A stretch of DNA of 64,000 nucleotides from Candidatus Gracilibacteria bacterium CG17_big_fil_post_rev_8_21_14_2_50_48_13. Its GTDB lineage: Bacteria > Patescibacteriota > Gracilibacteria > 1-14-2-50-48-13. Both the position numbers and the translations under genes were made by a program. How positions within the stretch are numbered: the stretch's first letter is position 1; every line of letters begins with the position of its first letter. Under the pieces are notes generated by a model that was not told the origin of the DNA, searched no databases, and saw only the letters and a list, made by a program, of their open reading frames with translations. Positions 1-64,000 of the stretch are shown here, in pieces. The stretch lies in assembly GCA_002783265.1 (NCBI GenBank), contig PFFG01000006.1, positions 1-64,000 on the forward strand, written 5' to 3'.

Positions 1-2
1 TG

Positions 3-140
3 TTACTGGAAAAAATGCGTCATGCAAATAAAAAGTTGGCAAAAAAACACCAAGAAAATACATATATTACCGAAACAACAATATTTGCTTTTGTCACCTT
101 AAATATGTGTAGTATTTATAAGGAATTTTTTCCGTTTTAG
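3..140 (+). CDS. possible C-terminal end of an unknown protein (5' truncated by window)
   Basis: An open frame runs from the left edge to a TAG stop and would encode about 45 residues, rich in Lys, Glu and Asn at first and ending in aromatic residues (MCSIYKEFFPF). No family is recognisable. The following bases contain no obvious terminator hairpin. It may be the tail of a gene lying outside the window or chance open frame in AT-rich DNA; confidence is low. Confidence 0.25.
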   Translation, partial: LLEKMRHANKKLAKKHQENTYITETTIFAFVTLNMCSIYKEFFPF

Positions 141-156
141 ACAATTGTCAAGCAAG

Positions 157-174
157 CCCCCCCCCAAAAAAAAA
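157..174. repeat. C9A9 homopolymer tract
   Basis: Nine C followed by nine A lie between the edge ORF and the convergent gene at 191-652, outside both coding regions. Such tracts are slippage-prone. Read on the minus strand it gives T9G9 just downstream of the stop of the 191-652 gene. Confidence 0.8.
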
Positions 175-190
175 TACACATATCCTTGCC

Positions 191-652
191 TTATTTTTTC
201 TTCGCCCATTCTACAACCTCCCTATAAAGACTCTCCGCATCTTTATCAACAATCTCGGCACACATGCACATGTGTTCGCGATAATAAAGAACCATCTGCT
301 GAAAAACCTCCTGAGGAAGAGTATAGAAATCTGAACAATTGGCGCCACTGGAGACCTCAAAAAATGCCCGGTTGGGAAACTTTGACGCTCCAATGACCGA
401 TCGAAAATCTTGAATGTGAATGTGCATTTCATGCATTAAGCGAACCAGTTGTTGCACTTCCTCCCGTGTTAGTGTCACACGATCAGGAGTCCGTGATCGC
501 GGTTTAACCGTTAGAGCACTCTGCTTCTGTACAGCACGACTTGTATTCTTCGTAATATCGCGTGGATCCACCCGCTCTTCATGTTGAATAGGAACAGTCG
601 ATGCTCTTTTCACTTGCTCAACTTTTTCATGAACATCTTCAAACTTGGTCAT
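191..652 (-). CDS. hypothetical protein, 153 aa
   Basis: Family not recognised. The protein is soluble and charged, with no signal peptide or membrane segment. The N-terminal third (about 1-60) is Lys/Glu/Gln rich and probably helical. The middle (about 62-85) has a His/Met-rich helix beginning with the sequence TREEVQQLVRLMHEMHIHIQDF. Two close cysteines (CMCAEI) lie near residue 130. It reads as a genuine gene because composition and codon use resemble the neighbours and no longer frame competes. It stands alone, convergent with the edge ORF. Confidence 0.55.
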   Translation of the reverse strand: MTKFEDVHEKVEQVKRASTVPIQHEERVDPRDITKNTSRAVQKQSALTVKPRSRTPDRVTLTREEVQQLVRLMHEMHIHIQDFRSVIGASKFPNRAFFEVSSGANCSDFYTLPQEVFQQMVLYYREHMCMCAEIVDKDAESLYREVVEWAKKK

Positions 653-717
653 ACAAGTTAAATCTTACAGAATCGGGAGACACCGCTCAGACGCTTAATC
701 ACCCCCAACAAAAAGCA

Positions 718-776
718 CCTGATCCGGACGCCCATCTGCACGCAGATGTGGCATCAGGGTGCGTTCCGCAGAACGC
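718..776. other. two tandem strong hairpins in intergenic DNA
   Basis: Hairpin 1 pairs CCTGAT (718-723) with ATCAGG (753-758), and inside it GCC-CATCTG (730-738) with CAGATG-T-GGC (743-752) around a CACG loop. Hairpin 2 pairs GCGTTC (761-766) with GAACGC (771-776) around CGCA. They lie in the roughly 290-base gap 653-943 between divergent genes. There is no T-tract after either, so they do not look like plain terminators. The rest of the gap shows nothing convincing. Confidence 0.6.
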
Positions 777-943
777 GCTATTATCGCTGGTATTCCAGAG
801 AAAGTATATCAGCAAATACTGCGCTTAGACTACCTACTTTCGAAAAAGCAGACAAGTTTTTCCATCATCACAGACGAGCCCTACCCTTTCCCACCAACAA
901 AATTACAGTACACTGAACACGTCATCCTCTTACTGAAGAATCT

Positions 944-1231
944 ATGCACTACCAACCGCGCCCGGAATCACAGTCAGATCAAATGGAGCTGAGTAACATT
1001 GGCAAGGTCAACGGACTTCTATTTTCCTTCAACAAGCTCTTACAAGAGGCAGGACTCACAAATTTTCAACGACAAACAGCCAAAACGCCTGAAGAGGCGC
1101 ATGTGCTCTGCCAGGGTATTCAAGATTTCTTTTGGAAAGTGATGAGAAAGGAGATTGCCCTTCATCCGAAGTATGGTGACACCCTTGCAAACATCGCAGA
1201 ACGCATTGAAGAAATCGAAGAGGAGCTATAG
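944..1231 (+). CDS. hypothetical protein, 95 aa
   Basis: Small soluble protein of unknown family, predicted mostly helical and ending in a very acidic tail (ERIEEIEEEL). Contains one Cys and a Trp-containing helix (QDFFWKVMRKE). The start at 944 is assumed. An alternative ATG lies at 983, and neither has a Shine-Dalgarno site, which is normal in this window. No functional inference from context. Confidence 0.5.
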   Translation: MHYQPRPESQSDQMELSNIGKVNGLLFSFNKLLQEAGLTNFQRQTAKTPEEAHVLCQGIQDFFWKVMRKEIALHPKYGDTLANIAERIEEIEEEL

Positions 1232-1335
1232 AATACGAAGTAACTCTTTTTGGTTTTGTCACGTGCATAATAACCGCTTTTCGTACGGATTTTTTACGGT
1301 TTCTTTGATTTGTCAATATACCAGTTATCCTAGAC

Positions 1336-1734
1336 CTATCCTTGAAAAACTTTCAAGAACTGCATCACATTTGGGAACAAGCGCACTTCAAGCGCCTCCT
1401 CTGCAGTAAAATACCTCAGTTCGACACATTCCTTCGAAGGAACAAAGTCGAGATTTTTGAGAGATGCTCTGTAGATCACGTTACAAAAGGGCGTATTATG
1501 CTCATTTCGCGTCGTCACGAAGTACACAGGAGCATCCCCAATATCCATAAGGGTCAACCCTGTCTCTTCCATCACCTCCCGACGTAGTCCCGTGTGTGGA
1601 TCCTCATCATGATCAAGTCCCCCACCCAACAAATCCCAACCACCATTATCTTCGCGAGACAGTAAAAATCGCCCCTGAACATCCAGGATAAGGGCCTTCA
1701 CACTGACACGATAAAAACAACTTGGTAGGTCCAT
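1336..1734 (-). CDS. Nudix hydrolase, 132 aa
   Basis: Nudix (MutT) fold hydrolase of X-diphosphate compounds; substrate unknown. A complete Nudix box is visible: Gly38, five residues, Glu44, seven residues, then REVMEETGL at 52-60. The preceding WDLLGGG is typical. Length is normal for a single-domain member. The ATG directly abuts the stop codon of the upstream TspO gene (1735-1737), so the two are almost certainly co-transcribed, probably under the divergent MarR regulator. Housecleaning of oxidised nucleotides is possible but not shown. Confidence 0.9.
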   Translation of the reverse strand: MDLPSCFYRVSVKALILDVQGRFLLSREDNGGWDLLGGGLDHDEDPHTGLRREVMEETGLTLMDIGDAPVYFVTTRNEHNTPFCNVIYRASLKNLDFVPSKECVELRYFTAEEALEVRLFPNVMQFLKVFQG

Positions 1735-2205
1735 TTAATTGAGAATAGCGAGAGATATATTTAAAAGAGTCGCAAAGGAAACCCAGGCAAGGTATGGAAC
1801 CAGCAACCATCCCGCAGTTTTTTGCACACGAAAAGCCAAAACTGTCAGATACACAATGAGTCCAAGTAAAAGAAGAATCACTACAGCTCCACCAATAAGC
1901 TGCTGTAGCCCAAAAAACACTAGGCTCCATGCCAGATTGAACACAAGCTGCACACCATACACAACCAGTGCTTTTCGCGCGTAAGGCCGCTCTCTATGCA
2001 TCCAAAGAAGATAGGCTGAAACACCCATTGCCGCATACAGGAGCGTCCATACAGGACCAAATATCCAGCTCGGCGGCGTAAAGAAAGGCTTCGCTAGACC
2101 TGCATACCATGTAGGAATATTGGGAACTGTCGCAAGAGAACCAAGAATACCCGCGAGTTCTGCAATCATTATTGAGAGAAGCGCCCCAAAAACATGTTTG
2201 ATCAT
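1735..2205 (-). CDS. TspO/MBR family membrane protein, 156 aa
   Basis: TspO (tryptophan-rich sensory protein, peripheral benzodiazepine receptor homologue), an integral membrane protein with five helices that binds tetrapyrroles or related ligands in other bacteria. Family signature residues are visible: WYAGLAKPFFTPPSWIFGPVWTLLY near 33-57, then Trp-rich helices to the C-terminus. The frame is open to 2292, but the 29 extra N-terminal residues are charged and absent from the family, so the internal Met (2205) is preferred. It abuts the Nudix gene and is divergent from MarR, suggesting stress- or ligand-responsive control. Confidence 0.9.
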   Translation of the reverse strand: MIKHVFGALLSIMIAELAGILGSLATVPNIPTWYAGLAKPFFTPPSWIFGPVWTLLYAAMGVSAYLLWMHRERPYARKALVVYGVQLVFNLAWSLVFFGLQQLIGGAVVILLLLGLIVYLTVLAFRVQKTAGWLLVPYLAWVSFATLLNISLAILN

Positions 2206-2300
2206 CGTGCATTGCAAGGAAATAGACTGTTTCTTGTTCGAGTATACAGGATGTCGAAGGAGAAGAAAGCGTACTTGATTTTTTATCTTCATTCTATAGA

Positions 2301-2317
2301 ATCTTTATATTAAAGAT
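2301..2317. promoter_or_regulatory. palindromic operator candidate for MarR
   Basis: ATCTTTA-TAT-TAAAGAT, a perfect 7-bp inverted repeat with a 3-bp centre, lies between the divergent MarR gene (starts 2330) and the TspO-Nudix pair. Size and placement fit a MarR dimer site giving autoregulation and control of tspO. That the protein binds it is inference. Confidence 0.6.
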
Positions 2318-2329
2318 AATTTACGATTG

Positions 2330-2764
2330 ATGTATAGCAGCCTTAAAGCACAATATGCAGTACTTGTCGCACTTCGAGCAGCCTTCGACAGCGAGAGAAC
2401 GTGGCGTCGGGAAACAGCAAAAGCACTCAAGCTCACAGAGACCGACATTAGTGGACTTTTTGCAGTGCTCACAACAGAACCCTGCACGCCAGGTGACTTT
2501 CAAAAACAAACAGGACTTACGTCAGGAGCAGCCACAACAGCCATAGATCGGCTGGAAAAACTTGGTTATCTCAAAAGACAGGTCAGCAAAACAGATCGAA
2601 GGCGCATTCATCTCGTCCCCATCGCAAAAAAGATGACACGCGTGACAAATAGTCTTGAAAAACGCGCTCAACAGTTTCTCGATATTACAGAACAATTTGG
2701 CCTGGAGGAACTTGCCATTTTACGTCGATTTCTCGGCGGCATTGTGCACCTCAATGAGAAGTAA
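2330..2764 (+). CDS. MarR family transcriptional regulator, 144 aa
   Basis: Winged-helix MarR-type repressor. The recognition segment GLTSGAATTAIDRLEKLGYL followed by RQVSKTDRRRIHLVPI (wing with the conserved D-x-R-R) is diagnostic, and N- and C-terminal helices for dimerisation flank it. ATG 2330 is preferred to the TTG one codon upstream. The 3' end overlaps the convergent GIY-YIG gene by 45 bp. The gene is divergent from tspO-Nudix with a palindrome between them, so it probably regulates itself and that pair. The inducer is unknown. Confidence 0.88.
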   Translation: MYSSLKAQYAVLVALRAAFDSERTWRRETAKALKLTETDISGLFAVLTTEPCTPGDFQKQTGLTSGAATTAIDRLEKLGYLKRQVSKTDRRRIHLVPIAKKMTRVTNSLEKRAQQFLDITEQFGLEELAILRRFLGGIVHLNEK

Positions 2765-2998
2765 TTTTGCACTTCGTTTCATGCGCTTAATGGCACGCTC
2801 ACGCAGGAGCGCGTCGCTTTTTGAGTAGCCTTCTTCAGTATATACAACTGTCAGTGGCGCACGTCCCCGCGTGTATTTTGCCCCCTTCCCCTCACGATGA
2901 AGCTCCAAACGGCGAGGTAAATCATTAGTGATCCCACAATACAAGGTGTCGTCAGCACACCTGAGCATATAGACTGTATAGCGTGATTCTTGTGTCAT
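2720..2998 (-). CDS. GIY-YIG family endonuclease-like protein, 92 aa
   Basis: Stand-alone GIY-YIG nuclease domain of the small YhbQ/UPF0213 type. Visible are YTVYMLRC (the GIY strand), LYCGIT (the YIG strand), the catalytic-type Arg in NDLPRRLELH, the AKYTRGRAPL segment and a Glu-containing helix ALLRERAIKRMKR. Length is normal. Proposed roles are in DNA repair, but the substrates of this subgroup are not settled. The end overlaps the convergent MarR gene. Confidence 0.88.
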   Translation of the reverse strand: MTQESRYTVYMLRCADDTLYCGITNDLPRRLELHREGKGAKYTRGRAPLTVVYTEEGYSKSDALLRERAIKRMKRSAKLLLIEVHNAAEKST

Positions 2999-3082
2999 GC
3001 GTCCAGTATCTGCATTCCAAAAAAAATGACAAGAGCGCCCCAGAAGGTAGCGCTCTTTTCGAGGGAAAATTCCTTTTCAAAC

Positions 3083-3565
3083 CTATTCGGGTTTAAAAGG
3101 CATCTGATCCCAAATTTTTTCTGCCTGCTTAATCTTCTCCCGAAAGACTTTTGCAATGGGGAGTTGCTCCCGGTAAGCAAGCATCTCGTAGGACAGGATG
3201 TCTGTCCCATTATAGAGCTTGTACACTTCCCAGAAGTCTCGTGGTTCAAGCATATCAAGAGCAAGAAGGATCACTTCTTTCGGAGTGATACTATCCTGCA
3301 CGGTAAAGTAAATATCCTTACCGTCGGGAAGAAGCTGATGTGGCTCCCCTCCCGTTAGACATTCCAAGAGAATGCCCGTGGGTGTACCCGTCCGAGCATT
3401 CTTCAGGGGCAGGCACATGAATGGGTTGTCCATTTGCCTGCGGATAATAGTCAGCCACACCATTTTATAGGTCTGGTTTTTCATATCAGAACCCACTTGG
3501 GCTGATACCGCAACAGGAAACGCAAAACCGGAAAAGATCAACAACAGAATCAAACAGAATTTCAT
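3083..3565 (-). CDS. secreted hypothetical protein, 160 aa
   Basis: A Sec signal peptide is clear: MKFC, a hydrophobic run of about 15 residues, then a small-residue cleavage region (VAVSAQV) near residue 22. The mature part (about 138 residues) is mixed alpha/beta with two cysteines that could form a disulfide. No domain recognised. It is followed downstream by the GIY-YIG gene on the same strand with an 84-base gap, so linkage is uncertain. Confidence 0.65.
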   Translation of the reverse strand: MKFCLILLLIFSGFAFPVAVSAQVGSDMKNQTYKMVWLTIIRRQMDNPFMCLPLKNARTGTPTGILLECLTGGEPHQLLPDGKDIYFTVQDSITPKEVILLALDMLEPRDFWEVYKLYNGTDILSYEMLAYREQLPIAKVFREKIKQAEKIWDQMPFKPE

Positions 3566-3626
3566 ACCGCACCTCTATTTTTGTTTGCGATTTTTTATCT
3601 GCATGTAAGAAGAAAGTCAAGAGGTC

Positions 3627-3995
3627 CTATTTTGCACGCTTTGCGTATACCAGATTCATTTCTTGTTTTCTCGCGAGAAGTATCTGACGAATCACTTCAT
3701 ACGGCATGGGTAGAGCGAGGGAGAATTGCATTGTTCCCTTCCCCTTTGCATAGGGTGTCAGCACATCGCCTAAACGCTCCTCAATTCCGCGTGTACGAGG
3801 GTAGATGCTCACGTGATGCGGAAATGCAGCAAAATAGAGAAATACCCGGCCGTGGAGTTTGTACGCAGGTATGTTATAGCTCATCTGCTCAACGGCATCA
3901 GGCACTAGCTCTAAAAAAAGAGCCCTGAGTGTTCGTAGTACCTCCTGCGACGCCTTGGGGAAACCTGCGATGTATGTGTCTACTGTTTGAGACAT
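3627..3995 (-). CDS. DUF1801/YdhG-like protein, 122 aa
   Basis: Matches the DUF1801 (YdhG, PF08818) pattern: an N-terminal helix pair ending VPDAVEQMSYNIPAYKLHGRVFLYFAAFPHHVSIYP, then GTMQFSLALPMPYEVIRQILLAR. The fold is small and beta-containing and has no assigned enzyme activity. Length is usual. It follows the PhnB-like gene on the same strand with a 14-base gap and probably shares its transcript. Confidence 0.85.
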   Translation of the reverse strand: MSQTVDTYIAGFPKASQEVLRTLRALFLELVPDAVEQMSYNIPAYKLHGRVFLYFAAFPHHVSIYPRTRGIEERLGDVLTPYAKGKGTMQFSLALPMPYEVIRQILLARKQEMNLVYAKRAK

Positions 3996-4009
3996 GTGGA
4001 TTAGATTGA

Positions 4010-4936
4010 TTATTTTCCCTCAAAAGCGCGCACTAATGGCGCAATTTCTAATTTTTTCATTGGAAGGAAGGCCTGCACAAGACGATCTATCTGCTCCTGT
4101 GCCCCCTGTTGCATCATGTCGCCCAGTATGCGCGGGGTAACTTGCCACGATACACCGTACGCATCCTTACACCAGCCGCATTGTGCCGCCTTGGGCACGC
4201 GGGAGAGTTTTTCCCAGAAATAATCGATCTCGTCCTGATCTTCGCACTCAATGATAAATGAAAAGGCCTCGTTGAAAGCAAAGGCATGATCGTAGGCACT
4301 GTCCATAGCAACAAACCACTGTCCTTCAAGCTCGACATCCGTAAACATCACATCGCCGGGTTTATTGGGTTCCATCCCGGCGGGATACTCGGCAAGTTGA
4401 CCTCGACGCGCCTGCATACGTGCATGCGGGGCGTGAGAAAACAGATCCATATACAACTCCGTTGCCTCCCGCGCCTTCCCATAGGCATCCCCCACAAACA
4501 GCATAGAGGGCATCAGCTTTGGACGAGGATCCCCTTCCGGATTCGTCAAAATCAACTGCCAAGAGACACCGAATTTGTCTTGAATCCAACCATAGTGCGG
4601 GCTGAACGGGTACTCACCAAGGGGCATAAGCACCTGTCCCCCCTCAAGAAGTTCCCCCCAAATAGTATCCATGTTTTCCCGCGCCGCTGGATCCTGCGAG
4701 GGATCAAAATTGACCATAAACGACACAGAAGGATTGAGCGTGAAGATGGGCCCAGCGCTAATGGCCATACACTTCTGCCCAAAAATCGTGAAAGAAACCA
4801 GGTCGCTGTCTCCGGAGGGCGTATTTCGCAGGAGCGTGGTGTGATCGATGTGGGACTCAGGAAAAATACGCGTATAGAAGGCGGCTGCTTCTTTTGCTTG
4901 CGTGGCAAACCAGAGATGGGGGATGATTTTTTGCAT
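4010..4936 (-). CDS. PhnB-like tandem VOC-fold protein, 308 aa
   Basis: Two consecutive PhnB/3-demethylubiquinone-methyltransferase-type domains (PF06983, vicinal-oxygen-chelate superfamily). The first, about 1-140, begins MQKIIPHLWFATQAKEAAAFY and ends YGWIQDKFGVSWQLI. The second, about 150-285, ends AAQCGWCKDAYGVSWQVTP. The frame stays open to 5041, but the first domain starts exactly at the Met at 4936, as in the family, and the upstream residues look non-native. Catalytic function is unknown in this family. DUF1801 lies directly downstream. Confidence 0.88.
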   Translation of the reverse strand: MQKIIPHLWFATQAKEAAAFYTRIFPESHIDHTTLLRNTPSGDSDLVSFTIFGQKCMAISAGPIFTLNPSVSFMVNFDPSQDPAARENMDTIWGELLEGGQVLMPLGEYPFSPHYGWIQDKFGVSWQLILTNPEGDPRPKLMPSMLFVGDAYGKAREATELYMDLFSHAPHARMQARRGQLAEYPAGMEPNKPGDVMFTDVELEGQWFVAMDSAYDHAFAFNEAFSFIIECEDQDEIDYFWEKLSRVPKAAQCGWCKDAYGVSWQVTPRILGDMMQQGAQEQIDRLVQAFLPMKKLEIAPLVRAFEGK

Positions 4937-5055
4937 GGAGGAGAAGGAAAAAATGCTCTCCATCCTTATAGCATACCCCGTGTTCTCCAAGCGAAAGTTT
5001 TTGCCAGAATGCAGAGGCTCATGCATTATAGGTGCAATCATCCACCAACCATTCT

Positions 5056-5445
5056 ATGCAGACCTTCCCCACACCAGAAGTATACGTTGCTCAAAGCGCC
5101 ATTCATGGACGTGGTGTCTTTGCTGCACGAGATTTTACCCCTGGTGAAATCATTGAATATGCGCACGCCGTGCGCGTCCCAGCATCTGAGCAACCCTTTC
5201 TGGATCAAACCGTTCTCTACAACTATTACTTTACGTGGAATGGTGACAACGCCATCGTCCTGGGAAATGGTTCCATTTACAATCACTCCTATGCTCCCAA
5301 TGCGCGGTATGACAAGGAGTTTGCCACAAATACACTCATCATCGTCTGCATAGCGCCTATACGCGCCCATGAGGAAATTACCGTCAATTACAACGGAGAC
5401 CCGGCAAATACGTCTCCCGTCTGGTTTGATAAAGGCAACGCTTAG
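5056..5445 (+). CDS. SET domain protein, 129 aa
   Basis: Compact SET-domain protein, family of lysine methyltransferases using S-adenosylmethionine. Seen in order are GRGVFAARDFTPGEIIEYA (SET-N), NHSYAPNARY (the NHS-x-x-PN cofactor/pseudoknot motif) and EEITVNYNGDP, the position of the catalytic Tyr motif. The length equals a bare SET domain with no post-SET cysteine cluster. Start at the Met aligning with family starts; upstream in-frame ATG at 5032 is less likely. Divergent from the PhnB-like gene. The target protein is unknown. Confidence 0.87.
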   Translation: MQTFPTPEVYVAQSAIHGRGVFAARDFTPGEIIEYAHAVRVPASEQPFLDQTVLYNYYFTWNGDNAIVLGNGSIYNHSYAPNARYDKEFATNTLIIVCIAPIRAHEEITVNYNGDPANTSPVWFDKGNA

Positions 5446-5465
5446 GCCTTGGGCGGTTTTCCAAA

Positions 5466-5738
5466 CTACTTGGCATTTTTTGGATTGCGATGGGGACAGC
5501 CCGGCCAGCAACAAGGGCGTTTCATACCGTCCCGCATTTTTGAAAGGCCTTTTTCGATGCGAATGGCGCGGGTTTCAGCCTGTTTACCGGAAGTAACCCA
5601 GCAAATCCACTCGTTACGCGCGATGGGAGAAATAGATTCCCAAAGAGTATGCGTGAAGGGATCAGACAAAATGGCCTTGGCAAAGTCGTCGGGCAGTTCG
5701 TGGAATTCTAGGCCGGGGGAGAGTGTTGTTGAGGGCAT
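5466..5738 (-). CDS. YdeI/OmpD-associated family protein, 90 aa
   Basis: The central sequence LPDDFAKAILSDPFTHTLWESISPIARNEWICWV followed by ETRAIRIEKGLSKM matches the C-terminal half of the YdeI/OmpD-associated family (PF13376), thought to protect against envelope stress or peptides in other bacteria. A cysteine-rich tail, CCWPGCPH, is added at the C-terminus and could bind metal. The gene is convergent with the SET gene and divergent from the downstream Nudix gene. A long + strand frame covers the same bases but has no protein-like content here. Confidence 0.8.
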   Translation of the reverse strand: MPSTTLSPGLEFHELPDDFAKAILSDPFTHTLWESISPIARNEWICWVTSGKQAETRAIRIEKGLSKMRDGMKRPCCWPGCPHRNPKNAK

Positions 5739-5748
5739 AGCGAGCGAG

Positions 5749-5778
5749 TTGTTTTGTTATGCAACTCTATTGTACAAT
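5749..5778 (+). promoter_or_regulatory. promoter for Nudix gene
   Basis: TTGTTT (5749-5754), 18-bp spacer, TACAAT (5773-5778). The predicted start of transcription, about 5785, lies after the ATG at 5779 and supports translation from 5803. Confidence 0.55.
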
Positions 5779-5802
5779 ATGTCCAGATTCTTCATAAGTG
5801 CA

Positions 5803-6324
5803 ATGAACAAAATCAACACCGGTCGTGCCATCATACGCGTAGAATATCGTGGAACGGACGCCGTGTATCCTGCGGTGCTCCTTGTGCGGGAGAAAAATGG
5901 TCTCTATTCCCTGCCCGGTGGTCAGATGGAGACCTATGAAAAACAAGCGCGCGAAGCCATGATTCGTGAAGTTGCAGAAGAACTGCATATTCGGGTGCAA
6001 AACTCGCTTTTTACCAAACCGCACCATGTGCTCGCATGGGCAAGCACAAAATACCATCATGATATTTTTGAAGTCATTGCCTCAGGAAATCTGCGCATAG
6101 ACCCAAGAGAACTCACAGGTATTGGCTTTTTGAACACCGGGCGAAAGAATCAGATCCCGAAGGAACTGCTCGCAGGTCACGTGAAAGCCCTTATAGACAG
6201 TGGTCTTGTAGAAAACAGGCAAAAACATGGCCTGAGCCCTCTTACGATTCCTAGGGAGTATTTTCGGCCTGTCAAAAATAGCCCTGTTGAGTCTTGGGAG
6301 GTGCAGAAGAAGAAGTTTGGGTAG
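5803..6324 (+). CDS. Nudix hydrolase, 173 aa, atypical box
   Basis: MutT/Nudix-type protein with strand AVLLVREKNGLYSLPGGQMETYEKQA and helix MIREVAEELHI. The box departs from the rule: there is one extra residue between the first Glu and the RE pair, and the usual Gly near the end is His. The metal-binding EE pair is present. The C-terminal 60 residues after the fold (VKALIDSGLVENRQK...) are lineage-specific. The start follows from the upstream promoter; an ATG at 5779 is the alternative. Substrate unknown. Confidence 0.75.
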   Translation: MNKINTGRAIIRVEYRGTDAVYPAVLLVREKNGLYSLPGGQMETYEKQAREAMIREVAEELHIRVQNSLFTKPHHVLAWASTKYHHDIFEVIASGNLRIDPRELTGIGFLNTGRKNQIPKELLAGHVKALIDSGLVENRQKHGLSPLTIPREYFRPVKNSPVESWEVQKKKFG

Positions 6325-6514
6325 AGTTTTGAGGGGTAGGATAGCTGTACAGATGGGTGACCGCCACTCAAGTGACTACCCTACCATGGGTTATGGTAGT
6401 GATCTTTTTATACGCGTCAAACTTGTTTTGTTTCGAAAATCCAATTGGTTGATATTGATCGAGACGTCTCTTAGAATTGCCTCAGCAAAAATGAATTTCT
6501 GTAGACTGTAAAAA

Positions 6515-6946
6515 ATGCAAGTTAACGCCAAGGCTTATCAGAAACGATTAGTTGAGTATCTACATTCAGTAAAAACTCTACCACTTTCATTGCTTGTACA
6601 AGACAGTTGTAGTGAAATTGCACGGCTCCTTGGCTACTGGATCCTTGCAGAGGAGCCTGTACTTGCCCGGATTTTCAAAGGTACTAACCTCACAAGTCTA
6701 CCATCCCACGATGTTCTGGTGCTTACGTGCGCACAGAACATGCAGATTTGGGACCCAACCATTTGGCAAATTCGACCACACGCACAAAGTATTTTAGTGG
6801 ATACATGCCATAATGAAGACGACATTTGTTCAACGTTAACGAAGCACTATGGCGGCAGATGGCACCTTTCTGAAATACTGGAGAAGCAGGTGGATGATAA
6901 CTATCTAGAACAGCTGGAAAGTGTTATTCGTGCGAATATTGGTTGA
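6515..6946 (+). CDS. hypothetical protein, 143 aa
   Basis: Unrecognised soluble protein. N-terminal helices contain DSCSEIARLLGYWILAEEP, the middle has a strand-like stretch DVLVLTCAQNMQIWDPTIWQI, and then LVDTCHNEDDI. The pattern (a Cys/Ser-containing helix, then DPTIWQ and a late strand) vaguely recalls small papain-like or transglutaminase-like folds, but I cannot support that. No Shine-Dalgarno site. The 190-base gap before it holds nothing clear. Confidence 0.6.
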   Translation: MQVNAKAYQKRLVEYLHSVKTLPLSLLVQDSCSEIARLLGYWILAEEPVLARIFKGTNLTSLPSHDVLVLTCAQNMQIWDPTIWQIRPHAQSILVDTCHNEDDICSTLTKHYGGRWHLSEILEKQVDDNYLEQLESVIRANIG

Positions 6947-7008
6947 AGCAGTTGAGGTGTGAGTCACTTCATTTGCTCTATCATCACCGTTTATGAAAGA
7001 GTACAACT

Positions 7009-7347
7009 CTAGATTTTAGACCACACGGCGAGGCCATTGCCATCCGGATCCGTAAAATGAAACCGCCGCCCACCGGGAAAGTCGTAGATATCCTGAGTAA
7101 TGGCACCACCTGCGGCTAGAATGGAATCCCGCGTTGATTCCAGAGCATTAGAGTACAAAATCACCAAGGGAGCGGCGCCAATGGGAGCATTTTGCGCGAA
7201 TCCGCCCTCCATGTGTCCATCATGAAATGCCGCATACTCTGGTCCAAAGTCCTGGAATGTCCAGCCAAAAACCTCGCCATAAAATACTTTGAGAGCAGAA
7301 ATGTTGCGAGCGCCCAGCTCGATGTAGTTGATGGTGTGGTGACGCAT
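7009..7347 (-). CDS. VOC family (glyoxalase-like) protein, 112 aa
   Basis: Single vicinal-oxygen-chelate domain: an N-terminal NYIELGARNISALKVFYGEVFGW unit, a central GGFAQ segment and a C-terminal FHFTDPDGNGLAVW strand with the Glu/Asp-type metal region. Typical of small glyoxalase/bleomycin-resistance relatives; substrate not predictable. It lies 20 bases downstream of the SLH protease gene on the same strand and may be read through from it. Confidence 0.88.
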   Translation of the reverse strand: MRHHTINYIELGARNISALKVFYGEVFGWTFQDFGPEYAAFHDGHMEGGFAQNAPIGAAPLVILYSNALESTRDSILAAGGAITQDIYDFPGGRRFHFTDPDGNGLAVWSKI

Positions 7348-7367
7348 ACAGTTTACAAAAAATAAAT

Positions 7368-9365
7368 TTATAAAGGTGAGATAACTGCATCAAGGGTCGG
7401 ATCCCCCGTAAAAATCATCCAGTTGTTTTCAAACTGTTGCACCCAGCCCCGCGAATCCCTGTACCAAATACTCACCGGTGCACCCACAATATTCCAAGCA
7501 TTATACTTCGCCAAATAGGAGTAGTTCCACCAAGGGAGCATGTATGCGCGCTCGACCTTCGCGTTATACAACACGGCAGTTTGGGTACCTCCGCTTTCAC
7601 GCACCACTTCACCCCACACATTGCCAAACTTTCTGTATGTGCCCAGCACCCCAAGACTGCGATTTGCCACTTCTATATCGATGGCAGTTTTTGCAACATC
7701 GGGAATGGTCTCGGCAGGCGTATCCGTGGCATTTTCCATAGCAATCATATTGTCCACCGTCTGCATCTGGGGACTGAGAGCCAGAAACTGGGTAATTTTC
7801 GCTTTGTACGAATCCAAAATGGGAAACCGGTCCGTCTCGAAAAGCGGCGCCAGGTTGTATTTAGCAAAAGCACTCCAATAGTACACAAACTGACTCAACT
7901 TCTCCTGCCGTTCCGTGGAATAAAAGTAGCGAATGCGCCTCCCATTGTTCGCATAAAAACGCGTCGTATCAAACAACGATTGTTCGGGCACGGTTTCCAG
8001 TTTTTTCACCAGCACCATAAAATAGTAGTCACTAAGATGACCGGGGGTGGCAGAACTATCATAGAGGTCCGTAAAGGAATACCCCTTCGCTGTGTACTCC
8101 GTGTAAAAAGGTGCATAAAAGTCATAGAGTGCGGCAAAAGAATCATAGGAACGATTGCTGAGGCGCACAGCAAATCCACCTTGTTTCAAGGCATAGAGAA
8201 GCCGAATATTCGCCCATGCCTCAGTTGCGGAGCTATACACCAAGTACTGCGAGTTTGTACTGACAGAATCAAAGTTGTGGGAAAGCTCATGGACTAGGCC
8301 GAAGGTCAGCATGCCATAACTATTCCAGTCGCGAATGATTTCATTCAGAGCGAGATCCGAAAGAGTGACAGGATTTCCCGCATATCCCCAGGCTGGGATA
8401 GTCAGATGCCCATAGGGACACGATGGAGTTGCCACATTGGGGTTTACCGTTGGATCATAGGCACAGCGCTCGCGGAAAGTAACAATAGCGCCATTGTAGG
8501 GTTCCAGTCCCGTCACTTGAATGAGAGCCTCCTCGCTGGCGCTGAGCATGTCAGCAAAGGCCTCCGGACGCTCAAGAAGCTTGGCGTGTGCAGGAGTCCA
8601 CTCAAGGCGCACTTTTCCACGTTCCAGAATGCCTGTGTTGCGAAAAGCTGTCACCGCAGGTGAATCCTGCGCAGGCGGAGTAGGCGGGGCGGGGGTCGGC
8701 GGGACAATGGGACTAGGTTCGGGAGTGGGAGATGGAACTTCTTCTACAGGTGGATTTTCCTTGGCGTGAGCACCAAGAAAAGCGTCAAGTACATACGCCA
8801 TATCCCTGCGGGTCATAATATGATCCGGCTTTGAATCATCAATAAAAGTCAACAGGCTGCGCGCCTCCGCCTCACGAAACAGTGGTGCATACCACTCTTC
8901 CCCCTTCCCTACAGGCGTCAACGCAACCTCAAACGTCGCAAAAAGAATGCGCAGTCCCTCCGCCAGATTGATGGTGCGATCAGGATGAAATAGACCATCC
9001 CCATAGCCCTGCACAATGTTGTGCGTCCAGGCAAAATACACATAGGCGCTATACCATTCGTCAAAGTGAACATCCTCAAATCGTTGCCGTCCATCAGGCA
9101 ACGAGTAGGTAATCTCATCACTTTTCGCACCAAGCACCACCTTGAGAAATTCGGCACGATTAACGACACGATCCGGACGAAACGTACCGTCCTGGTATCC
9201 ATGAATGATGTTTTTGGTCGTCAGCGTGGTGAGAACTGACGACAAATCTGACCCATCGGGTACATCCGAGAATGCTGCGAAGGCAGTACCTGAGATACAA
9301 AGGAGCGCGGCAAGGACTAGGGACAAGAGGCACCGCAGACAGTGAATGGTGGAACGAAACAACAT
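7368..9365 (-). CDS. SLH-domain M60-like zinc metalloprotease, 665 aa
   Basis: Secreted surface protein. The signal peptide (1-30) ends SGTAFA. Three SLH repeats follow (about 32-80, 96-145, 157-198), the first with GYQDGTFRPDRVVNRAEF, which bind pyruvylated secondary wall polymer. A Pro-rich linker (about 203-235) leads to a catalytic domain with GLVHELSHNFD near 358 and TEAWANI 18 residues later. HExxH followed at that distance by Glu fits the gluzincin M60-like pattern (HExxH-x(8,28)-E). The C-terminal part (about 575-665) has an LGFP-like flavour (VGAPVS). M60-like enzymes cut glycoproteins such as mucins; the real target is unknown. csaB lies 2 kb away. Confidence 0.85.
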   Translation of the reverse strand: MLFRSTIHCLRCLLSLVLAALLCISGTAFAAFSDVPDGSDLSSVLTTLTTKNIIHGYQDGTFRPDRVVNRAEFLKVVLGAKSDEITYSLPDGRQRFEDVHFDEWYSAYVYFAWTHNIVQGYGDGLFHPDRTINLAEGLRILFATFEVALTPVGKGEEWYAPLFREAEARSLLTFIDDSKPDHIMTRRDMAYVLDAFLGAHAKENPPVEEVPSPTPEPSPIVPPTPAPPTPPAQDSPAVTAFRNTGILERGKVRLEWTPAHAKLLERPEAFADMLSASEEALIQVTGLEPYNGAIVTFRERCAYDPTVNPNVATPSCPYGHLTIPAWGYAGNPVTLSDLALNEIIRDWNSYGMLTFGLVHELSHNFDSVSTNSQYLVYSSATEAWANIRLLYALKQGGFAVRLSNRSYDSFAALYDFYAPFYTEYTAKGYSFTDLYDSSATPGHLSDYYFMVLVKKLETVPEQSLFDTTRFYANNGRRIRYFYSTERQEKLSQFVYYWSAFAKYNLAPLFETDRFPILDSYKAKITQFLALSPQMQTVDNMIAMENATDTPAETIPDVAKTAIDIEVANRSLGVLGTYRKFGNVWGEVVRESGGTQTAVLYNAKVERAYMLPWWNYSYLAKYNAWNIVGAPVSIWYRDSRGWVQQFENNWMIFTGDPTLDAVISPL

Positions 9366-9441
9366 AAAGCACGAGAAAAAATGAGCTCGGGACTACGCGT
9401 CAGCATACGGAAATCTTACCTTTACGCAACGGTGAATAAGG

Positions 9442-9594
9442 TCATTCCCCATCGACTTCCGCGAGGTACGGGATAAACCGTGTATACAATTCGAAGGCCT
9501 TCAGGAGTAGCATCGCTTCGCGATCTCCATCAAGATTATGAGTCACATACGTCAGCGCTGATGTGAAGTGCTTAGTCCGCAGAGTCTCCCCCAA
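9442..9594 (-). pseudogene. possible gene remnant or 50-aa small protein
   Basis: A TTG-initiated 50-codon frame encodes a strongly protein-like helical sequence with segments HFTSALTYVTHNLDGD and FELYTRFIPYLAEV before a TGA. A TAA lies four codons upstream of the TTG, and no ATG is available. Its composition resembles the 3' end of a longer gene that lost its front. A genuine small protein is the alternative. Confidence 0.35.
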
Positions 9595-10082
9595 CGAGAT
9601 AGATTATGAACTCATTATGCAATGAGTACACACTGTAAAAGTGTGTTGATATATGTCAAGCTTGTTGTGTGGCTTATACACGTCCTTATCGACTATTCCG
9701 TGACGACGCGGACACTTTTTCAAGAGGTTGGGGTTAGTATCTCCTCTTTGATCTCTGCGGGAACACGTTTACCTTGGGACATAATACTGGGGTTACACAG
9801 GAAGTATCTTAAACTTCATAGAATCTGTCCAGTATGTGGGGTACCTGCCAAGCAGCATATACCCAAAAAATCAATTATCAAAACGACGGGATTCGCCCAC
9901 CTCACGATGGCCTCGCTACCTCGCTGAGCGCTCGGTGCTCGCCTCATCTGCGGCGGAGCCCCGAAGGTTTGGCAAAAGCACATTATGGTGCTTTTGCCTG
10001 CACTGGTTTCGAATCCCTCTCTCTACAGAGGCTCACGTTCAAATACGCCAGCGAGCGCTGGACGGTTACTTCGATTATATTT
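9595..10082. other. gene-poor stretch beside tRNA-Ser
   Basis: No convincing gene in this stretch. It holds a perfect 11-bp hairpin, GGCAAAAGCAC / GTGCTTTTGCC, at 9971-9998 with an ATTATG loop. It also holds a GC-rich segment 9905-9970 containing GAGCGCTC, and at 10008-10024 an inverted 17-base copy of the tRNA-Ser 3' region. A + frame at 9622-9927 with a CPVCG motif is open but unsupported. Confidence 0.5.
10008..10024 (+). repeat. inverted partial copy of tRNA-Ser 3' end
   Basis: TTCGAATCCCTCTCTCT is identical to the T-loop through acceptor portion of the minus-strand tRNA-Ser gene (complement of 10089-10105). It is placed in opposite orientation 65 bases away. This could be an attachment-site-like scar or a rearrangement remnant. 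Confidence 0.7.
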
Positions 10083-10170
10083 TGGCGGAGAGAGAGGGAT
10101 TCGAACCCCCGGGACCTTGCGGCCCAACGGTTTTCAAGACCGCCGCGATCGACCACTCTGCCATCTCTCC
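10083..10170 (-). tRNA. tRNA-Ser (UGA anticodon)
   Basis: Class II tRNA of 88 bases including an encoded CCA. The acceptor pairs GGAGAGA with TCTCTCC, the discriminator is G as in serine tRNAs, and the anticodon loop is CTTGAAA. A long variable arm (near TTGGGCCGCAAGGTCCC) and the GTTCGAATC T-loop are present. Confidence 0.95.
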
Positions 10171-10285
10171 GTGCCGCACAATCAGGTCGAACGAAAAAAG
10201 TATAGGCAGAGTTTTCAAACTGTCCAGAATTTCTTGCATTCTGCGTCCTTTTTCCACATGATGCCCTTGTCTATTCTGCCCCACT

Positions 10286-10858
10286 ATGCTCAAAACTCTT
10301 TTTGGTTCAGGTGCCCGCGTCAAGCTCCTCAAGCGATTTTTACTGCATCCTGACCGTGAATTTTTTGTTCGGGAACTGTCCCGCCTGACGGATGAGCAGA
10401 TCAATGGCGTCCGTCGCGAATTGGCCAATCTCAAGAAAATCGGCCTGGTTCGCATGCGATCCCGCGATCGAAAAAAATACTATTTCGTCAACCGCGACTT
10501 CCAGTTTTATCCGGAGCTACGGTCCATCTTCCTCAAGACAGTTTTCGATAAAGAAGATCTCTCCGCAACTCTTCTAGAGCTCGGTCAGGTGGATTTCCTC
10601 CTCCTCTCAGGAAGTTTTACGGGCAACAAAGTCAGCCAGGTAGACCTGCTCATCGTCGGGGATATCGACAGTGACACCCTCGCCGAATTCATCGACAGTT
10701 TATCCCGTGATCAGCAGCAAATCCGCTACTCGCTCATGACTACAGAAAACTTCCTCTACCGCTATGAATACCAGGATGCCTTCGTTCACGGACTCCTTTC
10801 CGACCAAAAAAACTCGATTGTCATCAATAAACTCGAGAAAACTTTGAAAAATCCTTGA
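10286..10858 (+). CDS. winged-helix protein with degenerate nucleotidyltransferase-like domain, 190 aa
   Basis: The N-terminus (about 1-70) is a winged helix of ArsR-like type: LKRFLLHPDREFFVRELSR, then VRRELANLKKIGLV and the wing RSRDRKKYYFVN. After about residue 100 comes a minimal-nucleotidyltransferase-like core, LLLSGSFTGNKVSQVDLLIVG. The first catalytic Asp of the usual S-D-x-D is absent (S-Q-V-D), so activity is doubtful. Probably a DNA-binding regulator with a sensor-like domain. The rplS promoter begins at its last codons. Confidence 0.75.
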   Translation: MLKTLFGSGARVKLLKRFLLHPDREFFVRELSRLTDEQINGVRRELANLKKIGLVRMRSRDRKKYYFVNRDFQFYPELRSIFLKTVFDKEDLSATLLELGQVDFLLLSGSFTGNKVSQVDLLIVGDIDSDTLAEFIDSLSRDQQQIRYSLMTTENFLYRYEYQDAFVHGLLSDQKNSIVINKLEKTLKNP

Positions 10859-10882
10859 TTTTACTGGAGAATCCTGTAGATT
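10855..10882 (+). promoter_or_regulatory. promoter for rplS-csaB
   Basis: TTGATT (10855-10860), 16 bp, TAGATT (10877-10882). It overlaps the stop of the preceding gene and gives a leader of about 30 bases. Confidence 0.5.
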
Positions 10883-10920
10883 TTTCGCGCAATTTTTGAA
10901 GTATCATTTATACGTCCCCC

Positions 10921-11397
10921 ATGCACACGCTTGTCCAAGAATATCAGAAAAAGTACACGAAAGATAAGTTTCCCCAGCTGCGCCCGGGTATGACCGTGAA
11001 AGTAACCCACAAGTTTTTGGAGGGGACAAAGGAGCGATCCCAGGTTTTCCAAGGTGTTATTATCAAGATGCACGCAAAAACATCACTCAACGCAACCTTC
11101 ACAGTGCGCAAAGTAGTCGATGGAATTGGTGTAGAAAAGATCTACCCAATCCACTCTCCTCGCATTGAAATCGAGGTTCTCCGCGCATCTAAGGTGCGCC
11201 GTTCTAAGCTCTACTACCTCCGCGACCGCGCTGGTAAGTCTGCTCGTCTTCGTGAAAAAGACATGGAATTCAAGGATATTCTCGTGGAGAAACCAGCCTA
11301 CAATGAAGATCTCGTTGTAGAAGCACCGGTAGAAGAGGAGGTAGTAGCAACAACTGAAGCTCCTGCAGCTGAAGCAGCCACTACAGAAAACGCATAA
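10921..11397 (+). CDS. rplS: 50S ribosomal protein L19 with acidic C-terminal tail, 158 aa
   Basis: bL19 of the large subunit, at the 30S/50S interface. Family segments are clear: RPGMTVKVTHKF, RSQVFQGVIIKMHAKTSLNATFTVRKV, and GVEKIYPIHSPRIEIEVL through KLYYLRDRAGKSARLRE. The core ends near residue 112; a further 45 residues, acidic and then Ala/Thr/Glu rich, extend beyond the usual length of about 115. The stop codon overlaps the ATG of csaB by one base, so the two are translationally linked. Confidence 0.96.
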   Translation: MHTLVQEYQKKYTKDKFPQLRPGMTVKVTHKFLEGTKERSQVFQGVIIKMHAKTSLNATFTVRKVVDGIGVEKIYPIHSPRIEIEVLRASKVRRSKLYYLRDRAGKSARLREKDMEFKDILVEKPAYNEDLVVEAPVEEEVVATTEAPAAEAATTENA

Positions 11398-12500
11398 TGC
11401 GCACCGTTGTTCTCCTCGGAAACTTTGGAGCAACGAATATTGGAGATGAAGCATTGCTGGAAAGTATGCTTCATCTTTTTTCTTTGGAAAAAAATACGCA
11501 CGTGCATGTACTGAGCGCACGTCCTGACGACACCATGCACCGCTACGGGGCATCATACCATATTACCAGCTCACACCTGTTTCCCGTCGGATTCCGCAGT
11601 CTCATCACCTTGCCTCAGTGCATAAGGTCTTTGTGGAAACTCCGCAGCGAAGCTACTGACGTCTATTTTGGTGGTGGCGGCCTCTTTACCGACCACTCTT
11701 CACTCTACGCCGTGTTTTACTGGTGGGTGCAGTTTTGGTTTGTGCGCCTTGTGCTCAAAAAGCCAGTCCACATCATAGGGCAATCCTTTGGCCCCCTGGA
11801 GCGGCCCCTTGCGCGCCTACTGACAACTCAGGTACTCACACGCGTTGCCAGCGTAAGCGTGCGCGATGACAGCTCTGCCGTTCTTGTCAAAGAACTTGCA
11901 CCCATGTGCACCCCGACCGTACTGCCCGATCTTGCCTTCTCCTACCCGCTTCCGACGCATGCAAAAACTGCACGCAAACCTTTGCGTATAGCCCTCTCAC
12001 TTCGCCCGTGGAAAGACACACACCACTGGGAACAGGTCATCCTTTCCACCCTCGGTAGCCTTGCGAAAAGCACCCCCATAGATGTTGTACTTGTGCCGAT
12101 GCAAAGCATAAAAGAAGAGGATCTCAGCATTCTCGAGGGCATGCAGCGACGTCTCAGCGCCCTGCCCAATATTACCGTGCGCATGGAGCATCTCCACAGT
12201 TTTGCCGAAGTTGCCAAGCTGCTTTCCACCTGCACCCTCAGCATCGGGCAACGCCTGCACTTCCTGATTTGCTCACTGCGGAGCGGAACTCCCTGTGTTG
12301 CCCTTTCCTACAGCAATAAAGTAGCCGCTATTATGAATGAGGCAGATATGCCGGTCTTGTTTGAGCCAGAGGAAGCGAGTTTGACCAGTGCAGTAGAGAG
12401 CATCACACAGGATTGCAAAACCTTCGAAAAACGCGCCAAGGAGTTCGCTTCGCAGAAGACAAAGGAATCAGAGCCCCTGAAGACCATGGTCGCCCTCTAA
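11397..12500 (+). CDS. csaB: CsaB-type polysaccharide pyruvyl transferase, 367 aa
   Basis: Adds pyruvate ketals to cell-wall polymer from phosphoenolpyruvate. The family pattern is present: LLGNFGATNIGDEALLESML at the N-terminus, VYFGGGGLFTD near 90, HIIGQSFGPL near 125, SVRDDSSAVLV near 158, and a C-terminal QRLHFLICSLRSGTPCVALSY unit. In other bacteria this pyruvylation creates the ligand for SLH domains, which matches the SLH protease encoded at 7.4-9.4 kb. It is placed in an operon with rplS and convergent with rnc. Confidence 0.9.
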   Translation: MRTVVLLGNFGATNIGDEALLESMLHLFSLEKNTHVHVLSARPDDTMHRYGASYHITSSHLFPVGFRSLITLPQCIRSLWKLRSEATDVYFGGGGLFTDHSSLYAVFYWWVQFWFVRLVLKKPVHIIGQSFGPLERPLARLLTTQVLTRVASVSVRDDSSAVLVKELAPMCTPTVLPDLAFSYPLPTHAKTARKPLRIALSLRPWKDTHHWEQVILSTLGSLAKSTPIDVVLVPMQSIKEEDLSILEGMQRRLSALPNITVRMEHLHSFAEVAKLLSTCTLSIGQRLHFLICSLRSGTPCVALSYSNKVAAIMNEADMPVLFEPEEASLTSAVESITQDCKTFEKRAKEFASQKTKESEPLKTMVAL

Positions 12501-12508
12501 GACCTCAG

Positions 12509-13210
12509 CTACAACCACCCCTTCGCAAGGAGCGCTGCCATAGCCGCCTCTTCTTCACCCTTCCGTTTGCTACTACCCTGCCCCTCACCCACAAGTTCAT
12601 CTCCAATATAGGCGCCCATCACAAAGCTCTTCTCATGATCCGGCCCCTCTTCGCGCAGCAGCTCATAATGCGGCGTCACCGAGTGTCGTTCCTGCACAAG
12701 CTCCTGAAAACGCGACTTACTGTCCACATGGAGTTTTTTCTCCACAATGGCATCCGTAGCGGGCAGAATAAACTCTTCTATAAACTTTGCCGCCACCGCA
12801 TAACTCTCCCCCAAATACAGTGCGCCAATGAGCGCTTCGAGCGTGTTCGCGAGAATATAATCCTTGCGTCGTCCACCACTCATTTCTTCCCCGCGGCTCA
12901 GTAAGAGAAGATCGCCCAGTGCGAGTTCCTTGGCCACCGCCGCCAAATGGTCCCGCTTCACAAGCGCCGAGCGTATTGCCGTCAGTTCCCCCTCTTCCTT
13001 CTCAGGAAAGCGCTTGTAGAGAGCATCCGTGACCACAAGTTCTAACACCGCATCACCAAGAAACTCAAGGCGCTCATTAGAGCCGGTCAGGGCATTTTCA
13101 TTTTCGTTCAAGTAGGAACGATGAATAAACACCTGCGAGGCAAGAAGCGCATCAGACAACTGAATTCCCCGTTTTTTCAGACCAGACCAATCAACATGAG
13201 GGAGTTCCAT
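12509..13210 (-). CDS. rnc: ribonuclease III, 233 aa
   Basis: Double-strand-specific endoribonuclease for rRNA and mRNA processing. The signature NERLEFLGDAVLELVVTD lies at about 45-62, with the catalytic Asp and Glu in place. The second half of the site (ANTLEALIGALYL) is near 120-132. A dsRNA-binding domain follows, about 160-233, ending GEEEAAMAALLAKGWL. Length is normal. It is the last gene of rpmF-nusB-rnc, 9 bases after nusB. Confidence 0.97.
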   Translation of the reverse strand: MELPHVDWSGLKKRGIQLSDALLASQVFIHRSYLNENENALTGSNERLEFLGDAVLELVVTDALYKRFPEKEEGELTAIRSALVKRDHLAAVAKELALGDLLLLSRGEEMSGGRRKDYILANTLEALIGALYLGESYAVAAKFIEEFILPATDAIVEKKLHVDSKSRFQELVQERHSVTPHYELLREEGPDHEKSFVMGAYIGDELVGEGQGSSKRKGEEEAAMAALLAKGWL

Positions 13211-13219
13211 AAGCTGCAG

Positions 13220-13651
13220 TTAGGACGCAAGAAGTTCTTCCTTGTGCTGCATCACGTTGTTCAGCACACCATTCACAAACTTTGGACTCGCCTCATCACC
13301 AAATTTCTTTCCCAGCTCGATAGCTTCGTTAATGGCTACCACATCCGGCACCTCTTCATTGTAGAGAATCTCGTAGATTCCAATGGACAAAATACCCCGA
13401 TCAAGGAGCGAAATTTTCTCAAAGGGCCACTCAGGCGCAAAACGCTCGATAATGGCGCGAAGGCTTTCCATGTGGTTTTCCACGCCTTCTACAATCGCCA
13501 ACGAAAAAAGCAGGTCCTGTACCTCATAGTGGAAATAGTGGAGGGCGAGCGCTTCTAGAATCTGCTTCGCACTTTTTTGCTGGTCATAATAAAACCAAGT
13601 GAAAAGTGTTTGCAGTGCGAATTCTCGACACAGGTGCCTGCTTATATTCAT
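13220..13651 (-). CDS. nusB: transcription antitermination factor NusB, 143 aa
   Basis: NusB binds boxA RNA together with S10 in rRNA antitermination. Recognised by RHLCREFALQTLFTW at the start and by LLDRGILSIGIYEILYNEEVPDVVAINEAIELGKKFGDEASPKFVNGVLN toward the end. All-helical, usual size. Sits between rpmF and rnc on one strand. Confidence 0.95.
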   Translation of the reverse strand: MNISRHLCREFALQTLFTWFYYDQQKSAKQILEALALHYFHYEVQDLLFSLAIVEGVENHMESLRAIIERFAPEWPFEKISLLDRGILSIGIYEILYNEEVPDVVAINEAIELGKKFGDEASPKFVNGVLNNVMQHKEELLAS

Positions 13652-13697
13652 TGCAGTAGGAGCGGGATATCAAATACCAAACGAACGTAAGTCTGCC

Positions 13698-13925
13698 TTA
13701 CGCCTCAATCTTTGTTACCTTCTTCGTCTTCGTTACCGTAATAACCTGACGACCCTTATACATACCACATGCAGCACAAACGTGATGTGCCAACTTTGCT
13801 GCACCACAGCTATCACAAACCATAAGGTGCGTGCGGCCCTCAAGCTGGTTGCGCTTGCGCGTAACGAAGGATGCAAAACGGCGGTGAGTGCGGGCTTTCG
13901 AGGATTTCTTCTTAGGTACTGCCAT
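13698..13925 (-). CDS. rpmF: 50S ribosomal protein L32, 75 aa
   Basis: bL32 starting MAVPKKKSSKARTHRRFA. It keeps a full zinc site with CDSCG and CAACG pairs, then a short basic-to-mixed tail that makes it slightly long (usual 55-65). First gene of rpmF-nusB-rnc, with its own promoter upstream. Confidence 0.96.
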   Translation of the reverse strand: MAVPKKKSSKARTHRRFASFVTRKRNQLEGRTHLMVCDSCGAAKLAHHVCAACGMYKGRQVITVTKTKKVTKIEA

Positions 13926-13953
13926 CGTGAGAATTGAAAAATATGTCGGGTGA

Positions 13954-13981
13954 AGTGTAGCGGTAATTTCAGGGAATGCAA
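13954..13981 (-). promoter_or_regulatory. promoter for rpmF-nusB-rnc
   Basis: Minus strand TTGCAT, 16-bp spacer, TACACT (-10 at 13954-13959, -35 at 13976-13981), leaving about 20 bases of leader. Confidence 0.6.
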
Positions 13982-14068
13982 TGGTTTTGTGCGGTATTTC
14001 CAGACAAAATACATGCAGATTGCGTCTCTATGGCATATACTTACCATGTATGCACTTTTGCTGTAGCT

Positions 14069-14482
14069 ATGAAAAATCGCTTTATTCTTGAGGAAGATAC
14101 CATAGATAATTCCCCCGAGTATGCCCATATTCTCCGGGAAAAGCATCTTTTGCTCGCACGAGTTTGCCAAGACATCCGAACAGGGATGCACCTTGCGGAT
14201 ATAAACATGCCCCCAGAAGTTGGCTATAGCGTGCTGGAGACGCGACTTGGCAAGAAACAAGCATCCCTCCTGGAAGGGCTTCTGCTCGTTGATATACCTA
14301 GCCTCATGCAGCCTCTGAATGACTTCTCCGTCAATGGAGCACAGCGATTTATCGATGTCCGTTTTCTCCTGGAAGACATTCTCAATCTAGGTAATGGGTC
14401 TATTCTCGGCAAAAACTACAACGCGATTTTGACACTCTACAATTCCCTCATGGATCTTCTTGACCAATGGCCACGCACATGA
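14069..14482 (+). CDS. hypothetical protein, 137 aa
   Basis: Soluble helical protein of unknown family, Leu rich, ending LYNSLMDLLDQWPRT. The frame is open from 13976, but the first part is Cys/aromatic-rich and overlaps the divergent rpmF promoter, so the Met at 14069 is taken. It overlaps the following ABC exporter by 16 bases and is probably an accessory or regulatory partner expressed with it; this is inference from linkage only. Confidence 0.6.
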   Translation: MKNRFILEEDTIDNSPEYAHILREKHLLLARVCQDIRTGMHLADINMPPEVGYSVLETRLGKKQASLLEGLLLVDIPSLMQPLNDFSVNGAQRFIDVRFLLEDILNLGNGSILGKNYNAILTLYNSLMDLLDQWPRT

Positions 14483-16239
14483 ATACAGGTAAAGCGGTTC
14501 GCTACTACTTTTCTAAGGCTTTCCAATATCCTTGGCGAATTGGATTTGTGTTTGTGTTGCTCCTTCTCGTCAGTGCAGCGGAGTTCACTGCACCCTACCT
14601 CAACAAACTCATCATCAATGCCCTTGAAAACTGGAACGGCGAAAGCCTCGATGTACTTCGTGAAATTTTTATGTATGGGGGCCTCTGGCTTGGTCTGTTA
14701 CTTGCCATATTTCTTCTTGAGTCATGGCGATCCTTTTCCGTTTGGGGCGTCATGAACCACATCTGGCGGAACGCCACAGGTGAGCTCCTTCAAAAGATGT
14801 TTTCTCTTCCCATGCGATACCACATCAATCAAAAGGGCGGATCACAATTAAAACTCTTCGACGACTTTGAAAGTTCCTTTTGGTATATCGGAGATACAGT
14901 ACTATTGCGACTATCACAGGCTTTCCTCAATTTAAGCGTGGGGCTTGTAATTATTTTTCTCTTCGATTGGAGAATGGCCCTCGTTGCACTGGCCCCCTTT
15001 CCCTTTTATGCTCTGTTCATGACGTTTGTGGAGGCCAAAAACAGCATCGCTCAAGATGAAGTAAATAACCGCTGGAACGTCCTCTTTGGTAAAATTGGAG
15101 ACGTGTTTACGAACATCGTGACCGTACATGCTTTTGGACGCCAGGCAGATTTTTACCGCAGTATCGATCGTGATAAAAACACAACCCTTGCCCTCCAGCA
15201 CCGCATCAATATTCGTTGGGCCATTACCGATACCCTGCAACAGTTTTTGCGGAACGTCGCCTGGGTTCTCGTCATCGGAGTTGGGGCGTACTTTGTAGTG
15301 GAGAAAAGCCTCACGATTGGCGATATCGTCATGTTCTTAGGATTCACACAGTTTATTTACGGTCCCATTGCTGTGTTATCTGCACAAGTGGAAAAGTTTC
15401 AAAAGTCCTGGAAACACTATCTACGTGGCTTGCGTCTCCTTGACTACGAAGACGCGGTCATTTCAGGGAAGAAAAAGATCACCAATGCCAAGGGGCACAT
15501 TTCCGTTGAACATCTTTCATTTCAATATGACGACGGCAAACATATACATACGCTAAGTGATGTTTCCTTTGAAATTCTTCCCGGTGAGACCGTGGCTCTT
15601 GTTGGACACTCGGGCGCAGGGAAAACCACACTTACTTACCTCTTGCAGCGATTTTATGATCCCATGAAGGGTACTATTCGCTTTGATGGCATTCCCTACC
15701 CAGACCTCGATCTAGAAAGTCTCCGTCAGCAAATGGCCATTGTCTTCCAGGAAAACACCATGTTTCACGATACCATTGCTGCCAATATCTCACTTGGGCA
15801 GAAAAAGTTCAGCCAGAAAGCGATAGAGGCTGCGTGCAAAAAAGCAGCCATTCATGATTTTATTCTTAATCTTCCTAAGGGATATAAAACCATCGTGGGC
15901 GAACGTGGTGTCAAACTTTCTGGTGGACAACGTCAACGTGTTGCCATTGCACGAGCTATTCTTAAAAACCCTTCCTTTATCATCTTCGATGAAGCCACCT
16001 CTGCCCTCGATTCCAAAACAGAACGCGATGTACAAAAAGCCATTGTTTCTCTAACAAAAAATACCTCTACGCTGATTATTGCACATAGACTTTCGACGGT
16101 TGCCCATGCGCACAAAATTCTTTTTCTGGAGAAAGGTCGCGTGCTGGCCATGGGTACTCATGAGGAGTTACTTACAACCTGTCTTCCCTATGCCCAGCTC
16201 GTTGCTCTGCAGAAAGGCGGGGTTTTAGACGAATCGTAG
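14467..16239 (+). CDS. ABC-type exporter, fused membrane and ATPase domains, 590 aa
   Basis: Half-transporter of the MsbA/multidrug type. Six membrane helices occupy about 20-320, then the ATPase: Walker A GHSGAGKTT near 380, Q-loop VFQENTMF, signature LSGGQRQRV near 484, Walker B FIIFDEATS near 505 and the switch His in IIAHRLSTVA. It should work as a homodimer, since no second half-gene is adjacent. Substrate (lipid, peptide or drug) cannot be told. An ATG four codons in is an alternative start. Confidence 0.93.
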   Translation: MATHMNTGKAVRYYFSKAFQYPWRIGFVFVLLLLVSAAEFTAPYLNKLIINALENWNGESLDVLREIFMYGGLWLGLLLAIFLLESWRSFSVWGVMNHIWRNATGELLQKMFSLPMRYHINQKGGSQLKLFDDFESSFWYIGDTVLLRLSQAFLNLSVGLVIIFLFDWRMALVALAPFPFYALFMTFVEAKNSIAQDEVNNRWNVLFGKIGDVFTNIVTVHAFGRQADFYRSIDRDKNTTLALQHRINIRWAITDTLQQFLRNVAWVLVIGVGAYFVVEKSLTIGDIVMFLGFTQFIYGPIAVLSAQVEKFQKSWKHYLRGLRLLDYEDAVISGKKKITNAKGHISVEHLSFQYDDGKHIHTLSDVSFEILPGETVALVGHSGAGKTTLTYLLQRFYDPMKGTIRFDGIPYPDLDLESLRQQMAIVFQENTMFHDTIAANISLGQKKFSQKAIEAACKKAAIHDFILNLPKGYKTIVGERGVKLSGGQRQRVAIARAILKNPSFIIFDEATSALDSKTERDVQKAIVSLTKNTSTLIIAHRLSTVAHAHKILFLEKGRVLAMGTHEELLTTCLPYAQLVALQKGGVLDES

Positions 16240-16309
16240 TACTCGTGTAACAACAGATTTTGATTCATTGCGGATGACAAAGATCTCCTGAGAAGTCAGT
16301 ATAGTATCA

Positions 16310-16338
16310 TTGTTCTTTATAGTCCCCTCTGATATGAT
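16310..16338 (+). promoter_or_regulatory. promoter for AbrB-RelE pair
   Basis: TTGTTC (16310-16315), 17 bp, TATGAT (16333-16338). Its position rules out the longer frame start at 16310 and supports the ATG at 16367. Confidence 0.6.
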
Positions 16339-16366
16339 ACACGTAAGAAATCCTTACTTTCCTACT

Positions 16367-16612
16367 ATGCAGGATAGAGTCGTGCAACCAACATCAAAGG
16401 GACAGATCACTATACCCAAAGAGTGGCGAAAAAAGTTCCCCACGAGTAATTTTCTCATTAAACCAGGAGAGACGAAGTTAGAAATAATTCCTGTGTACAT
16501 TGATGAGTTGACGAAGGAAGACATAATTTTTGACGCTGAACGCGATAACCAAGGGAAAGGGGTATCTCCGGAAGAACTGATTACCCTCATGAGAAAAGCA
16601 GGTCATGGATAA
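16367..16612 (+). CDS. AbrB/MazE-type antitoxin, 81 aa
   Basis: Swapped-hairpin AbrB DNA-binding domain at the N-terminus (VQPTSKGQITIPKEWRKKF), followed by an acidic C-terminal half that would wrap the toxin. It overlaps the RelE-like toxin gene by 8 bases in the classic antitoxin-first order. Likely autorepresses the pair at the promoter just upstream. An AbrB antitoxin paired with a RelE-fold toxin is an uncommon combination in model bacteria. Confidence 0.85.
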   Translation: MQDRVVQPTSKGQITIPKEWRKKFPTSNFLIKPGETKLEIIPVYIDELTKEDIIFDAERDNQGKGVSPEELITLMRKAGHG

Positions 16613-16847
16613 AATCGTGAAATATTTGAGAAAGATTCCTAGTAAAGAAGCAGCGAAAATAATCGAAACGTTGCACCATATCAATAGCTCGGGAAAGAAT
16701 ACACCCGGAAGCATCGCTCTATCGGGGAAAAAAGACTGGTTTCGCATACGCGTCGGCCAATACCGCATTGTGTTCTCCGATGAAGATGGCGATATCCGTA
16801 TTCAAAAACTCACTCGACGAAATGATAATACCTACAAAAACCTTTAG
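16605..16847 (+). CDS. RelE/ParE family toxin, 80 aa
   Basis: Small basic protein with the RelE core: helical N-terminal half, SGKKDWFRIRVGQYRIVFSDEDGDIRI strands and a terminal RRNDNTYKNL. Family members cleave ribosome-bound mRNA or poison gyrase; the Arg-rich sheet here (RIRVGQYRIVF) resembles the mRNA-interferase branch. It is translationally coupled to the AbrB antitoxin. The L10 promoter begins seven bases after its stop. Confidence 0.87.
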   Translation: MDKIVKYLRKIPSKEAAKIIETLHHINSSGKNTPGSIALSGKKDWFRIRVGQYRIVFSDEDGDIRIQKLTRRNDNTYKNL

Positions 16848-16853
16848 ATTTTC

Positions 16854-16881
16854 TTTACATTCACAAATTCTTCTGTAGAAT
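16854..16881 (+). promoter_or_regulatory. promoter for rplJ-rplL
   Basis: TTTACA (16854-16859), 16 bp, TAGAAT (16876-16881). Predicted transcript start about 16888, giving a leader of about 190 bases. Confidence 0.65.
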
Positions 16882-16889
16882 TTTCCTGC

Positions 16890-17065
16890 TTTGACCCAGT
16901 TAAAGACAGTAGGTGGCGCATATCGCGCATAAATCCTGCTCGAGACGATTCAAAGCAAGGTTCCCTTCATGGTTGAGATTGATTGCATCTGTGCGTCGTC
17001 TCCTCCTGAATACATCCCTTGCTTACAACGTAGACGTCTCGTAGACGCCTTTTATTTCTTTCGCC
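16890..17065 (+). promoter_or_regulatory. ribosomal protein L10 leader
   Basis: The long rplJ leader contains elements of the L10-leader RNA: TTAAAGACAGTAGGTGGCG near 16910 and ATCCTGCTCGAGACGA near 16933, followed by helices before rplJ. L10(L12)4 binding to such leaders represses its own operon. A hairpin CGTCT-CGT-AGACG then CCTTTTATTT just before the gene (about 17034-17052) could act as an attenuator. Confidence 0.65.
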
Positions 17066-17078
17066 TTTCTCTCCCGCT

Positions 17079-17606
17079 ATGGCAATTTCAAAAGCGAAGA
17101 AAGGATCTATCCTAGAAGAACTCAAGGTTCTTGTGGACTCATCACAATCAATCGTGTTTGTAAAAAACAACGGTTTGAACGTCGACGAACTCCTCGAGCT
17201 CCGCGGACTTCTCCGAAAGAGTGGTGCCAAGATGAAGATCGCTAAAAAGACCCTCATCCGCCTCGCTCTCAAGGACAAGAATCTTCCAGAGGTAGACGAT
17301 GCTATCTTAGAAGGTCCAATCGCTGCGGCGTTTGGCATCGAAGATCAGGTATCTGTTGCGAAAATCCTCGCAACGTTTGCCAAGACGCACGAGAAGCTCG
17401 AACTTATGGGCGGAATCATGGATGGTGCCATTCTCAGCAAGGCTGAGGTGATGGAACTCTCTGCTATTCCTTCCAAAGAAGAGTTGCTCGCTCGCTTCAT
17501 TGGCGCAATCAACGGACCCGTTCGCGGCTTTCATGGAGTTCTCCATGCAAATCTTCGCGGATTCGTTCAAGTACTGGGCGCTATCAGCGACAAGAAGCCT
17601 GCGTAA
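17079..17606 (+). CDS. rplJ: 50S ribosomal protein L10, 175 aa
   Basis: uL10, stalk base protein carrying L12 dimers. Starts AISKAKKGSILEELKVLVDSS. The family pattern VFVKNNGLNVDELLELRGLLRKSGAKMKIAKKTLIRLAL is followed by GPIAAAF and LMGGIMDGAILSKAEVMELSAIPSKEELLARFIG. Normal length. Followed by rplL after 45 bases and preceded by an L10 leader. Confidence 0.97.
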   Translation: MAISKAKKGSILEELKVLVDSSQSIVFVKNNGLNVDELLELRGLLRKSGAKMKIAKKTLIRLALKDKNLPEVDDAILEGPIAAAFGIEDQVSVAKILATFAKTHEKLELMGGIMDGAILSKAEVMELSAIPSKEELLARFIGAINGPVRGFHGVLHANLRGFVQVLGAISDKKPA

Positions 17607-17651
17607 GCAGCTTTCCCACGTATTCTTATTTCCATTTTTTTGTTTTACACA

Positions 17652-18041
17652 ATGGCTGACCTTTCAAAAAACGCACAGCAGATCATGGACCTCGTTAAGG
17701 ACCTCTCTGTGCTTGAGCTCTCTGTTCTCGTTAAGGCTCTCGAAGAGGAGTTTGGTGTTTCTGCCGCTGCTCCAATGATGATGGCAGCTGCTGGTGGTGC
17801 CGCTGCTGGCGCTCCTGCTGCTGAAGAGAAGGATTCTTTTGATGTTATCCTGACAAGTGCAGGTGCTCAGAAGATTGGTGTGATTAAGGTGGTTCGTGAA
17901 ATCACTGGTCTTGGTCTCGCTGAGGCTAAGGGACTCGTTGACGGTGCTCCTAAGGCTGTCAAAGAAGGTGCGAAGAAGGATGAGGCTGAGGACATCAAGA
18001 AGAAGCTTGAAGAGGCTGGTGCTTCTGTTGAGCTCAAGTAA
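17652..18041 (+). CDS. rplL: 50S ribosomal protein L7/L12, 129 aa
   Basis: bL12, the mobile stalk protein recruiting translation GTPases. The N-terminal dimerisation part ([24 protein letters not shown]) is followed by an Ala/Gly hinge (about 38-55). The C-terminal factor-binding domain contains [28 protein letters not shown]. Start taken at the ATG of MADLSK; a TTG four codons earlier is in frame. A strong terminator follows. Confidence 0.97.
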
Positions 18042-18064
18042 TTCTTTCCTTCGAAAGAACGCAG

Positions 18065-18091
18065 AAAACCGCACTTCGGTGCGGTTTTTTT
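18065..18091 (+). terminator. intrinsic terminator after rplL
   Basis: Stem AAAACCGCAC / GTGCGGTTTT around a TTCG tetraloop, then a T run. Confidence 0.95.
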
Positions 18092-18112
18092 GTGCATACT
18101 TTTTTACGGAAC

Positions 18113-18145
18113 AAAAAAAGACCCGCTTCACAGCAGGTCTTTTTT
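18113..18145 (-). terminator. intrinsic terminator after rplU
   Basis: AAAAAAAGACC pairs with GGTCTTTTTT around a GC-containing loop. It gives U-tracts on both strands and mainly serves minus-strand rplU. Confidence 0.85.
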
Positions 18146-18160
18146 AATCTATGGAGTGCT

Positions 18161-18475
18161 TTACGCGCTGATGTTCGTTACCTCTACCTTGGTGAGGTAG
18201 CTACGATGACCAAAGGTGCGGCGATATCGCTTCTTTGCCTTCATTTTGAAGACTCGAACCTTTTCGCCACGAAGGTTTTCAAGAACCTTGAGCGTCACCT
18301 TTGCTCCAGCAACGTAGGGAGCGCCAACTTTAGCATCTTTGCCATCTGTACTCAGGAGCAAAACCTGGTCTACATCAATGCTAGAACCAACCTCAGCATT
18401 CTGCTGGTCGATCATAAACGTTCTTCCTTTCTCCACTTGATACTGGTGTCCAGCAATTTCAATGACAGCAAACAT
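18161..18475 (-). CDS. rplU: 50S ribosomal protein L21, 104 aa
   Basis: bL21: MFAVIEIAGHQYQVEKGRTF at the start, VLLLSTDGK and VGAPYVAGAKVTLKVLENLRGEKVRVFKMKAKKRYRRTFGHRS toward the end. The frame continues upstream to 18601, but a promoter lies inside that part, and the family begins at this Met. Usually followed by rpmA, which is not present here. Confidence 0.96.
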   Translation of the reverse strand: MFAVIEIAGHQYQVEKGRTFMIDQQNAEVGSSIDVDQVLLLSTDGKDAKVGAPYVAGAKVTLKVLENLRGEKVRVFKMKAKKRYRRTFGHRSYLTKVEVTNISA

Positions 18476-18512
18476 GTCGGCGTATAAAAACAACATAAAA
18501 TCATGCGCGGGT

Positions 18513-18541
18513 ACTATAGGCAAAGCACGAACTGAAGTCAA
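18513..18541 (-). promoter_or_regulatory. promoter for rplU
   Basis: Minus strand TTGACT, 17 bp, TATAGT (-10 at 18513-18518, -35 at 18536-18541). Confidence 0.7.
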
Positions 18542-18579
18542 GGAAAAGCTCACGGTGCGCTCTTCGCCTTCCCCTATTT

Positions 18580-18609
18580 TTGACGCGAATCGCGGATTCA
18601 TGATATACT
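18580..18609 (+). promoter_or_regulatory. promoter for PrgI gene
   Basis: TTGACG (18580-18585), 18 bp, TATACT (18604-18609) with a TG extension one base before the -10. Confidence 0.6.
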
Positions 18610-18632
18610 GCTAGGAAGCTTTTCCCCACTCT

Positions 18633-19103
18633 ATGCAGTTTAAGATCCCACAAAACGTCGACATTGAGGACAAAATTGTTGCTTTCCTTTCCTTTCGGCA
18701 GCTTTTTATCCTCATTGGAGGTGGTGCTGTGGCCTATGTCGTCTACACGGCCTCCGTCGGAAAAGTTCCCCCTTATGCCTATATCATCCCCATTGTTTTC
18801 ATTCTGGTCATCACGGTGCTTATAGCGTTCTTCAAAATCGACAACATGAGTTTTATCAAACTCATTCTCCTCGTTCTCGAACGTATCATAAACCCAACTC
18901 AGCGTGTATGGCGCCATTATCCTGGTCTTCCAACACATCTCGAGCTCTATGAAGCCGATTTGCAAACGACGGCAAAGGCGCCCAAAAAAGATTCTGGGGA
19001 AAATCCAGCGAACTCCATTAAAAGTCTTACCTCCATTGCAGATATCGTTGATAGTCAGGAATTTCTGATTAAAGACGAGCCCTCTCAAGAAGAAACCACC
19101 TAA
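18633..19103 (+). CDS. PrgI family membrane protein, 156 aa
   Basis: PrgI-family (PF12666) protein associated with type IV secretion-like conjugation machinery. The typical start MQFKIPQNVDIEDKIVAFLSFRQ leads into two adjacent membrane helices (about 24-42 and 48-67), then a cytosolic tail with RVWRHYPGLPTH. In Patescibacteria this gene commonly precedes TraC/VirB4-type genes, as here with a 9-base gap. Its role there (pilus or secretion) is not established. Confidence 0.88.
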   Translation: MQFKIPQNVDIEDKIVAFLSFRQLFILIGGGAVAYVVYTASVGKVPPYAYIIPIVFILVITVLIAFFKIDNMSFIKLILLVLERIINPTQRVWRHYPGLPTHLELYEADLQTTAKAPKKDSGENPANSIKSLTSIADIVDSQEFLIKDEPSQEETT

Positions 19104-19112
19104 ACCACCACT

Positions 19113-19862
19113 ATGGCAGATACTGAAACACAAGCGGTCAACACGCAGCCCGTGAGCCCCACCAAGGGAAAAGTCACTCAGAAAGCATCAAAGGATGGGA
19201 GCAACTCTACTCTCCGCTTTCTTCCTATAGCGGAAATTCATGACGACACGGTGGTACTGAAAGACGGGACCGTACGAGGCGTTATGGAAGTAACGAGCGT
19301 CAACTTCAGCCTGAAATCCGAGGCGGAACAAAATTCCATTATCTACTCCTATCAACAGTTTTTGAATGCGCTGGAGTTTCCCATTCAAATTTACATTCGT
19401 TCAAAGAAGCTCGATCTCGACGACTATATTGCGAAGTTGTCTGAAGTAGCGGATCAGCAGCCTAATCCCCTGCTCAAAAACCAGACACTCGAGTACATCC
19501 AGTTTGTCTCCAAACTCATTGAGTATGCAGACATTATGGAAAAGAAGTTTTATGTGATTATTCCCTACGATCTCACGGAAAGCAGCACAAAAAAAGGGCT
19601 CTTCCGGCTGTTTCTCGATACCATCAATCCCGATGATTCTATCGCCAAATATAAAGAGCGTGTACGCCGGTTTAGCACCATGAAAAAAGGACTCCAGCAA
19701 CGCATGAACATTGCCCAGGCGAAACTGGAAAGCTGTGGCCTGCAAACCCGAATTCTGAGCACCAAGGAGCTGATTTCACTCTACTACTCCGTTTACAACC
19801 CCATCACGTCCATGAGCCAGAAACTCAAAGAAGCAAACGTGAATCAAACGAAGAAACAATAA
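19113..19862 (+). CDS. TraC-like domain protein, 249 aa
   Basis: Corresponds to the N-terminal non-ATPase part of VirB4/TraC proteins: TLRFLPIAEIHDDTVVLKDGTVRGVMEVTSVNFSLKSEAEQNSIIYSYQQFLNALEFPIQIYIRS is characteristic. No Walker motifs occur, and no VirB4 ATPase follows; a terminator comes straight after. It probably acts with PrgI at the membrane, with the motor encoded elsewhere. The N-terminal 35 residues are disordered and Lys/Ser rich. Confidence 0.82.
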   Translation: MADTETQAVNTQPVSPTKGKVTQKASKDGSNSTLRFLPIAEIHDDTVVLKDGTVRGVMEVTSVNFSLKSEAEQNSIIYSYQQFLNALEFPIQIYIRSKKLDLDDYIAKLSEVADQQPNPLLKNQTLEYIQFVSKLIEYADIMEKKFYVIIPYDLTESSTKKGLFRLFLDTINPDDSIAKYKERVRRFSTMKKGLQQRMNIAQAKLESCGLQTRILSTKELISLYYSVYNPITSMSQKLKEANVNQTKKQ

Positions 19863-19863
19863 A

Positions 19864-19890
19864 AAAAACCGGCCAAAGCCGGTTTTTTTC
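19864..19890. terminator. bidirectional intrinsic terminator
   Basis: CCGGC / GCCGG stem around CAAA, flanked by an A run on the left and a T run on the right. It serves the TraC-like gene (+) and rplA (-). Confidence 0.92.
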
Positions 19891-19905
19891 TGCGAAGCAC
19901 CCCAA

Positions 19906-20652
19906 TTACTTGGAAGAGCTCACCTTCGCCACATCAGAAAGGTCGATACGAATTGCAGGACCCATAGTTGTCGTCAGCGTCATCGATTTGATGTATACGC
20001 CCTTAATTCCCGTAGGCTTTGCCGCATTAAGCGCCTTCAGAAGAGATGCAAGGTTCTCACCAAGCTTCTCCGCTCCAAAAGACACCTTTCCAAAAACAGA
20101 GTGTACAATTCCGAACTTGTCGGTCTTGAACTCAATCTTACCCGCCTTCAGTTCCGTAATTGCCTTCTCAATGTCGGGCGTTACCGTTCCTGACTTTGGA
20201 TTCGGCATGAGGCCCTTTGGACCCAACACCTTTGCTACCTTTGCGAGGTCGCGCATCATATCTGGCGTTGCGACAGCAACATCGAAGTCGGAGAACCCCT
20301 GGTTCACTTCATCGATAAGCTCCGCTGCACCAGCTTTAACTGCACCAGCTGCAAGAGCCGCCGCAACCTTGTCCTCACCAACAAAGGCTACCACACGGAC
20401 AGATTTACCTGTTCCATGAGGCATTGCCACAGTACTTCGAACAATCTGATCCGCATACTTCGGGTCAGCGTTGAGGTTTGCGTGAATTTCACACGTCGCG
20501 TCAAACTTTGTTGTAGACGTTTCTGTCAGAAGCTTGACTGCCTCCTCGAGGGTGTACAATTTCTCTGCGTCAAACTTCGTTTGTGCAGCTTTGTACTTTT
20601 TTCCAAAAGTCTTCATACCATTGTGTATGTGGTGCAATCGGCGTGCAGACAT
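19906..20652 (-). CDS. rplA: 50S ribosomal protein L1, 236-248 aa
   Basis: uL1, the mobile L1 stalk protein and translational repressor. Seen are FGKKYKAAQ, TLEEAVKLL, the RSTVAMPHGTGKSVRVVAF strand, VLGPKGLMPNPKSGTVT and GKVSFGAEKLGENLASLL. Two starts are possible. The Met at 20652 follows a good GGGAGG site and adds 12 residues (MSARRLHHIHNG), while the Met at 20616 matches the family start but lacks any site. I annotate the former. Unusually, a membrane-protein gene separates it from rplK. Confidence 0.95.
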   Translation of the reverse strand: MSARRLHHIHNGMKTFGKKYKAAQTKFDAEKLYTLEEAVKLLTETSTTKFDATCEIHANLNADPKYADQIVRSTVAMPHGTGKSVRVVAFVGEDKVAAALAAGAVKAGAAELIDEVNQGFSDFDVAVATPDMMRDLAKVAKVLGPKGLMPNPKSGTVTPDIEKAITELKAGKIEFKTDKFGIVHSVFGKVSFGAEKLGENLASLLKALNAAKPTGIKGVYIKSMTLTTTMGPAIRIDLSDVAKVSSSK

Positions 20653-20740
20653 GCATACCTCCCACAAATAAGAAATGTACCGCGTAGCGAGTACTTGGAG
20701 ACCGATACAATAATGTACCGGCTACCAAGTGCCCAATACC

Positions 20741-21202
20741 TTATTCCTCGCGCTTGCGAAGAACAAAAAAGTGGATCAAGTAGATGGGCAACGCCACCAG
20801 AAGCATAATAATGCCGGAGAGCATTTGCGACTGGAAACGTCCATCCTTTTCTTCTGCGATGGCCTTCTCCTCACGTGCCAAACAGGTTTCCTTCTCCGAT
20901 GCTGTCATGGTTGTTCCCGTTGCCGCCCCCTCAAGCTTCATGGGGTAGGTCTCACAATTCATGAGACGATACGTGTAGTCCTGATTTAGCGCCTTGGGAA
21001 ACACCGTAAAACTCAGTGATGTGTAGGCAATCATGCCAATACCGATGAGCGTCACACAAAGAGAAATGAAACTGAGCGCATAGATGTAGATACTGCGAAT
21101 GGCGCGAAGGCGATCCTCAAGTTTTTTTTCAAAGACCATAGCCAGAAAAAGAATGATGATAAAGACCGCAGAAACTGGCACCAAAAGAAAGAGAAACTCC
21201 AT
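20741..21202 (-). CDS. membrane protein of unknown function, 153 aa
   Basis: Three hydrophobic segments: about 2-22, 40-63 and 128-147. Between the second and third lies an extracytoplasmic-type loop with two cysteines (MNCETYPMK and KETCLAREE) that could form a disulfide. Ends in a basic RKREE tail. No family recognised. It lies between rplK (18 bases upstream) and rplA, inside a normally uninterrupted ribosomal operon, so it is expressed with them. Confidence 0.72.
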   Translation of the reverse strand: MEFLFLLVPVSAVFIIILFLAMVFEKKLEDRLRAIRSIYIYALSFISLCVTLIGIGMIAYTSLSFTVFPKALNQDYTYRLMNCETYPMKLEGAATGTTMTASEKETCLAREEKAIAEEKDGRFQSQMLSGIIMLLVALPIYLIHFFVLRKREE

Positions 21203-21220
21203 CTTGCAGGGCGTAAGAAA

Positions 21221-21649
21221 TTACTTTCGCTCGACGTTTACTCCCATACTTCGCGCTGTACCAGCAATGATCAATCCAGCCTGCTCTTCATCGAAGGCAT
21301 TGAGGTCAACCATCTTTTCACGTGCAATTTCCAACACCTGATCCCACGTGAGCGTTCCCACTTTGTTCTTGTTTGGCTCCTTAGAACCGCTTTCAATACC
21401 AAGCTTTTGCTTAATAAGAATAGACGCAGGAGGCGTCTTCAAGATAAAGTCAAAACTACGATCTTCGTAGATGGAGACGACAACTGGAATAATGGTGTTT
21501 CCTTTGTCTTTCGTCGCGTCGTTAAACTGCTTACAAAAGTCCTGGATGTTGATTCCCGTAGGTCCTAGAGCTGTACCAACTGGTGGAGCTGGGTTTGCCT
21601 TCGCCGCTGGGATCTGCAGTTTAATCTGCTTGGTGAGTTTCTTCGCCAT
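21221..21649 (-). CDS. rplK: 50S ribosomal protein L11, 142 aa
   Basis: uL11 of the GTPase-associated centre: [40 protein letters not shown] is diagnostic, then [12 protein letters not shown] and the C-terminal RNA-binding [11 protein letters not shown]. Normal size. Separated from nusG by an unknown gene. Confidence 0.98.
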
Positions 21650-21688
21650 AATCGCGTGCGCTTATGCGTAAAATAATATAATACCGCT

Positions 21689-22420
21689 TTAGAGCTGGCT
21701 AAGCGCCGCATCTGCAACAGACTGCAGATAGGCAGGAAGATCAATAGCGAGAGCTTCCCGGGCACTAGCTTGCACAACTATACGCAGGTTTTCCTTTTTA
21801 TCAAGATCATTGTATAGAAACATGCGAATATTTCTTCTGGAGGTTTCCGAAACAGAAATACGCTCCCCTTCCGCCTGCAAAGCAAGCAGGAGCAACTGGT
21901 CATAGGCGCTCTCCGCTGGATCCGTTGCTTCAATAGTTGTCACGCGCCCAACCGTTGCACCTGTTTGATCTGCGACCAAATAGGACATCATGGCAACATG
22001 GCCGGTCACGGGAATTAATCGATCAAAAATCGTTCTATCCCAGGCAAGGTCCTGCCTTGTGGAATACCCTTGGGTAATAAGCATGCTCGTGAGAAAAGTA
22101 AGCATGGAACTTGGAGATGTTTGGGCCTGCAAAGTGCCCCCTGACATCGTTGGAGTATTTTGCGACACCGCTGGCACCTCAGCAACAGAGGGCTCAGGTT
22201 GAATTTGCACAGGTATATCTACGTCCATAGGGGCAGGCATTGTATCCGCTACCCCCTCAGGTACGACAGCAAGGGCTTGTTCCAGGGTTAAGCCCGCAGG
22301 TTTCTTACTTTCCCGACCTTCCCTTCCCTGCGCATAGAGAGCACTGAGCAGAAAAATACACAAAAAAATCCCGCCGAAAGCGAGAAATTTTTGTTGCTGA
22401 TCTGAGACGGGCTTCCCCAT
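21689..22420 (-). CDS. membrane-anchored hypothetical protein, 243 aa
   Basis: A single N-terminal membrane helix (about 12-29) anchors a protein whose residues 45-100 are Pro/Val/Ala rich and likely disordered. A C-terminal domain of about 135 residues follows, with FDRLIPVTGHVAMMSYLVADQTGATVGRVTTIEA and LRIVVQASAREALAIDLPAYL. Not recognised. Its first base overlaps the end of nusG, so it is translationally coupled between nusG and rplK. Confidence 0.7.
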   Translation of the reverse strand: MGKPVSDQQQKFLAFGGIFLCIFLLSALYAQGREGRESKKPAGLTLEQALAVVPEGVADTMPAPMDVDIPVQIQPEPSVAEVPAVSQNTPTMSGGTLQAQTSPSSMLTFLTSMLITQGYSTRQDLAWDRTIFDRLIPVTGHVAMMSYLVADQTGATVGRVTTIEATDPAESAYDQLLLLALQAEGERISVSETSRRNIRMFLYNDLDKKENLRIVVQASAREALAIDLPAYLQSVADAALSQL

Positions 22421-22968
22421 TACGATTTCTTCTTAATTTGCGTAAAGTCGAGCTCAACAGGCGTTTCACGACCAAACATACTCACGAGCACCTCGACCTT
22501 CCCCTTATGCTCATCGATGGTAGAGATAGCACCTTCGTAGTTCTGGAATGGACCTTCCGTAATGATAATCTGCTCACCTTCCATAAAGTCGATCTTGAAG
22601 GTCGTCTCCTTGTCCCCCATACGTTTTTTAATAAAGCCGAACTCCTCAAGGGACACGGGTACAGGAATGTTTCCCGCTCCGACAAACCCCGTGACATTTG
22701 GCGTATTACGCACCACATACCAGGATTCATCCGTCACCACCATGTCGACCAAAACGTATCCAGGGAAAATACGCTTTTTCTCGGCTTTCTTTTCACCCTT
22801 TTTAATGACGATCTGGGTTTCTTCCGGAACCAGCACATCGTAAATATAATCCTGCATATTATAGGTCTCAATACGCTGACGAATGGCACGCTCTACCGCG
22901 TATTCATAGCCAGCATAGGTATGAATTGCATACCAATTGCGTCCTGTATTTTCAATCTGCTTTGCCAC
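22420..22968 (-). CDS. nusG: transcription termination/antitermination protein NusG, 182 aa
   Basis: NGN domain with WYAIHTYAGYEYAVERAIRQRIE at the start and FPGYVLVDMVVTDESWYVVRNTPNVTGFVGAG in the middle. Then the C-terminal KOW domain EGEQIIITEGPFQNYEGAISTIDEHKGKVEVLVSMFGRETPVELDF. Links RNA polymerase with the ribosome or Rho. Follows secE after 31 bases. Confidence 0.97.
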   Translation of the reverse strand: MAKQIENTGRNWYAIHTYAGYEYAVERAIRQRIETYNMQDYIYDVLVPEETQIVIKKGEKKAEKKRIFPGYVLVDMVVTDESWYVVRNTPNVTGFVGAGNIPVPVSLEEFGFIKKRMGDKETTFKIDFMEGEQIIITEGPFQNYEGAISTIDEHKGKVEVLVSMFGRETPVELDFTQIKKKS

Positions 22969-22999
22969 GAGGGGAGAGAGGTAAGGAGGTAAGGTAAGT

Positions 23000-23314
23000 T
23001 TAGTTGCCCGCTGGGGTTACTGGGAGGTTTTCTATTTGAATACCATCCGTTCCTGCACCAGAAACCTGGATATCGCCAAGGTTGACACCAGAAGCTGTTT
23101 CAGGAAGAGTTGTTCCTGTACCATGAAAAGGAGCCGTTGCTTCAATGTACTGCGCAACAAGATAGCGCATACCGCCATCCACCAGCCAAAAGGCGGCAGC
23201 AAACAGCAAAGTCACAGCAAGCACAATAAAGGAATGACGGATTAACACATCATTCTTTGGCCACGTTACGAAACCGAGTTCTTTCACCGCATCGCGGATG
23301 TACTTGAAGAGCAT
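23000..23314 (-). CDS. secE: preprotein translocase subunit SecE with C-terminal extension, 104 aa
   Basis: Single-helix SecE: the amphipathic FKYIRDAVKELGFVTWPKND precedes one membrane helix (about 25-47). Bacterial single-span SecE usually ends soon after this at about 60 residues. Here about 40 more residues (ATAPFHGTGTTLPET..., Gly/Thr/Pro rich, neutral) continue outside. The frame extends upstream to a GTG at 23359, only a few bases from the predicted transcript start, so the internal Met is chosen. Confidence 0.92.
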   Translation of the reverse strand: MLFKYIRDAVKELGFVTWPKNDVLIRHSFIVLAVTLLFAAAFWLVDGGMRYLVAQYIEATAPFHGTGTTLPETASGVNLGDIQVSGAGTDGIQIENLPVTPAGN

Positions 23315-23368
23315 TTTCACGGCAAACAAAATTCTGAGGTAAAAAACGTCCTTACGCACGTTGCCGCT

Positions 23369-23396
23369 ATTTTAAGCCTAGGCGCCAAACTTGCAA
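23369..23396 (-). promoter_or_regulatory. promoter for secE-nusG operon
   Basis: Minus strand TTGCAA, 16 bp, TAAAAT (-10 at 23369-23374, -35 at 23391-23396). Confidence 0.65.
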
Positions 23397-23477
23397 GAGT
23401 AAATGCCCCAGCTTTGCAGAAAAAAGATTGCAAGAGCACACAGGCTCCATATAATGCACCTGCTTAACGTTCCCTGC

Positions 23478-23562
23478 GCCGAAGTGGTGGAATTGGTATA
23501 CACGCGCGACTCAAAATCGCGTTCCGCAAGGATTGAGGGTTCGAGTCCCTCCTTCGGCACCA
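23478..23562 (+). tRNA. tRNA-Leu (CAA anticodon)
   Basis: Class II tRNA with acceptor GCCGAAG / CTTCGGC, anticodon loop CTCAAAA, a variable arm, GTTCGAGTC T-loop, A discriminator and encoded CCA. Confidence 0.96.
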
Positions 23563-23587
23563 TCTCAACTGGAACGAATCAGCACAC

Positions 23588-23663
23588 GCCGCCCTAGCTC
23601 AGCTGGTAGAGCAACGCATTCGTAACGCGTAGGCCGTGGGTTCGAATCCCATGGGTGGCTCCA
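23588..23663 (+). tRNA. tRNA-Thr (CGU anticodon)
   Basis: Acceptor GCCGCCC / GGGTGGC, D-arm AGCTCAGCTGGTAGAGC, anticodon loop TTCGTAA, T-loop GTTCGAATC, encoded CCA. It lies 25 bases after tRNA-Leu and is likely co-transcribed. Confidence 0.96.
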
Positions 23664-23701
23664 GATCGTTCTTCTATTAGGCGAACCCACGCAAGACCAT
23701 G

Positions 23702-23723
23702 TATAATGAAGTGAACTCACTTC
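23702..23723 (+). promoter_or_regulatory. -10 element with adjoining palindromic operator
   Basis: TATAAT (23702-23707) is followed directly by GAAGTGA-AC-TCACTTC, a perfect 7-bp inverted repeat. No good -35 is visible. The same arrangement, with 13 of 16 operator bases identical, precedes the metal P-type ATPase at 30.6 kb. Confidence 0.65.
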
Positions 23724-23733
23724 CTGTTTCTCC

Positions 23734-26430
23734 ATGTCTTTACGCAATACCGCATCAAATCCTCCTTCTGAAAAATTCTGGGAAATGGATTTCGAAGCAG
23801 TGCTCAAACACTATACAAGCAGCAGGGCCGGCCTCTCCAAGGCTGAAGCGGAGCGTCGACTTTCCGTCTACGGTCCTAATGCCCTCCCGCCTGCCGCATC
23901 CCGCCCTGCTATTTTGCGCTTTCTCGCTCAGTTCAATAATGTCCTCATTTATGTCCTGCTCACTTCAGCGCTGATCACAGGCCTGGGAGCTCACTATCTG
24001 GATACCGCCGTTATTCTAGGTGTCGTGTTTCTCAATGCGCTCATTGGGTTTATACAGGAAGGCAAGGCCGAACGGGCCCTCGCCAGCATGAATGCCCTAC
24101 TCGAAGCACGGTGCACGGCGCTCCGTGGTGGCGAAAAGGTCGATTTGGCTGTGGAACAGCTTGTTCCTGGAGACATTGTGCTCCTTCAGGCGGGAGATAA
24201 GATTCCGGCGGATTTACGTCTTCTGGAAAGCGTGCGATTTGCCGTTGATGAATCCATGCTTACGGGCGAATCCATTCCCGTTGAAAAAAAAGTTGCTGCC
24301 ATACAGACGGCTGATATATTGGCGGAACGCATAAACATGGGCTATTCTGGCACGCTTGTGACGCGTGGTACGGCCACGGGAATCGTCACAGCAACGGGGC
24401 CTCAAACGGAGTTGGGGAACATTTCTCGTCTGCTCGATACCACCGAATCGATAAAAACTCCTTTACTGCAGGTCATCGATCGCTTTGGAGGGTCCCTTTC
24501 CCTTGTGTTATTTCTTGTGGCTGCAGGAACCTTCGCCGTGGGAACACTGGTGCGCGGGCTTGCTCTGGATACGATGTTTTTAGCAGCGGTGGGACTTTTT
24601 GTTGCCGCTATCCCAGAAGGGTTACCGGCAATAATCACCATAACTCTAGCACTTGGCGTCCGCAAAATGGCGCAAAAAAATGCCGTTGTGCGCAAACTCC
24701 CTGCGGTCGAGTCTCTCGGAGCCGTTACCGTGATTTGTACGGACAAAACAGGCACCCTTACACAGAATGCCATGACCGTCACCATGGCCGAGACAAGGCA
24801 AAGCGCATACACTTTTGCAGGTTCCGGGTACGACCCGCATGGCATCATTAGTCCCGCCGCAACAGATGAACTGCGCACACTTCTTGAGCTTGGCGTGCTC
24901 TGCAATGATGCGGGCCTTCTGCCCCCTACAGAAGGACTTGGAGCGAAAGGGTGGCATATTGTAGGAGACCCCACTGAGGCAGCCCTGCTTGTTGCCGCTC
25001 AAAAAGCAGGCATTGAACAAAAAGCACTGCTTGCACAGCTTCCCCGCACAGATGCACTTCCCTTCTCATCGGAGACAAAAGTTATGGTGACTCTGCATCA
25101 CGATCATCAGGGCGCGTGTTTTATTGTGATCAAAGGAGCTACAGAAGAGATCCTTAAACGCTGCAGCACCTTACCAGAGGAGACCACAGAAGCCCATTGG
25201 CTTGAGCGGTCTGCCCAGCGCGCCGAGCAAGGTGAGCGCACGCTGGGATTTGCTATCAAACACCTGCCGAAAGCCCAGGAAATTCTCCAAGAACGGGATG
25301 CGGAGCATGGCTTTAGCTTTGTCGGCTTTGTGAGCATTAGCGACCCCCCACGCGAAAGTGCGAAAAGAGCTGTTGCACAGTGCCGATCCGCAGGAATTGT
25401 CGTCAAAATGATTACGGGTGACCATGCCCTAACGGCGGAAGCCATCGCCCAGCAAGTTGGCATCGAATTCCTGGGACCTGCCGTAACAGGAGAAATGCTG
25501 GAAGGTGCGTCAGAGAAGGAATTGCTGCGCCTTGTACGCAGTACCAATGTATTTGCCCGTGTAAACCCAGAGCACAAATTACGACTGGTAGAGGCCCTGC
25601 AAAAAGACGGAGAACTAGTTGCTATGACGGGTGATGGCGTGAACGACGCCCCAGCACTCAGGCGTGCGGACATCGGCATTTCCATGGGAAAAAATGGCAC
25701 GGAAGTTGCCCGTGAAGCCAGTCGTATGGTTCTTTTAGACGATGCCTTCGAGACCATTGTGTCCGCCGTTTCAACAGGGCGCACAGTCTACGACAATATC
25801 ATGAAATCCCTTGTCTTCATCCTCCCAACGAGCTTTGCCGAAGCACTTCTTATTGTGCTCGCCATTGCACTGGGATTTCCCCTCCCCATTACTCCTCTTC
25901 AAATACTCTGGGTCAATCTTGTCACGGAAGTGAGCCTTTCCCTCGCCTTAGCCATGGAAGAGGGAGAAGCAGATATAATGCAGCGCAAACCACGCGCAAA
26001 AAACGCCGGACTCTTTGGCGCGCAGGAAACACTCCGTACCACCTTAATCACAGTGATATTTATTACCCTTTCCTTGATTTCCTTTGTAGTAACGCAGAAT
26101 ATGCAGGGATCGTCGCTCATCCTCTCCCAAACTGTCATGGTGAACATGGTCGTCCTGCTTGAAATTGTCTGTTTACTGAGTACGCGCTCACTCTCTGAGA
26201 CCTTTATACAAAAAAATCCATTGGTCGGCAATCGGCCCATTCTGCTTTCTATATCGATCGTTTTTGTGCTCCAACTCTTATTTACCTACCTACCGGTGAT
26301 GCAAGATCTTTTTGGCACAACACATATTGGTGTATCAGAATGGATTTTGCTTCTTGCCCTGAGTCTTCTTGGGTTTCTTCTCATGGAACTTGAAAAACCC
26401 CTCAGGCGTTATCTGCTCCGTAGGAAATAG
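23734..26430 (+). CDS. cation-transporting P-type ATPase (P2 type, Ca2+/Mg2+-like), 898 aa
   Basis: Full-length P2-type pump. An N-terminal cation-ATPase domain (FEAVLKHYTSSRAGLSKAEAERRLSVYGPNALP) is followed by membrane helices. The actuator TGES is near 177, PEGLPA in M4 near 295, the phosphorylated Asp in CTDKTGTLTQ near 335, ITGDHALTA near 555, and the hinge TGDGVNDAPAL near 631. Six C-terminal helices include LWVNLVTEVSLSLALAMEE. The ion is probably Ca2+ by overall pattern, not proven. Operator-like palindrome upstream suggests metal- or stress-responsive control. Confidence 0.93.
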   Translation: MSLRNTASNPPSEKFWEMDFEAVLKHYTSSRAGLSKAEAERRLSVYGPNALPPAASRPAILRFLAQFNNVLIYVLLTSALITGLGAHYLDTAVILGVVFLNALIGFIQEGKAERALASMNALLEARCTALRGGEKVDLAVEQLVPGDIVLLQAGDKIPADLRLLESVRFAVDESMLTGESIPVEKKVAAIQTADILAERINMGYSGTLVTRGTATGIVTATGPQTELGNISRLLDTTESIKTPLLQVIDRFGGSLSLVLFLVAAGTFAVGTLVRGLALDTMFLAAVGLFVAAIPEGLPAIITITLALGVRKMAQKNAVVRKLPAVESLGAVTVICTDKTGTLTQNAMTVTMAETRQSAYTFAGSGYDPHGIISPAATDELRTLLELGVLCNDAGLLPPTEGLGAKGWHIVGDPTEAALLVAAQKAGIEQKALLAQLPRTDALPFSSETKVMVTLHHDHQGACFIVIKGATEEILKRCSTLPEETTEAHWLERSAQRAEQGERTLGFAIKHLPKAQEILQERDAEHGFSFVGFVSISDPPRESAKRAVAQCRSAGIVVKMITGDHALTAEAIAQQVGIEFLGPAVTGEMLEGASEKELLRLVRSTNVFARVNPEHKLRLVEALQKDGELVAMTGDGVNDAPALRRADIGISMGKNGTEVAREASRMVLLDDAFETIVSAVSTGRTVYDNIMKSLVFILPTSFAEALLIVLAIALGFPLPITPLQILWVNLVTEVSLSLALAMEEGEADIMQRKPRAKNAGLFGAQETLRTTLITVIFITLSLISFVVTQNMQGSSLILSQTVMVNMVVLLEIVCLLSTRSLSETFIQKNPLVGNRPILLSISIVFVLQLLFTYLPVMQDLFGTTHIGVSEWILLLALSLLGFLLMELEKPLRRYLLRRK

Positions 26431-26446
26431 GTCATACGAGCACCAA

Positions 26447-26910
26447 AATAACAAAAGCCGTCATTGGGTAATGACAGGCTGTTTGTTTTTGTTTCGGTTG
26501 GAGGCAAAAGTTCGTGCCCCCGGGAAACAGTTCAGAAGTTGACGAGACTCCCCTTGTTTAGCTCTCCACCTTACTTTGGTAATACTATATCCCGTATCCC
26601 AAGGGTCGCTTTGGCGAGTAGACTGGACAGTGTTTGAAACTCCCTCCAAAGAGAAAGACTCCGTACCGATCAGCTCAGCAGTAGAAGCGGAGCACCAGGT
26701 GGTCACCCGGGCGTCCTGAGCATAAAGTAGAGAAAGATCAAAGATGGACGATTCCCCGAGGGGGAAGAGCCCATGCCCCTTGGGAGCCGGGAGACCACGT
26801 TGGTACGTATCTCCGATTGACTCCGCGTCAAGGCGGTGGGCGTCTATCCTTCATCTTTACCTGCTTTACACTGGCTCTGGTTGGAAAGGAACATTTGAAG
26901 TTTTGATCTT
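26447..26910 (-). ncRNA. structured non-coding RNA, copy A (about 465 nt)
   Basis: No protein-coding content is shared with its homologue, but several blocks are. These are the 5' end ATGAAGATCAAAACTTCAAA, then CGGTACGGAGTCTT, GGGAGTTTCAAACAC, CCCTTGGGAT-CGGGATATAG and a hairpin GGGGGCA / TGCCTCC around CGAACTTT. It has its own promoter and ends in an intrinsic terminator (AGCC-GTCATT, ACCC loop, AATGAC-GGCT, then U-rich). A helix near the front (AAAGATG...GACG with CGTCCATCTTT) has a differently sequenced but still paired counterpart in copy B, indicating conserved structure. Copy A carries about 100 extra bases. I recognise no known RNA class (not tmRNA, RNase P or 6S by eye). Confidence 0.82.
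26456..26480 (-). terminator. terminator of RNA copy A
   Basis: Minus strand AGCCTGTCATT / AATGACGGCT with ACCC loop, followed by TTTTGTTATTTT. It also lies about 25 bases after the upstream ATPase stop. Confidence 0.88.
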
Positions 26911-26916
26911 CATCGC

Positions 26917-26944
26917 ATTATAGCGAACTGAAATCTTTTAGCAA
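26917..26944 (-). promoter_or_regulatory. promoter of RNA copy A
   Basis: Minus strand TTGCTA, 16 bp, TATAAT (-10 at 26917-26922, -35 at 26939-26944). Spacing and position match the promoter of copy B. The 100 bases from here to 27050 show nothing else. Confidence 0.85.
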
Positions 26945-27050
26945 CTTTCTACACTGGTAAGTATAGCATAAAAGTGGCGCAATACGCAAAATCAGCTCGC
27001 AAGACCTCATGAAAAGCCAGTTCGGAAACTTCAATTTTTACCATAAGATC

Positions 27051-27101
27051 TTGACAATCTCACAATAATATCGATGATAACGGGGATTTGAAAGGAGGTG
27101 A
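27051..27101 (+). promoter_or_regulatory. promoter and strong ribosome-binding site of zinc-site protein gene
   Basis: TTGACA (27051-27056) is followed after 17-18 bp by a GATAA-containing -10. AAAGGAGGTGA (27091-27101) is a full-length Shine-Dalgarno sequence six bases before the ATG at 27107. This is the only perfect site I see in a window whose genes nearly all lack one. Confidence 0.8.
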
Positions 27102-27106
27102 CTTGT

Positions 27107-27418
27107 ATGAGCCACCAAGTTGAATCAGTGCCGGAAGGCAAAAAATCCTACAGTGCATCTGAAGATGCATTCGAGCTCCTGAATAGTGCGCAAAGTATTT
27201 TTGAGGCAGCCACAACAGGCAATCTCATTGATCTTGATGCAGATGAGCTTCAACTGTTCCAAAGGCTAATTGGCGTCCTAGGAATTGTAGAATACCCCTG
27301 CGATGCACACTGTGGAACTGTTGTTCTCATCAGCTCTGCGGACGTAAGTGAGCTCAAGGAAAACGAGAAAGTCTTTTGCAATAAAAAATGCGAAAAGAAT
27401 ATTCTCAAAAAACCGTAA
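27107..27418 (+). CDS. small protein with CxxxC pairs, 103 aa
   Basis: Unknown family. The N-terminal two thirds are acidic and helical (SEDAFELLNSAQSIFEAATTGNLIDLDADELQLFQRLIGVLGIV). The C-terminal third has CDAHCG and, after 25 residues, CNKKCEKN, a plausible four-cysteine zinc site with a basic tail. The ATG is fixed by the perfect Shine-Dalgarno upstream; a GTG three codons earlier lies inside that site. The gene is flanked by divergent RNA copy A and, downstream, its own terminator and the DUF2339 gene. Confidence 0.8.
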   Translation: MSHQVESVPEGKKSYSASEDAFELLNSAQSIFEAATTGNLIDLDADELQLFQRLIGVLGIVEYPCDAHCGTVVLISSADVSELKENEKVFCNKKCEKNILKKP

Positions 27419-27426
27419 GATTTTGG

Positions 27427-27451
27427 AACCGCCCCCGTGGCGGTTTTCTTT
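27427..27451 (+). terminator. intrinsic terminator
   Basis: AACCGCC / GGCGGTT stem followed by TTCTTTTC. Confidence 0.9.
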
Positions 27452-27495
27452 TCAATAATGTAAAATGAACACACTTATAGTTTTCTCAGACCGGC

Positions 27496-30084
27496 ATGAT
27501 CCCAAAAAGTATAGAAGAGCAGATAGAGATTCTTACCAAAGAGCTTTCTCAGCAAAATACTTCACTGCAAAAAGTACGTGCCCTCCTGACGAATTCTGGA
27601 CTTGCAGGTATCCTCCTTGGACTGTCTTTTCTGCTAACTGGATATGGGAACGCCCTTCCTGCTGCGATTATCATTCTTCTCAGCGTTTATTTGATTGTTG
27701 CATCTAGTAGCATACTGTCTTTCACTACACAAAGAGAATATCAACCTACCAACTCACCCAATTCCTCCCCAGTTGTTACACCAACTGAACCTACAGAAAC
27801 TATGCAGGATGCCATTGCGAATTCAGGTGTTACCTCGCTCACACCACCCCCCACTCCGCCCGAGACAGCACCCCAACCTTCGAATAGAGAAAGTTTTGAA
27901 GCAAGACTTGGCACAAAGTGGTTTAGTATAGCAGGAGTTATAATCCTCATGATTGGTGTCGGATTTTTTATCAATTCCGCTATTGAGTATGGCTGGATTA
28001 CACCTCTCTGGCGAATTCTTCTCGGTACACTTCTTGGAGCCGGACTCCTCACAGTCGGGTACAGATCTACACGTGATCATGCCCTTCTGTCCTGGGGGAC
28101 ATCACTTATGGCTGGTGGACTTGCGCTAATGTATTTTATGATTTACGCATCATACCATTTCCCTGAATATCAAGCAGCAACCGGTGTATCCCTGAGTGTA
28201 GATATTATTCTCCTCATTTTAGCTTCATCGCTTGGCATATTCCTCGCGCTTCGGAAAAACAACCAACTTGTCCTCGGTGAAGCCTTCACATTAGGATATC
28301 TCACCGTACTATTAGGTGAAACATTTGGTATTATGACGTTTATCTATCTCTTAGTACTTGCACTTGGAGTTACTCTTATCTTGTTCTGGAAAAAGTGGAC
28401 TATGCTTGGACTTTTAGGCCTATGTATCAGCTATGGTGTATATGCCTATTTAACAAGTACCGGTCATAGCGATATACTACTTCACAGTAGCGTGCTTGGG
28501 GTGCTCTTCTTCACTTTTTATTTACAAGGCTACTTTCTTCCACAGGCAAATAACTCAACTGACTCTCTCTTTATCACAATAGCAAATGGAGGAAACGCCT
28601 TGCTCTTCTTCGTATTTTCTCAACAGCTTTCTGGTGCAATAAATACATTTATATCTGCAGCAGGCTTGGCCCTTGTCGCTGTTCTCTATTTTCTCCAATT
28701 CAGAGCAAAGACCACAACAAAAGAAGTACAAATAGTCTCCACTTTTGCCGGTGTGTTCTTCATAAACATCGCATTAACTCTTCTTCTTCCCTTTGAATCC
28801 TACCCTCTGCTCTTTGCACTAGGCGCTGTTGTATCTTTCTGGCTCTACAAGAAAACAAGAATAACAACGTGGCCGAGTATCGGGACATTGCTTATAGGCG
28901 CCTCAGGCTATAGTTCTTTGCATCTCATGGCACCATATATTTTTGCAACTCACGGTCTTCCTATTTTTGAATTCTGTATACTGATTGGATCAAGCATTCT
29001 CTTCTTGGCGATTCAAGCACTCAGTCCTTCTGAGGACTCCCCCTTCGCGCAAAATGTACGTATCGTTACTTCTGCTGCGGGCTATTTGGGGACATGTTTT
29101 CTCCTTGCTGCTGGGATAACTACTGTACACCCCATTGCTCCAGCCCTAGAAACAAATGTTGCTATCGCCTTACTCATAGTATTCATGCTTGTATTCCGAG
29201 GAAAAAACCCGCACTTTGCTCTCCAGAGCCTATTGCTCTCTGGCTTTGTTGTCATGCGACTTGTTTTCATTGATAGTTGGCAGCTAGTTCCTCTGAACCC
29301 GAGTTCATTACTCCTACCTGGATCAACGTATATAACTGTATTTATCCCAGCAATTTTTGGCATGATCCTTCTGCATAATCAGTCTCAAAATAACAACACA
29401 TTGTACGTCTCAATTTTTCCAGAGATACAAGCAGTCCTTGCTTGGAGCATTTGTCTCCTTTTCGCCTATTGGGCAACATTAGAAGCGTGGCCATCGCCAC
29501 TTCTGCTTCTCTTTTTTCTTACACTCGTCAGTCTTCTGTGTCTTATACAAAAGCATAACCAATTTGTCCAACAATCCATTGGGGTTTCCATCTATATACT
29601 CTTTTGTGCACTGATCAATACACTGACGTTTACATCCGATCCAAGTCTAAGCATCGTCAATTTTAGTACACCACTCATCTACTTTTTTTCGATGCTGATT
29701 CCAGCTTTGGGTGGACTATTACAAGCATATATTTGGCACAATAAAGTGAAAACTCCCCAATTTGACCTTGTGCGGGACTTGTATATTGGAGGATCAACAC
29801 TTGTACTTCTGATGACCGTTTATGCACTTGCTACAAGCTACATAGTATCAATAGGCTGGTCCCTTATTGCGATATTGCTCATAGCGTTTGGCTTTACAGC
29901 AAATATGCGACGCATTCGCATTGCTGGCCTTGCACTCATGTCTGTCGTCTTGTTGAAAGTATTTGCACTTGACCTTACTTCCCTTCTTCCTGGGTATCGA
30001 ATTTTGTCTTTCATTTTATTGGGCGTTCTTTTCCTCTTTGTTTCCTTTCTCTATAGCAAAAACCGAGATACCTCAAAAGGCTAA
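27496..30084 (+). CDS. DUF2339 multi-pass membrane protein, 862 aa
   Basis: Very hydrophobic protein with well over twenty predicted membrane helices. A short N-terminal coiled helix (EEQIEILTKELSQQ) and two helices precede a Pro/Thr-rich loop (about 80-130). The hallmark DUF2339 segment follows: SFEARLGTKWFSIAGVIILMIGVGFFINSAIEYGWITPLWRILLG. Function of the family is unknown. Its base composition is more A/T-rich than most neighbours. It lies between the two RNA copies. Confidence 0.9.
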   Translation: MIPKSIEEQIEILTKELSQQNTSLQKVRALLTNSGLAGILLGLSFLLTGYGNALPAAIIILLSVYLIVASSSILSFTTQREYQPTNSPNSSPVVTPTEPTETMQDAIANSGVTSLTPPPTPPETAPQPSNRESFEARLGTKWFSIAGVIILMIGVGFFINSAIEYGWITPLWRILLGTLLGAGLLTVGYRSTRDHALLSWGTSLMAGGLALMYFMIYASYHFPEYQAATGVSLSVDIILLILASSLGIFLALRKNNQLVLGEAFTLGYLTVLLGETFGIMTFIYLLVLALGVTLILFWKKWTMLGLLGLCISYGVYAYLTSTGHSDILLHSSVLGVLFFTFYLQGYFLPQANNSTDSLFITIANGGNALLFFVFSQQLSGAINTFISAAGLALVAVLYFLQFRAKTTTKEVQIVSTFAGVFFINIALTLLLPFESYPLLFALGAVVSFWLYKKTRITTWPSIGTLLIGASGYSSLHLMAPYIFATHGLPIFEFCILIGSSILFLAIQALSPSEDSPFAQNVRIVTSAAGYLGTCFLLAAGITTVHPIAPALETNVAIALLIVFMLVFRGKNPHFALQSLLLSGFVVMRLVFIDSWQLVPLNPSSLLLPGSTYITVFIPAIFGMILLHNQSQNNNTLYVSIFPEIQAVLAWSICLLFAYWATLEAWPSPLLLLFFLTLVSLLCLIQKHNQFVQQSIGVSIYILFCALINTLTFTSDPSLSIVNFSTPLIYFFSMLIPALGGLLQAYIWHNKVKTPQFDLVRDLYIGGSTLVLLMTVYALATSYIVSIGWSLIAILLIAFGFTANMRRIRIAGLALMSVVLLKVFALDLTSLLPGYRILSFILLGVLFLFVSFLYSKNRDTSKG

Positions 30085-30097
30085 ACACACATGAATA

Positions 30098-30456
30098 AAG
30101 AAAAAAGCCCGCATTGGGTAATGTGGCTTTTGTCTGTGTTTTGGCGGAGGCAAAAGGTTTCGTGCACTCCTAGAAACATGTGTTTTTGACGCTGACGAGG
30201 CGGCGGTTTTTCCTCAACCGTACTTCGGTGATGCTATATCCCGCATCCCAAGGGGCGCTTTGTCGGGAGTCGAAGACGGTGTTTGAAACTCCCCATAAAG
30301 AGAAGACTCCGTACCGCAATTCCCAGCAGTAGTGGCGGAAAATGTGGGGTCACCACACTTCCTGTTCGTACAGTAGAGAGAGACAAACGTACAGGCAGCG
30401 CGCTTATCTCTCTCGGCTGAATCTCTGTGCAAAGGAGCATTTGAAGTTTTGATCTT
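30098..30456 (-). ncRNA. structured non-coding RNA, copy B (about 360 nt)
   Basis: Homologue of the RNA at 26447-26910, same strand, 3.5 kb away. The 5' end, CGGTACGGAGTCTT, GGGAGTTTCAAACAC, the CCCTTGGGAT-CGGGATATAG block, the GGAG-GCA / TTGC-CTCC hairpin and the ACCC-loop terminator are all kept. The front helix is GAGAGAGA / TCTCTCTC here, where copy A uses unrelated but also complementary bases, which is compensatory change. Overlapping frames do not encode the same peptide as copy A, so it is not protein coding. Confidence 0.82.
30103..30131 (-). terminator. terminator of RNA copy B
   Basis: Minus strand AAAAGCC-CATT / AATG-GGCTTTT with ACCC loop and U tract. Also suitable to stop the convergent DUF2339 transcript. 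Confidence 0.88.
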
Positions 30457-30462
30457 CATTGC

Positions 30463-30490
30463 ATTGTAACGGGTGAAATTTTTTTGGCAA
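30463..30490 (-). promoter_or_regulatory. promoter of RNA copy B
   Basis: Minus strand TTGCCA, 16 bp, TACAAT (-10 at 30463-30468, -35 at 30485-30490). Confidence 0.82.
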
Positions 30491-30542
30491 TATTCTATGC
30501 TTGCCACCTGCAAATAACTATTTTTAAACGCACGTTTCTTTC

Positions 30543-30587
30543 TTGGAAACCCGCATAAAATGTGCTATTATGACGTGAACTAATTTC
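30543..30587 (+). promoter_or_regulatory. promoter and operator of P1B ATPase gene
   Basis: TTGGAA (30543-30548), 17 bp, TATTAT (30566-30571), immediately followed by GACGTGAACTAATTTC (30572-30587). That element matches the palindromic GAAGTGAACTCACTTC of the first P-type ATPase in 13 of 16 bases and occupies the same position relative to the -10. Confidence 0.75.
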
Positions 30588-30593
30588 TCCTGC

Positions 30594-32390
30594 ATGACGA
30601 TTTTTTTCGGGTTCTGGAAACCACTCTGCATTCTCCTCGCCCTTGGCCTTGGACTTTGGACAGCTCAAAACACAGCACTGTCTGTGACATTTTTTGGATT
30701 TGCCATGATCCTCGGCGGATATCAGCTGGTGTACGACATGGCACAGTCGATTCTCAAAAGGCAGTTTGTCCTCGATTACATTGCCTTTGCTGCCATGCTG
30801 ACGGCAGCACTTATGGGCGAGTGGCTTGTGGGAAGCATTATTGCCCTCATGCTTTCCACGGGCGAACAACTCGAAGCTTATGGAGAGCAAAAGGCAAAAG
30901 GAGCGCTTTCCCACCTCCTCTCGCGGATACCCCATCAGGTCACCGTACGCACAGATACCACGACAACGGTTCGAATGCCCCTCGATGCCGTTGAAGACGG
31001 CATGATCCTCGTGATCAAAAAAGGTGAGATGATTCCTGTGGATGGTGCGCTTTTAGAGGGACAAGCACTCATTGACGAAGCCTCTGTTACGGGTGAAGCA
31101 ATGCCTGTTGAGCGGCAGGCTGGTGGGTTACTGCGCGCAGGAACGGTGAACGTTGGAGAAACTATCCTTATGCAAGCAAGCAGTAGCTTTCAAACCAGTA
31201 GCTATGCCCATCTCGTGCATCTCGTAGCAGAAAGCCAGGAACAAAAAGCACCACTTGTTCGCCTTGCAGATCAGTATTCCACCGCCTTTACCGGGATAAC
31301 GTTTTTACTCTGTCTTGTCACCTATTTTGCAACGGGCGATATGGTACGCGTGCTTGCCGTGCTTGTTTTGGCAACTCCTTGCCCACTGATTATTGCGGCG
31401 CCCATCGCCTTTATTGGTGGAATCAACGCTGCGGCCAAAAAGCGTATTATTGCGAAACACCCCGCGAGCCTTGAAGTACTTGCGCGCATTTCCGACCTCG
31501 TTGTAGACAAAACGGGCACCATCACGCTTGGTGTACCAACGCTCGTACGCACAGAAGTCCTGCACACTTTGCTTCCCGCCAAAGTGGGACTCCGTATTGC
31601 CGCAAGTCTAGAGCAATTTTCTCTGCACCCTTTTGCAAAAGCACTTCTTGCTGCTAATGGCGACGGTGCTGTACTGCTTGCTCCCACAGATATTCATGAA
31701 GAGATTGGTGCAGGTATCGAAGGTACTTTCAACGAAATGCGCTACCGTGTACAAAAGACGCCCTCCAGTCACATGGCCGTCGATCTTTGCCGTGTTGATG
31801 AAAAAGGAACACTTCCACTGCTGCGATTTCACTTCGAAGACACTATGAAGTCCACAAGTAAATCAACGCTCGGTCACCTGTTTCATCATAAGGTGCACAT
31901 GCACATGCTGACGGGTGACAAGGAGGCAACCGCAAAACACGTTGCAGCGGACGTGGGGATTCCGCTCAATATTGTTTCAGAAACCACACCCGAAATGAAG
32001 CGCACCTATTTGCGTGAGCTCAAAGCCTCGGGTCATACGGTGGGCATGGTCGGTGATGGCATAAACGATGCACCTGCCCTCGCGGAGGCTGATGTCAGTT
32101 TAGCCTTTAGTCCTGAAGAGCAAACCGCGGCAACAGATGCGTCAGACATAGTCCTTCTGGGTAGCGGCATGAACATGCTGGCAGATGCCTATCATATTGC
32201 GAGACGCACCGTGCGTGTTGCCAAACAGGCCATGCTCTGGGGTATTGGACTGAGTATTGCTGGCATGCTTGGAGCCGCACTTGGTCACATTCCACCGCTC
32301 TATGGTTCCCTACTCCAGGAAAGTATTGACGTAGGCGTCATTCTCTACGCTCTACGGGCATCCGTTGCCCCAAAAAGAAAGGAGGTCTAA
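30594..32390 (+). CDS. heavy-metal P1B-type ATPase, 598 aa
   Basis: P1B metal pump lacking any N-terminal HMA or Cys-rich metal-binding domain. Seen are the actuator EASVTGEAMPVE near 160-172, the membrane metal motif TPCPL near 260 (TPC instead of CPC), the phosphorylation site DKTGT near 304 and the P1B-specific HP in SLHPFAKAL near 344. MLTGD and the hinge VGDGINDAPALAEADV (about 485) follow. TPC-type pumps form a minor subgroup whose ions are uncertain. The stop overlaps that of the convergent ABC-F gene by four bases. Confidence 0.92.
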   Translation: MTIFFGFWKPLCILLALGLGLWTAQNTALSVTFFGFAMILGGYQLVYDMAQSILKRQFVLDYIAFAAMLTAALMGEWLVGSIIALMLSTGEQLEAYGEQKAKGALSHLLSRIPHQVTVRTDTTTTVRMPLDAVEDGMILVIKKGEMIPVDGALLEGQALIDEASVTGEAMPVERQAGGLLRAGTVNVGETILMQASSSFQTSSYAHLVHLVAESQEQKAPLVRLADQYSTAFTGITFLLCLVTYFATGDMVRVLAVLVLATPCPLIIAAPIAFIGGINAAAKKRIIAKHPASLEVLARISDLVVDKTGTITLGVPTLVRTEVLHTLLPAKVGLRIAASLEQFSLHPFAKALLAANGDGAVLLAPTDIHEEIGAGIEGTFNEMRYRVQKTPSSHMAVDLCRVDEKGTLPLLRFHFEDTMKSTSKSTLGHLFHHKVHMHMLTGDKEATAKHVAADVGIPLNIVSETTPEMKRTYLRELKASGHTVGMVGDGINDAPALAEADVSLAFSPEEQTAATDASDIVLLGSGMNMLADAYHIARRTVRVAKQAMLWGIGLSIAGMLGAALGHIPPLYGSLLQESIDVGVILYALRASVAPKRKEV

Positions 32391-33835
32391 GGTATAGTGG
32401 CATCTATTTTTCCTGAGAGATCAATAGTAAGATCGGCGGGCACGTGATGACAAAAGTATTCATCGTGACTGACGTATACCACAGCCCCCTGGTATTCACG
32501 CAGCAGCGTTTCGAGAGCTTCACAACACTCAATGTCCATATGATTGGTCGGCTCGTCAAGAAAGAGCATATCCGGTGCCCCTGCCAAAATGACGGCGAGT
32601 TCTACGAGGCGGCGCTGCCCCATGCTGAGAGAACCGATCTTTTTATGGATTGTTTCTCGTGCAAGCCCCACCCGCACAAGAAGTCCACGACTATTGTAAC
32701 TGATGTGTCGCGCAAGCGTATCTAGGTACTCGCCCACCTGCTGTTTTTCCGGCAGCGGCGATTCCTGATGCAGGACCGCAACCCGCAAATCCTTTTCCAT
32801 TTCCCGTGTTCCCGTAAAATCGTGGTCAAGATCCGCGAGAATATGTAAAACCGTGGTCTTCCCTGCTCCATTGGGACCAACAAGGCGGGTTTTCTGCCCC
32901 GCATGAATATTGATGACGAGATCACGAAGAGCACGCTCGCCAAGTTTCTTTTCCGCAAGGGTGAGATGCAATACACGGCCGCGTGTTTTTGCAGGAGATG
33001 GGACCCGTAAATCAGGAGCCTGCTTGAGCACAGGTTTCTCTCCCATCGCCTCCTGTAATTGCGCCAGTTTCTTTTTCACTGACATGACACGGTCGGAAAA
33101 GCGGAACTTTGGGTGAAACTCGTTCGCCTTCAACCACAGAATCAGATCATCTATTTCCTTTTGCTGCTTATCGAGCTCATGGGCAATCTGCTCTACCAAA
33201 CGCTCCTTTTCGACACGATAACTCGTATAAGTTCCCGTAAACGCACGTAGGGTACGCATGGATCCATCAATATCCCACACCATGTTACAGGTGGCATCTA
33301 TAAAGGTACGGTTATGTGAGACCAGGATAATACTGCCTTCAAATTGATCAAAAAAATTCCGAAGCCAGGTAATACCTTCTGCATCCAGGTGATTCGTTGG
33401 CTCATCGAGCAGCAGAATCGTAGGTTCAGGAATTAGCGCTGCCGCAAGCGCAACGCGTAATTTTTGACCGCCTGAGAGCTGATCAATAGGCGCGTCAAGC
33501 GTCGCATCCGTAAGATCAAGAGCTTCAGCCTGCATATCAATGAGGTAGGACATCCACTCCTCTTCCAGAAGTGACGTAAGGTACTCTCTTGCTGTTGCAA
33601 AGGTGCCAAAATCCTGATGTTGCCAGACCACCGTCACCGTCTCGGAAACCGTGATAACCTGCCCGGAAGCGGGCTCTTCCTGCCCCATGATCACACGAAA
33701 CAGGGAACTTTTCCCTGCCCCATTCGGGCCAACAAGCGCGATACGTTGCCGCCTTTTCCCGTCCAGCGACACGCCAATATTTTTGAGAAGTGTATGCCCG
33801 CCAGGAGCAAGCGTAATATTTTGCAGAGATATCAT
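32387..33835 (-). CDS. ABC-F family ATPase, 482 aa
   Basis: Two nucleotide-binding domains without membrane segments. The first has GPNGAGKSSL, LSGGQKLRVALA and LLLDEPTNHLDAEGI. A charged coiled linker (about 220-270, VEKERLVEQIAHELDKQQKEIDDLI) follows, then the second with GPNGAGKTTV, LSMGQRRLVELA and LFLDEPTNHMD. ABC-F proteins act on the ribosome (stall relief or antibiotic protection) rather than in transport. Relatively short linker; subgroup not assigned. Confidence 0.93.
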   Translation of the reverse strand: MISLQNITLAPGGHTLLKNIGVSLDGKRRQRIALVGPNGAGKSSLFRVIMGQEEPASGQVITVSETVTVVWQHQDFGTFATAREYLTSLLEEEWMSYLIDMQAEALDLTDATLDAPIDQLSGGQKLRVALAAALIPEPTILLLDEPTNHLDAEGITWLRNFFDQFEGSIILVSHNRTFIDATCNMVWDIDGSMRTLRAFTGTYTSYRVEKERLVEQIAHELDKQQKEIDDLILWLKANEFHPKFRFSDRVMSVKKKLAQLQEAMGEKPVLKQAPDLRVPSPAKTRGRVLHLTLAEKKLGERALRDLVINIHAGQKTRLVGPNGAGKTTVLHILADLDHDFTGTREMEKDLRVAVLHQESPLPEKQQVGEYLDTLARHISYNSRGLLVRVGLARETIHKKIGSLSMGQRRLVELAVILAGAPDMLFLDEPTNHMDIECCEALETLLREYQGAVVYVSHDEYFCHHVPADLTIDLSGKIDATIP

Positions 33836-33878
33836 AGAACCACGACAGAAGGCGCCCTTGGGGCGTAAAAGTACTGAT

Positions 33879-33906
33879 TTTATAGCCTAATAGAGCGCAA
33901 AAACAA
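33879..33906 (-). promoter_or_regulatory. promoter for ABC-F gene
   Basis: Minus strand TTGTTT, 16 bp, TATAAA (-10 at 33879-33884, -35 at 33901-33906). Confidence 0.55.
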
Positions 33907-33934
33907 GCTTTTTCCTGTCAAAGCCGCCTCTCTC

Positions 33935-33962
33935 TTGACGTTCAAAGGAAGGACGGTAGGCT
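33935..33962 (+). promoter_or_regulatory. promoter for EEP-family gene, near-leaderless
   Basis: TTGACG (33935-33940), 16 bp, TAGGCT (33957-33962). The ATG at 33969 is only 6 bases after the -10, so the transcript would have almost no leader. Confidence 0.5.
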
Positions 33963-33968
33963 TGAGAC

Positions 33969-34964
33969 ATGAAAAAATCCCACGCCTTCGCCATCGCTTA
34001 CGGACATATTGCCGTCTACATCATAAGTGCCCTTCTATTGCTGCATGTGCTCATGGCAGGCCGCGTCTGGTGGTGGAACATCTTCTCCTTTTTGCCCACC
34101 TGGTGCTGGCTGGCCGTGCCTATTTTTGCACTCCTCATGTTTGCACTGCGGCCGAAGAATTTTCTCACCCTCGCCAGTGTCTTGCTGACGCTACCCCTGG
34201 CACTGGCACAAAGTGATATTCAGTTTTTCCCTCATCCCAATACCCTGCCGGCAGATATTCAAGCCGTCCGCGTGATCACCTGGAATTCTCTAGGCTGGCG
34301 ACAATCTGATCGCACAGCATGGAAAACGTACCTGGGACAAATGCAGGGGGCGGACGTTGTTATGCTGCAGGAGCTCATACGCCCGCGCACATGGGACACA
34401 CCTCCAGCCGAGGAGAATGCGGATCTCTTTCCTGGGTATCGCGTCCTTTCCTATGGTGAATGGGTCACAGCAACGACGCTGCCCGTTGTGGGTGTCTTTG
34501 CTGCGAAAGACCAGTATTGGCTACGCGTCGATGTCGATATACAAGGGAAACGTGTCAGTTTGTACAATGTGCATATTCCTGTACACATCAATCCAGCGCA
34601 AATGCTTCGGGACCCACCAGGTTTTTTTGCCGACCTCAAAGAGCGCCATACGCTTCGCACCGAGCAGTTTCGTTTACTGGAACGGGAACTTCGCGGAAAT
34701 TCCTACCCCAAGATTATTGCCGGAGACTTTAATTCCACAAAATCCATGGGAACCATGGGCTACTTTCTCGATCAGTACACAGATATGGCGCGCGTTGGAT
34801 CCACCTGGTTTCCTGCCACCTGGGGCGATATGGGGATACATCTCTGGCGCATTGACTGGATGCTCATCAGTAAAGAATTTTTACCCATAGAACAACGGCA
34901 AGCACAAAGTACCGAACTCTCCGATCATAGAGCGCTCAGTGCGACCATAGGTATACCGCACTAG
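33969..34964 (+). CDS. membrane-anchored endonuclease/exonuclease/phosphatase family protein, 331 aa
   Basis: Three N-terminal membrane helices (about 10-80) precede an EEP-fold catalytic domain: RVITWNSLGW, VVMLQEL (metal-binding Glu), YNVHIPVHIN, IIAGDFNS (catalytic Asp/Asn) and the final LSDHRALSATI (catalytic Asp-His). Such three-helix EEP proteins are often presumed phospholipase- or nuclease-like facing the outside; substrate unknown. The stop overlaps the convergent FtsA-like gene by four bases (CTAG). Confidence 0.88.
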   Translation: MKKSHAFAIAYGHIAVYIISALLLLHVLMAGRVWWWNIFSFLPTWCWLAVPIFALLMFALRPKNFLTLASVLLTLPLALAQSDIQFFPHPNTLPADIQAVRVITWNSLGWRQSDRTAWKTYLGQMQGADVVMLQELIRPRTWDTPPAEENADLFPGYRVLSYGEWVTATTLPVVGVFAAKDQYWLRVDVDIQGKRVSLYNVHIPVHINPAQMLRDPPGFFADLKERHTLRTEQFRLLERELRGNSYPKIIAGDFNSTKSMGTMGYFLDQYTDMARVGSTWFPATWGDMGIHLWRIDWMLISKEFLPIEQRQAQSTELSDHRALSATIGIPH

Positions 34965-36247
34965 GTGCTAATGACCCGGGTGACCTGACGAAGAACTTTG
35001 CCGAGAATGCGTTCTTCGCCCGTAAGGTCGTAGGCGATATTTGCAAGGGCCATGGGTGTAATATCCTGCTGATTTTTCACCGTTCCCGTTTCATCGACGA
35101 CGCGCGTGATATGTTCCGGCTTGAGCGGTGCAACCTGCGGTTTTGTCGCAAAATGCAGCGATTCATGCCAGGACACGGATGCCATGGAACCGAGAATATC
35201 GGGCAGCAGAGAGCCTCCTCCGGAAATGTAGATGCGACTTGGTAAACGATCCACCTGCGTAAAGCCCTCCAGAGCAAGCTGGAGGCCATCCAGCCACGTG
35301 GCCACATCGCCCGCGATAATTTTTTCGACTTTATTATGCGTGAGCCCCGTCAGCTTGCGTGCAGAATACTCCAGCTTCATTTTTTCCGCTTCGAGGAACG
35401 GCACATGAAAGTGTTTACTGATGCGCTTTGTAAAGACGCGACCGCCAATACCGTACATTTTCGTGCCAACGATACCGCCATTTTGCACGAGGGCTACGTC
35501 CGTGGACCCACCACCAATGTCGATAAAAATTGCGCTCATATCTCCACCATCCTCCATTTCAAAGCAGCGGGAGACCGCATAGGGCTCCACTATGACGGAG
35601 AGGAGTTCACGTCCAAGCCCTTCTGCAATGGCCACGAGGGAGTCGAAATGCACCAACGGCGCAAAAGCATTAAAAATACCCACCTGCACATGGCGCCCCT
35701 TAAAGCCGATGGGATTTGCCACGCGATAGCTATCAATGCGGATATCCACCAGAGAGGAATGCACCAGTTTCACCTCCACCTCACTGTAGCCCGTGTCGAA
35801 AGTCAGCTCCTTCCGCGCTTTTTCGTAGGCGCGCCATTGTACTTTGTGCACGAGGTTGCGTAACTCCGAGAGCGTGATGGTATCGTCAGGGCGCTCACGT
35901 TCATATTCCACCGTGATGGTCGTCCCCTTCACCAGCTCGCCGGCAATACCCAGAACCACCGCCTCTGTACGCATTTTCGCCTGTTCCTCTGCTTCTTTTA
36001 CGGCACGGCGAACATTCACCATGACGTTTTCAATATCGATAATTCCCCCATTGTACATGTCACCAAGCCGTTGTTTTTGCTTGCCTACCCCATGAATGCG
36101 CATTTTCCCCGCCTCTCCATCGACACGGCAAACCAGTGCCTTTACCAGCTCCGTGCCGATATCGACAATAAGCACCCCCAGAGGGAGTTCGTGCACCACT
36201 GGACGTGGTTTCTTTGTGCCAAATAGGGTAGAGATAAGGTGTTTCAT
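34961..36247 (-). CDS. FtsA-like actin-fold protein, 428 aa
   Basis: Actin-like ATPase of the FtsA/PilM group. Phosphate-1 region VLIVDIGTELVKALVC, a SHS2-like insertion with GGIIDIENVMVNVRRAVKEAEEQAK, phosphate-2 AIFIDIGGGSTDVALV near 245 and adenosine motif YISGGGSLLPDI near 355. FtsA anchors FtsZ at the division site. There is no obvious C-terminal amphipathic helix, so PilM-like or another role is possible. The frame extends to 36427, but the Met at 36247 fits the family start. Confidence 0.82.
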   Translation of the reverse strand: MKHLISTLFGTKKPRPVVHELPLGVLIVDIGTELVKALVCRVDGEAGKMRIHGVGKQKQRLGDMYNGGIIDIENVMVNVRRAVKEAEEQAKMRTEAVVLGIAGELVKGTTITVEYERERPDDTITLSELRNLVHKVQWRAYEKARKELTFDTGYSEVEVKLVHSSLVDIRIDSYRVANPIGFKGRHVQVGIFNAFAPLVHFDSLVAIAEGLGRELLSVIVEPYAVSRCFEMEDGGDMSAIFIDIGGGSTDVALVQNGGIVGTKMYGIGGRVFTKRISKHFHVPFLEAEKMKLEYSARKLTGLTHNKVEKIIAGDVATWLDGLQLALEGFTQVDRLPSRIYISGGGSLLPDILGSMASVSWHESLHFATKPQVAPLKPEHITRVVDETGTVKNQQDITPMALANIAYDLTGEERILGKVLRQVTRVIST

Positions 36248-36363
36248 AGTGCGCCAAGTGTAGGTAACATGCGGGTAAATGTCAAACAGAGCCGAGAAGG
36301 AACGATTGCCAGATAGGTGTTCTTTCCTTACAATATCGTCGATATATTTCACCCCTCGATGAT

Positions 36364-37866
36364 ATGACTGGATCAAATGTGCGTCTGCGCCTTGCACCAA
36401 GCCCCACAGGCTTTCTTCATGTCGCAACGCTTCGCCTTGCGCTCTACAACTATTTGTTTGTACAGCAGCACGGTGGCCAGTTTATTTTACGTATTGAGGA
36501 CACGGATCAAGCACGAACCGTCGAGGGAGCCATAGAGGCAATTTATGCAGCCCTCGAATGGGCAGGCATTCCCTTGGATGAAAGCCCAAAAATCGGCGGC
36601 CCCTATGCTCCCTATATGCAATCGGAGCGCACTCCAAGGCACCAGGAAGTTGCCCGTCGTCTCGTCACGGAAGGGACGGCGTATCGATGTTTTTGTACGA
36701 AGGAGCGCCTGACAGAACTCCGTGAGAGCCAGGAAAAACGTGGCCTGCCGCCTCAGTACGATCGAAAGTGCCGACATATGACGGAAACGGAGGTTGCCGA
36801 AGAGCTCCAGAAAGGTACACCCCATACGATTCGCATCAAAATGCCACTAGAGGGAGAGATCATCGGTGAAGACCTCCTGCGCGGGAAAATCGTTTTCCCT
36901 GCAAAGGATCAGGATGATGCCATACTCCTGAAAACTGATGGTTTCGCGACCTATCATTTGGCCGCCATGGTGGATGATGCAGACATGAAAATTACTCATG
37001 TTGTGCGCGGTGAAGAATGGATTCCTTCCTACCCAAAACATATTGAAATTATCAAAGCCTGTGGATTCCCCATGCCAAAATTTGTGCATACCACGCTTAT
37101 TTTGAATGAGGATCGCACCAAGCTGAGTAAACGAAAAGGACCTGTCGCGGTAAGTAACTTTATTGAAGCAGGATACCTACGGGAAGCACTCATCAACTTT
37201 TTGATGATGGTTGGCTGGACAGGGCCAGAGACGAACAAAGAGCTCTATACGATGGATGAGCTCCTGAAGGTCTTCAGTTTTGACCGTCTCACCACTGCGC
37301 CTGCCGTCTTTAAATACGAAAAACTCGACTGGTTTAATGGTAACTATATTCGCAGCAAGTCCCCGGAGGCTCTGGAAGCAGATCTCGTGGAGTATCTGAC
37401 GTACATGAAAAATATTGTGGTGACAGAAGACGCCTTCACCATTCCTTCCATCCATCAAACCATACCTCGTGCCACCTTCCGTAAAATGGTGACTCATGCC
37501 CAGCAGAAAATGGTGAAAATGAGCGAGTTTGTTCCGTCACTGGATGTGTATTTCTCCCTTGCGGAATATAACACCTCGCTCTTTTTCAATGAGAAAATGA
37601 AGGTGGATGCTGCCATGGCAAAAACGGCCATGGCCTTTCTTCTGCCCATTCTTGAAGAAATCCAGGAGTGGAGCATCGATTCGCTCAAAGAAACCATCAT
37701 GGCGAAAATTGCTGAGGCGGGCTACAAAAACGGTCAAATACTCTGGCCAATGCGTGTTGCCCTGTCAGGACTACCCATGAGCCCTGGTGCCTTTGAAATG
37801 GCGGATGTTCTTGGGAAAGAGGAGACCATGCAAAGATTGCAGACGGGGCTTGAAAAATTATCGTAA
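36364..37866 (+). CDS. gltX: glutamyl-tRNA synthetase, 500 aa
   Basis: Class I synthetase charging tRNA-Glu (and probably tRNA-Gln for later amidation). RLAPSPTGFLHVATLRLALYNY holds the HIGH motif in altered form, HVAT. ILRIEDTDQAR follows, a zinc-type insertion with CFC and a later Cys (DRKCRHM), HVVRGEEWIPSYPKH, and KLSKRKG near 252 as the KMSKS motif. The helical anticodon-binding C-terminus ends LQTGLEKL. Length normal. Divergent from the FtsA-like gene. Confidence 0.95.
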   Translation: MTGSNVRLRLAPSPTGFLHVATLRLALYNYLFVQQHGGQFILRIEDTDQARTVEGAIEAIYAALEWAGIPLDESPKIGGPYAPYMQSERTPRHQEVARRLVTEGTAYRCFCTKERLTELRESQEKRGLPPQYDRKCRHMTETEVAEELQKGTPHTIRIKMPLEGEIIGEDLLRGKIVFPAKDQDDAILLKTDGFATYHLAAMVDDADMKITHVVRGEEWIPSYPKHIEIIKACGFPMPKFVHTTLILNEDRTKLSKRKGPVAVSNFIEAGYLREALINFLMMVGWTGPETNKELYTMDELLKVFSFDRLTTAPAVFKYEKLDWFNGNYIRSKSPEALEADLVEYLTYMKNIVVTEDAFTIPSIHQTIPRATFRKMVTHAQQKMVKMSEFVPSLDVYFSLAEYNTSLFFNEKMKVDAAMAKTAMAFLLPILEEIQEWSIDSLKETIMAKIAEAGYKNGQILWPMRVALSGLPMSPGAFEMADVLGKEETMQRLQTGLEKLS

Positions 37867-37877
37867 CCCCACGGCCA

Positions 37878-38372
37878 TTACCTCGTTTGCGCTGATTCGG
37901 CCAGGAGACTTAAAATGTACCCGAGGTGGAGATAGACCTCATGATCCATCGTCTTACCAAACAGAGGATTCTGCGTGAAAAGTCGAAGGACTGCATAATA
38001 ATCGACACCGGGCGTCACAGGAAAAACTGGCACAATATCGGGTACTGAGTCACGCGCATGGAACCCCTTCTCAAGCTGCATCAAAGAAAAATCAATCAGG
38101 TCTTTTAACCACGATAGTGCATCGTAAAGAGCTGGGATATCTGTTTCCAACATAACCACAGCATGAATGGCGATTTTTGTTTGATAGATATAGTCGACCA
38201 CTGGCTGAAAATTATGCTCTTTGACCTTATCTTGCAACACACGTTCCATCGACTTTAGGTAAAACTCCACCTCGTGAGCAATAGTGGGAAGTGCAGCGGA
38301 ATTTTCCTGCAGCCATGGCAATAGGTGTTGCTGCAGGGCGTGATTGTTCTGGGACGGTTGTAGCATTGTCAT
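37878..38372 (-). CDS. hypothetical protein, 164 aa
   Basis: All-helical soluble protein, not recognised. Features: EVEFYLKSMERVLQDKVKEHNFQPVVDYIYQTKIAIHAVVMLE, then DALSWLKDLIDFSLMQLEKGF. It lies six bases downstream of the giant GGDEF gene on the same strand, so it is probably its operon partner and perhaps a binding partner; this rests on linkage only. Confidence 0.6.
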   Translation of the reverse strand: MTMLQPSQNNHALQQHLLPWLQENSAALPTIAHEVEFYLKSMERVLQDKVKEHNFQPVVDYIYQTKIAIHAVVMLETDIPALYDALSWLKDLIDFSLMQLEKGFHARDSVPDIVPVFPVTPGVDYYAVLRLFTQNPLFGKTMDHEVYLHLGYILSLLAESAQTR

Positions 38373-38378
38373 AATCTA

Positions 38379-41300
38379 TTAGGCAGCTAGTGAATTGTTT
38401 GAGGGAATGGGCACCTGTACAGGAATTCGATCGGTACGCAAAATGGACGTATTAAGCACACCAACGCCTTCGCGTATGCCCTTGAGATCAATAAGTCGGC
38501 CTTCTGAAATGGCATCCAGCTTGGCTCGTGCAATAGCCTCTTCACCGGCGGCACGCATTCCTGCAGGGTCTTCTGCATGTAAACGCCCAAGAGTTCCGTG
38601 GAAATTGGGAATATCCTTAGGGGCTAGGTTCGGATTCTTTACCCACGCATTGACTTGAACAAGGGCTTGTTCAACAGGTTTTGCATCACCAAGTACGGTT
38701 ACCCGAAAATCACCCCCGGGGAGTTTGAAACAACGTACATGGGTATTGCCTTTGAAAGCGTATTGCAAAAGCGCTCCAACATCCGCCAAGTGTGCGTCTG
38801 CAGCCTCGTAGGAAATTTTATTGTTAATGCTGCCAAAATTGGCTACATCAACACCAAACTCTGTAATCTGATCACCTGGTTTCGCCTGCCGATGAAACAG
38901 GTCTTCACCTCGACGATGTTTGTTAAAATACGTCGCGGAGAGTAAGCCCGTCACAGGGTCCACATTTTGATGAGACTCTATTCTAGAGATTACCTCACGT
39001 GCACGAACGTCGTTACGCGAAGCCCGGGCTTCTGCCAGTTCACGCAGCAGCACATCAAGTTCTCGGTTATGCATATCCTCTGCAGAAGGTTTTCTTTCCA
39101 AGCGTACCAGATCATCACCATTTGCATCATAATGGGTTTGCGCGCGTTGCTTTGCTGTATGAACACCTTTGCCTTCAAGCAGGGTTTGGATATCACGGAG
39201 ATAATACCCCAGCTCTGATGGTGGCACGGACGTATCAAGCCTTCGTGATGCCATACTGACACCTCCAACATTAATGCTACCATATCGCTCAACTTGTTTT
39301 TTCCCTAACTCCATCACTTCAAAGATATCACGATAGTAGGGGTCCTTTAGGGTAACTCCCTGCAGCAAAAGACCATTCTCGCGCATCCATTTGTTCATGT
39401 ACTCCTTTTCTGCCTGTGTAAATTGCATATGCCCGTCTGCATCAACCGATCTGGGGGGCACATAATCAGGCGCCAATCGTTTTGCATGTACGTCTTGCAT
39501 TAATTTCCTGTAGACCGATTTGACGCGCGCCTTATCCGCAAGGGCAGAAGGCAGTGTTTCCATATGTTTCTCTGCGAGTGCATTGAGGGTTGCTCCTGGG
39601 TCCTTTCCCGCTTTGAGAGGAAAAACATCCTGAATTTCCTGAATAAAGGTCCGCACAAAATCATCGGTTCTTTCTCTTCCCGTGACGGCATTCATCACAC
39701 CAAGGTTATTCATATCAATAAAATGCATGGACAGTTCACCCGAATCAGACCGTGATATGACCATAAATTCATCTCCCCCAACCCGGGTCACCAAGGGGTT
39801 TTTCACACCCGGTTTACTCTGCATGAGCGCTTGTACATCCTCCAAGTACTGCGCGCCTCCCAAATAGGTCTTGTTATGGACATCTAAATCCTTGAGACCC
39901 GGAGCGTAGTTAGACATATATTGTTCCTTCACTTGAGGAAAGACTTGCAGCGCTTGCGGTGACAACTCTGGAGCACGATACGTCTCTACCCGCCTTGATG
40001 TCTCCACATTGCGAGGCTGTGGGGGCGCAAGCGGCGTCCCGTCAACTTTCTGGGGAGATACACCCTGGTTGATTCGACTACCTTTTGCGAAGGTCTTGAC
40101 GAGGTCGTCAAAAGGAACTTTTCCACGGAGCATCTGTCCCCACTGACGAAGACCAAGGGTTGCGGTATCCCCTACTGCTTCTAACGTCTCCTTGCCCACT
40201 GCCTTGGCAACATTTTTTGAGACACGGTATGTTGCTTTTGCTGCAGCGAGAGCTTCCTTTGTGGTCATGGCCGCAGCTTTTTCCGCCATCTCTTTTGTCA
40301 CATTCACCATAACCGTTTTGATGCCTTGACGCGTAATTTGAAGAGCCATAGTTTTGAGTGTCACGCCAGCCCCTAAGGTTAACACCCCCCCGGCGCCTCC
40401 TGCAGGCAGTGTCGCCAAGGTCGCCACCGCCGTGCCAACAATCAGCATACTATCAAAAGTCGCACTCACGACAGTCAGTCCGCTGTTCATGAGTCCACCG
40501 GCAACATCACCTTTTTCAAAGGATTCAATGGTAGAATAGACTTGCCTGTACGTTCCGTACACGGGCATGACATCGAGTGCAAAGTTTCCGGCAGCGGCAG
40601 GGCCACCTGCGGCCACCTTTTTCCAAAAATCGAGTCCAGCAGCTGTATTTGCAGCACCACCAAGAAGATTACGCAATGCCGGGTTTTTTGCAAACACCGC
40701 AAAAAGGCCGCTGAGTTCAGGAACAGCATGCGCATAACGGGCCAAATGTTCCACAGGAATGCCTAATTCAGCAGCCGTTTGATTGAGTTTCACCATCATG
40801 GTGGCCGCATTGACATGGTTCATCTTTTCCAAATCCTTTGCAAGACTTTGCAAACGACCGTTCACGTATTCGGGTTTGTGCTTCGTCAATTTTGCACCTC
40901 CTCGTGCAACAAGTGCTGACCAAGCATGCTCTCCGCGTACCTTTTTATCGAGAGAAAGATCATAGGACTTTGCTTCGTGCATCAGTGCTACGACCTCGTC
41001 TCCAGACTTTTGTATATCGAGAGGAGTAGCAAAGGGATCGGCAATTAAGGCAAGCTGGGCATCGGCACGATTTTTGATATCCGCTGGGTACGCTACTTTC
41101 CCTGTGGATTGCAGAAAGGCTTCATGAAGGTTCTTCGCCATTTTTTGATTTGCTTCAGCACGGCTAGCCAACATCTGTTTTATGGCAGTAAGCTCTTCTG
41201 GATCAAGTTCAGCACCTCGTTTCCCATTTTCGATGTAGTAAGCTTTGCCTGTATCCTCATCAATTTGAATGGACACTTTCGTGTTCACAGGAATAACGGC

Positions 41301-42146
41301 ATCTTTATTTGTCCGAAGGCGATACACGGAGGCGGCAATGGCAAGATCCTGAACGTTCAGCGGAGGAAGTTGTCGGTCAAATTTTTGTATAACCTCCTTC
41401 GGCATGGTTTTTCGCTGTGCATCTGTCAGGTTATTCGCCACGTCTGCAAGTTCTTTGCTGACAAGGTCATGAATCAGCCGCGCGCGATGAAAGGACTCCA
41501 CACGATTCCCTGCCTTCACAGAAGTTTCTATTATTTGCGCTTTGAGTCGTGCACGCCGCATAGCACGCTCATTTATGGCTTTTGTTTGGGCGAGCATTTC
41601 CTGAGATGCTTTTGCACGCAATTCAGCTAACCGAAGTGCCTGCTGCTGCTCTACTTGCGAAAGCCCCCGTGTATCAAGACGATTGCGCAAGGAGCCGATA
41701 CTCTGCTCTTTCTCGCGTAACGCATTGTGGACAGCCGAAGTTTTATCCAGTGCAGCTTGGCGTTCTCGTGTGTTTCCTCGCGCTTTCATTGCTTGCATCT
41801 GCGCATTTTTATCTTTGTAGCCTGACGCTTTAAACTTCTCCATCCAGAAGGTATAGTTACCTTCACTACTTCGACGAAGGGCTGCAGCTTGCTGTCGCAC
41901 ACGTGCAGCTTCCTGGGTACGACGCTGAGCGGCCGAATACAGGTTACGCACTTGCCTTTGTGCCGGAGTTTGTGCAGCAAGAAGTCGCTGACGCTGTTGC
42001 TCAGCAATTCTTGCACGTTGGGGCGCTGTGGCGACACGCTGGCGCTCATTATAGCGCTTCATGCCCGCAGTAATCCGCTGACGTTCAGCACTTGTTTTTG
42101 CCGCAGCTAGTTTTTGGCGATAGAATTCGCCTGCACCTTGCGCCAT
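38379..42146 (-). CDS. giant coiled-coil protein with two GGDEF-type domains, 1255 aa
   Basis: The N-terminal 240 residues are Arg/Gln/Ala-rich coiled coil (YRQKLAAAKTSAERQRITAG...). A helical middle follows. Around 515-620 comes a Gly/Ala-rich hydrophobic stretch (DVMPVYGTYRQVYSTIESFEKGDVAGG..., TLPAGGAGGVLTLGAG) that could be membrane-active. Near 790 is RVGGDEFMVISRS with an intact GGDEF motif. Near 1060-1150 is a second unit (DPVTGLLSATYFNK, VDVANFGSINN) whose motif is degraded to LPGGDFRV. Diguanylate cyclase activity is possible for the first only. A -10 element at 42171-42176 supports this start. It looks cytosolic or peripheral, with no signal peptide. Confidence 0.8.
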   Translation of the reverse strand: MAQGAGEFYRQKLAAAKTSAERQRITAGMKRYNERQRVATAPQRARIAEQQRQRLLAAQTPAQRQVRNLYSAAQRRTQEAARVRQQAAALRRSSEGNYTFWMEKFKASGYKDKNAQMQAMKARGNTRERQAALDKTSAVHNALREKEQSIGSLRNRLDTRGLSQVEQQQALRLAELRAKASQEMLAQTKAINERAMRRARLKAQIIETSVKAGNRVESFHRARLIHDLVSKELADVANNLTDAQRKTMPKEVIQKFDRQLPPLNVQDLAIAASVYRLRTNKDAVIPVNTKVSIQIDEDTGKAYYIENGKRGAELDPEELTAIKQMLASRAEANQKMAKNLHEAFLQSTGKVAYPADIKNRADAQLALIADPFATPLDIQKSGDEVVALMHEAKSYDLSLDKKVRGEHAWSALVARGGAKLTKHKPEYVNGRLQSLAKDLEKMNHVNAATMMVKLNQTAAELGIPVEHLARYAHAVPELSGLFAVFAKNPALRNLLGGAANTAAGLDFWKKVAAGGPAAAGNFALDVMPVYGTYRQVYSTIESFEKGDVAGGLMNSGLTVVSATFDSMLIVGTAVATLATLPAGGAGGVLTLGAGVTLKTMALQITRQGIKTVMVNVTKEMAEKAAAMTTKEALAAAKATYRVSKNVAKAVGKETLEAVGDTATLGLRQWGQMLRGKVPFDDLVKTFAKGSRINQGVSPQKVDGTPLAPPQPRNVETSRRVETYRAPELSPQALQVFPQVKEQYMSNYAPGLKDLDVHNKTYLGGAQYLEDVQALMQSKPGVKNPLVTRVGGDEFMVISRSDSGELSMHFIDMNNLGVMNAVTGRERTDDFVRTFIQEIQDVFPLKAGKDPGATLNALAEKHMETLPSALADKARVKSVYRKLMQDVHAKRLAPDYVPPRSVDADGHMQFTQAEKEYMNKWMRENGLLLQGVTLKDPYYRDIFEVMELGKKQVERYGSINVGGVSMASRRLDTSVPPSELGYYLRDIQTLLEGKGVHTAKQRAQTHYDANGDDLVRLERKPSAEDMHNRELDVLLRELAEARASRNDVRAREVISRIESHQNVDPVTGLLSATYFNKHRRGEDLFHRQAKPGDQITEFGVDVANFGSINNKISYEAADAHLADVGALLQYAFKGNTHVRCFKLPGGDFRVTVLGDAKPVEQALVQVNAWVKNPNLAPKDIPNFHGTLGRLHAEDPAGMRAAGEEAIARAKLDAISEGRLIDLKGIREGVGVLNTSILRTDRIPVQVPIPSNNSLAA

Positions 42147-42170
42147 ACCAATGAAAATAAGAATCTGTAC

Positions 42171-42176
42171 AGTATA
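42171..42176 (-). promoter_or_regulatory. -10 element upstream of the GGDEF gene
   Basis: Minus strand TATACT, 24 bases before the chosen ATG; no clear -35. Confidence 0.4.
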
Positions 42177-42222
42177 ACACACTCTTTGGGAGGAGTATAG
42201 CCACATTTCTCCTAACCTCTTC

Positions 42223-42250
42223 TTGTTTTTCCCGGGGCTCTGTTTATACT
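42223..42250 (+). promoter_or_regulatory. promoter for zinc-ribbon protein gene
   Basis: TTGTTT (42223-42228), 16 bp, TATACT (42245-42250). Confidence 0.6.
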
Positions 42251-42279
42251 GCGGGTGACGAACTTTTTGAATACAACAA

Positions 42280-42612
42280 ATGCTCTACGCACACTTGCTG
42301 CATATCATGCGGCACATAAAAAAATTTGTTCAATGCCCTGGATGCCAGCAACATTTCACGAATCGAGATATTGATCTCGTGGAGCTCCACGATGATGGGA
42401 TGCTCATGTATGTGGATTGCCCGCGATGCCATACGGAAATAGAGATGGAAATTGGCATTCAGGATGGGAATCTTGTCCCCATCATTAACGTCTCACGGGA
42501 GCCTGTGATTACGAAAGAAGACGTGGAGAATGTCGCCGCACAGCTCGACAAACATAAAGGAGCACTCAAAAGCCTCTTTACCAAAGCAAAGGAACGCAAA
42601 AAAAAGAAGTAG
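42280..42612 (+). CDS. zinc-ribbon protein, 110 aa
   Basis: Carries two knuckles, CPGCQQ near 19 and CPRCHT near 47, making a four-cysteine zinc ribbon. An acidic, then Lys-rich helical tail follows (VAAQLDKHKGALKSLFTKAKERKKKK). Family unknown; likely nucleic-acid or protein binding. ATG at 42280 is used; the Met nine codons later (MRHIKK) is possible. The terminator begins inside its last codons. Confidence 0.7.
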   Translation: MLYAHLLHIMRHIKKFVQCPGCQQHFTNRDIDLVELHDDGMLMYVDCPRCHTEIEMEIGIQDGNLVPIINVSREPVITKEDVENVAAQLDKHKGALKSLFTKAKERKKKK

Positions 42613-42629
42613 CCTCGGCTACTTCTTTT
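42602..42629 (+). terminator. intrinsic terminator overlapping gene end
   Basis: AAAAGAAGTAGC / GCTACTTCTTTT around CTCG. Works on both strands, so it also serves the convergent surface operon. Confidence 0.9.
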
Positions 42630-42646
42630 GCTTCTTCCATCAAGCG

Positions 42647-43246
42647 TTATTTTTGCGGTGAGGAGAGAAGCATCGTCATCCCCATCATCGCACACAGAAT
42701 ACTGGCAGAAAGGAGCCAACTCTCCGCACCGGTTTGTGGTACTTTTGGTAGCTTTTTCAGAGATTCTTCCGCAAGCTTATTCGTTTCCGAGGGTTGTTTT
42801 TCCGTGGCGGGTGTCGTAACGGCTGACGCTACCGCTGTAGTGTTCGTATTCTCGTTACTATTACTCAGACCCAAAGAACTAATAAAGGATTCTGCCCCGC
42901 TGGTCGCTGCGGGTCGCAAATTTTCGAGTGATGTGACGTCATCCATCGTGCGCACTAAGCTTTCCGAACTGCTCGAAAGCGTCGTTCCCGTCATCACCAA
43001 ACCGGACATAACGGATCCAGTAGAGAGTTCAGGAAGACCAACACTTGGCGTTGCATCAAAGATACTACTCGAGACGATCGCATTGGCATTTCCATTTTCC
43101 TGCACAACTTCCAGGGGAAGCGTCGCGTTCTGATCTGAAAGGAGATTGGACTGAAACATCGTGGTATTGGACGTGAGGAGAAAAACAGCTCCTGTCAGCG
43201 CTCCAATCCCTACGATCGCCCCTGTTGTTTTGAAAAACTTGTTCAT
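42647..43246 (-). CDS. small surface-anchored protein, 199 aa
   Basis: An N-terminal membrane anchor or signal (about 8-27) is followed by a Ser/Thr/Asn-rich low-complexity body. The C-terminus has a wall-sorting-like end: LPKVPQTGAESWLL, a hydrophobic helix and the short tail SSPQK. The start of the mature part (MFQSNLLSDQN) resembles the same region of the dockerin-like protein upstream (LFQASLLSDGN). Third gene of the cohesin/dockerin operon. No enzymatic domain. Confidence 0.7.
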   Translation of the reverse strand: MNKFFKTTGAIVGIGALTGAVFLLTSNTTMFQSNLLSDQNATLPLEVVQENGNANAIVSSSIFDATPSVGLPELSTGSVMSGLVMTGTTLSSSSESLVRTMDDVTSLENLRPAATSGAESFISSLGLSNSNENTNTTAVASAVTTPATEKQPSETNKLAEESLKKLPKVPQTGAESWLLSASILCAMMGMTMLLSSPQK

Positions 43247-43255
43247 TGGAAGAAA

Positions 43256-44584
43256 TTATCGAGATGTTTGCGTACGGAAGGTCCAAAAGGCACCAGCTCC
43301 GAGACTTAGCAGTAGCAGAATAAGCAGCATTTCGGCCGGACCATTTTCTGGCATGGTCGGTACTTTCGCCAAAGATGCACGAGCTTGGTCACTGATAGCT
43401 GTTGTGAGTACACTTGTAGCAATTAAACCCGCCCGGTCTGCGATTTTCGTGAGGTAAGAGTCATTTTCGTAGTATACCGCGTCCTTTGTTCCATCAACGG
43501 TAAACATTGGCGTATAGGCACTTTCCTTGCCATTTGCATCAACATGGGTGAGCACGAAGTAGTAGGTACCCTTTGTCGGCATACCACTAAAGGTAAAACT
43601 GCTGTCTGGATAGAGTACTTTTTTTCGTGTTGAGAAGGTGTCTGCCTTCGTTCCATAATAAATGTAGGTGGCACTTGCGAGGGTATTATTTGACCAATAC
43701 AGCGAAATGGATTTCCCCATTTTCTTTATGGCAATGTCACGTGGTGCATCAAAGGTTACCGTAGGCATTGCATTCGTATTTGTATTGGCATTGGTCTGCA
43801 CCGTTGCTGCACTATTCGTATTTGTATTACTGAGGCCTGCAAAGGATGTATTGGTATTTGTATTGACCACACTCGCATTTGCATTGCCATTGAGATTCGC
43901 ATTCGTCGTCGTTCCTGTGACGGCAACATTTGTATTCGTATTCCCTGCAGAGGTATTACTATTGGCATTACTGCTGAAGATGTTATTCACCGTCGATCCA
44001 GAAGTGGTCGTCACAGCGCTACTGCGAGTGCCTCCAAGTGTTATGGAAATAGGCTTAAGGCTCTCCATATCAACAATATTCGTGGATATACCCTCCACCG
44101 TTGCATTAGCCGTAACACGCTCTAAACCGCTTTGAGTCTTTATGAAATCCAAAGACGTAGAGCCACTGCCCGTTGCTTCAAAGACAAAGGTCGCCAGTGT
44201 ATAGGTTGTATCCGGCACAAGTGATGTATCTTTCAAGGTAGCCCGACTAATGCGCGCCTGACCCGAAGAGGCCTGGAACTCGTTTTCCCCGCTACTGAGC
44301 AAATTAATTTCAAAGGGTGACTGGGCAGGATAGGTCACACTCACACCGCGCAGCTGGGCTGGATCATAGGAAATCAAGGCTTCCACAGACGTCAGCGCCT
44401 TCTTGGACGGGTTACTCAGGAAAAGATCGACTTGAATCTGATCTCCTGCAGAAACAGAGGTCTGACGTGGCGTCATAGTCATGACAACATCGCGGCCTGC
44501 CGCAACCTGTGCCATTGCAGGGGCGATACTACCTGTTCCGAGAAGACTCGCGATAAGCGCGAGGGAAAGAATTGAAGTGCGCAT
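43256..44584 (-). CDS. cohesin-domain surface protein, 442 aa
   Basis: Signal peptide (about 1-26, ends APAMA), then a cohesin-type domain (about 30-180): VVMTMTPRQTSVSAGDQIQVDLFLSNP, VEALISYDPAQLRGVSV, TLATFVFEATGSGSTSLDF. An Asn/Thr/Ala-rich linker (about 195-285), a fibronectin-III-like domain (ISLYWSNNTLASATYIYYG... GTYYFVLTHVDANGKES) and a C-terminal anchor MPENGPAE plus helix and basic tail follow. Cohesins bind dockerins, and a dockerin-like module is encoded by the gene just upstream. Met at 44584 chosen because the signal peptide starts there. Confidence 0.85.
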   Translation of the reverse strand: MRTSILSLALIASLLGTGSIAPAMAQVAAGRDVVMTMTPRQTSVSAGDQIQVDLFLSNPSKKALTSVEALISYDPAQLRGVSVTYPAQSPFEINLLSSGENEFQASSGQARISRATLKDTSLVPDTTYTLATFVFEATGSGSTSLDFIKTQSGLERVTANATVEGISTNIVDMESLKPISITLGGTRSSAVTTTSGSTVNNIFSSNANSNTSAGNTNTNVAVTGTTTNANLNGNANASVVNTNTNTSFAGLSNTNTNSAATVQTNANTNTNAMPTVTFDAPRDIAIKKMGKSISLYWSNNTLASATYIYYGTKADTFSTRKKVLYPDSSFTFSGMPTKGTYYFVLTHVDANGKESAYTPMFTVDGTKDAVYYENDSYLTKIADRAGLIATSVLTTAISDQARASLAKVPTMPENGPAEMLLILLLLSLGAGAFWTFRTQTSR

Positions 44585-44626
44585 AGGGTGAAATTTATGT
44601 ATGTGTGTTGTTGTGTTCATGGTGGT

Positions 44627-46066
44627 TTAGTTTCGGTCGAGATTAAACGTGAACAAGTAGATGGAAAGGTCCGTGTTGTCGACCTTGCCGTCTCCATTGA
44701 GATCCGTTTCGATGTCGATGGCTGAAGGGCGTGTCCCGGTTGTAGAACGTTCTGTGCTCAGCGGTGTGCCCAAGAGACTCGTACCAAGAGGTGCTAGGCT
44801 CGAAGGAGCTGTTGTTCCCGTAGTAGATACTGTTCCTGAGGCTGCTGGCCGTACGACAAACTTCAAGGCCCCCTGCAGAACATTACTTCCCCCATCCATC
44901 ACCATATAGGGAATTTCGTAGGGCAGATCGCGGCTAATCACGCTGTCTGGAAGAGCAAAACTTCCTCCATAGACACTGTATTTTGGACCCGTACTGACCA
45001 TGGCAAGAGGAATACGCGGAGCAAGGCCAAAGTTTGATAGATCCATTTCTACGGTTTTAATGTCATCCATTCCATCAGGATCTGTGACACTTAAGTACAC
45101 ATAGACCGTTTCCCTGCTCTTTTCACGAATGAGTGGCGGGGAAACACGGGTCTGGTCCTGCGTCAGAAGCGGCATACGGAAGGCCTGTGCTGTTCCAGCG
45201 CTAACGCTGCTGTTGTTATTGGTATTTGCCGCGGGTTTGCGTACAGGATCAGGAATAAAGGTTGGCTCGGGAGCCGTATCCTTCATTTCCATGGTGAGCA
45301 CACCTCGCTCCGTCGCCGGGTTCGAGACCCGCACTTCCGTCGTGAGCGACGCACGCGTCGTTTCCCCATTTGTTGGGCGGAAGTACAAAATATCCACTGG
45401 TGCCGTATTAAAAGGAATTGCCGTCACGGAATTATCAAAGGAGGTGATTTCTGCATTCGTTACCTTTAATTGCAGCCCTGTGTTGGGGAGCAACGGAGTA
45501 TCCAGCACTTCCATGGGAAGAGAGAGAAACGGATTGATCTCCTCTGCCATATTCCATACTGCTCCATTGGAAGGCATAATTTCGAGAGAAAGCTCATTGG
45601 GTTGTGATGTTGTGTCCACCACAATCGTTGCACCAGAAGCCGTCACCTGACGTTCACCCGCATACCGCATGACCTTACTGGGATACGAAATGGAGAGACG
45701 CATATTTTTTTCCACAATGATGGGTGTATCAGGCCTAAAAGCGAGCGTAATCAATCCTGCCCCTGGTTTTTCAAACGCGTAAATAGAGGGAAAGAAAAAC
45801 CCTTTATTCTCCCCGGCCGCATTCAGTGCTGTTCGGTACGCCTCTGTCCGTTCTGTATAGATGGGAAATTCCAGAAGTTCGCTTCCCGTTCCTCCAAGCG
45901 CAATCAGTGCATTTGCTCCAAAGGAGGCGCCTGAACCTACGGTAACGCCGTTACCGTCGGAGAGGAGCGATGCCTGGAAGAGAGTGCCCCTTATGCTTGC
46001 CACAACCACAAGAACTGTGAGAGAGGCAGCGAAGATCAGCACCGGGATCATTGTTTTTCTTTTCAT
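44627..46066 (-). CDS. secreted protein with C-terminal dockerin-like calcium loop, 479 aa
   Basis: N-terminal signal or anchor (MKRKTMIPVLIFAASLTVLVVV). A long beta-rich region follows with cohesin/adhesin-like stretches (FEKPGAGLITLAFRPDTP, RLSISYPSKVMRY). An Asn/Ser linker comes next, then a second beta domain (VYVYLSVTDPDGMDDIKTVEMDL) and a Ser/Thr linker. The last 25 residues contain DLNGDGKVDNTDLSIYLF, one dockerin-type calcium-binding repeat. Only a single repeat is present, whereas classical type I dockerins have two. An extended -10 upstream supports the Met at 46066. First gene of the operon. Confidence 0.8.
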   Translation of the reverse strand: MKRKTMIPVLIFAASLTVLVVVASIRGTLFQASLLSDGNGVTVGSGASFGANALIALGGTGSELLEFPIYTERTEAYRTALNAAGENKGFFFPSIYAFEKPGAGLITLAFRPDTPIIVEKNMRLSISYPSKVMRYAGERQVTASGATIVVDTTSQPNELSLEIMPSNGAVWNMAEEINPFLSLPMEVLDTPLLPNTGLQLKVTNAEITSFDNSVTAIPFNTAPVDILYFRPTNGETTRASLTTEVRVSNPATERGVLTMEMKDTAPEPTFIPDPVRKPAANTNNNSSVSAGTAQAFRMPLLTQDQTRVSPPLIREKSRETVYVYLSVTDPDGMDDIKTVEMDLSNFGLAPRIPLAMVSTGPKYSVYGGSFALPDSVISRDLPYEIPYMVMDGGSNVLQGALKFVVRPAASGTVSTTGTTAPSSLAPLGTSLLGTPLSTERSTTGTRPSAIDIETDLNGDGKVDNTDLSIYLFTFNLDRN

Positions 46067-46095
46067 ATGCGGGTTGAAATAAACGTTGGTATCGA

Positions 46096-46107
46096 ACCAG
46101 TATATCA
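46096..46107 (-). promoter_or_regulatory. extended -10 promoter of the surface operon
   Basis: Minus strand TGATATACT (TATACT at 46099-46104 with a TG extension), about 33 bases before the ATG at 46066; no good -35. Confidence 0.5.
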
Positions 46108-46185
46108 TGAGGTCCCCTTCCCGACTGCAAGGACGACTTCCGCAAAATACAATTTATGATGCAGTAATATTATTAGGATGCAGAG

Positions 46186-46214
46186 TTGTCATCATGGAAG
46201 AAACGCTATATACT
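46186..46214 (+). promoter_or_regulatory. promoter of anchored coiled-coil gene
   Basis: TTGTCA (46186-46191), 17 bp, TATACT (46209-46214). Confidence 0.65.
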
Positions 46215-46239
46215 AAGAAGAACTTTTTCTTCACCCCAC

Positions 46240-47127
46240 ATGGAACCAATCACCCGTCCGCCCGAGGAACCTTCGGAGATTTCAATGGAATCCACAGAGA
46301 TTCGTTCTTCCATTCTTATGCCGTCAATTCTGATTGGCATCGTCGTATTAGCCCTTGCCGGACTCGGCTGGTACGGCGCCCAGATGCTTTTGAACCCGAC
46401 GCCGAAAGTAACCCAAGCACCTGCTGCCAACAACAATATGAATGCGCTTCCTCTGGAACAGACGCGCACGACGGTGGAAACAGAAGGCGTTGGGAAATCT
46501 CAACAAATTGATGAGGAAACGCGCAGGCAGTTAGAAGCAGAGGCAAGCCAGGCGCTCAAGGAGTCGCAAAATATAGCCGGAGCGGAAAGCCGCGTCACCT
46601 ATACGGCACAATTTGCTCGCCATATGGAACACTTGCGTAAACTGCGTAACTACTTGTTTATCAACGTGCAAACTCTCCTTGCAGGAAATACGAATAAGGA
46701 AAAAATTCTTGCGGATTACATGAACACGCTTCTAGGCGAGACGGCTTCTGCAAAGGACCATGTCCGTGACTTACAAACAACTGAGGGTCTCTTGAAAACT
46801 GACGTAGCAAGCTATCAAACGGAGCAAAAACGCCATAGCGACGCATACAAAGTCGCCGTCGCGAATTACGATCCAGAAGGCGCGTCAAAGAGCCTGGAGT
46901 CCTTTATTGAAGCCCAGGGGCTTGCCGCAGAGACCTTCGCTCGCCTGAAAGCAACACAAGGTTTACTAGGCATGTATACCAAAATGCTCGAAGCCACGAA
47001 TACAAAAATGAAGTTCATTGCGGCCAATAAGGAGGCACTTCTTCGTGAAATCTCCGTGGTGGATGTAAAGAGTCTGGAAGAGAAACTCATTCTCAGTGAG
47101 AAGGAGTGGCTTCAGTCGCTTAATTAG
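46240..47127 (+). CDS. membrane-anchored coiled-coil protein, 295 aa
   Basis: Short cytosolic N-terminus, one membrane helix (about 27-49), then a long helical domain with heptad-like patterns (EETRRQLEAEASQALKESQN; GETASAKDHVRDLQTTEGLLKTDVASYQTEQKRH). No recognised family. Translation start chosen after the promoter. It overlaps ftsK (convergent) by four bases at the stops (TTAG). A role in the envelope is likely from topology only. Confidence 0.7.
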   Translation: MEPITRPPEEPSEISMESTEIRSSILMPSILIGIVVLALAGLGWYGAQMLLNPTPKVTQAPAANNNMNALPLEQTRTTVETEGVGKSQQIDEETRRQLEAEASQALKESQNIAGAESRVTYTAQFARHMEHLRKLRNYLFINVQTLLAGNTNKEKILADYMNTLLGETASAKDHVRDLQTTEGLLKTDVASYQTEQKRHSDAYKVAVANYDPEGASKSLESFIEAQGLAAETFARLKATQGLLGMYTKMLEATNTKMKFIAANKEALLREISVVDVKSLEEKLILSEKEWLQSLN

Positions 47128-49367
47128 ATATTGTCCTCCGGTACATCCGCTGGTTCATTGCCGCCGTCAAGGAAGACCTTGCGTGGTTTCGAGCCTTCTG
47201 CCGGCCCCACAATCCCCTTTTCCTCAAGAAGATCGAGCATGCGGGCAGCACGCGAGTACCCAATTTTGAGCCGGCGCTGCAGGAGACTGGTTGAGGCTTT
47301 TCCTGTACTGCGCAGCACCTCAATAGCCTCGTTTTGTAGTTCATCTTCTGGCGAGTCTTCCCCACCATAAATACTGCCTGAAAGGGTGGATGCACCGCTA
47401 GACTGGGTAATTTCCTCAACATAATGCACCTCTTCTTCTTCACTTGGAGCAAGTTTGATGGCATTGACCACTCGCTCGACCTCCGCGGTAGGAACATTGG
47501 CACACTGCACACGGATGGGCTCGCTGACATTTCCTGGAATGTAGAGCATATCTCCCTTCCCCAGAAGATCTTCGGCTCCAATCATATCGAGAATGGTGCG
47601 CGAGTCGATGCTGCTGGCAACGCGGAAAGAAATACGCGCGGGAATATTCGCTTTAATTAGGCCGGTAATGACATCCACACTTGGCCGCTGCGTTGCGACA
47701 ATCAGGTGCATACCCACGGCGCGCGCAAGCTGAGCAATACGACAAATATAGCCCTCAATCGACTTCTTATCCCCAGACATCATGAGCTCCGCAAGTTCAT
47801 CGATGATACAGACAATGTGGGGGAGTTTCTTCTCCGTCGCCACCTTTTCATTGTACTCTGCACGGTTACGTGCACCAACATCCTCCAGTAAAACATAGCG
47901 ACGATTCATTTCCGTCACCATCCAGCGGAGAGCATTCACCGCCTTGTCCACTTCCGTAATCACAGGCGTCAGCAAGTGTGGAATATGGTTATAGACTTTC
48001 AGCTCTACGCGTTTAGGATCCACCAAAATCAGGCGCAGATCACGCGGAGAATTTTGATACAGCAAACTCATAATAATGGCATTGATACCTACGGATTTTC
48101 CTGAACCCGTTTGCCCAGCAATGAGCAGATGCGGCATGGTGGCGAGATCTGCAATGATGGGTGTACCACTCACATCCTTACCAAGAGGCATGCGCAGATT
48201 CGACTGCACTGCATAAAAATCATTGGAAAGAAGCAGCTCCTTCAGACGCACATTGACACGATGCTCATTTGGCATTTCCACGCCCACCAGCGACTTACCG
48301 GGAATCGGCGCCTCTATACGCAGAGAGTCTGCCGCAAGGGCCAGTTTCAGATCATCCCGAAGCGACGTGATTTTAGAAAGCTTGACGTCTTCTGCAGGCT
48401 CCAGGGAATACTGCATGACCGTGGGCCCCACCTTCACATCGCGGACTTTCACGGAGATACCAAATTGCTGGAGTTTGTCAGAAATCTTTTGGGCATTCAG
48501 ACGAAGATAGGCATCATCAAGCTCCAGCTGTGCATCTGGTGTATCCAACAAATCAACACTCGGAAACTCCCAGTGGTAGTTTTCATCAATCGTATCCTGA
48601 ATGTTGAAGTCTTTCTTTTTGCGATCCTGATTCCCCACCACTGTCATGCCTTCCTTTTCCGCTATGGCACGGACTTTGCTCGTTACCACCGTGAAGTCGT
48701 CCTTTGGCTTCTTTTCTTCCGACGGCGTTTCTCCTTCGGCGCGAAGTTTCTGTTTGGCAAACACCCGTTCTTTGACCGGTGCAACAGCCTTTTCCGCTTC
48801 CGTTTCTTCCGTGAAGAGATTCACCAGGAAATACCACATATCTCGTGGTGAAATTTCAAAGGTCATGATAATACCCAAGAAGAGAGTCAGAAGCAGGACA
48901 TACTGAGCAGCTCCCGCAATGGAATTCGAAAGAAGAATAGCGATGCTAAAGCCTACCGCACCTCCTCGGGTGCGAATGCCCTCCTCTACCGGCATTGCCT
49001 GGTCTATTCCACCAAGCAGGTGCACAAGACTCAAAAATGAGAGAGACAACAACAGGACGCCGAACATACGGGCCTGCGTAAAAATGGGCAGGCGAAAGAC
49101 GAGGGCGAGAAAACCTAAAATGAGCGATAGCCCAACAAAAAGATAGGCTCCCCAAATGCCCACAGCCATAGAGAGGCCGTACTTCCAGGACTCACCCAGA
49201 GGTCCCGCTGCATTCTGTAAACTGGCGACAGTCAAAAAGAGCATAAGGACAAAAAGCACTGTAAGTGCCTCTTTTGAAAGACGAACTTCTACCTTGGGTG
49301 CACGTGCGCGTTTTCGCGTCGTTTTTGTCACCGCTGCTTTTGTGCGTTTTCGCCGTTTTCGCGCCAT
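47124..49367 (-). CDS. ftsK: DNA translocase FtsK/SpoIIIE, 747 aa
   Basis: Basic N-terminus (KRRKRTKAAVTKTTRKRARAPK), four or five membrane helices (about 30-170), a linker, then the motor: Walker A AGQTGSGKSVGIN near 420, VDPKRVELKVY, Walker B PHIVCIIDELAELMM, GMHLIVATQRPSVDVITG. The C-terminal gamma winged helix (STSLLQRRLKIGYSRAARMLDLLEEKGIVG) reads KOPS-type sequences. Clears DNA from the division septum. Start at the Met before RKRRKR; frame open to 49397. Confidence 0.96.
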   Translation of the reverse strand: MARKRRKRTKAAVTKTTRKRARAPKVEVRLSKEALTVLFVLMLFLTVASLQNAAGPLGESWKYGLSMAVGIWGAYLFVGLSLILGFLALVFRLPIFTQARMFGVLLLSLSFLSLVHLLGGIDQAMPVEEGIRTRGGAVGFSIAILLSNSIAGAAQYVLLLTLFLGIIMTFEISPRDMWYFLVNLFTEETEAEKAVAPVKERVFAKQKLRAEGETPSEEKKPKDDFTVVTSKVRAIAEKEGMTVVGNQDRKKKDFNIQDTIDENYHWEFPSVDLLDTPDAQLELDDAYLRLNAQKISDKLQQFGISVKVRDVKVGPTVMQYSLEPAEDVKLSKITSLRDDLKLALAADSLRIEAPIPGKSLVGVEMPNEHRVNVRLKELLLSNDFYAVQSNLRMPLGKDVSGTPIIADLATMPHLLIAGQTGSGKSVGINAIIMSLLYQNSPRDLRLILVDPKRVELKVYNHIPHLLTPVITEVDKAVNALRWMVTEMNRRYVLLEDVGARNRAEYNEKVATEKKLPHIVCIIDELAELMMSGDKKSIEGYICRIAQLARAVGMHLIVATQRPSVDVITGLIKANIPARISFRVASSIDSRTILDMIGAEDLLGKGDMLYIPGNVSEPIRVQCANVPTAEVERVVNAIKLAPSEEEEVHYVEEITQSSGASTLSGSIYGGEDSPEDELQNEAIEVLRSTGKASTSLLQRRLKIGYSRAARMLDLLEEKGIVGPAEGSKPRKVFLDGGNEPADVPEDNI

Positions 49368-49426
49368 ATAAAGCCAAAAAATAAGCGTGCTTAGCATACA
49401 GAAGGAGCCCCACTTTGTAAACCTGA

Positions 49427-50380
49427 TTACCCAAGGACCACCAGTGGATGTAAGACTTCTCCGCGGATTGCGGCAAAACCAAGCAAATGCCCCTTTGGAT
49501 CACGAATGGCCATACTTTCTGACTCAGGTTCCGTACGCCCCGCAAGTCGTTGCCCCTGGAGAAATCGTGCACTTTCCGTTGCATCAAGAGAGATGGCGGG
49601 TGCATTAATGCGTGCTAAGCCGGCAGGGATCACCCGACGAAGAAGCGTTGCACCATCGTCTGCATTGCGCTCTTTTTTCATAGCAATGGCCTCATCGATA
49701 CCATACTCACCCACTGCAGTTCTGCGCAGCGCTCCCAAGTAGGCGCCTGAGCCAAGAGCCTCGCCGATATCACGAGCAAGCGAACGAATGTATGTTCCTG
49801 AACCGCAGGTAACATCAAGATCAAGGGAAATAAGGCGTCCCTCGTCGTTTTCTTCTGCACCCAATATATCAAGATGCAGAATTTCCACGGTGCGCTCCGG
49901 CATTTCAACCACACGCCCACCCCGGGCTATTTTGTAGGCGCGCCTTCCTTCGACGCGAATGGCACTAAAAATAGGGGGGCGCTGCGTTATCGTCCCCTGA
50001 AATTGGGGAAGAATCGCTTTCACTTCTTCAAGCGTCGGTAGCGTGCCGCCTGTTTTCGTGCACTCACCTTCCGTGTCATCAGTCGTACTCGTCATCCCAA
50101 AAACCAGCTTTGCCGTATACCGCTTTTGCACCGCTGTCAGCCAAGGCACAAGGCGCGTTGCACGCCCCACACAGACCAAAAGCACTCCTGTCGCAAAGGG
50201 ATCAAGAGTGCCCGCATGGCCAATACGTGAAATATTGAGATAGAGCTTGAGCCGCCCAACAATATCGTGAGAGCTTAAGCCTGCTGGTTTATCGATAACC
50301 AGAATACCACCTAGAGGAAGTTCCTTATTTTTTTGCCGCAGTTTTTTTGGCTGGGGCTTTCTTTTTTCCTCCAGTGGCAC
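49427..50380 (-). CDS. truB: tRNA pseudouridine(55) synthase TruB, 317 aa
   Basis: ILVIDKPAGLSSHDIVGRLK and the catalytic GHAGTLDPFATGVL (Asp60). Then KRYTAKLVFGMTSTTDDTEG, GTITQRPPIFSAIRVEGRRAYKIAR, and CGSGTYIRSLARDIGEALG, with a C-terminal PUA-like part. The annotated start lies inside the YtxH-like gene, giving a 56-base same-strand overlap. Since family similarity begins near residue 22, a non-ATG start after that gene is an alternative. Confidence 0.95.
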   Translation of the reverse strand: MPLEEKRKPQPKKLRQKNKELPLGGILVIDKPAGLSSHDIVGRLKLYLNISRIGHAGTLDPFATGVLLVCVGRATRLVPWLTAVQKRYTAKLVFGMTSTTDDTEGECTKTGGTLPTLEEVKAILPQFQGTITQRPPIFSAIRVEGRRAYKIARGGRVVEMPERTVEILHLDILGAEENDEGRLISLDLDVTCGSGTYIRSLARDIGEALGSGAYLGALRRTAVGEYGIDEAIAMKKERNADDGATLLRRVIPAGLARINAPAISLDATESARFLQGQRLAGRTEPESESMAIRDPKGHLLGFAAIRGEVLHPLVVLG

Positions 50381-50837
50381 GTTTTTTCGTTTTGGGAGTT
50401 AAAAGTTCTTCTTTTCCTTCCATAATTGCAGTTTTCGCATTTGCAAAAAGCTTCTGTGCCTTTGCTTCTGCTTCAGTGCGAAGCTTTTCCGCCCGCTCCA
50501 TAGCGTCCAGACGATAGGCTTCCGCCTTTGCCTCTGCCTCTTCTATGAGGGCTTCAGCGCGACCTTTTGCTTCTTCAAATCCTTTCTGTAGTTTTGCGCT
50601 GGCCTCGGAAAACTGAGGGCTTTCCTTCACTTCATCAAAGATGGTACGCATACTGCCTGCCATCCCGGACAGTTCTTTCTTCAGCGTATCCGTTCCAGCC
50701 TTACCTGCTGCCCATTCCTTCGCGAGATCCTTGCGAACCTCAGACCCCTTGCGCGTCGCTGTCAGCAGCGTTACTACTCCACCAGCAGTAATGCCTGCGA
50801 GAAATCCGAGTAATCCTTTTCCATTGTTCTTTCCCAT
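50325..50837 (-). CDS. YtxH-like protein with Lys/Ala-rich tail, 170 aa
   Basis: Begins with a Gly-rich membrane helix (GLLGFLAGITAGGVVTLLTATRKGSEVRKDL) like the YtxH/general stress family. A long Ala/Glu coiled coil follows (SAKLQKGFEEAKGRAEALIEEAEAKAEAYRLDAMERAEKLRTEAEAKAQKL) and a histone-H1-like basic tail (KKKAPAKKTAAKK). The tail could bind DNA, linking nucleoid and membrane, but this is speculative. It precedes and overlaps truB. Confidence 0.8.
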   Translation of the reverse strand: MGKNNGKGLLGFLAGITAGGVVTLLTATRKGSEVRKDLAKEWAAGKAGTDTLKKELSGMAGSMRTIFDEVKESPQFSEASAKLQKGFEEAKGRAEALIEEAEAKAEAYRLDAMERAEKLRTEAEAKAQKLFANAKTAIMEGKEELLTPKTKKRATGGKKKAPAKKTAAKK

Positions 50838-50873
50838 AGTGCGAGGAGTCAGAGAGTAAATGCACCAAAAAAA

Positions 50874-53222
50874 CTATTTTTTTGATTTCTTATAAAGACC
50901 CATAGCCCCACAAGCCTGCATCAATACTCGGGTTACCCAAATCGCCGTAAAGAGACTCAAAATAATACCGAAGATCAGGTAAACTGCAAAACCTTTCACT
51001 GCCTCCGTTCCCATCATAAAGAGGATAAAGGCTGTAATCAAACTTGATACCTGTGAATCACGAATGGCAGACCATGCACGTTCAAAGGCTTTCTTAATAT
51101 TGGCAGCAACGTTTGATCCCTTGTTCATTTCTTCTTTGAAACGCTCGAAGATCAGGACATTTCCATCCACCGCCATACCCACAGAAAGAATCAGGGCGGC
51201 AACAGAAGCAAGAGTCAAATTGAACCCCGGCACCAGCTTAATGACGGATACATACATAATCGTGTACACAAACAGTGAAAGTACAGCGAGAAATCCGGAA
51301 AGTCGATAGTAGGCTATTAGGTAGAGTGACAATAAGGCAATACCCGTAATACCTGCGAGAATACTCTTTTCAAAGGCACCCTGACCAAGCTCTGGCCCCA
51401 CAATTTCCTGTCCAGAAAGCGTAATAGGCGCTGGAATGGCACCTGTATTGAGGTCGCGAGCAAGTGCAACGGCGGTTTTCACCGTAAATCCACCTTCAAT
51501 CACCGCAACACCACCTGGAATCTTGCTTCGAATGGTTGGCGCTGAGATCTGCTGACCTCCCACAAAGATTCCCATCGGTTTTCCGATATACTTCTCCGTG
51601 AGTTGTTCAAAGAGCTTTGCTCCTTCATCGTTAAATTCAATGCGCACAATGGGAACGACACTTCCTTGCTGATAGACCGCATCTGCCTTCTTAAAATATT
51701 CTCCCGTCAGCTGCTTTCCATCTAGCACAGCAGGCTCCCAAGGATCTTCCGTCGTATTGAAGAGTGCATAGTCAAAGCCGTAGACATTTTCTTCACGCAA
51801 CTTTTTCATGGCCTCATCGGCACGCTTTTGTGCGTCTTCCTTTGACCGTGTTGCCTTCGCACAAGCACTGTCCGTAGCACCCTTATAACATACAAGAATT
51901 CTGCTCATATCCGCCCAGATTTCTCCTTGTGGCTTCTTTTCCACCGCCTTAATGATGTGATAACCAAACTGCGTTTTCACCACTCCAGACACCTGACCAG
52001 GCTCAAGGGCAAAGGCTGCAGTTTCGAACTCCGGAACCATCATTCCCTTGGTAAAATAACCAAGATCGCCGGCGCGTTCTTTTCCTCCTGGTTCCTGGGT
52101 ATTCTGTTTTGCCAACTCATCAAACTTTGATGGATCCGCCTGAATACGCACAAGAAGTTCCTCTGCAGATTTCTTCGCAACTGCATCACGATTTGCCGTT
52201 TCCTCAGGTGTCGCTGCAGCATTTCCAGCATCTGTCGTGGTGAACAAAATATGCGATGCCTTCATCACTTCCTGATCAGCTGTATACTTTGAGTTCATCT
52301 TCACTACAGCAAACCCGTCTTCCGTATCCAGAACATCGGATACCTGACCTGCCTCCATAGATGCCATTTGTGTAGACATCCATGATTTCTGCCCGAGGTC
52401 TGTTTTGGGTGTCAGCATACCAAGATCTGCACTTGGAGCGTCTCCAAACTCTTTGTTCACATCAGCCATACTGACATTGTTCTTCGGAGAACGTACGAGC
52501 TCCTTATCTTTTTTCGTCAGTTTTGCTGCGATCATTCCGCGCACTGTAGACAACTCTGAACCTGAGTCTACAGACAAGGTTGCTTCTACCACCTCAGAAG
52601 TAAACTCTCCAGGTTTCGTTGCCTCAAGAACCTTCACAAAGGCTGGGTCCAGTGTACTTTCCACCACTGTTTTTGAACCATTATAGACATTACCTGGCTC
52701 CGTTTCCCGCGCCTTCTCTAAGAGCTTTTTTTCCGTATCTGGTGCCGCCTTCCAACTAGCGAGAAAGGACTCCGCCATAGTACGCATCGTTGCAGAGCGC
52801 TCAGCATCCGGCTTTTCACGAGGTACTTTGAACTCTAACTGGATAGTTTTTCCAATAATTTTCTTTGCTTCTTCAATATCACTAACACCGGCAAGAGTGA
52901 CACGAACGTGCTGTTCATCACCAATAGTGCTAAACACAATCTCTGGTTCGGAAACACCGAGGGAGTTAACACGTCCGTTAAGCACTTGGCGAATGCCAGA
53001 GAGCACCTGAGGACGACGATCTTCAGGAACCTTGTCTAAATCGATGGCAAAGTCGAGCCCGACACCTCCGGCAAGATCTAGCCCTTTATTGACGCTTGGT
53101 TCTGTCATCCATGAAAGCCACGCAGGTGCATTCCAGGAATCTTTCCAGGTAGAAGGGAGAGTAAGCAACAAACATACAATCGTCAGCAAAGCCAAGACAA
53201 TCAGGCGGAAACGCAAGCTCAT
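50874..53222 (-). CDS. secD: SecD with inserted parvulin (PPIase) domains, 782 aa
   Basis: SecD of the SecDF export motor. First helix (about 5-24), GLDLAGGVGLDFAIDLD (about 47-63), the P1 region, and the C-terminal six-helix RND block from about 620 with TLASVAALILSVGMAVDGNVLIFERFKEE. Inserted in P1 are a parvulin rotamase domain near 317-426 (KASHILFTTTD, GDLGYFTKGMMVPEFETAAFALEPGQVSGVVKTQFGYHIIKAVEKK) and before it a degenerate copy (DLGMLTP...AGQVSDVLDTEDGFAVVKM, about 264-307). Normal SecD has neither. secF is not adjacent. Start set after a consensus promoter. Confidence 0.92.
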   Translation of the reverse strand: MSLRFRLIVLALLTIVCLLLTLPSTWKDSWNAPAWLSWMTEPSVNKGLDLAGGVGLDFAIDLDKVPEDRRPQVLSGIRQVLNGRVNSLGVSEPEIVFSTIGDEQHVRVTLAGVSDIEEAKKIIGKTIQLEFKVPREKPDAERSATMRTMAESFLASWKAAPDTEKKLLEKARETEPGNVYNGSKTVVESTLDPAFVKVLEATKPGEFTSEVVEATLSVDSGSELSTVRGMIAAKLTKKDKELVRSPKNNVSMADVNKEFGDAPSADLGMLTPKTDLGQKSWMSTQMASMEAGQVSDVLDTEDGFAVVKMNSKYTADQEVMKASHILFTTTDAGNAAATPEETANRDAVAKKSAEELLVRIQADPSKFDELAKQNTQEPGGKERAGDLGYFTKGMMVPEFETAAFALEPGQVSGVVKTQFGYHIIKAVEKKPQGEIWADMSRILVCYKGATDSACAKATRSKEDAQKRADEAMKKLREENVYGFDYALFNTTEDPWEPAVLDGKQLTGEYFKKADAVYQQGSVVPIVRIEFNDEGAKLFEQLTEKYIGKPMGIFVGGQQISAPTIRSKIPGGVAVIEGGFTVKTAVALARDLNTGAIPAPITLSGQEIVGPELGQGAFEKSILAGITGIALLSLYLIAYYRLSGFLAVLSLFVYTIMYVSVIKLVPGFNLTLASVAALILSVGMAVDGNVLIFERFKEEMNKGSNVAANIKKAFERAWSAIRDSQVSSLITAFILFMMGTEAVKGFAVYLIFGIILSLFTAIWVTRVLMQACGAMGLYKKSKK

Positions 53223-53264
53223 ACGGGCGTCGTCGTTAAAAAAGTAGAGCAATATAACGTTCCC

Positions 53265-53292
53265 ATTCTACGAGGGAAAGCCCGCTTGTCAA
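53265..53292 (-). promoter_or_regulatory. promoter of secD
   Basis: Minus strand TTGACA, 16 bp, TAGAAT (-10 at 53265-53270, -35 at 53287-53292). One of the best promoters in the window. Confidence 0.75.
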
Positions 53293-53296
53293 AACA

Positions 53297-54409
53297 TCAC
53301 GCTCCACGCAGCCTTGACAGAAACTTTCTTGAAGTCTTCACGCTACGAATGAGAAAAAACAACCACGGTCGATGTATTTTTTCAAAGGCGCGACCACCCG
53401 TGCGTACCTCGCCACCAAATTTTCGCTTAAAATCAGTAACGCCCGCAAGAGATCGGTCCTCCTCAGCAGGAGAATCAGGTGTTGCAATCCCAAGAAAATC
53501 GTACCAAGCGCATCCATGTTTTTTCGCTCGCACGATTGCACTCCACTGCACAAGATACGGCGCCATAACTGCGCGATGGGCGCTTCCAGAAGCACCATAA
53601 TAATAGGTGCAGGTCTCTCCAGCAATCGTAAACAAACCACCAGCAATCCAGGTTCCTTCAAACCGGGCAAGCAACAAGAAAGCGTGCTCGTCTAAGGAAG
53701 TGAGAAAGTTTTTGTAGTAGGAGGCAGAATGTCCGGAGAATTTATCTCTCGCTGTTGTTTCTCTGGCAAGCTGCGTAAAGTGCATGACCGCCTCCTCAAA
53801 GGAAAGCGTCGGCGCCCCTTCATCTAGAGCCGTCCACTGCCCCTGTTGTATCGACCACGCAAACACCTGCACGCCCTTTTTTTCTGCCAGCCGTATATTA
53901 TACCGTCCTTTCGGCTTCATTTGTGCCAGGATTTCCTCCTCTGATTGAGTCAAATTTAGAAGTAAGGTACTCAGAGGGTGAAAATGCGCATGTGCTTCAC
54001 GACTACCGTGCATCAACCCCTTTGATTCCCCTTCATCAGAGAGCGGATCCCATCGTGTCCACACTGCGTTTGGATGGCGCATGGAAGCCTCGCTGAGAAG
54101 CTGCTGAGCTGCAGATGTACCACCAATAGTCAAAGGACCCCTGGGAGTATATAGCCAAGACGTCCCAAGAGGCAGCGGATAAACATACACAAAGCTCTGT
54201 GCCCTTGCATGGTCTTCTCCGTTTTCTCCATCATAAAACTCCACATTTTCTGGCCCAAGAAGCCACGCCATAAAACGTGCCCAGACCATGGTTTGATGCA
54301 GTGGCCGCATACCTTTTTGCATTGCATCCCATGCGGCAATGCGCGCTAAAACCTCGCGATTTTCTTTGTCGGTGGAATCTTTTCCAAAAGGACGTGAGAT
54401 GTACATCAT
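53297..54409 (-). CDS. FemAB-like aminoacyltransferase, 370 aa
   Basis: Peptidoglycan bridge-forming FemX/FemAB family, tandem GNAT folds using aminoacyl-tRNA. Seen are PLPLGTSWLYTPRGP, the signature QMKPKGRYNIRLAEKKGV near 165, FSGHSASYYKNFL, GTWIAGGLFTIAGETCTYYYGASGS and YDFLGIATP near 315. It would attach an amino acid to the lipid II stem or another acceptor. The start overlaps the RNase HI stop by four bases, so the two are coupled. Confidence 0.9.
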   Translation of the reverse strand: MMYISRPFGKDSTDKENREVLARIAAWDAMQKGMRPLHQTMVWARFMAWLLGPENVEFYDGENGEDHARAQSFVYVYPLPLGTSWLYTPRGPLTIGGTSAAQQLLSEASMRHPNAVWTRWDPLSDEGESKGLMHGSREAHAHFHPLSTLLLNLTQSEEEILAQMKPKGRYNIRLAEKKGVQVFAWSIQQGQWTALDEGAPTLSFEEAVMHFTQLARETTARDKFSGHSASYYKNFLTSLDEHAFLLLARFEGTWIAGGLFTIAGETCTYYYGASGSAHRAVMAPYLVQWSAIVRAKKHGCAWYDFLGIATPDSPAEEDRSLAGVTDFKRKFGGEVRTGGRAFEKIHRPWLFFLIRSVKTSRKFLSRLRGA

Positions 54410-54837
54410 GAGGCTGCATAATAGGAAAAGGTATCTCCAACATTTTTTCCACGATCCATAGCCTCATTTGCCATGGCGTCCGCTTCCGTATTTTCCTCAC
54501 GCGGAATATGCTGGAACTCCACAGCAAATTTTGCGGCGATGCGTTGGATATCCTGAGCAATTGCGCGAAGTGTCGCATCCTTAATTTTGTACACACCCTG
54601 CAATTGTCGCACCACAAGCTGACTATCGAGTCTGCACGTCACAGACGTTACCGATGGATCGAGAGATTCCATTGCCTTAAGGAGGGCGTAGTATTCCGCC
54701 TGATTATTTGTCCGCACACCGAGAAAAATCGCCTGTTTGAGGAGCACTTTTCCTGCATCATTTTTAATGACGAAACCTGACCCTGCAGGACCTGGATTAC
54801 CCCTAGAACCGCCATCACTGTAAACAAAAACATGCAT
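54406..54837 (-). CDS. ribonuclease HI family protein, 143 aa
   Basis: RNase H fold with acidic residues in place: YSDGGSRGNPGPAGSGFVI (first Asp), TNNQAEYYALLKAM (Glu), CRLDSQLVVRQLQGVYKIK (Asp), and HIPREENTEADAMANEAMD (last Asp). Bacterial/archaeal short type (RnhA-like). Degrades RNA in RNA-DNA hybrids. The frame opens at 55002, but the domain begins at the Met at 54837, and a divergent promoter occupies the upstream part. Confidence 0.93.
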   Translation of the reverse strand: MHVFVYSDGGSRGNPGPAGSGFVIKNDAGKVLLKQAIFLGVRTNNQAEYYALLKAMESLDPSVTSVTCRLDSQLVVRQLQGVYKIKDATLRAIAQDIQRIAAKFAVEFQHIPREENTEADAMANEAMDRGKNVGDTFSYYAAS

Positions 54838-54854
54838 GGGAGAAAAATATGGCG

Positions 54855-54882
54855 TTGAAGTGTGCGTGTGCGTTGCTATACT
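54855..54882 (+). promoter_or_regulatory. promoter of pilus-type cluster
   Basis: TTGAAG (54855-54860), 16 bp, TATACT (54877-54882). It makes the early ATG at 54849 impossible and supports 54939. Confidence 0.6.
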
Positions 54883-54938
54883 CTCATCTGTATGATAAAA
54901 TGCATAGAAGCCCACACACGTTAGCTTACAAACACCCA

Positions 54939-55754
54939 ATGAAAATGCAAGGACAGCATCAAGAGAAACAGCAATCCATACTCGGAAAGAATTTTTCCGC
55001 ACGTCAGCGTGTGTCTTTTGCAGAGCATTGTAAGAGTTTTTGGGAGAAACATATGTCCGCTTTTCATGGCGATCGCCTTCTCTTGGCTAGTGGTGCATGG
55101 TTTCTTGTAGCCACTTCTGCATTTGTGCTCGGGCAACTCGCCTATAATCCCGGATTTGTGACAATTGCCGGCATACAAAACCCCATTTCACGCGTCGCTC
55201 CCTATCTAAAGACGCAAAAAACGCTGGAAAGCCTCAGTACTGAATATATCGCACGTCAGAAGATGATCACGGAGAGAATCGTTGCCTTAAACGCTCTGCA
55301 GGATCGAGGAGAAAACCCCACTAATCCGCTTCTTAGTGCTCTAAACTCCATCAAGGAAGCACGTCCTGCGTGGCAAAATGTCCTGCGTGATCTCGATAGC
55401 GCAACAAAGAAAACGGTAGAATCCAATGATATTCTCAGGCGTATTTCCCTGGGTACCGTACAAATGATTTCGGAGACAAAACAAAGTACCATCACCGGGG
55501 CTCGCACGCTCACAGACAATGCCCGCTCAAGTACAAGTATTGCTGCAGATTTCCTCAAAAACCTTGAGGCCAGCCCTTCAATAAAAAATGTCCAAAGTTC
55601 CGATCCTGTCACAAAAGAGGAAACAGCAAGTGGCAGTATTCTTTCCTACACACCACTGGATATCACGTTTATGTATGCCGAACCGGAAGAAGCCAGCATA
55701 ATTGCTCCTACATCTCAGGTACAGCAGCTTCTTGATTCTGCTCCCACAAAATAA
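54939..55754 (+). CDS. membrane-anchored protein of pilus cluster, 271 aa
   Basis: Basic cytosolic N-terminus of about 45 residues, one membrane helix (LLLASGAWFLVATSAFVLGQLAY, about 50-72), then a helical extracytoplasmic domain (EYIARQKMITERIVALNALQDRGENP...) and a disordered end. The topology recalls PilN/PilO-type scaffold proteins of type IV pili, but there is no sequence signature. It lies four bases before the next gene, in line with PilB and prepilin. Confidence 0.65.
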   Translation: MKMQGQHQEKQQSILGKNFSARQRVSFAEHCKSFWEKHMSAFHGDRLLLASGAWFLVATSAFVLGQLAYNPGFVTIAGIQNPISRVAPYLKTQKTLESLSTEYIARQKMITERIVALNALQDRGENPTNPLLSALNSIKEARPAWQNVLRDLDSATKKTVESNDILRRISLGTVQMISETKQSTITGARTLTDNARSSTSIAADFLKNLEASPSIKNVQSSDPVTKEETASGSILSYTPLDITFMYAEPEEASIIAPTSQVQQLLDSAPTK

Positions 55755-55758
55755 TCCT

Positions 55759-56922
55759 ATGCAGTACAACACTCTCCTCCAGAAAGTCACTCCCCATCAG
55801 CATCTCATCCTGCCCGTGCTTTTTATGCTCACGGGTCTTCTTTTCCTCAGTGATTTCTGGCTTGGATGGATCAGTCAGGCTCATATCTGCCCAAAAGAAG
55901 AAACATCCTGCTCAATTGCCGTCAGTAGTGCGTATATCACGGATTTGTCTGCTTCAGGAAGCACCTTAAGCAGTATGGACCTTGCTGCACAAGTGTCCCT
56001 TGAAATCGGCTCACTCATGGAAATTATTCGTACGACGCCAGAACTCGCTCCGCTTTCCCAGGAGATGAACGCTTTTATTACACCCCTGCGCGATCAAATT
56101 GTTGCCGCCGTCTCAGCGGACGAACGACTTTTCTCTCTTCTGCGCAATGGCGAGATTTCCCCCTTAGATCGCATGTATCTCACCATGGGTATTCGCATGG
56201 CGGTTCTCGATCAGATGGAAAGTTTTGCTGCTTTGCGGACACGAGCCGTTGAAGAAAAGATCAATAAGAATCTCGCGGTTATTATTCCTGAATCAATTAC
56301 TTCCTTTGATTTATCGAAAAATATAGAGGATCGGACGAGTTCCTACCTTGGAACTGGCGATCGATTTATGCTCGAAAATGTCCAATTAACTGGGGAACGC
56401 AGTGATGGGAATATCTTTGAGACCATTTCAGGAACTATGACCATACAAGGAACACTAGCACCGCTCACACACTTTATTCAGGATATTCAATCAAGTGGCG
56501 ATGTCTTTGCAGAACAGACGAAAGAACGTACATCCCTGCCCCTCATGCGCATTATGCAAATCACGCTGACGCCTGCAGGAATGACAACTCCTGATGCGAC
56601 AGTCGATACAGCAAAAACCGTTTATCGTGCTGCAATTACCTTCGAGGCATTTGCTCGAGCAATTACTGAAGAAGGAGTCACACCACTGATTGAACAAAAA
56701 AAGTCCCTCAAAATCAGGGCAGAAGAGCTCTCCAGTGGTGGTGCCGTCCTGAGAGCTGGGCAAACTATGCAAAAAGTGGAGCAACTTTTGACGCTTGCTG
56801 CCAATGCGGAACGTACGCTCGACGCAGCTCTTTCCCAGAAAAACTATCAAGCAGCGAAGGATCAGGTGCAAAGTCTCATCGAGCTCTATCAGACGGTGAT
56901 CAGTTCTTTCAGCGCAACCTAA
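55759..56922 (+). CDS. membrane-anchored protein of pilus cluster, 387 aa
   Basis: Short N-terminus, one membrane helix (LPVLFMLTGLLFLSDFWLGW), then about 350 outside residues. Includes MENVQLTGERSDGNIFETISGTMTIQGTLAPLTHFIQDIQSSGDVF and LPLMRIMQITLTPAG, which resemble the way PilO-like domains end (strand, helix, strand). Ends in helices. PilO-like role is inferred from position and topology. Start after the upstream gene stop. Confidence 0.65.
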   Translation: MQYNTLLQKVTPHQHLILPVLFMLTGLLFLSDFWLGWISQAHICPKEETSCSIAVSSAYITDLSASGSTLSSMDLAAQVSLEIGSLMEIIRTTPELAPLSQEMNAFITPLRDQIVAAVSADERLFSLLRNGEISPLDRMYLTMGIRMAVLDQMESFAALRTRAVEEKINKNLAVIIPESITSFDLSKNIEDRTSSYLGTGDRFMLENVQLTGERSDGNIFETISGTMTIQGTLAPLTHFIQDIQSSGDVFAEQTKERTSLPLMRIMQITLTPAGMTTPDATVDTAKTVYRAAITFEAFARAITEEGVTPLIEQKKSLKIRAEELSSGGAVLRAGQTMQKVEQLLTLAANAERTLDAALSQKNYQAAKDQVQSLIELYQTVISSFSAT

Positions 56923-56932
56923 ATCAACTCCT

Positions 56933-58198
56933 ATGGAACCTTCTTCCTCACAATTTGTTAGTCAACATTTAGGCGCGATTCAACAGGCAATTCTCACGGG
57001 TGATGCACCTGGTTTAGTCGATAAAATCATTGCCCTCGCGGCAGATGAACGGGCAAGTGATATTCATATTGAACCCCTCGATCACAACGTACGCATTCGT
57101 CTTCGCGTCGATGGCATATTGCACAAACTCGTTGAATACGCTCCTCCACTCCATCCGGCCATCGTATCCCGCATTAAAATTTCAGCAAACCTGAAAATTG
57201 ATGAAAATCGCAAACCGCAGGATGGTCGCATTAGTCTTGAACTCACCACGGGTAAGCCCCTGGACATTCGTATTTCTACGTTTCCCACAACGAAAGGCGA
57301 AAAAATCGTTATGCGTCTTGTGGATAAAAGTCAGCACATTCCTTCCCTGCGCGAGCTTGGTTTAGAGGGCACCATGCTCACGACCATTGAAAATGCCATA
57401 CGCAGGCCAAACGGCGTCATTTTAAATACGGGTCCTACGGGGTCCGGAAAATCCACAACCCTCTACGCGTGTCTGGGTGTGCTCAATAGTGAAGATGTCA
57501 ACATTCTGACCTTAGAAGACCCTGTGGAAAACCAACTCCCGGGACTCAATCAAAGTCAGGTCAAACCAGATATCGGCTACACCTTTGCGACGGGCCTGCG
57601 CACGGCACTTCGCCAAGACCCAGATATAATGATGGTGGGTGAAATTCGCGATAAAGAAACACTGGAAACGGCTATTGAAGCTGCCCTTACCGGCCACCTT
57701 CTTCTCTCCACTCTGCATACCAATTCTGCTATTGAAACTATTACACGTCTCCTCAACATGCAGGTGGCGCGCTATCTCATTACGTCTACCGTACAGATTA
57801 TTATTGCGCAGCGTCTTACGCGGCTCCTGTGTTCTCAGTGCATGCGTTGGGAATCTCCTGCCCCAGCGGTCCGGAAGGAGATCCTGACACAGCTCGCGGG
57901 CATTTCTATGCAACAACTTTCAGAGCGCGTGCCCGCTTTTAACCCGCAGACGTTTCAAATCGCGGCAAAAGGCGCTGGCTGCGAAGCGTGTAACCATCTC
58001 GGCTACAAAGGCCGTCTTGGCCTCTACGAAATCGTAGAATTTACGGAAGCCTTTAAAGATGCGTTGCTTAAGGAGGCTCCAAGTTCCTATTTACGCGATC
58101 TTGCAGCGAAAGAAGGAACCGTATTTTTGCGCCAAGACGGTATTATCCGCGTCCTCCAGGGGAAAACTTCCCTGGAAGAAGTGTACACGGTTACCTAA
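56933..58198 (+). CDS. type IV pilus assembly ATPase PilB/GspE-like, 421 aa
   Basis: Secretion ATPase lacking the usual N-terminal N1 domain (family members are about 550 aa). N2 part ASDIHIEPLDHNVRIRLRVDGILHKL, then Walker A NTGPTGSGKSTTLY near 165. Asp box LTLEDPVENQLPGLNQSQV, Walker B RQDPDIMMVGEIRD, His box LTGHLLLSTLHTNSA, and a zinc motif CSQCMRW ... CEACNHLGYKGRLGLYE. Powers pilus extension. Confidence 0.93.
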   Translation: MEPSSSQFVSQHLGAIQQAILTGDAPGLVDKIIALAADERASDIHIEPLDHNVRIRLRVDGILHKLVEYAPPLHPAIVSRIKISANLKIDENRKPQDGRISLELTTGKPLDIRISTFPTTKGEKIVMRLVDKSQHIPSLRELGLEGTMLTTIENAIRRPNGVILNTGPTGSGKSTTLYACLGVLNSEDVNILTLEDPVENQLPGLNQSQVKPDIGYTFATGLRTALRQDPDIMMVGEIRDKETLETAIEAALTGHLLLSTLHTNSAIETITRLLNMQVARYLITSTVQIIIAQRLTRLLCSQCMRWESPAPAVRKEILTQLAGISMQQLSERVPAFNPQTFQIAAKGAGCEACNHLGYKGRLGLYEIVEFTEAFKDALLKEAPSSYLRDLAAKEGTVFLRQDGIIRVLQGKTSLEEVYTVT

Positions 58199-58264
58199 CG
58201 GAAAATTCTTTCCAATCCCCTCCCTTTTAGGGTATACTTCTATGAATTCCTAATTTCACATCGT

Positions 58265-58801
58265 ATGTCGTTCAACCGCTCTCGCACACTTCTTGCACAG
58301 GGTTTTACCCTCGTTGAGGTGCTCATCGTTATTTTGATCATCGCCCTCCTTATGGCGTTTATCATTCCACAGGTTCTTAAGGGGCCAGCACAGGCGCGTG
58401 ACCTGGTTCGTATGAATGATGTAGGAAACATTGCCGTCGCACTCGATAGTTATCGCAGTGCAAAACAAGGGTACCCAAAGGTCTCTGCAACTGGTTGTCT
58501 TGAAGCGACGACGGGACTCGGCCAGGAACTCGTCAAAGCAGGTATGCTGAACGCGGACAAGTTTCCAAAAGATCCTGAAGCCAATAATCTTACAGGAAAT
58601 TGCCCGGGGAAATATGCCTACAAAATGGTTAATGTAAATGGTGTCAGTAATGGCGCTGTGATTATTTACTCAAAACTTGAGACCCCAGCGCGTGCAACGG
58701 CCACAGATTCAGATATCAATCAGGGGAGCCTCACAAGTGAATATGTCTTTGGAAAACCAGAGAGTGACCGCAAGTACTACCATCAAGTGGCAGGACTGTA
58801 A
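58265..58801 (+). CDS. type IV prepilin-like protein, 178 aa
   Basis: Class III signal with the cleavage site AQG-FTLVEVLIVILIIALLM: Gly at -1, Phe at +1, Glu at +5. The hydrophobic helix is followed by a globular head with a Cys pair (ATGCLEATTG, TGNCPGKYAY) that could close a disulfide loop. Typical minor/major pilin length. Follows PilB by 66 bases with a TATACT -10 between (58231-58236). Confidence 0.92.
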   Translation: MSFNRSRTLLAQGFTLVEVLIVILIIALLMAFIIPQVLKGPAQARDLVRMNDVGNIAVALDSYRSAKQGYPKVSATGCLEATTGLGQELVKAGMLNADKFPKDPEANNLTGNCPGKYAYKMVNVNGVSNGAVIIYSKLETPARATATDSDINQGSLTSEYVFGKPESDRKYYHQVAGL

Positions 58802-58821
58802 TATCCCTGTTCCCTCTTTTT

Positions 58822-59604
58822 ATGGCTGCAAATATAAACCCAGTAAACGAGTTTCAGAATCAACCCCTTCCGCAAAATCAGGAAGGGGAAGTTTTGAAAA
58901 GTGGCAGACAAGCAGCGGAGCAGCAGTTGTATTCGAATATCTCAACGCAGGAAGAGTTTTTTTCTGCCGCAAAACTGGTACTTGAACAGCCTGCACCATC
59001 TTCTGCAGACAAGCTACGGCAGTTTGAGGAGTTTATGGGTCAGATCCCAAAAAAGTTTTTAGAATCAATGAAGAGTGAAACAGTACAAGCATTTACAAAA
59101 CTCGTATTGGAAATAATGAAGCCAAGTACTCTCGATAAAGAAGCAACTCAAACGATAAATTTTCTTCAAAATCCAGAGCTCAGTAAGGACTCAGCACTCC
59201 CCGCTCCTGTTCAAGAGCAAATAGTGCAAAAAGTCGGCAAGCTGAAAAAAACCATTCAGAAAGGACTGAGCCAAATCAACGAAGACTCACAGCTTGTGAC
59301 GAGAATTATGGAGAATCCCGCACAAGCATTCAAAAGCTGGATACCTAGTCCTGAAAATACTCTCAATGGATTAACCGTACAAAGCAAACAGAAGGATCTT
59401 CGAACCTTCTTTTCAACCATTGTGCGTCAGGCCCTTATCACGGGAGAAGAATCTTCTAAACTTCGACAAACCCTTCGCATTGCACCAAGGGAGGTAGAAA
59501 ACATGTATCTCAACGTTGATAATGAAGAAGCAGAAAAACTTCTCCGTGAGTTTCATAAATTAGCGACACTGACAAAAGATACCCTTCCCGCGCTGAACGC
59601 CTAA
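58822..59604 (+). CDS. hypothetical helical protein, 260 aa
   Basis: Soluble, mostly helical, Gln/Glu/Lys rich, with no signal or membrane segment. Segments: NPVNEFQNQPLPQNQEGEVL (disordered start), LRQFEEFMGQIPKKFLESM, EEAEKLLREFHKLATLTKD. Not recognised. It follows the prepilin by 21 bases and is probably in the same transcript, so it may be a cytosolic pilus-related factor; inference from position. Confidence 0.6.
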   Translation: MAANINPVNEFQNQPLPQNQEGEVLKSGRQAAEQQLYSNISTQEEFFSAAKLVLEQPAPSSADKLRQFEEFMGQIPKKFLESMKSETVQAFTKLVLEIMKPSTLDKEATQTINFLQNPELSKDSALPAPVQEQIVQKVGKLKKTIQKGLSQINEDSQLVTRIMENPAQAFKSWIPSPENTLNGLTVQSKQKDLRTFFSTIVRQALITGEESSKLRQTLRIAPREVENMYLNVDNEEAEKLLREFHKLATLTKDTLPALNA

Positions 59605-59612
59605 AGCAACTC

Positions 59613-59640
59613 TTGCATAATTCCCCTCGCACCGTAAGAT
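59613..59640 (+). promoter_or_regulatory. promoter for ychF
   Basis: TTGCAT (59613-59618), 16 bp, TAAGAT (59635-59640). Supports the ATG at 59672 over that at 59639. Confidence 0.55.
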
Positions 59641-59671
59641 GCAGCGCGTATGCATCGTATTTTTTGTTGTT

Positions 59672-60766
59672 ATGTCATTGCAAATCGGAATTGTCGGGCT
59701 CCCCAATGTGGGTAAATCAACCTTGTTTAATGCAATGACCGCCTCACGAGGCGCACAAGCGGCAAACTACCCATTTTGTACCATTGAACCTAATGTGGGC
59801 ATTGTTGAGGTGCAGGATCCACGGTTGGCGAAATTGAAAGATGCCGTGAACGGTGAAAAAGTGGTTCCCGCTACGGTCGAATTTGTGGATATTGCAGGCC
59901 TGGTGAAAGGCGCTGCCGCCGGAGAAGGACTTGGTAACAAGTTTCTGTCTCATATACGCAATTGTGAGGCAGTTTTGCAAGTCGTACGCATTTTTGATGA
60001 TAGCAATGTCATCCATGTAGAAAATTCCATCCAGCCAAAACGAGATATTGAAATTATCAATGCAGAGTTGATTCTTGCGGATTTAGAAACCGTGCAGAAA
60101 GGCATTCATGGAGTGGAAAAGAAAGCGCGTTCTGGCGATAAGGAGGCCGCTGCTTCCCTTGCAGCCTTAAAGCATATTGAAACGGTTCTCCTTGAAGGCA
60201 AACTCGCTATTTCCGCAGAGATGAGCCTCGATGATCGGCTTGCCCTCGAACCCTTCCACCTACTGACTAATAAACCTTTTATTTACGCGGCCAACGTCAG
60301 CGAGGATCAGTTGTCTACATTGTCCTTAGACAGCATTCGAGAGCAACTTGGTATCGATTCTTCCTTCGAAATTCTCCCTGTCTCCGCAAAACTGGAAGAG
60401 GAGCTTCTTGACTTGGAATCGGAAGAAAAAAAGGCATTTTTATCAGAACTTGGCGTGCAGGATTCCGGCCTAGATCGCCTTATCTCCACTGCTTTTCGTA
60501 CACTTGGCCTCATGTACTATTTTACCGCTGGTGAAAAAGAGGTTCGTGCATGGACCATTCATGAAGGCTGGACAGCGCCTGAAGCTGCCGGTGTTATTCA
60601 CACAGACTTTGAGCGTGGATTTATCAAAGCTGATGTGGTGAGTTGGGCAGACCTTGTAGAACATCAGGGGTGGTCAAAGGCACGGGAGGCAGGCAAAGTA
60701 CGCATGGAAGGCAAAGATTATATCGTCAAGGATGGTGATGTTATGCTCTTTAAATTCAACGTGTAG
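59672..60766 (+). CDS. ychF: redox-regulated ATPase YchF, 364 aa
   Basis: OBG-family member preferring ATP. IGIVGLPNVGKSTLFNAMT (P-loop), NYPFCTIEPNVGIV (switch I), FVDIAGLVKGAAAGEGLGNKFL (G3), and the non-canonical G4 where YAANVSED replaces NKxD. Coiled-coil region (about 128-200), then C-terminal TGS-type domain: YYFTAGEKEVRAWTIHEGWTAPEAAGVIHTDFERGFIKADV. Universal, linked to ribosome and stress. Normal length. Confidence 0.96.
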   Translation: MSLQIGIVGLPNVGKSTLFNAMTASRGAQAANYPFCTIEPNVGIVEVQDPRLAKLKDAVNGEKVVPATVEFVDIAGLVKGAAAGEGLGNKFLSHIRNCEAVLQVVRIFDDSNVIHVENSIQPKRDIEIINAELILADLETVQKGIHGVEKKARSGDKEAAASLAALKHIETVLLEGKLAISAEMSLDDRLALEPFHLLTNKPFIYAANVSEDQLSTLSLDSIREQLGIDSSFEILPVSAKLEEELLDLESEEKKAFLSELGVQDSGLDRLISTAFRTLGLMYYFTAGEKEVRAWTIHEGWTAPEAAGVIHTDFERGFIKADVVSWADLVEHQGWSKAREAGKVRMEGKDYIVKDGDVMLFKFNV

Positions 60767-60771
60767 TCTTT

Positions 60772-63507
60772 ATGACAAGCCTCGGCAGCAAAAGAGAAGA
60801 TTTGGCTAAGCGCATGCTCTTCCCGCGAACGAAGGCTGGTATTCTTGATAATGGTACAACCTGGTTTCTGCAAAAAAACTCTCGGCCGGAGAATAAAATT
60901 CTTGTCTGTCTGATGGTAAAAACAGGGAGCGCGCATGAGGTCTCTGGACAATACGGTATAGCACACTTTATTGAGCACATGGTGTTCAATGGGACAGCGA
61001 GTTTTGAAGGAGAAGCACTCATTGAAGAACTGCAGCGTCTCGGTGTTGGCTTTGGTCATGATCTGAATGCCTATACATCGCTTGATCATACGGTCTATCA
61101 CCTCGAAATCGAAAAATCACCGGAGAATTTGAGGAAAGCTCTCGCCTTACTTTCTGAGTTTGCCAGTAGTGCCCGACTGGAAAAAGCACACATTGAGAAA
61201 GAACGACCAATTATTTTGGAAGAAAAGCGACTGCGGAGCGGACGTGGAGAACAATATATTTCTCTCCTGCTCGAACGACTCTTTGAGAATAGTCCCTTTG
61301 CACGACTTGTTATTGGTAAAACCGAAGACATTCAAAACGTGCAAAAAGAAGATTTTGATGCATTCTATCGCACGTGGTACCAACCAGATAACTTTGCCGT
61401 AGCGGTAATAGGTGATGTGGACACAAAGAAGGCACTGATCGATATTGAAGAGTGTTTTGGCCCTATACCCGCCCCGACGGAACCGACCATTGAAGCTATT
61501 GCACCAAGCAAATTCCGCCCCAAGGCTTCTTTAGATATTTTTTCTCACGAAGAAACCTCCACCAGCAGCTTTCAAATCTTTACGGTGCTGCGCGGACTTC
61601 GCGGGAAAGTTGACAAGGACGATCATGAAGACTGGATGCGGTACATTCTTTGTGAGGCACTTTCAGAACGTCTGCAGGCGTATATTTCAGAAAACGAGAC
61701 CAATATCAATAGCGCTCAGGCTGAGTATAATGGTGAATACACAAGATTTCATGACCTCGTTGTTGTAGGCTGTCACTTTGCTCCTGAATATTTCGCTGAA
61801 GGTGCAACCCTAGTGGCTCGTGAAGTGGAACGACTACGGCGCTTTGGCCCCACCACAAAAGAAGTTGCCCGTATTTGCAAAAATCTGCGTGCGCGCCTCG
61901 AAGAAAAAATTCACGAAATGGATAATACGCCGCACTGGAGTTTTTGCCAGCGCATCATGTCCAGTTTTCTCTTAGACGACTCCCTCGAAGAACCCGAGCG
62001 CGATCTTGAACTTCTTGCGGAGTACGAAAAGAATACGCGTAGCGATGCATTTATACAGTTGGCGGAGGAAATTTTTCATCCATCACATCTCGTTATTATT
62101 GCGGAGCTCCCGGAAAATCACAATACACTAAAGACACGGGAAATTCTTGAACAGTGCCTTGGAAAGAGCCATGACGATCTTCTACCCCTTGAAGAACAAG
62201 GAGCAAGTTTCGATCTTTCTCGTTTCACAGGGGCACCATTACAAACGTTAAAGGTTTTACCTGCCCCTTTGGAACTTAGTCAGAGCACCCTTCCTTGTGG
62301 CGCACCCGTTTATACCAAATCGACAACATTTCAAAAGGGTCGGATTCATGTGCGCATGGTTTTTGAAGCAGGAAATATCTATTTACCCAAGGGGCTCCAA
62401 GGTCTACCCGATGCCCTGATACGCTTTTTGATTGAAGGAGGTAGCAATGGAATGAGCTTCATCGATATCAGTAAAATGCTGCAGGAAAGAAATCTTTCTA
62501 TTTCCTTAGAAATGGAGGGACCAAGCAGTCTTGTGCTTTATGGTACAAGCCGAACGGAGCAGGCAGAGGAGCTTTTTGCACTGATGCACGACGTTATCTT
62601 TCTTCCCGTATGGAAAGCATCGGCTTGGCCTCGCGTGCAGCGTTTTATGCAACTCGGTATTCAAGAGGAGCGAGCAAACCCACAGGTACAGTTCTGGCAG
62701 GAGCACAACCAGAGGTTACTGAGTCACCATCCCTCCAGTTATCTTCTTGAAGAGGACGCTCTCGCAACCTGGACACCGGAAATGATACAAGAATACTATA
62801 ACAAAACCGTACATGGTCAGAACATGTATGTCGTTATTGTCTCTAGCCTGTCTGTAGACAAGCAATTGGCTCTTGCAGGACGTTTCTTTTCTCACATCCC
62901 CCTTGGCACGAAACCTTCCTATGATGCCCTTAAGACGGAGCTTTCCTTCCCAAGCTCCGCACCACGGACGGAGCTTGCACTTGCGAATGAACCTAAAGCG
63001 TCGATTCGTCTAAGTTTTCCTGGCGTACATTACCTGCATCCAGAAAAACATCTCTACGCCCTTGCAGGTGAAATTCTCACGGACCGACTGCGCAAAGCCA
63101 TTCGGGAGGATATGGGAAATACCTACAGTATCGGTGCTCATCACAGCGCTTATCGATGTCTCAAAGGCGGAGATTTTACCATACGGGTTTCCACCAGCCC
63201 TGAAGAACTGCGCGCCGTCGAAGCGCGCATTCGGGCAGAAGTCGATCGGTTCAGAAAGGGGGTCACAGCAGATGAATTAGAACGTGCCCTGGCACCTATA
63301 CGAACAGAGTTCGAAGCGGATCTAAAAGAAAATTCTTTTTGGCTGTCCATTCTCATTGACCCTTGGAACCGCGTGCCGCCGACCTATAGCTTTGACGAAT
63401 ATGCACGCCTGCAAAAAGCGACCATAGAAGATATGAATCGCTTTCTGCAAACACGGTTTGATACGTCCAAAGAAGTGGTCACCGTCCTCCTCCCGAAAAA
63501 GACCTAG
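60772..63507 (+). CDS. M16 family zinc peptidase, two-domain, 911 aa
   Basis: Inverzincin of the M16 (pitrilysin/insulinase) family. First half has HFIEHMVFNGTASFEGEAL (HxxEH near 64) with the downstream Glu expected near 140 in LEKAHIEKERPIILEEKRLR. The second half is a catalytically dead homologous unit including PSYDALKTE, RLSFPGVHYLHPEKHLYALAGEIL and RKAIREDMGNTYSIGAHHS. No signal peptide, so probably cytosolic. Degrades peptides within a closed chamber. Follows ychF by five bases. Convergent stop overlaps metG by four bases (CTAG). Confidence 0.92.
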   Translation: MTSLGSKREDLAKRMLFPRTKAGILDNGTTWFLQKNSRPENKILVCLMVKTGSAHEVSGQYGIAHFIEHMVFNGTASFEGEALIEELQRLGVGFGHDLNAYTSLDHTVYHLEIEKSPENLRKALALLSEFASSARLEKAHIEKERPIILEEKRLRSGRGEQYISLLLERLFENSPFARLVIGKTEDIQNVQKEDFDAFYRTWYQPDNFAVAVIGDVDTKKALIDIEECFGPIPAPTEPTIEAIAPSKFRPKASLDIFSHEETSTSSFQIFTVLRGLRGKVDKDDHEDWMRYILCEALSERLQAYISENETNINSAQAEYNGEYTRFHDLVVVGCHFAPEYFAEGATLVAREVERLRRFGPTTKEVARICKNLRARLEEKIHEMDNTPHWSFCQRIMSSFLLDDSLEEPERDLELLAEYEKNTRSDAFIQLAEEIFHPSHLVIIAELPENHNTLKTREILEQCLGKSHDDLLPLEEQGASFDLSRFTGAPLQTLKVLPAPLELSQSTLPCGAPVYTKSTTFQKGRIHVRMVFEAGNIYLPKGLQGLPDALIRFLIEGGSNGMSFIDISKMLQERNLSISLEMEGPSSLVLYGTSRTEQAEELFALMHDVIFLPVWKASAWPRVQRFMQLGIQEERANPQVQFWQEHNQRLLSHHPSSYLLEEDALATWTPEMIQEYYNKTVHGQNMYVVIVSSLSVDKQLALAGRFFSHIPLGTKPSYDALKTELSFPSSAPRTELALANEPKASIRLSFPGVHYLHPEKHLYALAGEILTDRLRKAIREDMGNTYSIGAHHSAYRCLKGGDFTIRVSTSPEELRAVEARIRAEVDRFRKGVTADELERALAPIRTEFEADLKENSFWLSILIDPWNRVPPTYSFDEYARLQKATIEDMNRFLQTRFDTSKEVVTVLLPKKT

Positions 63508-64000
63508 CCAAGTTTTTCCTTTTCCATTGCCACCATGGAGTCCTCAAACTTGGTCACATAAGGCAATATCTCGGAAGGTAGGGTCCATGAAGGCACGCTC
63601 CCCTTTGGCTGCCATGTCTTTTGATCCTCCTCCAAGGAATTGGTATAGCCCAAATCCTTATGGAGTTTTTCTGCGAGATCAGGCGTCACAGGAGCAAGAA
63701 GAACACGGAGCGCATCGAGTATGGCCACCGCATTCCCTACCACTTGCTTTGCCGCAGCTTCGTCGGTTTTTACGAGTTTCCAGAACTCATAGGAGGTGAG
63801 GTATTCATTACCAAATTCCGCAAGACTGCAGATTTCCAGCACCGCTTCTCGAACCTTCCCACTGCTATAGGCTTGCTTTGTTTTTTCAAAGGCCTCCTCA
63901 ATGCGGTCGAGAACTTCTTGCTCGAGATTGATTGCAGTTTCCACAAGAAATTCTGTTCCAAAATTCTTGAGAGAAAAAGTCATGACGCGATACATGAGAT
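63504..64000 (-). CDS. metG: probable methionyl-tRNA synthetase, C-terminal anticodon-binding part (5' end beyond window)
   Basis: The open frame continues off the right edge. The visible 165 residues are helical and match the anticodon-binding domain of class I synthetases of the MetRS type: ALEICSLAEFGNEYLTSYEFWKLVKTDE-like helix, then VAILDALRVLLAPVTPDLAEKLHKDLGY. No C-terminal tRNA-binding (OB) domain follows. The catalytic part lies outside, so metG rather than another synthetase is likely but not certain. Confidence 0.72.
   Translation of the reverse strand, partial: LMYRVMTFSLKNFGTEFLVETAINLEQEVLDRIEEAFEKTKQAYSSGKVREAVLEICSLAEFGNEYLTSYEFWKLVKTDEAAAKQVVGNAVAILDALRVLLAPVTPDLAEKLHKDLGYTNSLEEDQKTWQPKGSVPSWTLPSEILPYVTKFEDSMVAMEKEKLG

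Follow-up and report, generated by a model that had tools for sequence, protein, structure and literature searches.

Two minus-strand units between genes

The window analyzed here is a 64,000-nt stretch of the genome of Candidatus Gracilibacteria bacterium CG17_big_fil_post_rev_8_21_14_2_50_48_13 (GCA_002783265.1, PFFG01000006.1:1-64000). Within it, unit A is predicted at about 26913-26452 (462 nt) and unit B at about 30459-30098 (362 nt); both lie on the minus strand, 3.5 kb apart, and they are true paralogues. The units and their surroundings are as follows.

26452-26913, minus strand: RNA A, predicted transcript (promoter/terminator scan; homologous unit 26951-26446; ends within a few nucleotides)
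30098-30459, minus strand: RNA B, predicted transcript (promoter/terminator scan, homology to A)
26917-26944, minus strand: predicted promoter of A, TTGCTA-16-TATAAT (scan; B keeps the sequence and some of the spacer)
30463-30490, minus strand: predicted promoter of B, TTGCCA-16-TACAAT (promoter scan)
26892-26914, minus strand: invariant 5' block of A, with a small 5' hairpin GAAG/CTTC at 26911-26897
26450-26479, minus strand: predicted intrinsic terminator of A, apex ATTACCCAAT, terminator-like stem 26477-26458 (scan, pairing probability)
30098-30129, minus strand: predicted intrinsic terminator of B, apex ATTACCCAAT, stem about 30129-30105 (scan, pairing probability)
27098-27418, plus strand: 106-codon ORF divergent from RNA A, without a Pfam or NCBIfam match (neighbor only)
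27496-30084, plus strand: gene for a DUF2339 membrane protein (E 1.3e-45), between the copies and convergent with B (neighbor)

On their 3' sides, A faces the end of a convergent P-type ATPase gene and B the end of the convergent DUF2339 gene. The terminator of B can also be read on the plus strand, as a terminator for the DUF2339 gene. A cis-regulatory leader or riboswitch was rejected, as no co-directional gene lies downstream of either copy.

From predicted start to terminator, 246 of the 352 ungapped aligned positions are identical between A and B, and a whole-genome blastn search with A returned B as its sole match (73% identity, E 3.6e-33), with no third copy. Sensitive pairwise blastn resolved the homology into two pieces, the first aligning 26951-26875 of A to 30497-30423 of B and the second 26742-26446 of A to 30387-30097 of B; the gap between them corresponds to a front helix, in which A is longer by about 100 nucleotides. 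The duplicated unit starts 7 nt before the -35 box and runs into the T-tract of the terminator. Since the homology thus spans promoter through T-tract, the duplicated piece is the predicted transcription unit. The first-pass annotation had described two minus-strand units of about 465 and 360 nt sharing several blocks; the predicted lengths agree with these figures, and all the blocks that it named are common to both copies, the 5' block of B (30460-30438) differing from that of A by one base.

Each promoter matches 10 of the 12 bases of the sigma-70 consensus across a 16-nt spacer, as anticipated from the proposed TTGCyA - 16 bp - TAyAAT form, and a like-formed promoter, TTGCAA-16-TATAAT, is located at 23428-23455, 5' of the tRNA-Leu gene at 23478. 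As a class, promoter-like sites are not enriched (12 in the region versus 9.2 in shuffles), so the case for the promoters rests on their position and their conservation between A and B. The ACCC-loop terminators were likewise recovered in both copies, each with a terminator-like stem and the common apex. A and B therefore each bear, as predicted sequences, the promoter and terminator of their own by which an RNA gene may be recognized. Retention of promoter, terminator, helices, and invariant blocks in both copies suggests selection on both, and the pair as a whole supports a duplication of long ago, predicted from sequence, of a lineage-restricted structured RNA gene.

Predicted fold and conservation of the two copies

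Compared with dinucleotide shuffles, the single-strand folds reach z scores of -4.0 (A) and -2.9 (B), the fold energy of B ranking 59th of 320 in the window, which is not unusual. The consensus fold of the two-copy alignment is better than that of column shuffles (z -5.1; 0 of 200 shuffles as good); the antisense of the alignment is also better than shuffled (z -3.2). The predicted elements, all on the minus strand, are listed below.

26733-26858, minus strand: front helix of A, 26858-26841 with 26750-26733, pairing probability 0.82
26840-26751, minus strand: A-specific insert enclosed by the front helix of A, absent from B
30376-30414, minus strand: front helix of B, 30414-30401 with 30389-30376, probability 1.00
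26689-26716, minus strand: hairpin P3 of A, GACC apex, probability 0.89
30337-30362, minus strand: hairpin P3 of B, GACC apex, probability 0.92
26540-26684, minus strand: conserved core of A (model R1), with P4 26676-26661/26630-26616, P5 26657-26651/26645-26640, and P6 26602-26594/26585-26576
30193-30332, minus strand: conserved core of B, with P4 30324-30309/30279-30265, P5 30305-30300/30294-30289, and P6 30251-30243/30234-30225
26490-26529, minus strand: hairpin P7 of A, outer TGTTTC/GAAACA, inner GGGGGCA/TGCCTCC, inner probability 0.99
30137-30178, minus strand: hairpin P7 of B, outer TGTTT/AAACA, inner GGAG-T-GCA/TGCCTCC, inner probability 0.86

The partition function gives the front helix, P3, P6 (0.92 in A, 0.86 in B), inner P7, and the terminator a mean pairing probability of 0.82 or more in each copy. 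The front helix behaves as the first-pass annotation had proposed, pairing in both copies although the two sequences are almost unrelated. P4 is weak in the single-sequence ensembles (0.04-0.34; outer P4 0.34 in A and 0.06 in B), and a competing register sets CGGU against ACYG in place of inner P4. P5 reaches only 0.17 in B; the value of 0.00 obtained for A is uninformative, the string search having stopped at a CUUUCUC that comes earlier, at 26736, and the minimum free energy structure of A does contain P5.

Within the 145-column core, 97% of the P4 and P6 cells are paired and five pairs have changed on both sides, four in P4 (A-U to G-C, G-C to U-A, A-U to U-G, and U-G to G-C) and one in P6 (A-U to G-C). 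Shuffles gave means of 83% paired and 2.6 two-sided changes, and reached the observed values in 8 and 18 of 500 cases, respectively, for a structure drawn in part by eye from the two sequences that also served to test it. Sliding the partners by 1-3 columns lowered pairing to 34-53%. These compensatory changes (five pairs, consensus z about -5) come from two paralogues only.

In the core, identity between the copies is slightly higher at unpaired positions (62/78) than at paired ones (45/62), and the P6 loop GGGATATA is invariant between A and B. This loop, the invariant strand TTTCAAACAC, and the conservation bias would suit a base-pairing regulatory sRNA, in which invariant single strands and loops pair with mRNAs and the rest serves as scaffold; a stand-alone predicted promoter and terminator also fit such a molecule. 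However, a 460-nt RNA rich in helices is large for an sRNA of this type, and protein-binding sites or tertiary contacts would account for conserved loops just as well. We regard mRNA pairing as unlikely, albeit the most serious of the competing mechanisms for the same stand-alone RNA.

Coding potential, known families, and the search for relatives

The indels in the A/B alignment (1, 2, 4, and 16 nt) break reading frames and thus argue against a long protein. It had been claimed that overlapping frames give no related peptides, which is only partly right: one 31-codon frame is similar between copies (FSLEGVSNTVQSTRQSDPWDTGYSITKVRWR versus FSLWGVSNTVFDSRQSAPWDAGYSITEVRLR; FSLEGVSNTV... versus FSLWGVSNTV...). 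With a BLOSUM score of 113 versus 70-88 in other frames, and seven synonymous to four nonsynonymous single-base codon changes, this frame could mean that the core encodes a short protein and that structure is secondary. The frame is, however, broken on either side by a 1-nt deletion and a 4-nt indel, has no start codon common to A and B and no obvious Shine-Dalgarno sequence, and its signal was equaled in 91 of 2,000 column shuffles. Structure also explains some of the synonymous changes, which lie in paired columns of P4 and P6. The frames of A and B have no protein match within the Pfam cut-off and none in plasmid tblastn. A short protein is accordingly a very improbable explanation.

At the gathering score, Rfam 15 reports only tRNAs over the window, and nothing credible emerged for A or B when each copy was searched alone with lax filters, which supports the description of the RNA as undescribed. 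The best subthreshold match, to the threonine operon leader, concerns B only (18.4 bits versus a cut-off of 55). Candidates were rejected individually. RNase P RNA class A (RF00010), normally present in single copy, gives no match to either unit with E allowed up to 10, and its genuine gene lies elsewhere, at C1:221264-221671 (160.7 bits, above cut-off). For tmRNA (RF00023), ARAGORN finds none in the window, A and B do not match the model, and the genuine gene is at C1:21568-21991 (92.8 bits, above cut-off). With the E limit again at 10, neither 6S RNA (RF00013) nor SRP RNA (RF00169 and its clan) matches either unit; the predicted fold is multibranched, and the SRP domain-IV apex (GGAAGCAGC) was not seen in either copy. 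Group I and II introns were set aside for want of an Rfam match, the copies sitting between genes with their own predicted promoter and terminator, and OLE, ROOL, and GOLLD models did not match.

RNase P RNAs of certain candidate-phyla-radiation bacteria fall short of the model cut-offs (PMC8172020), and a diverged housekeeping RNA, 6S or SRP, might similarly be missed by Rfam models in this lineage. In the whole genome, the model search did not detect 6S RNA, and SRP RNA is represented by a single doubtful 22-nt match (E 0.74) outside A and B, which leaves room for such a reading. On the other side, both RNase P RNA and tmRNA score above their cut-offs in this same genome, and a multibranched molecule of 362-462 nt is unlike the 6S hairpin; together with the lack of a 6S or SRP match or apex in A and B, this makes a diverged housekeeping RNA very improbable, if marginally less so than a short protein.

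With covariance model R1, the two copies score 171 and 166 bits. Across 353 genomes of the class the model found nothing credible beyond them; two 18-bit hits both lie in protein-coding frames and are thus attributable to chance. No credible match appeared in 380 genomes of the phylum or in 40 relatives searched at lax filters, and blastn in 288 class genomes returned only three chance matches of 22-25 nt. Allowing three mismatches, the 5' block had four other hits in the 353 genomes, none with the core nearby. The exact core motif had four hits in GTDB contigs, none alignable much beyond the motif, and five IMG/VR motif scans gave hits that match the motif only; CTTGGGATNCGGGATATAG and ATGAAGATCAAAACTTCAAATG are motifs of the RNA suited to such searches. 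The GTDB hit L013 resembles, by eye, the antisense of an EF-Tu gene. Blastn found no match in phages and a 34-nt Thermus match (E 0.1) in plasmids. For Patescibacteria and Peregrinibacteria, a literature search brought up no relevant paper dealing with structured RNAs.

The genome is the sole representative of its family and order in the collection used. With no homologue in any other genome searched and no second genome of its family or order in that collection, the RNA stands as an orphan, and covariation is judged from two sequences. The first-pass annotation had looked to a covariance-model scan for a family of R-scape grade; no third sequence was recovered, and the proposed class amounts to two paralogues in one genome.

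A pair of copies separated by 3.5 kb and absence from all related genomes searched are also what remnants of a mobile element (an intron, a retron, or similar) could leave in place of a cellular RNA gene. Nevertheless, no reverse transcriptase, transposase, or phage gene was recognized by eye among the long ORFs of the window, the genome holds no third copy, phages, plasmids, and IMG/VR offer no match beyond chance, and Rfam yields no intron match. Promoter and terminator are, moreover, kept in both copies, and we attach very little weight to a mobile origin.

A probable lineage-restricted RNA and its comparison with known systems

The tools agree on a pair of structured RNAs with their own predicted promoters and terminators and no Rfam match, as the first-pass annotation had claimed, and A and B are very likely a real noncoding RNA gene pair, whatever their mechanism. 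We give about an even chance to the fuller reading of a tandemly duplicated, independently transcribed structured RNA, lineage-restricted as far as the data reach, that would work in trans by binding proteins or serving as a scaffold. The paralogy, the predicted promoters and terminators, the shared fold with its two-sided changes, the frame-breaking indels, and the lack of an Rfam match speak for this reading, as does the absence of a downstream minus-strand gene for a riboswitch or leader to control; its trans-acting protein-binding or scaffold component is, we infer, probably correct. Transcription from a tRNA-type promoter would yield a stable RNA of 360-460 nt closed by the 5' hairpin and the terminator stem. 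Its variable outer helices may be structural arms, and the constant core, made up of P4-P6 with its GGGAUAUA loop and three strands (CUACUGCUG, UUUCAAACAC, and CAAAGCG), would form the working part of the RNA. A difference in dose, or in the arm with the A-specific insert, might explain why both paralogues are kept.

Few large structured RNAs are found outside the housekeeping set, and several of them have unusual biochemistry. It is conceivable, though we hold it rather doubtful, that A and B represent a novel class of large structured RNA, perhaps catalytic or RNP-forming, that arose or survives only in this lineage, was duplicated long ago, and has kept two length variants in a reduced genome of 1.28 Mb. 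Two diverged RNA gene copies of 360-460 nt with tRNA-like promoters in a small genome suggest a function worth the cost. Orphan RNAs of this kind escape family-based annotation where one species of an order is sequenced.

Likeness to the threonine operon leader is confined to a terminator hairpin followed by a U-run, and essentially only that stem of B aligns. tmRNA and RNase P RNA resemble A and B as stand-alone structured RNAs of similar length, but A and B match neither model. 6S RNA is a stand-alone regulatory RNA, duplicated in some bacteria, that forms a single long bulged hairpin mimicking an open promoter; A and B likewise stand alone and are duplicated, but they are multibranched and about twice as long or more. 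OLE, ROOL, and GOLLD, whose function is unknown or partly known, are longer, at about 600 to over 800 nt (PMC9723947, PMC12286853); A and B, at 360-460 nt, are shorter, occur in one genome only, and lie in no phage or known RNP-gene context seen in the window, with no phage genes apparent by eye among its long ORFs. These differences, with the failure of the Rfam models, render it distinctly improbable that A and B work as ribozymes or self-assembling ornate RNAs in the manner of OLE, ROOL, or GOLLD, for which their size, multihelix fold, and invariant blocks within variable arms would otherwise speak. Whatever the mechanism, A and B share with these three RNAs a noncoding nature, a length of several hundred nucleotides, many helices, and invariant blocks set inside variable arms.

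Housekeeping RNAs of the genome

RNase P RNA and tmRNA were both detected in the genome, whereas no 6S RNA was found in a search of the whole genome and the sole match there to the bacterial small SRP RNA model spans 22 nt (E 0.74; positions 1501-1522 of the extracted stretch L082). The SRP RNA of this genome may have diverged, or it may fall within a portion that is missing.

An insert specific to RNA A

Only RNA A, the longer of the two predicted minus-strand paralogues, has an insert at its front-helix tip (26840-26751, minus strand). This insert measures about 100 nt and includes at least one strong hairpin (GGAGATACG...CGTGGTCTCC).

Genes around the two copies

A P-type ATPase gene lies next to each copy, RNA A and RNA B alike, and a gene for a DUF2339 membrane protein is located between them.

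23734-26430, plus strand, P-type ATPase gene (calcium-type cation pump), adjoining RNA A
30594-32390, plus strand, P-type ATPase gene (heavy-metal pump), adjoining RNA B
27098-27418, plus strand, 106-codon ORF, divergent from RNA A

The 106-codon ORF, which had no match in Pfam or NCBIfam and contains cysteines in its C terminus (YPCDAHCGT, FCNKKCEKN), is a possible candidate partner of the RNA.

Follow-up and report, generated by a model that had tools for sequence, protein, structure and literature searches.

A three-gene operon of a gracilibacterium that may fix an Ig-like protein to an anchored cohesin through half a dockerin

In the window, the 64,000-nucleotide stretch of DNA from a Candidatus Gracilibacteria genome analysed here, a gene for a cohesin-domain protein lies directly behind a gene whose product ends in a calcium loop of the dockerin type, which raises the question of whether the two products join on the cell surface, and in what kind of system. 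The initial annotation placed such a gene pair here, and both open reading frames were found where it put them, its boundary at 46066 being the internal start MKRKTM, an alternative start of the loop gene. Noncellulosomal cohesin and dockerin modules are known (Peer et al. 2009, FEMS Microbiol Lett 291:1-16, as cited in PMC9012536), as are cohesins and dockerins outside cellulosomes in ANME archaea (PMC9012536) and in Omnitrophota.

The putative operon and its genome

The features of the locus are the following, all on the minus strand:
42602..42629 (-): terminator-like hairpin, 12 pairs followed by a T run, 17 bases past the P0001 stop
42647..43246 (-): P0001, 199 aa, with an N-terminal TM, an S/T-rich body and a C-terminal VPQTGA + TM anchor
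43256..44620 (-): P0002, 454 aa, with a signal peptide, cohesin, N/T-rich linker, FN3-like domain and C-terminal anchor
43259..43354 (-): C-terminal anchor of P0002, MPENGP + TM
43487..43774 (-): FN3-like domain, approximately residues 283-378 of P0002
44123..44479 (-): cohesin domain (PF00963), residues 48-166 of P0002
44627..46108 (-): P0003, 493 aa, with an N-terminal TM, beta-rich region, Ig-like region, S/T-rich linker and C-terminal loop + helix
44630..44704 (-): half-dockerin of P0003 at its extreme C-terminus, calcium loop DLNGDGKVDNTD + helix LSIYLFTFNLDRN

In the direction of transcription the order is P0003 (the loop gene), P0002 (the cohesin gene) and P0001, with spacers of 6 nt and 9 nt, respectively. 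Because of this spacing and the hairpin that follows P0001, the three genes look like a single transcription unit. The hairpin was judged by where it lies and how long its stem is, since terminator-like sites are no more frequent in the region than in shuffles (6 found, with 4.1 expected). Thus, the unit had been described too narrowly: the pair stands, but a third gene belongs with it, and P0002 and P0001 carry paired TG/NG-TM anchors. Downstream of the operon, a 1275 aa protein (window 38379-42206) carries a GGDEF-like domain at its C-terminus (25.8 bits, cut-off 23.8), and elsewhere in the window a 665 aa protein (7368-9365) has N-terminal repeats that appear SLH-like by eye, as in the other SLH proteins of the genome.

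The genome comprises 1.28 Mb in 11 contigs, and no other member of its family is present in the genome collection used. The nearest YchF proteins are those of Candidatus Gracilibacteria (60%) and Candidatus Peribacteria (59%), which bears out the initial assignment to a Patescibacterium. UGA recoding is expected in Gracilibacteria, and in-frame TGA codons were found within the matched genes of some genomes of the same class. On these two grounds the genome is assigned to the class Gracilibacteria.

Cohesin, half-dockerin and anchors

The cohesin domain of P0002 matches PF00963 with 29.2 bits on the protein and 32.6 bits in the genome search (cut-off 24.1), and is the one Pfam cohesin in the whole genome. 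Searching the PDB with a profile built from 60 class cohesins, that of the window being the first sequence, gave approximately 35 matches to cohesins of scaffoldin or related type (e.g., 3l8q, 1g1k and 2b59; best E 7.5e-19); the P0002 sequence alone had no match there. We take this domain as a true cohesin by sequence. The hydrophobic signal at the N-terminus of P0002 and the TM at its C-terminus agree with its earlier description as a signal-peptide cohesin protein with a C-terminal anchor. Its FN3-like region had no match in a Pfam scan of P0002 itself and aligns with the same region of class counterparts, one of which matches PF00041.

P0003 ends in the sequence DLNGDGKVDNTDLSIYLFTFNLDRN, in which the loop DLNGDGKVDNTD (residues 469-480 of 493) holds a terminal position and has the calcium ligands D1, N3, D5 and D12. 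The match of this loop to PF00404 (Dockerin_1) covers profile positions 34-51 of 57, which are the second half only, and scores 18.9 bits in the genome search (E 0.0024) and 16 bits with hmmscan, below the cut-off of 22.9. A single calcium repeat rather than two had been proposed, and the match indeed spans one repeat; where two F-hand calcium repeats would define a dockerin, P0003 has one loop with an S/T-rich linker before it, for which reason it is not filed as a type I dockerin. To judge from its sequence, the C-terminus of P0003 is only half a dockerin, without the paired loops that form the classical dockerin module. Over its last 31 residues, P0003 shares 52% identity with the second loop of a dockerin-like protein at another locus (L219), and the loop also matches single-loop proteins at two others (L183 and L193). 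A single-sequence AlphaFold prediction of a read-through construct, in which the P0003 tail and the P0002 cohesin are joined by reading the stop codon TAA as G, had a pLDDT of 34, too low for reading either a nine-strand jelly-roll or an interface from the model.

The remainder of P0003 is beta-rich, as had been noted of the cohesin's partner, but "secreted" may here mean membrane-held, since the protein has an N-terminal TM (residues 17-44). Its Ig-like region (approximately residues 290-425) matches loop proteins of two families of the class, f9 and f2, with E values of 5e-4 to 0.04 in a small database. No orthologues of P0003 were found by tblastn in genome_contigs or viral_contigs, and a cohesin-like domain in its N-terminal half was considered and rejected (hhalign probability 2%).

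P0001 ends in VPQTGA-TM, which matches in kind the MPENGP-TM of P0002. The LPXTG profile TIGR01167 scores 10.2 bits on P0001, below its cut-off of 15.9; the VPQTG and MPENG motifs with their TM are present and conserved by position. Among the class cohesin loci, a [TSN]G motif with a C-terminal TM is encoded by 42 of the 99 cohesin genes and by 46 of 90 genes directly after them (together 88/189), and by none of 380 other same-strand neighbours, so that P0002 and P0001 conform to the anchor pair of the class. The genome has a single sortase (PF04203, 89.3 bits, at C6:21001), and it may process the anchors of P0002 and P0001. As a specific partner of the cohesin system the sortase was rejected: 277 of 288 class genomes carry one, with or without a cohesin, so it gives no specific link to the operon. 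In many genomes of the large family f4 (e.g., at L246) the dockerin-cohesin pair has a sortase gene on its own strand, approximately 10 kb away.

A further motif occurs just after the N-terminal TM of P0003 (FQASLLSD, window 45956-45979) and of P0001 (FQSNLLSD, window 43133-43156). Related forms are FLQSSLFG and FLMSSLFG in SLH proteins, QLIKGSLFD or LLQGNLFD in f9 next-gene proteins, and LQSNLLS and FQANLLN in family f17 (L004 7656-9407; L266 6601-9174; L160 3277-4320; L217 595-4377 and 5962-6954). Of 435 genes with an N-terminal TM, 12 match a loose pattern for it (control rate 0.65%); the motif may be a signal for processing or sorting surface proteins.

Gene order in Gracilibacteria and other Patescibacteria

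One hundred cohesin loci of the class were taken and, with the window included, the cohesin open reading frame could be placed in 99. By a strict loop pattern near the C-terminus, a loop is present at 45 of 288 gene positions comprising the cohesin gene and the two genes preceding it, compared with 1 of 572 positions elsewhere at these loci; it lies in the cohesin gene itself in 5 cases, in the gene before it in 30 and two genes before it in 10. No loop was found downstream of the cohesin gene among the 99 loci with this pattern, by which more than half of the cohesin loci have no loop in the neighbourhood. The initial reading of the locus as a cohesin/dockerin-type pair is strengthened accordingly: the adjacency of loop and cohesin is kept in many lineages and is not a chance of one genome.

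Co-occurrence in whole genomes points in the same direction. Among 288 class genomes, 116 have a cohesin, 105 a dockerin match and 76 both; dockerins are found in 76/116 genomes with a cohesin versus 29/172 cohesin-free genomes (odds ratio 9.4), a total inflated by kinship, related genomes not being independent. Inside f4 the co-occurrence is not significant. For both reasons, more weight is placed on gene position.

The arrangement takes several forms. In f4, a two-loop dockerin protein of approximately 110 aa is followed by a cohesin-FN3-anchor protein and then by an anchored protein, which is cupredoxin-like in at least one case; this domain (L246, 13518-14423) scores 24.9 bits with PF13473, just below the cut-off. 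It is possible, on the basis of such a match, that the anchored gene after the f4 cohesin encodes a copper protein tied to the cohesin operon. Two f4 genomes (G271 and G277) have eight dockerin matches each, possibly a multi-dockerin system in Gracilibacteria. In f9, a loop protein of approximately 640 to 1900 aa (with a Big_5 Ig-like domain in the one scanned) comes first; a cohesin of 200 aa, a further cohesin that carries a PQNGP-TM anchor and a TPxTGP-TM protein follow in that order. The loop protein has one loop, DLNGDGKVDFIDF, without a second in the 75 residues upstream. A single chain combines cohesin and dockerin-like repeats in f18 and in some further families, with LTD and FN3 domains in the one scanned. 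Such chains, with an adjoining TM protein, were noted at L155, L163, L150, L194 and related f18, f23 and f26 loci, and proteins of this design could in principle polymerise head to tail.

The operon in the window resembles a compact f9 arrangement: P0002 is collinear with an f9 cohesin protein (L233), with which it shares its domain order and an alignment of 442 aa (E 4e-16), and f9 and f2 loop proteins are the matches to the P0003 Ig-like region.

A search of the 1.28 Mb genome with the PF00404 profile, as the initial annotation had suggested, found dockerin-like loops in two places only, so that there is one more loop besides that of P0003, and it too precedes a cohesin-like protein. This second loop is the end of a 2179 aa FN3 protein on contig C1, and 35 nt past its gene is that of a 583 aa protein with three SLH domains. 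In hhalign, the class cohesin profile matches the N-terminal part of the SLH protein (probability 73, E 3e-5), and the protein has no cohesin match by Pfam or the class HMM; it is best called cohesin-like only. A third cohesin relative in the genome, of 857 aa with an SLH-like C-terminus, has no loop gene beside it.

Across a sample of the phylum, cohesins are present in 112 of 380 genomes. Among 19 loci of other classes, a loop gene followed by a cohesin occurs in five (L276, L278, L280, L283 and L285), with single loops at L278 and L283; single-loop half-dockerins before cohesins thus recur both in other families of the class and in other Patescibacteria.

Proposed docking on the cell surface

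From the domains, the gene order and the conserved arrangement, all of which are observed, we infer that this is probably a three-gene surface operon in which the half-dockerin of P0003 docks an Ig-like protein onto the anchored cohesin of P0002, with no cellulosome. P0003 would be exported by way of its N-terminal TM and display its Ig-like beta domains outside the cell; P0002, exported by means of its signal peptide, would stay attached to the cell surface through the NG-TM anchor at its C-terminus, perhaps after processing by the single sortase of the genome. The calcium loop and helix that end P0003 would then dock on the P0002 cohesin in a calcium-dependent manner and join the two proteins, with P0001, similarly anchored, as the third member of the presumed complex. 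The membrane may hold the two partners by opposite ends, which would constrain the geometry of docking. For a Patescibacterium, a role in contact with a host or another surface is plausible, and what comes closest to supporting it is the reported essentiality of an envelope protein with a dockerin domain in a cultivated epibiont.

Alternatively, the loop may have a structural role, binding calcium to cap or stabilise the C-terminus of P0003, the P0002 domain being a plain beta-sandwich and the two genes neighbours whose products do not dock. The score of the single loop below the Pfam cut-off would fit this, and cohesin-fold domains in non-dockerin roles are known in principle, but the loop comes after a linker at the very end of the protein, the usual place of a dockerin, such loops lie solely upstream of or inside the cohesin gene, and true two-loop dockerins hold the same position in f4, all of which make a purely structural site unlikely. 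The loop might instead dock a different cohesin, either one of the SLH-anchored cohesin-like proteins (C1:262655 or C5:160646) or one on another cell or of another species. Cross-binding is usual in cellulosome systems, and the genome does encode these two further cohesin-like proteins; against a distant partner, loop and cohesin genes are tightly paired in locus after locus, favouring the neighbour, and the second loop of the genome has a neighbour of its own, so that we give this arrangement a rather slim chance.

That the operon is a reduced, cellulosome-like display of enzymes, its dockerin proteins bearing polysaccharide-active parts, is highly improbable, in spite of the family resemblance and of the up to eight dockerin matches in some class genomes. 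No enzyme domain was found in P0003, P0002 or P0001 by Pfam and NCBIfam scans, the absence of a glycoside hydrolase thus being upheld for the three-gene operon; the scanned f9, f4 and f18 neighbours are Ig-like Big_5, FN3, LTD and cupredoxin-like proteins with no enzyme among them; and no multi-cohesin scaffoldin was seen in the genome. A cellulosome proper was rejected, the operon having no enzyme domain and the genome no scaffoldin and one Pfam cohesin.

The preferred reading, docking of P0003 on its neighbour P0002, has partial precedents. The clostridial anchoring scaffoldins (PDB 3l8q, 1g1k and 2b59) share the cohesin domain by profile, whereas here there are no enzymes, no tandem cohesins and no two-repeat dockerin. 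The truncated group 2 dockerins of Ruminococcus flavefaciens, for which a single binding mode has been proposed (PMC2930009), are likewise shortened, but are part of a large cellulosome. The modules of Peer et al. (2009), as cited in PMC9012536, are alike in being cohesin- or dockerin-type modules on surface proteins without a cellulosome, and single-loop cases may already be among them; the distinguishing features here are the conserved operon, the paired TG/NG-TM anchors, the half-dockerin and the wide spread in Patescibacteria. For the dockerin and cohesin proteins of ANME archaea, surface attachment, S-layer-type anchoring and possible contact with a partner have similarly been proposed, but these include scaffoldin-like proteins with up to five cohesins (PMC9012536), whereas here each protein has a single cohesin or a single loop. 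The epibiont Southlakia epibionticum has a dockerin-domain envelope protein, SEML1_0315, which is likewise patescibacterial and was reported to be essential (PMC10633639); glycan targeting was proposed for it and no cohesin partner named, whereas P0003 has a cohesin as its neighbour. No description of cohesin/half-dockerin pairs in Patescibacteria was found in open-licence PMC text, and what seems new is the conserved operon, a half-dockerin with two anchored partners, across Patescibacteria.

More tentatively, and with the balance somewhat against it, the same device may operate throughout the phylum as an enzyme-free docking system, in which one calcium loop is enough to fix large Ig-like surface proteins on anchored cohesins; the gene order would be fixed and include a TG/NG-anchored pair, and the system would take part in holding a host or neighbouring cell. 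The locus raises the question of whether half a dockerin is sufficient for binding, which the dockerin-domain protein reported to be essential in the cultivated epibiont (PMC10633639) makes transferable to a genetic system. The recurring order names candidate surface proteins in many uncultured lineages, for which a cheap binding test is possible. The recurring order of cohesin and single- or double-loop dockerin genes bears both on how Patescibacteria build their surface and on how they hold on to their hosts.
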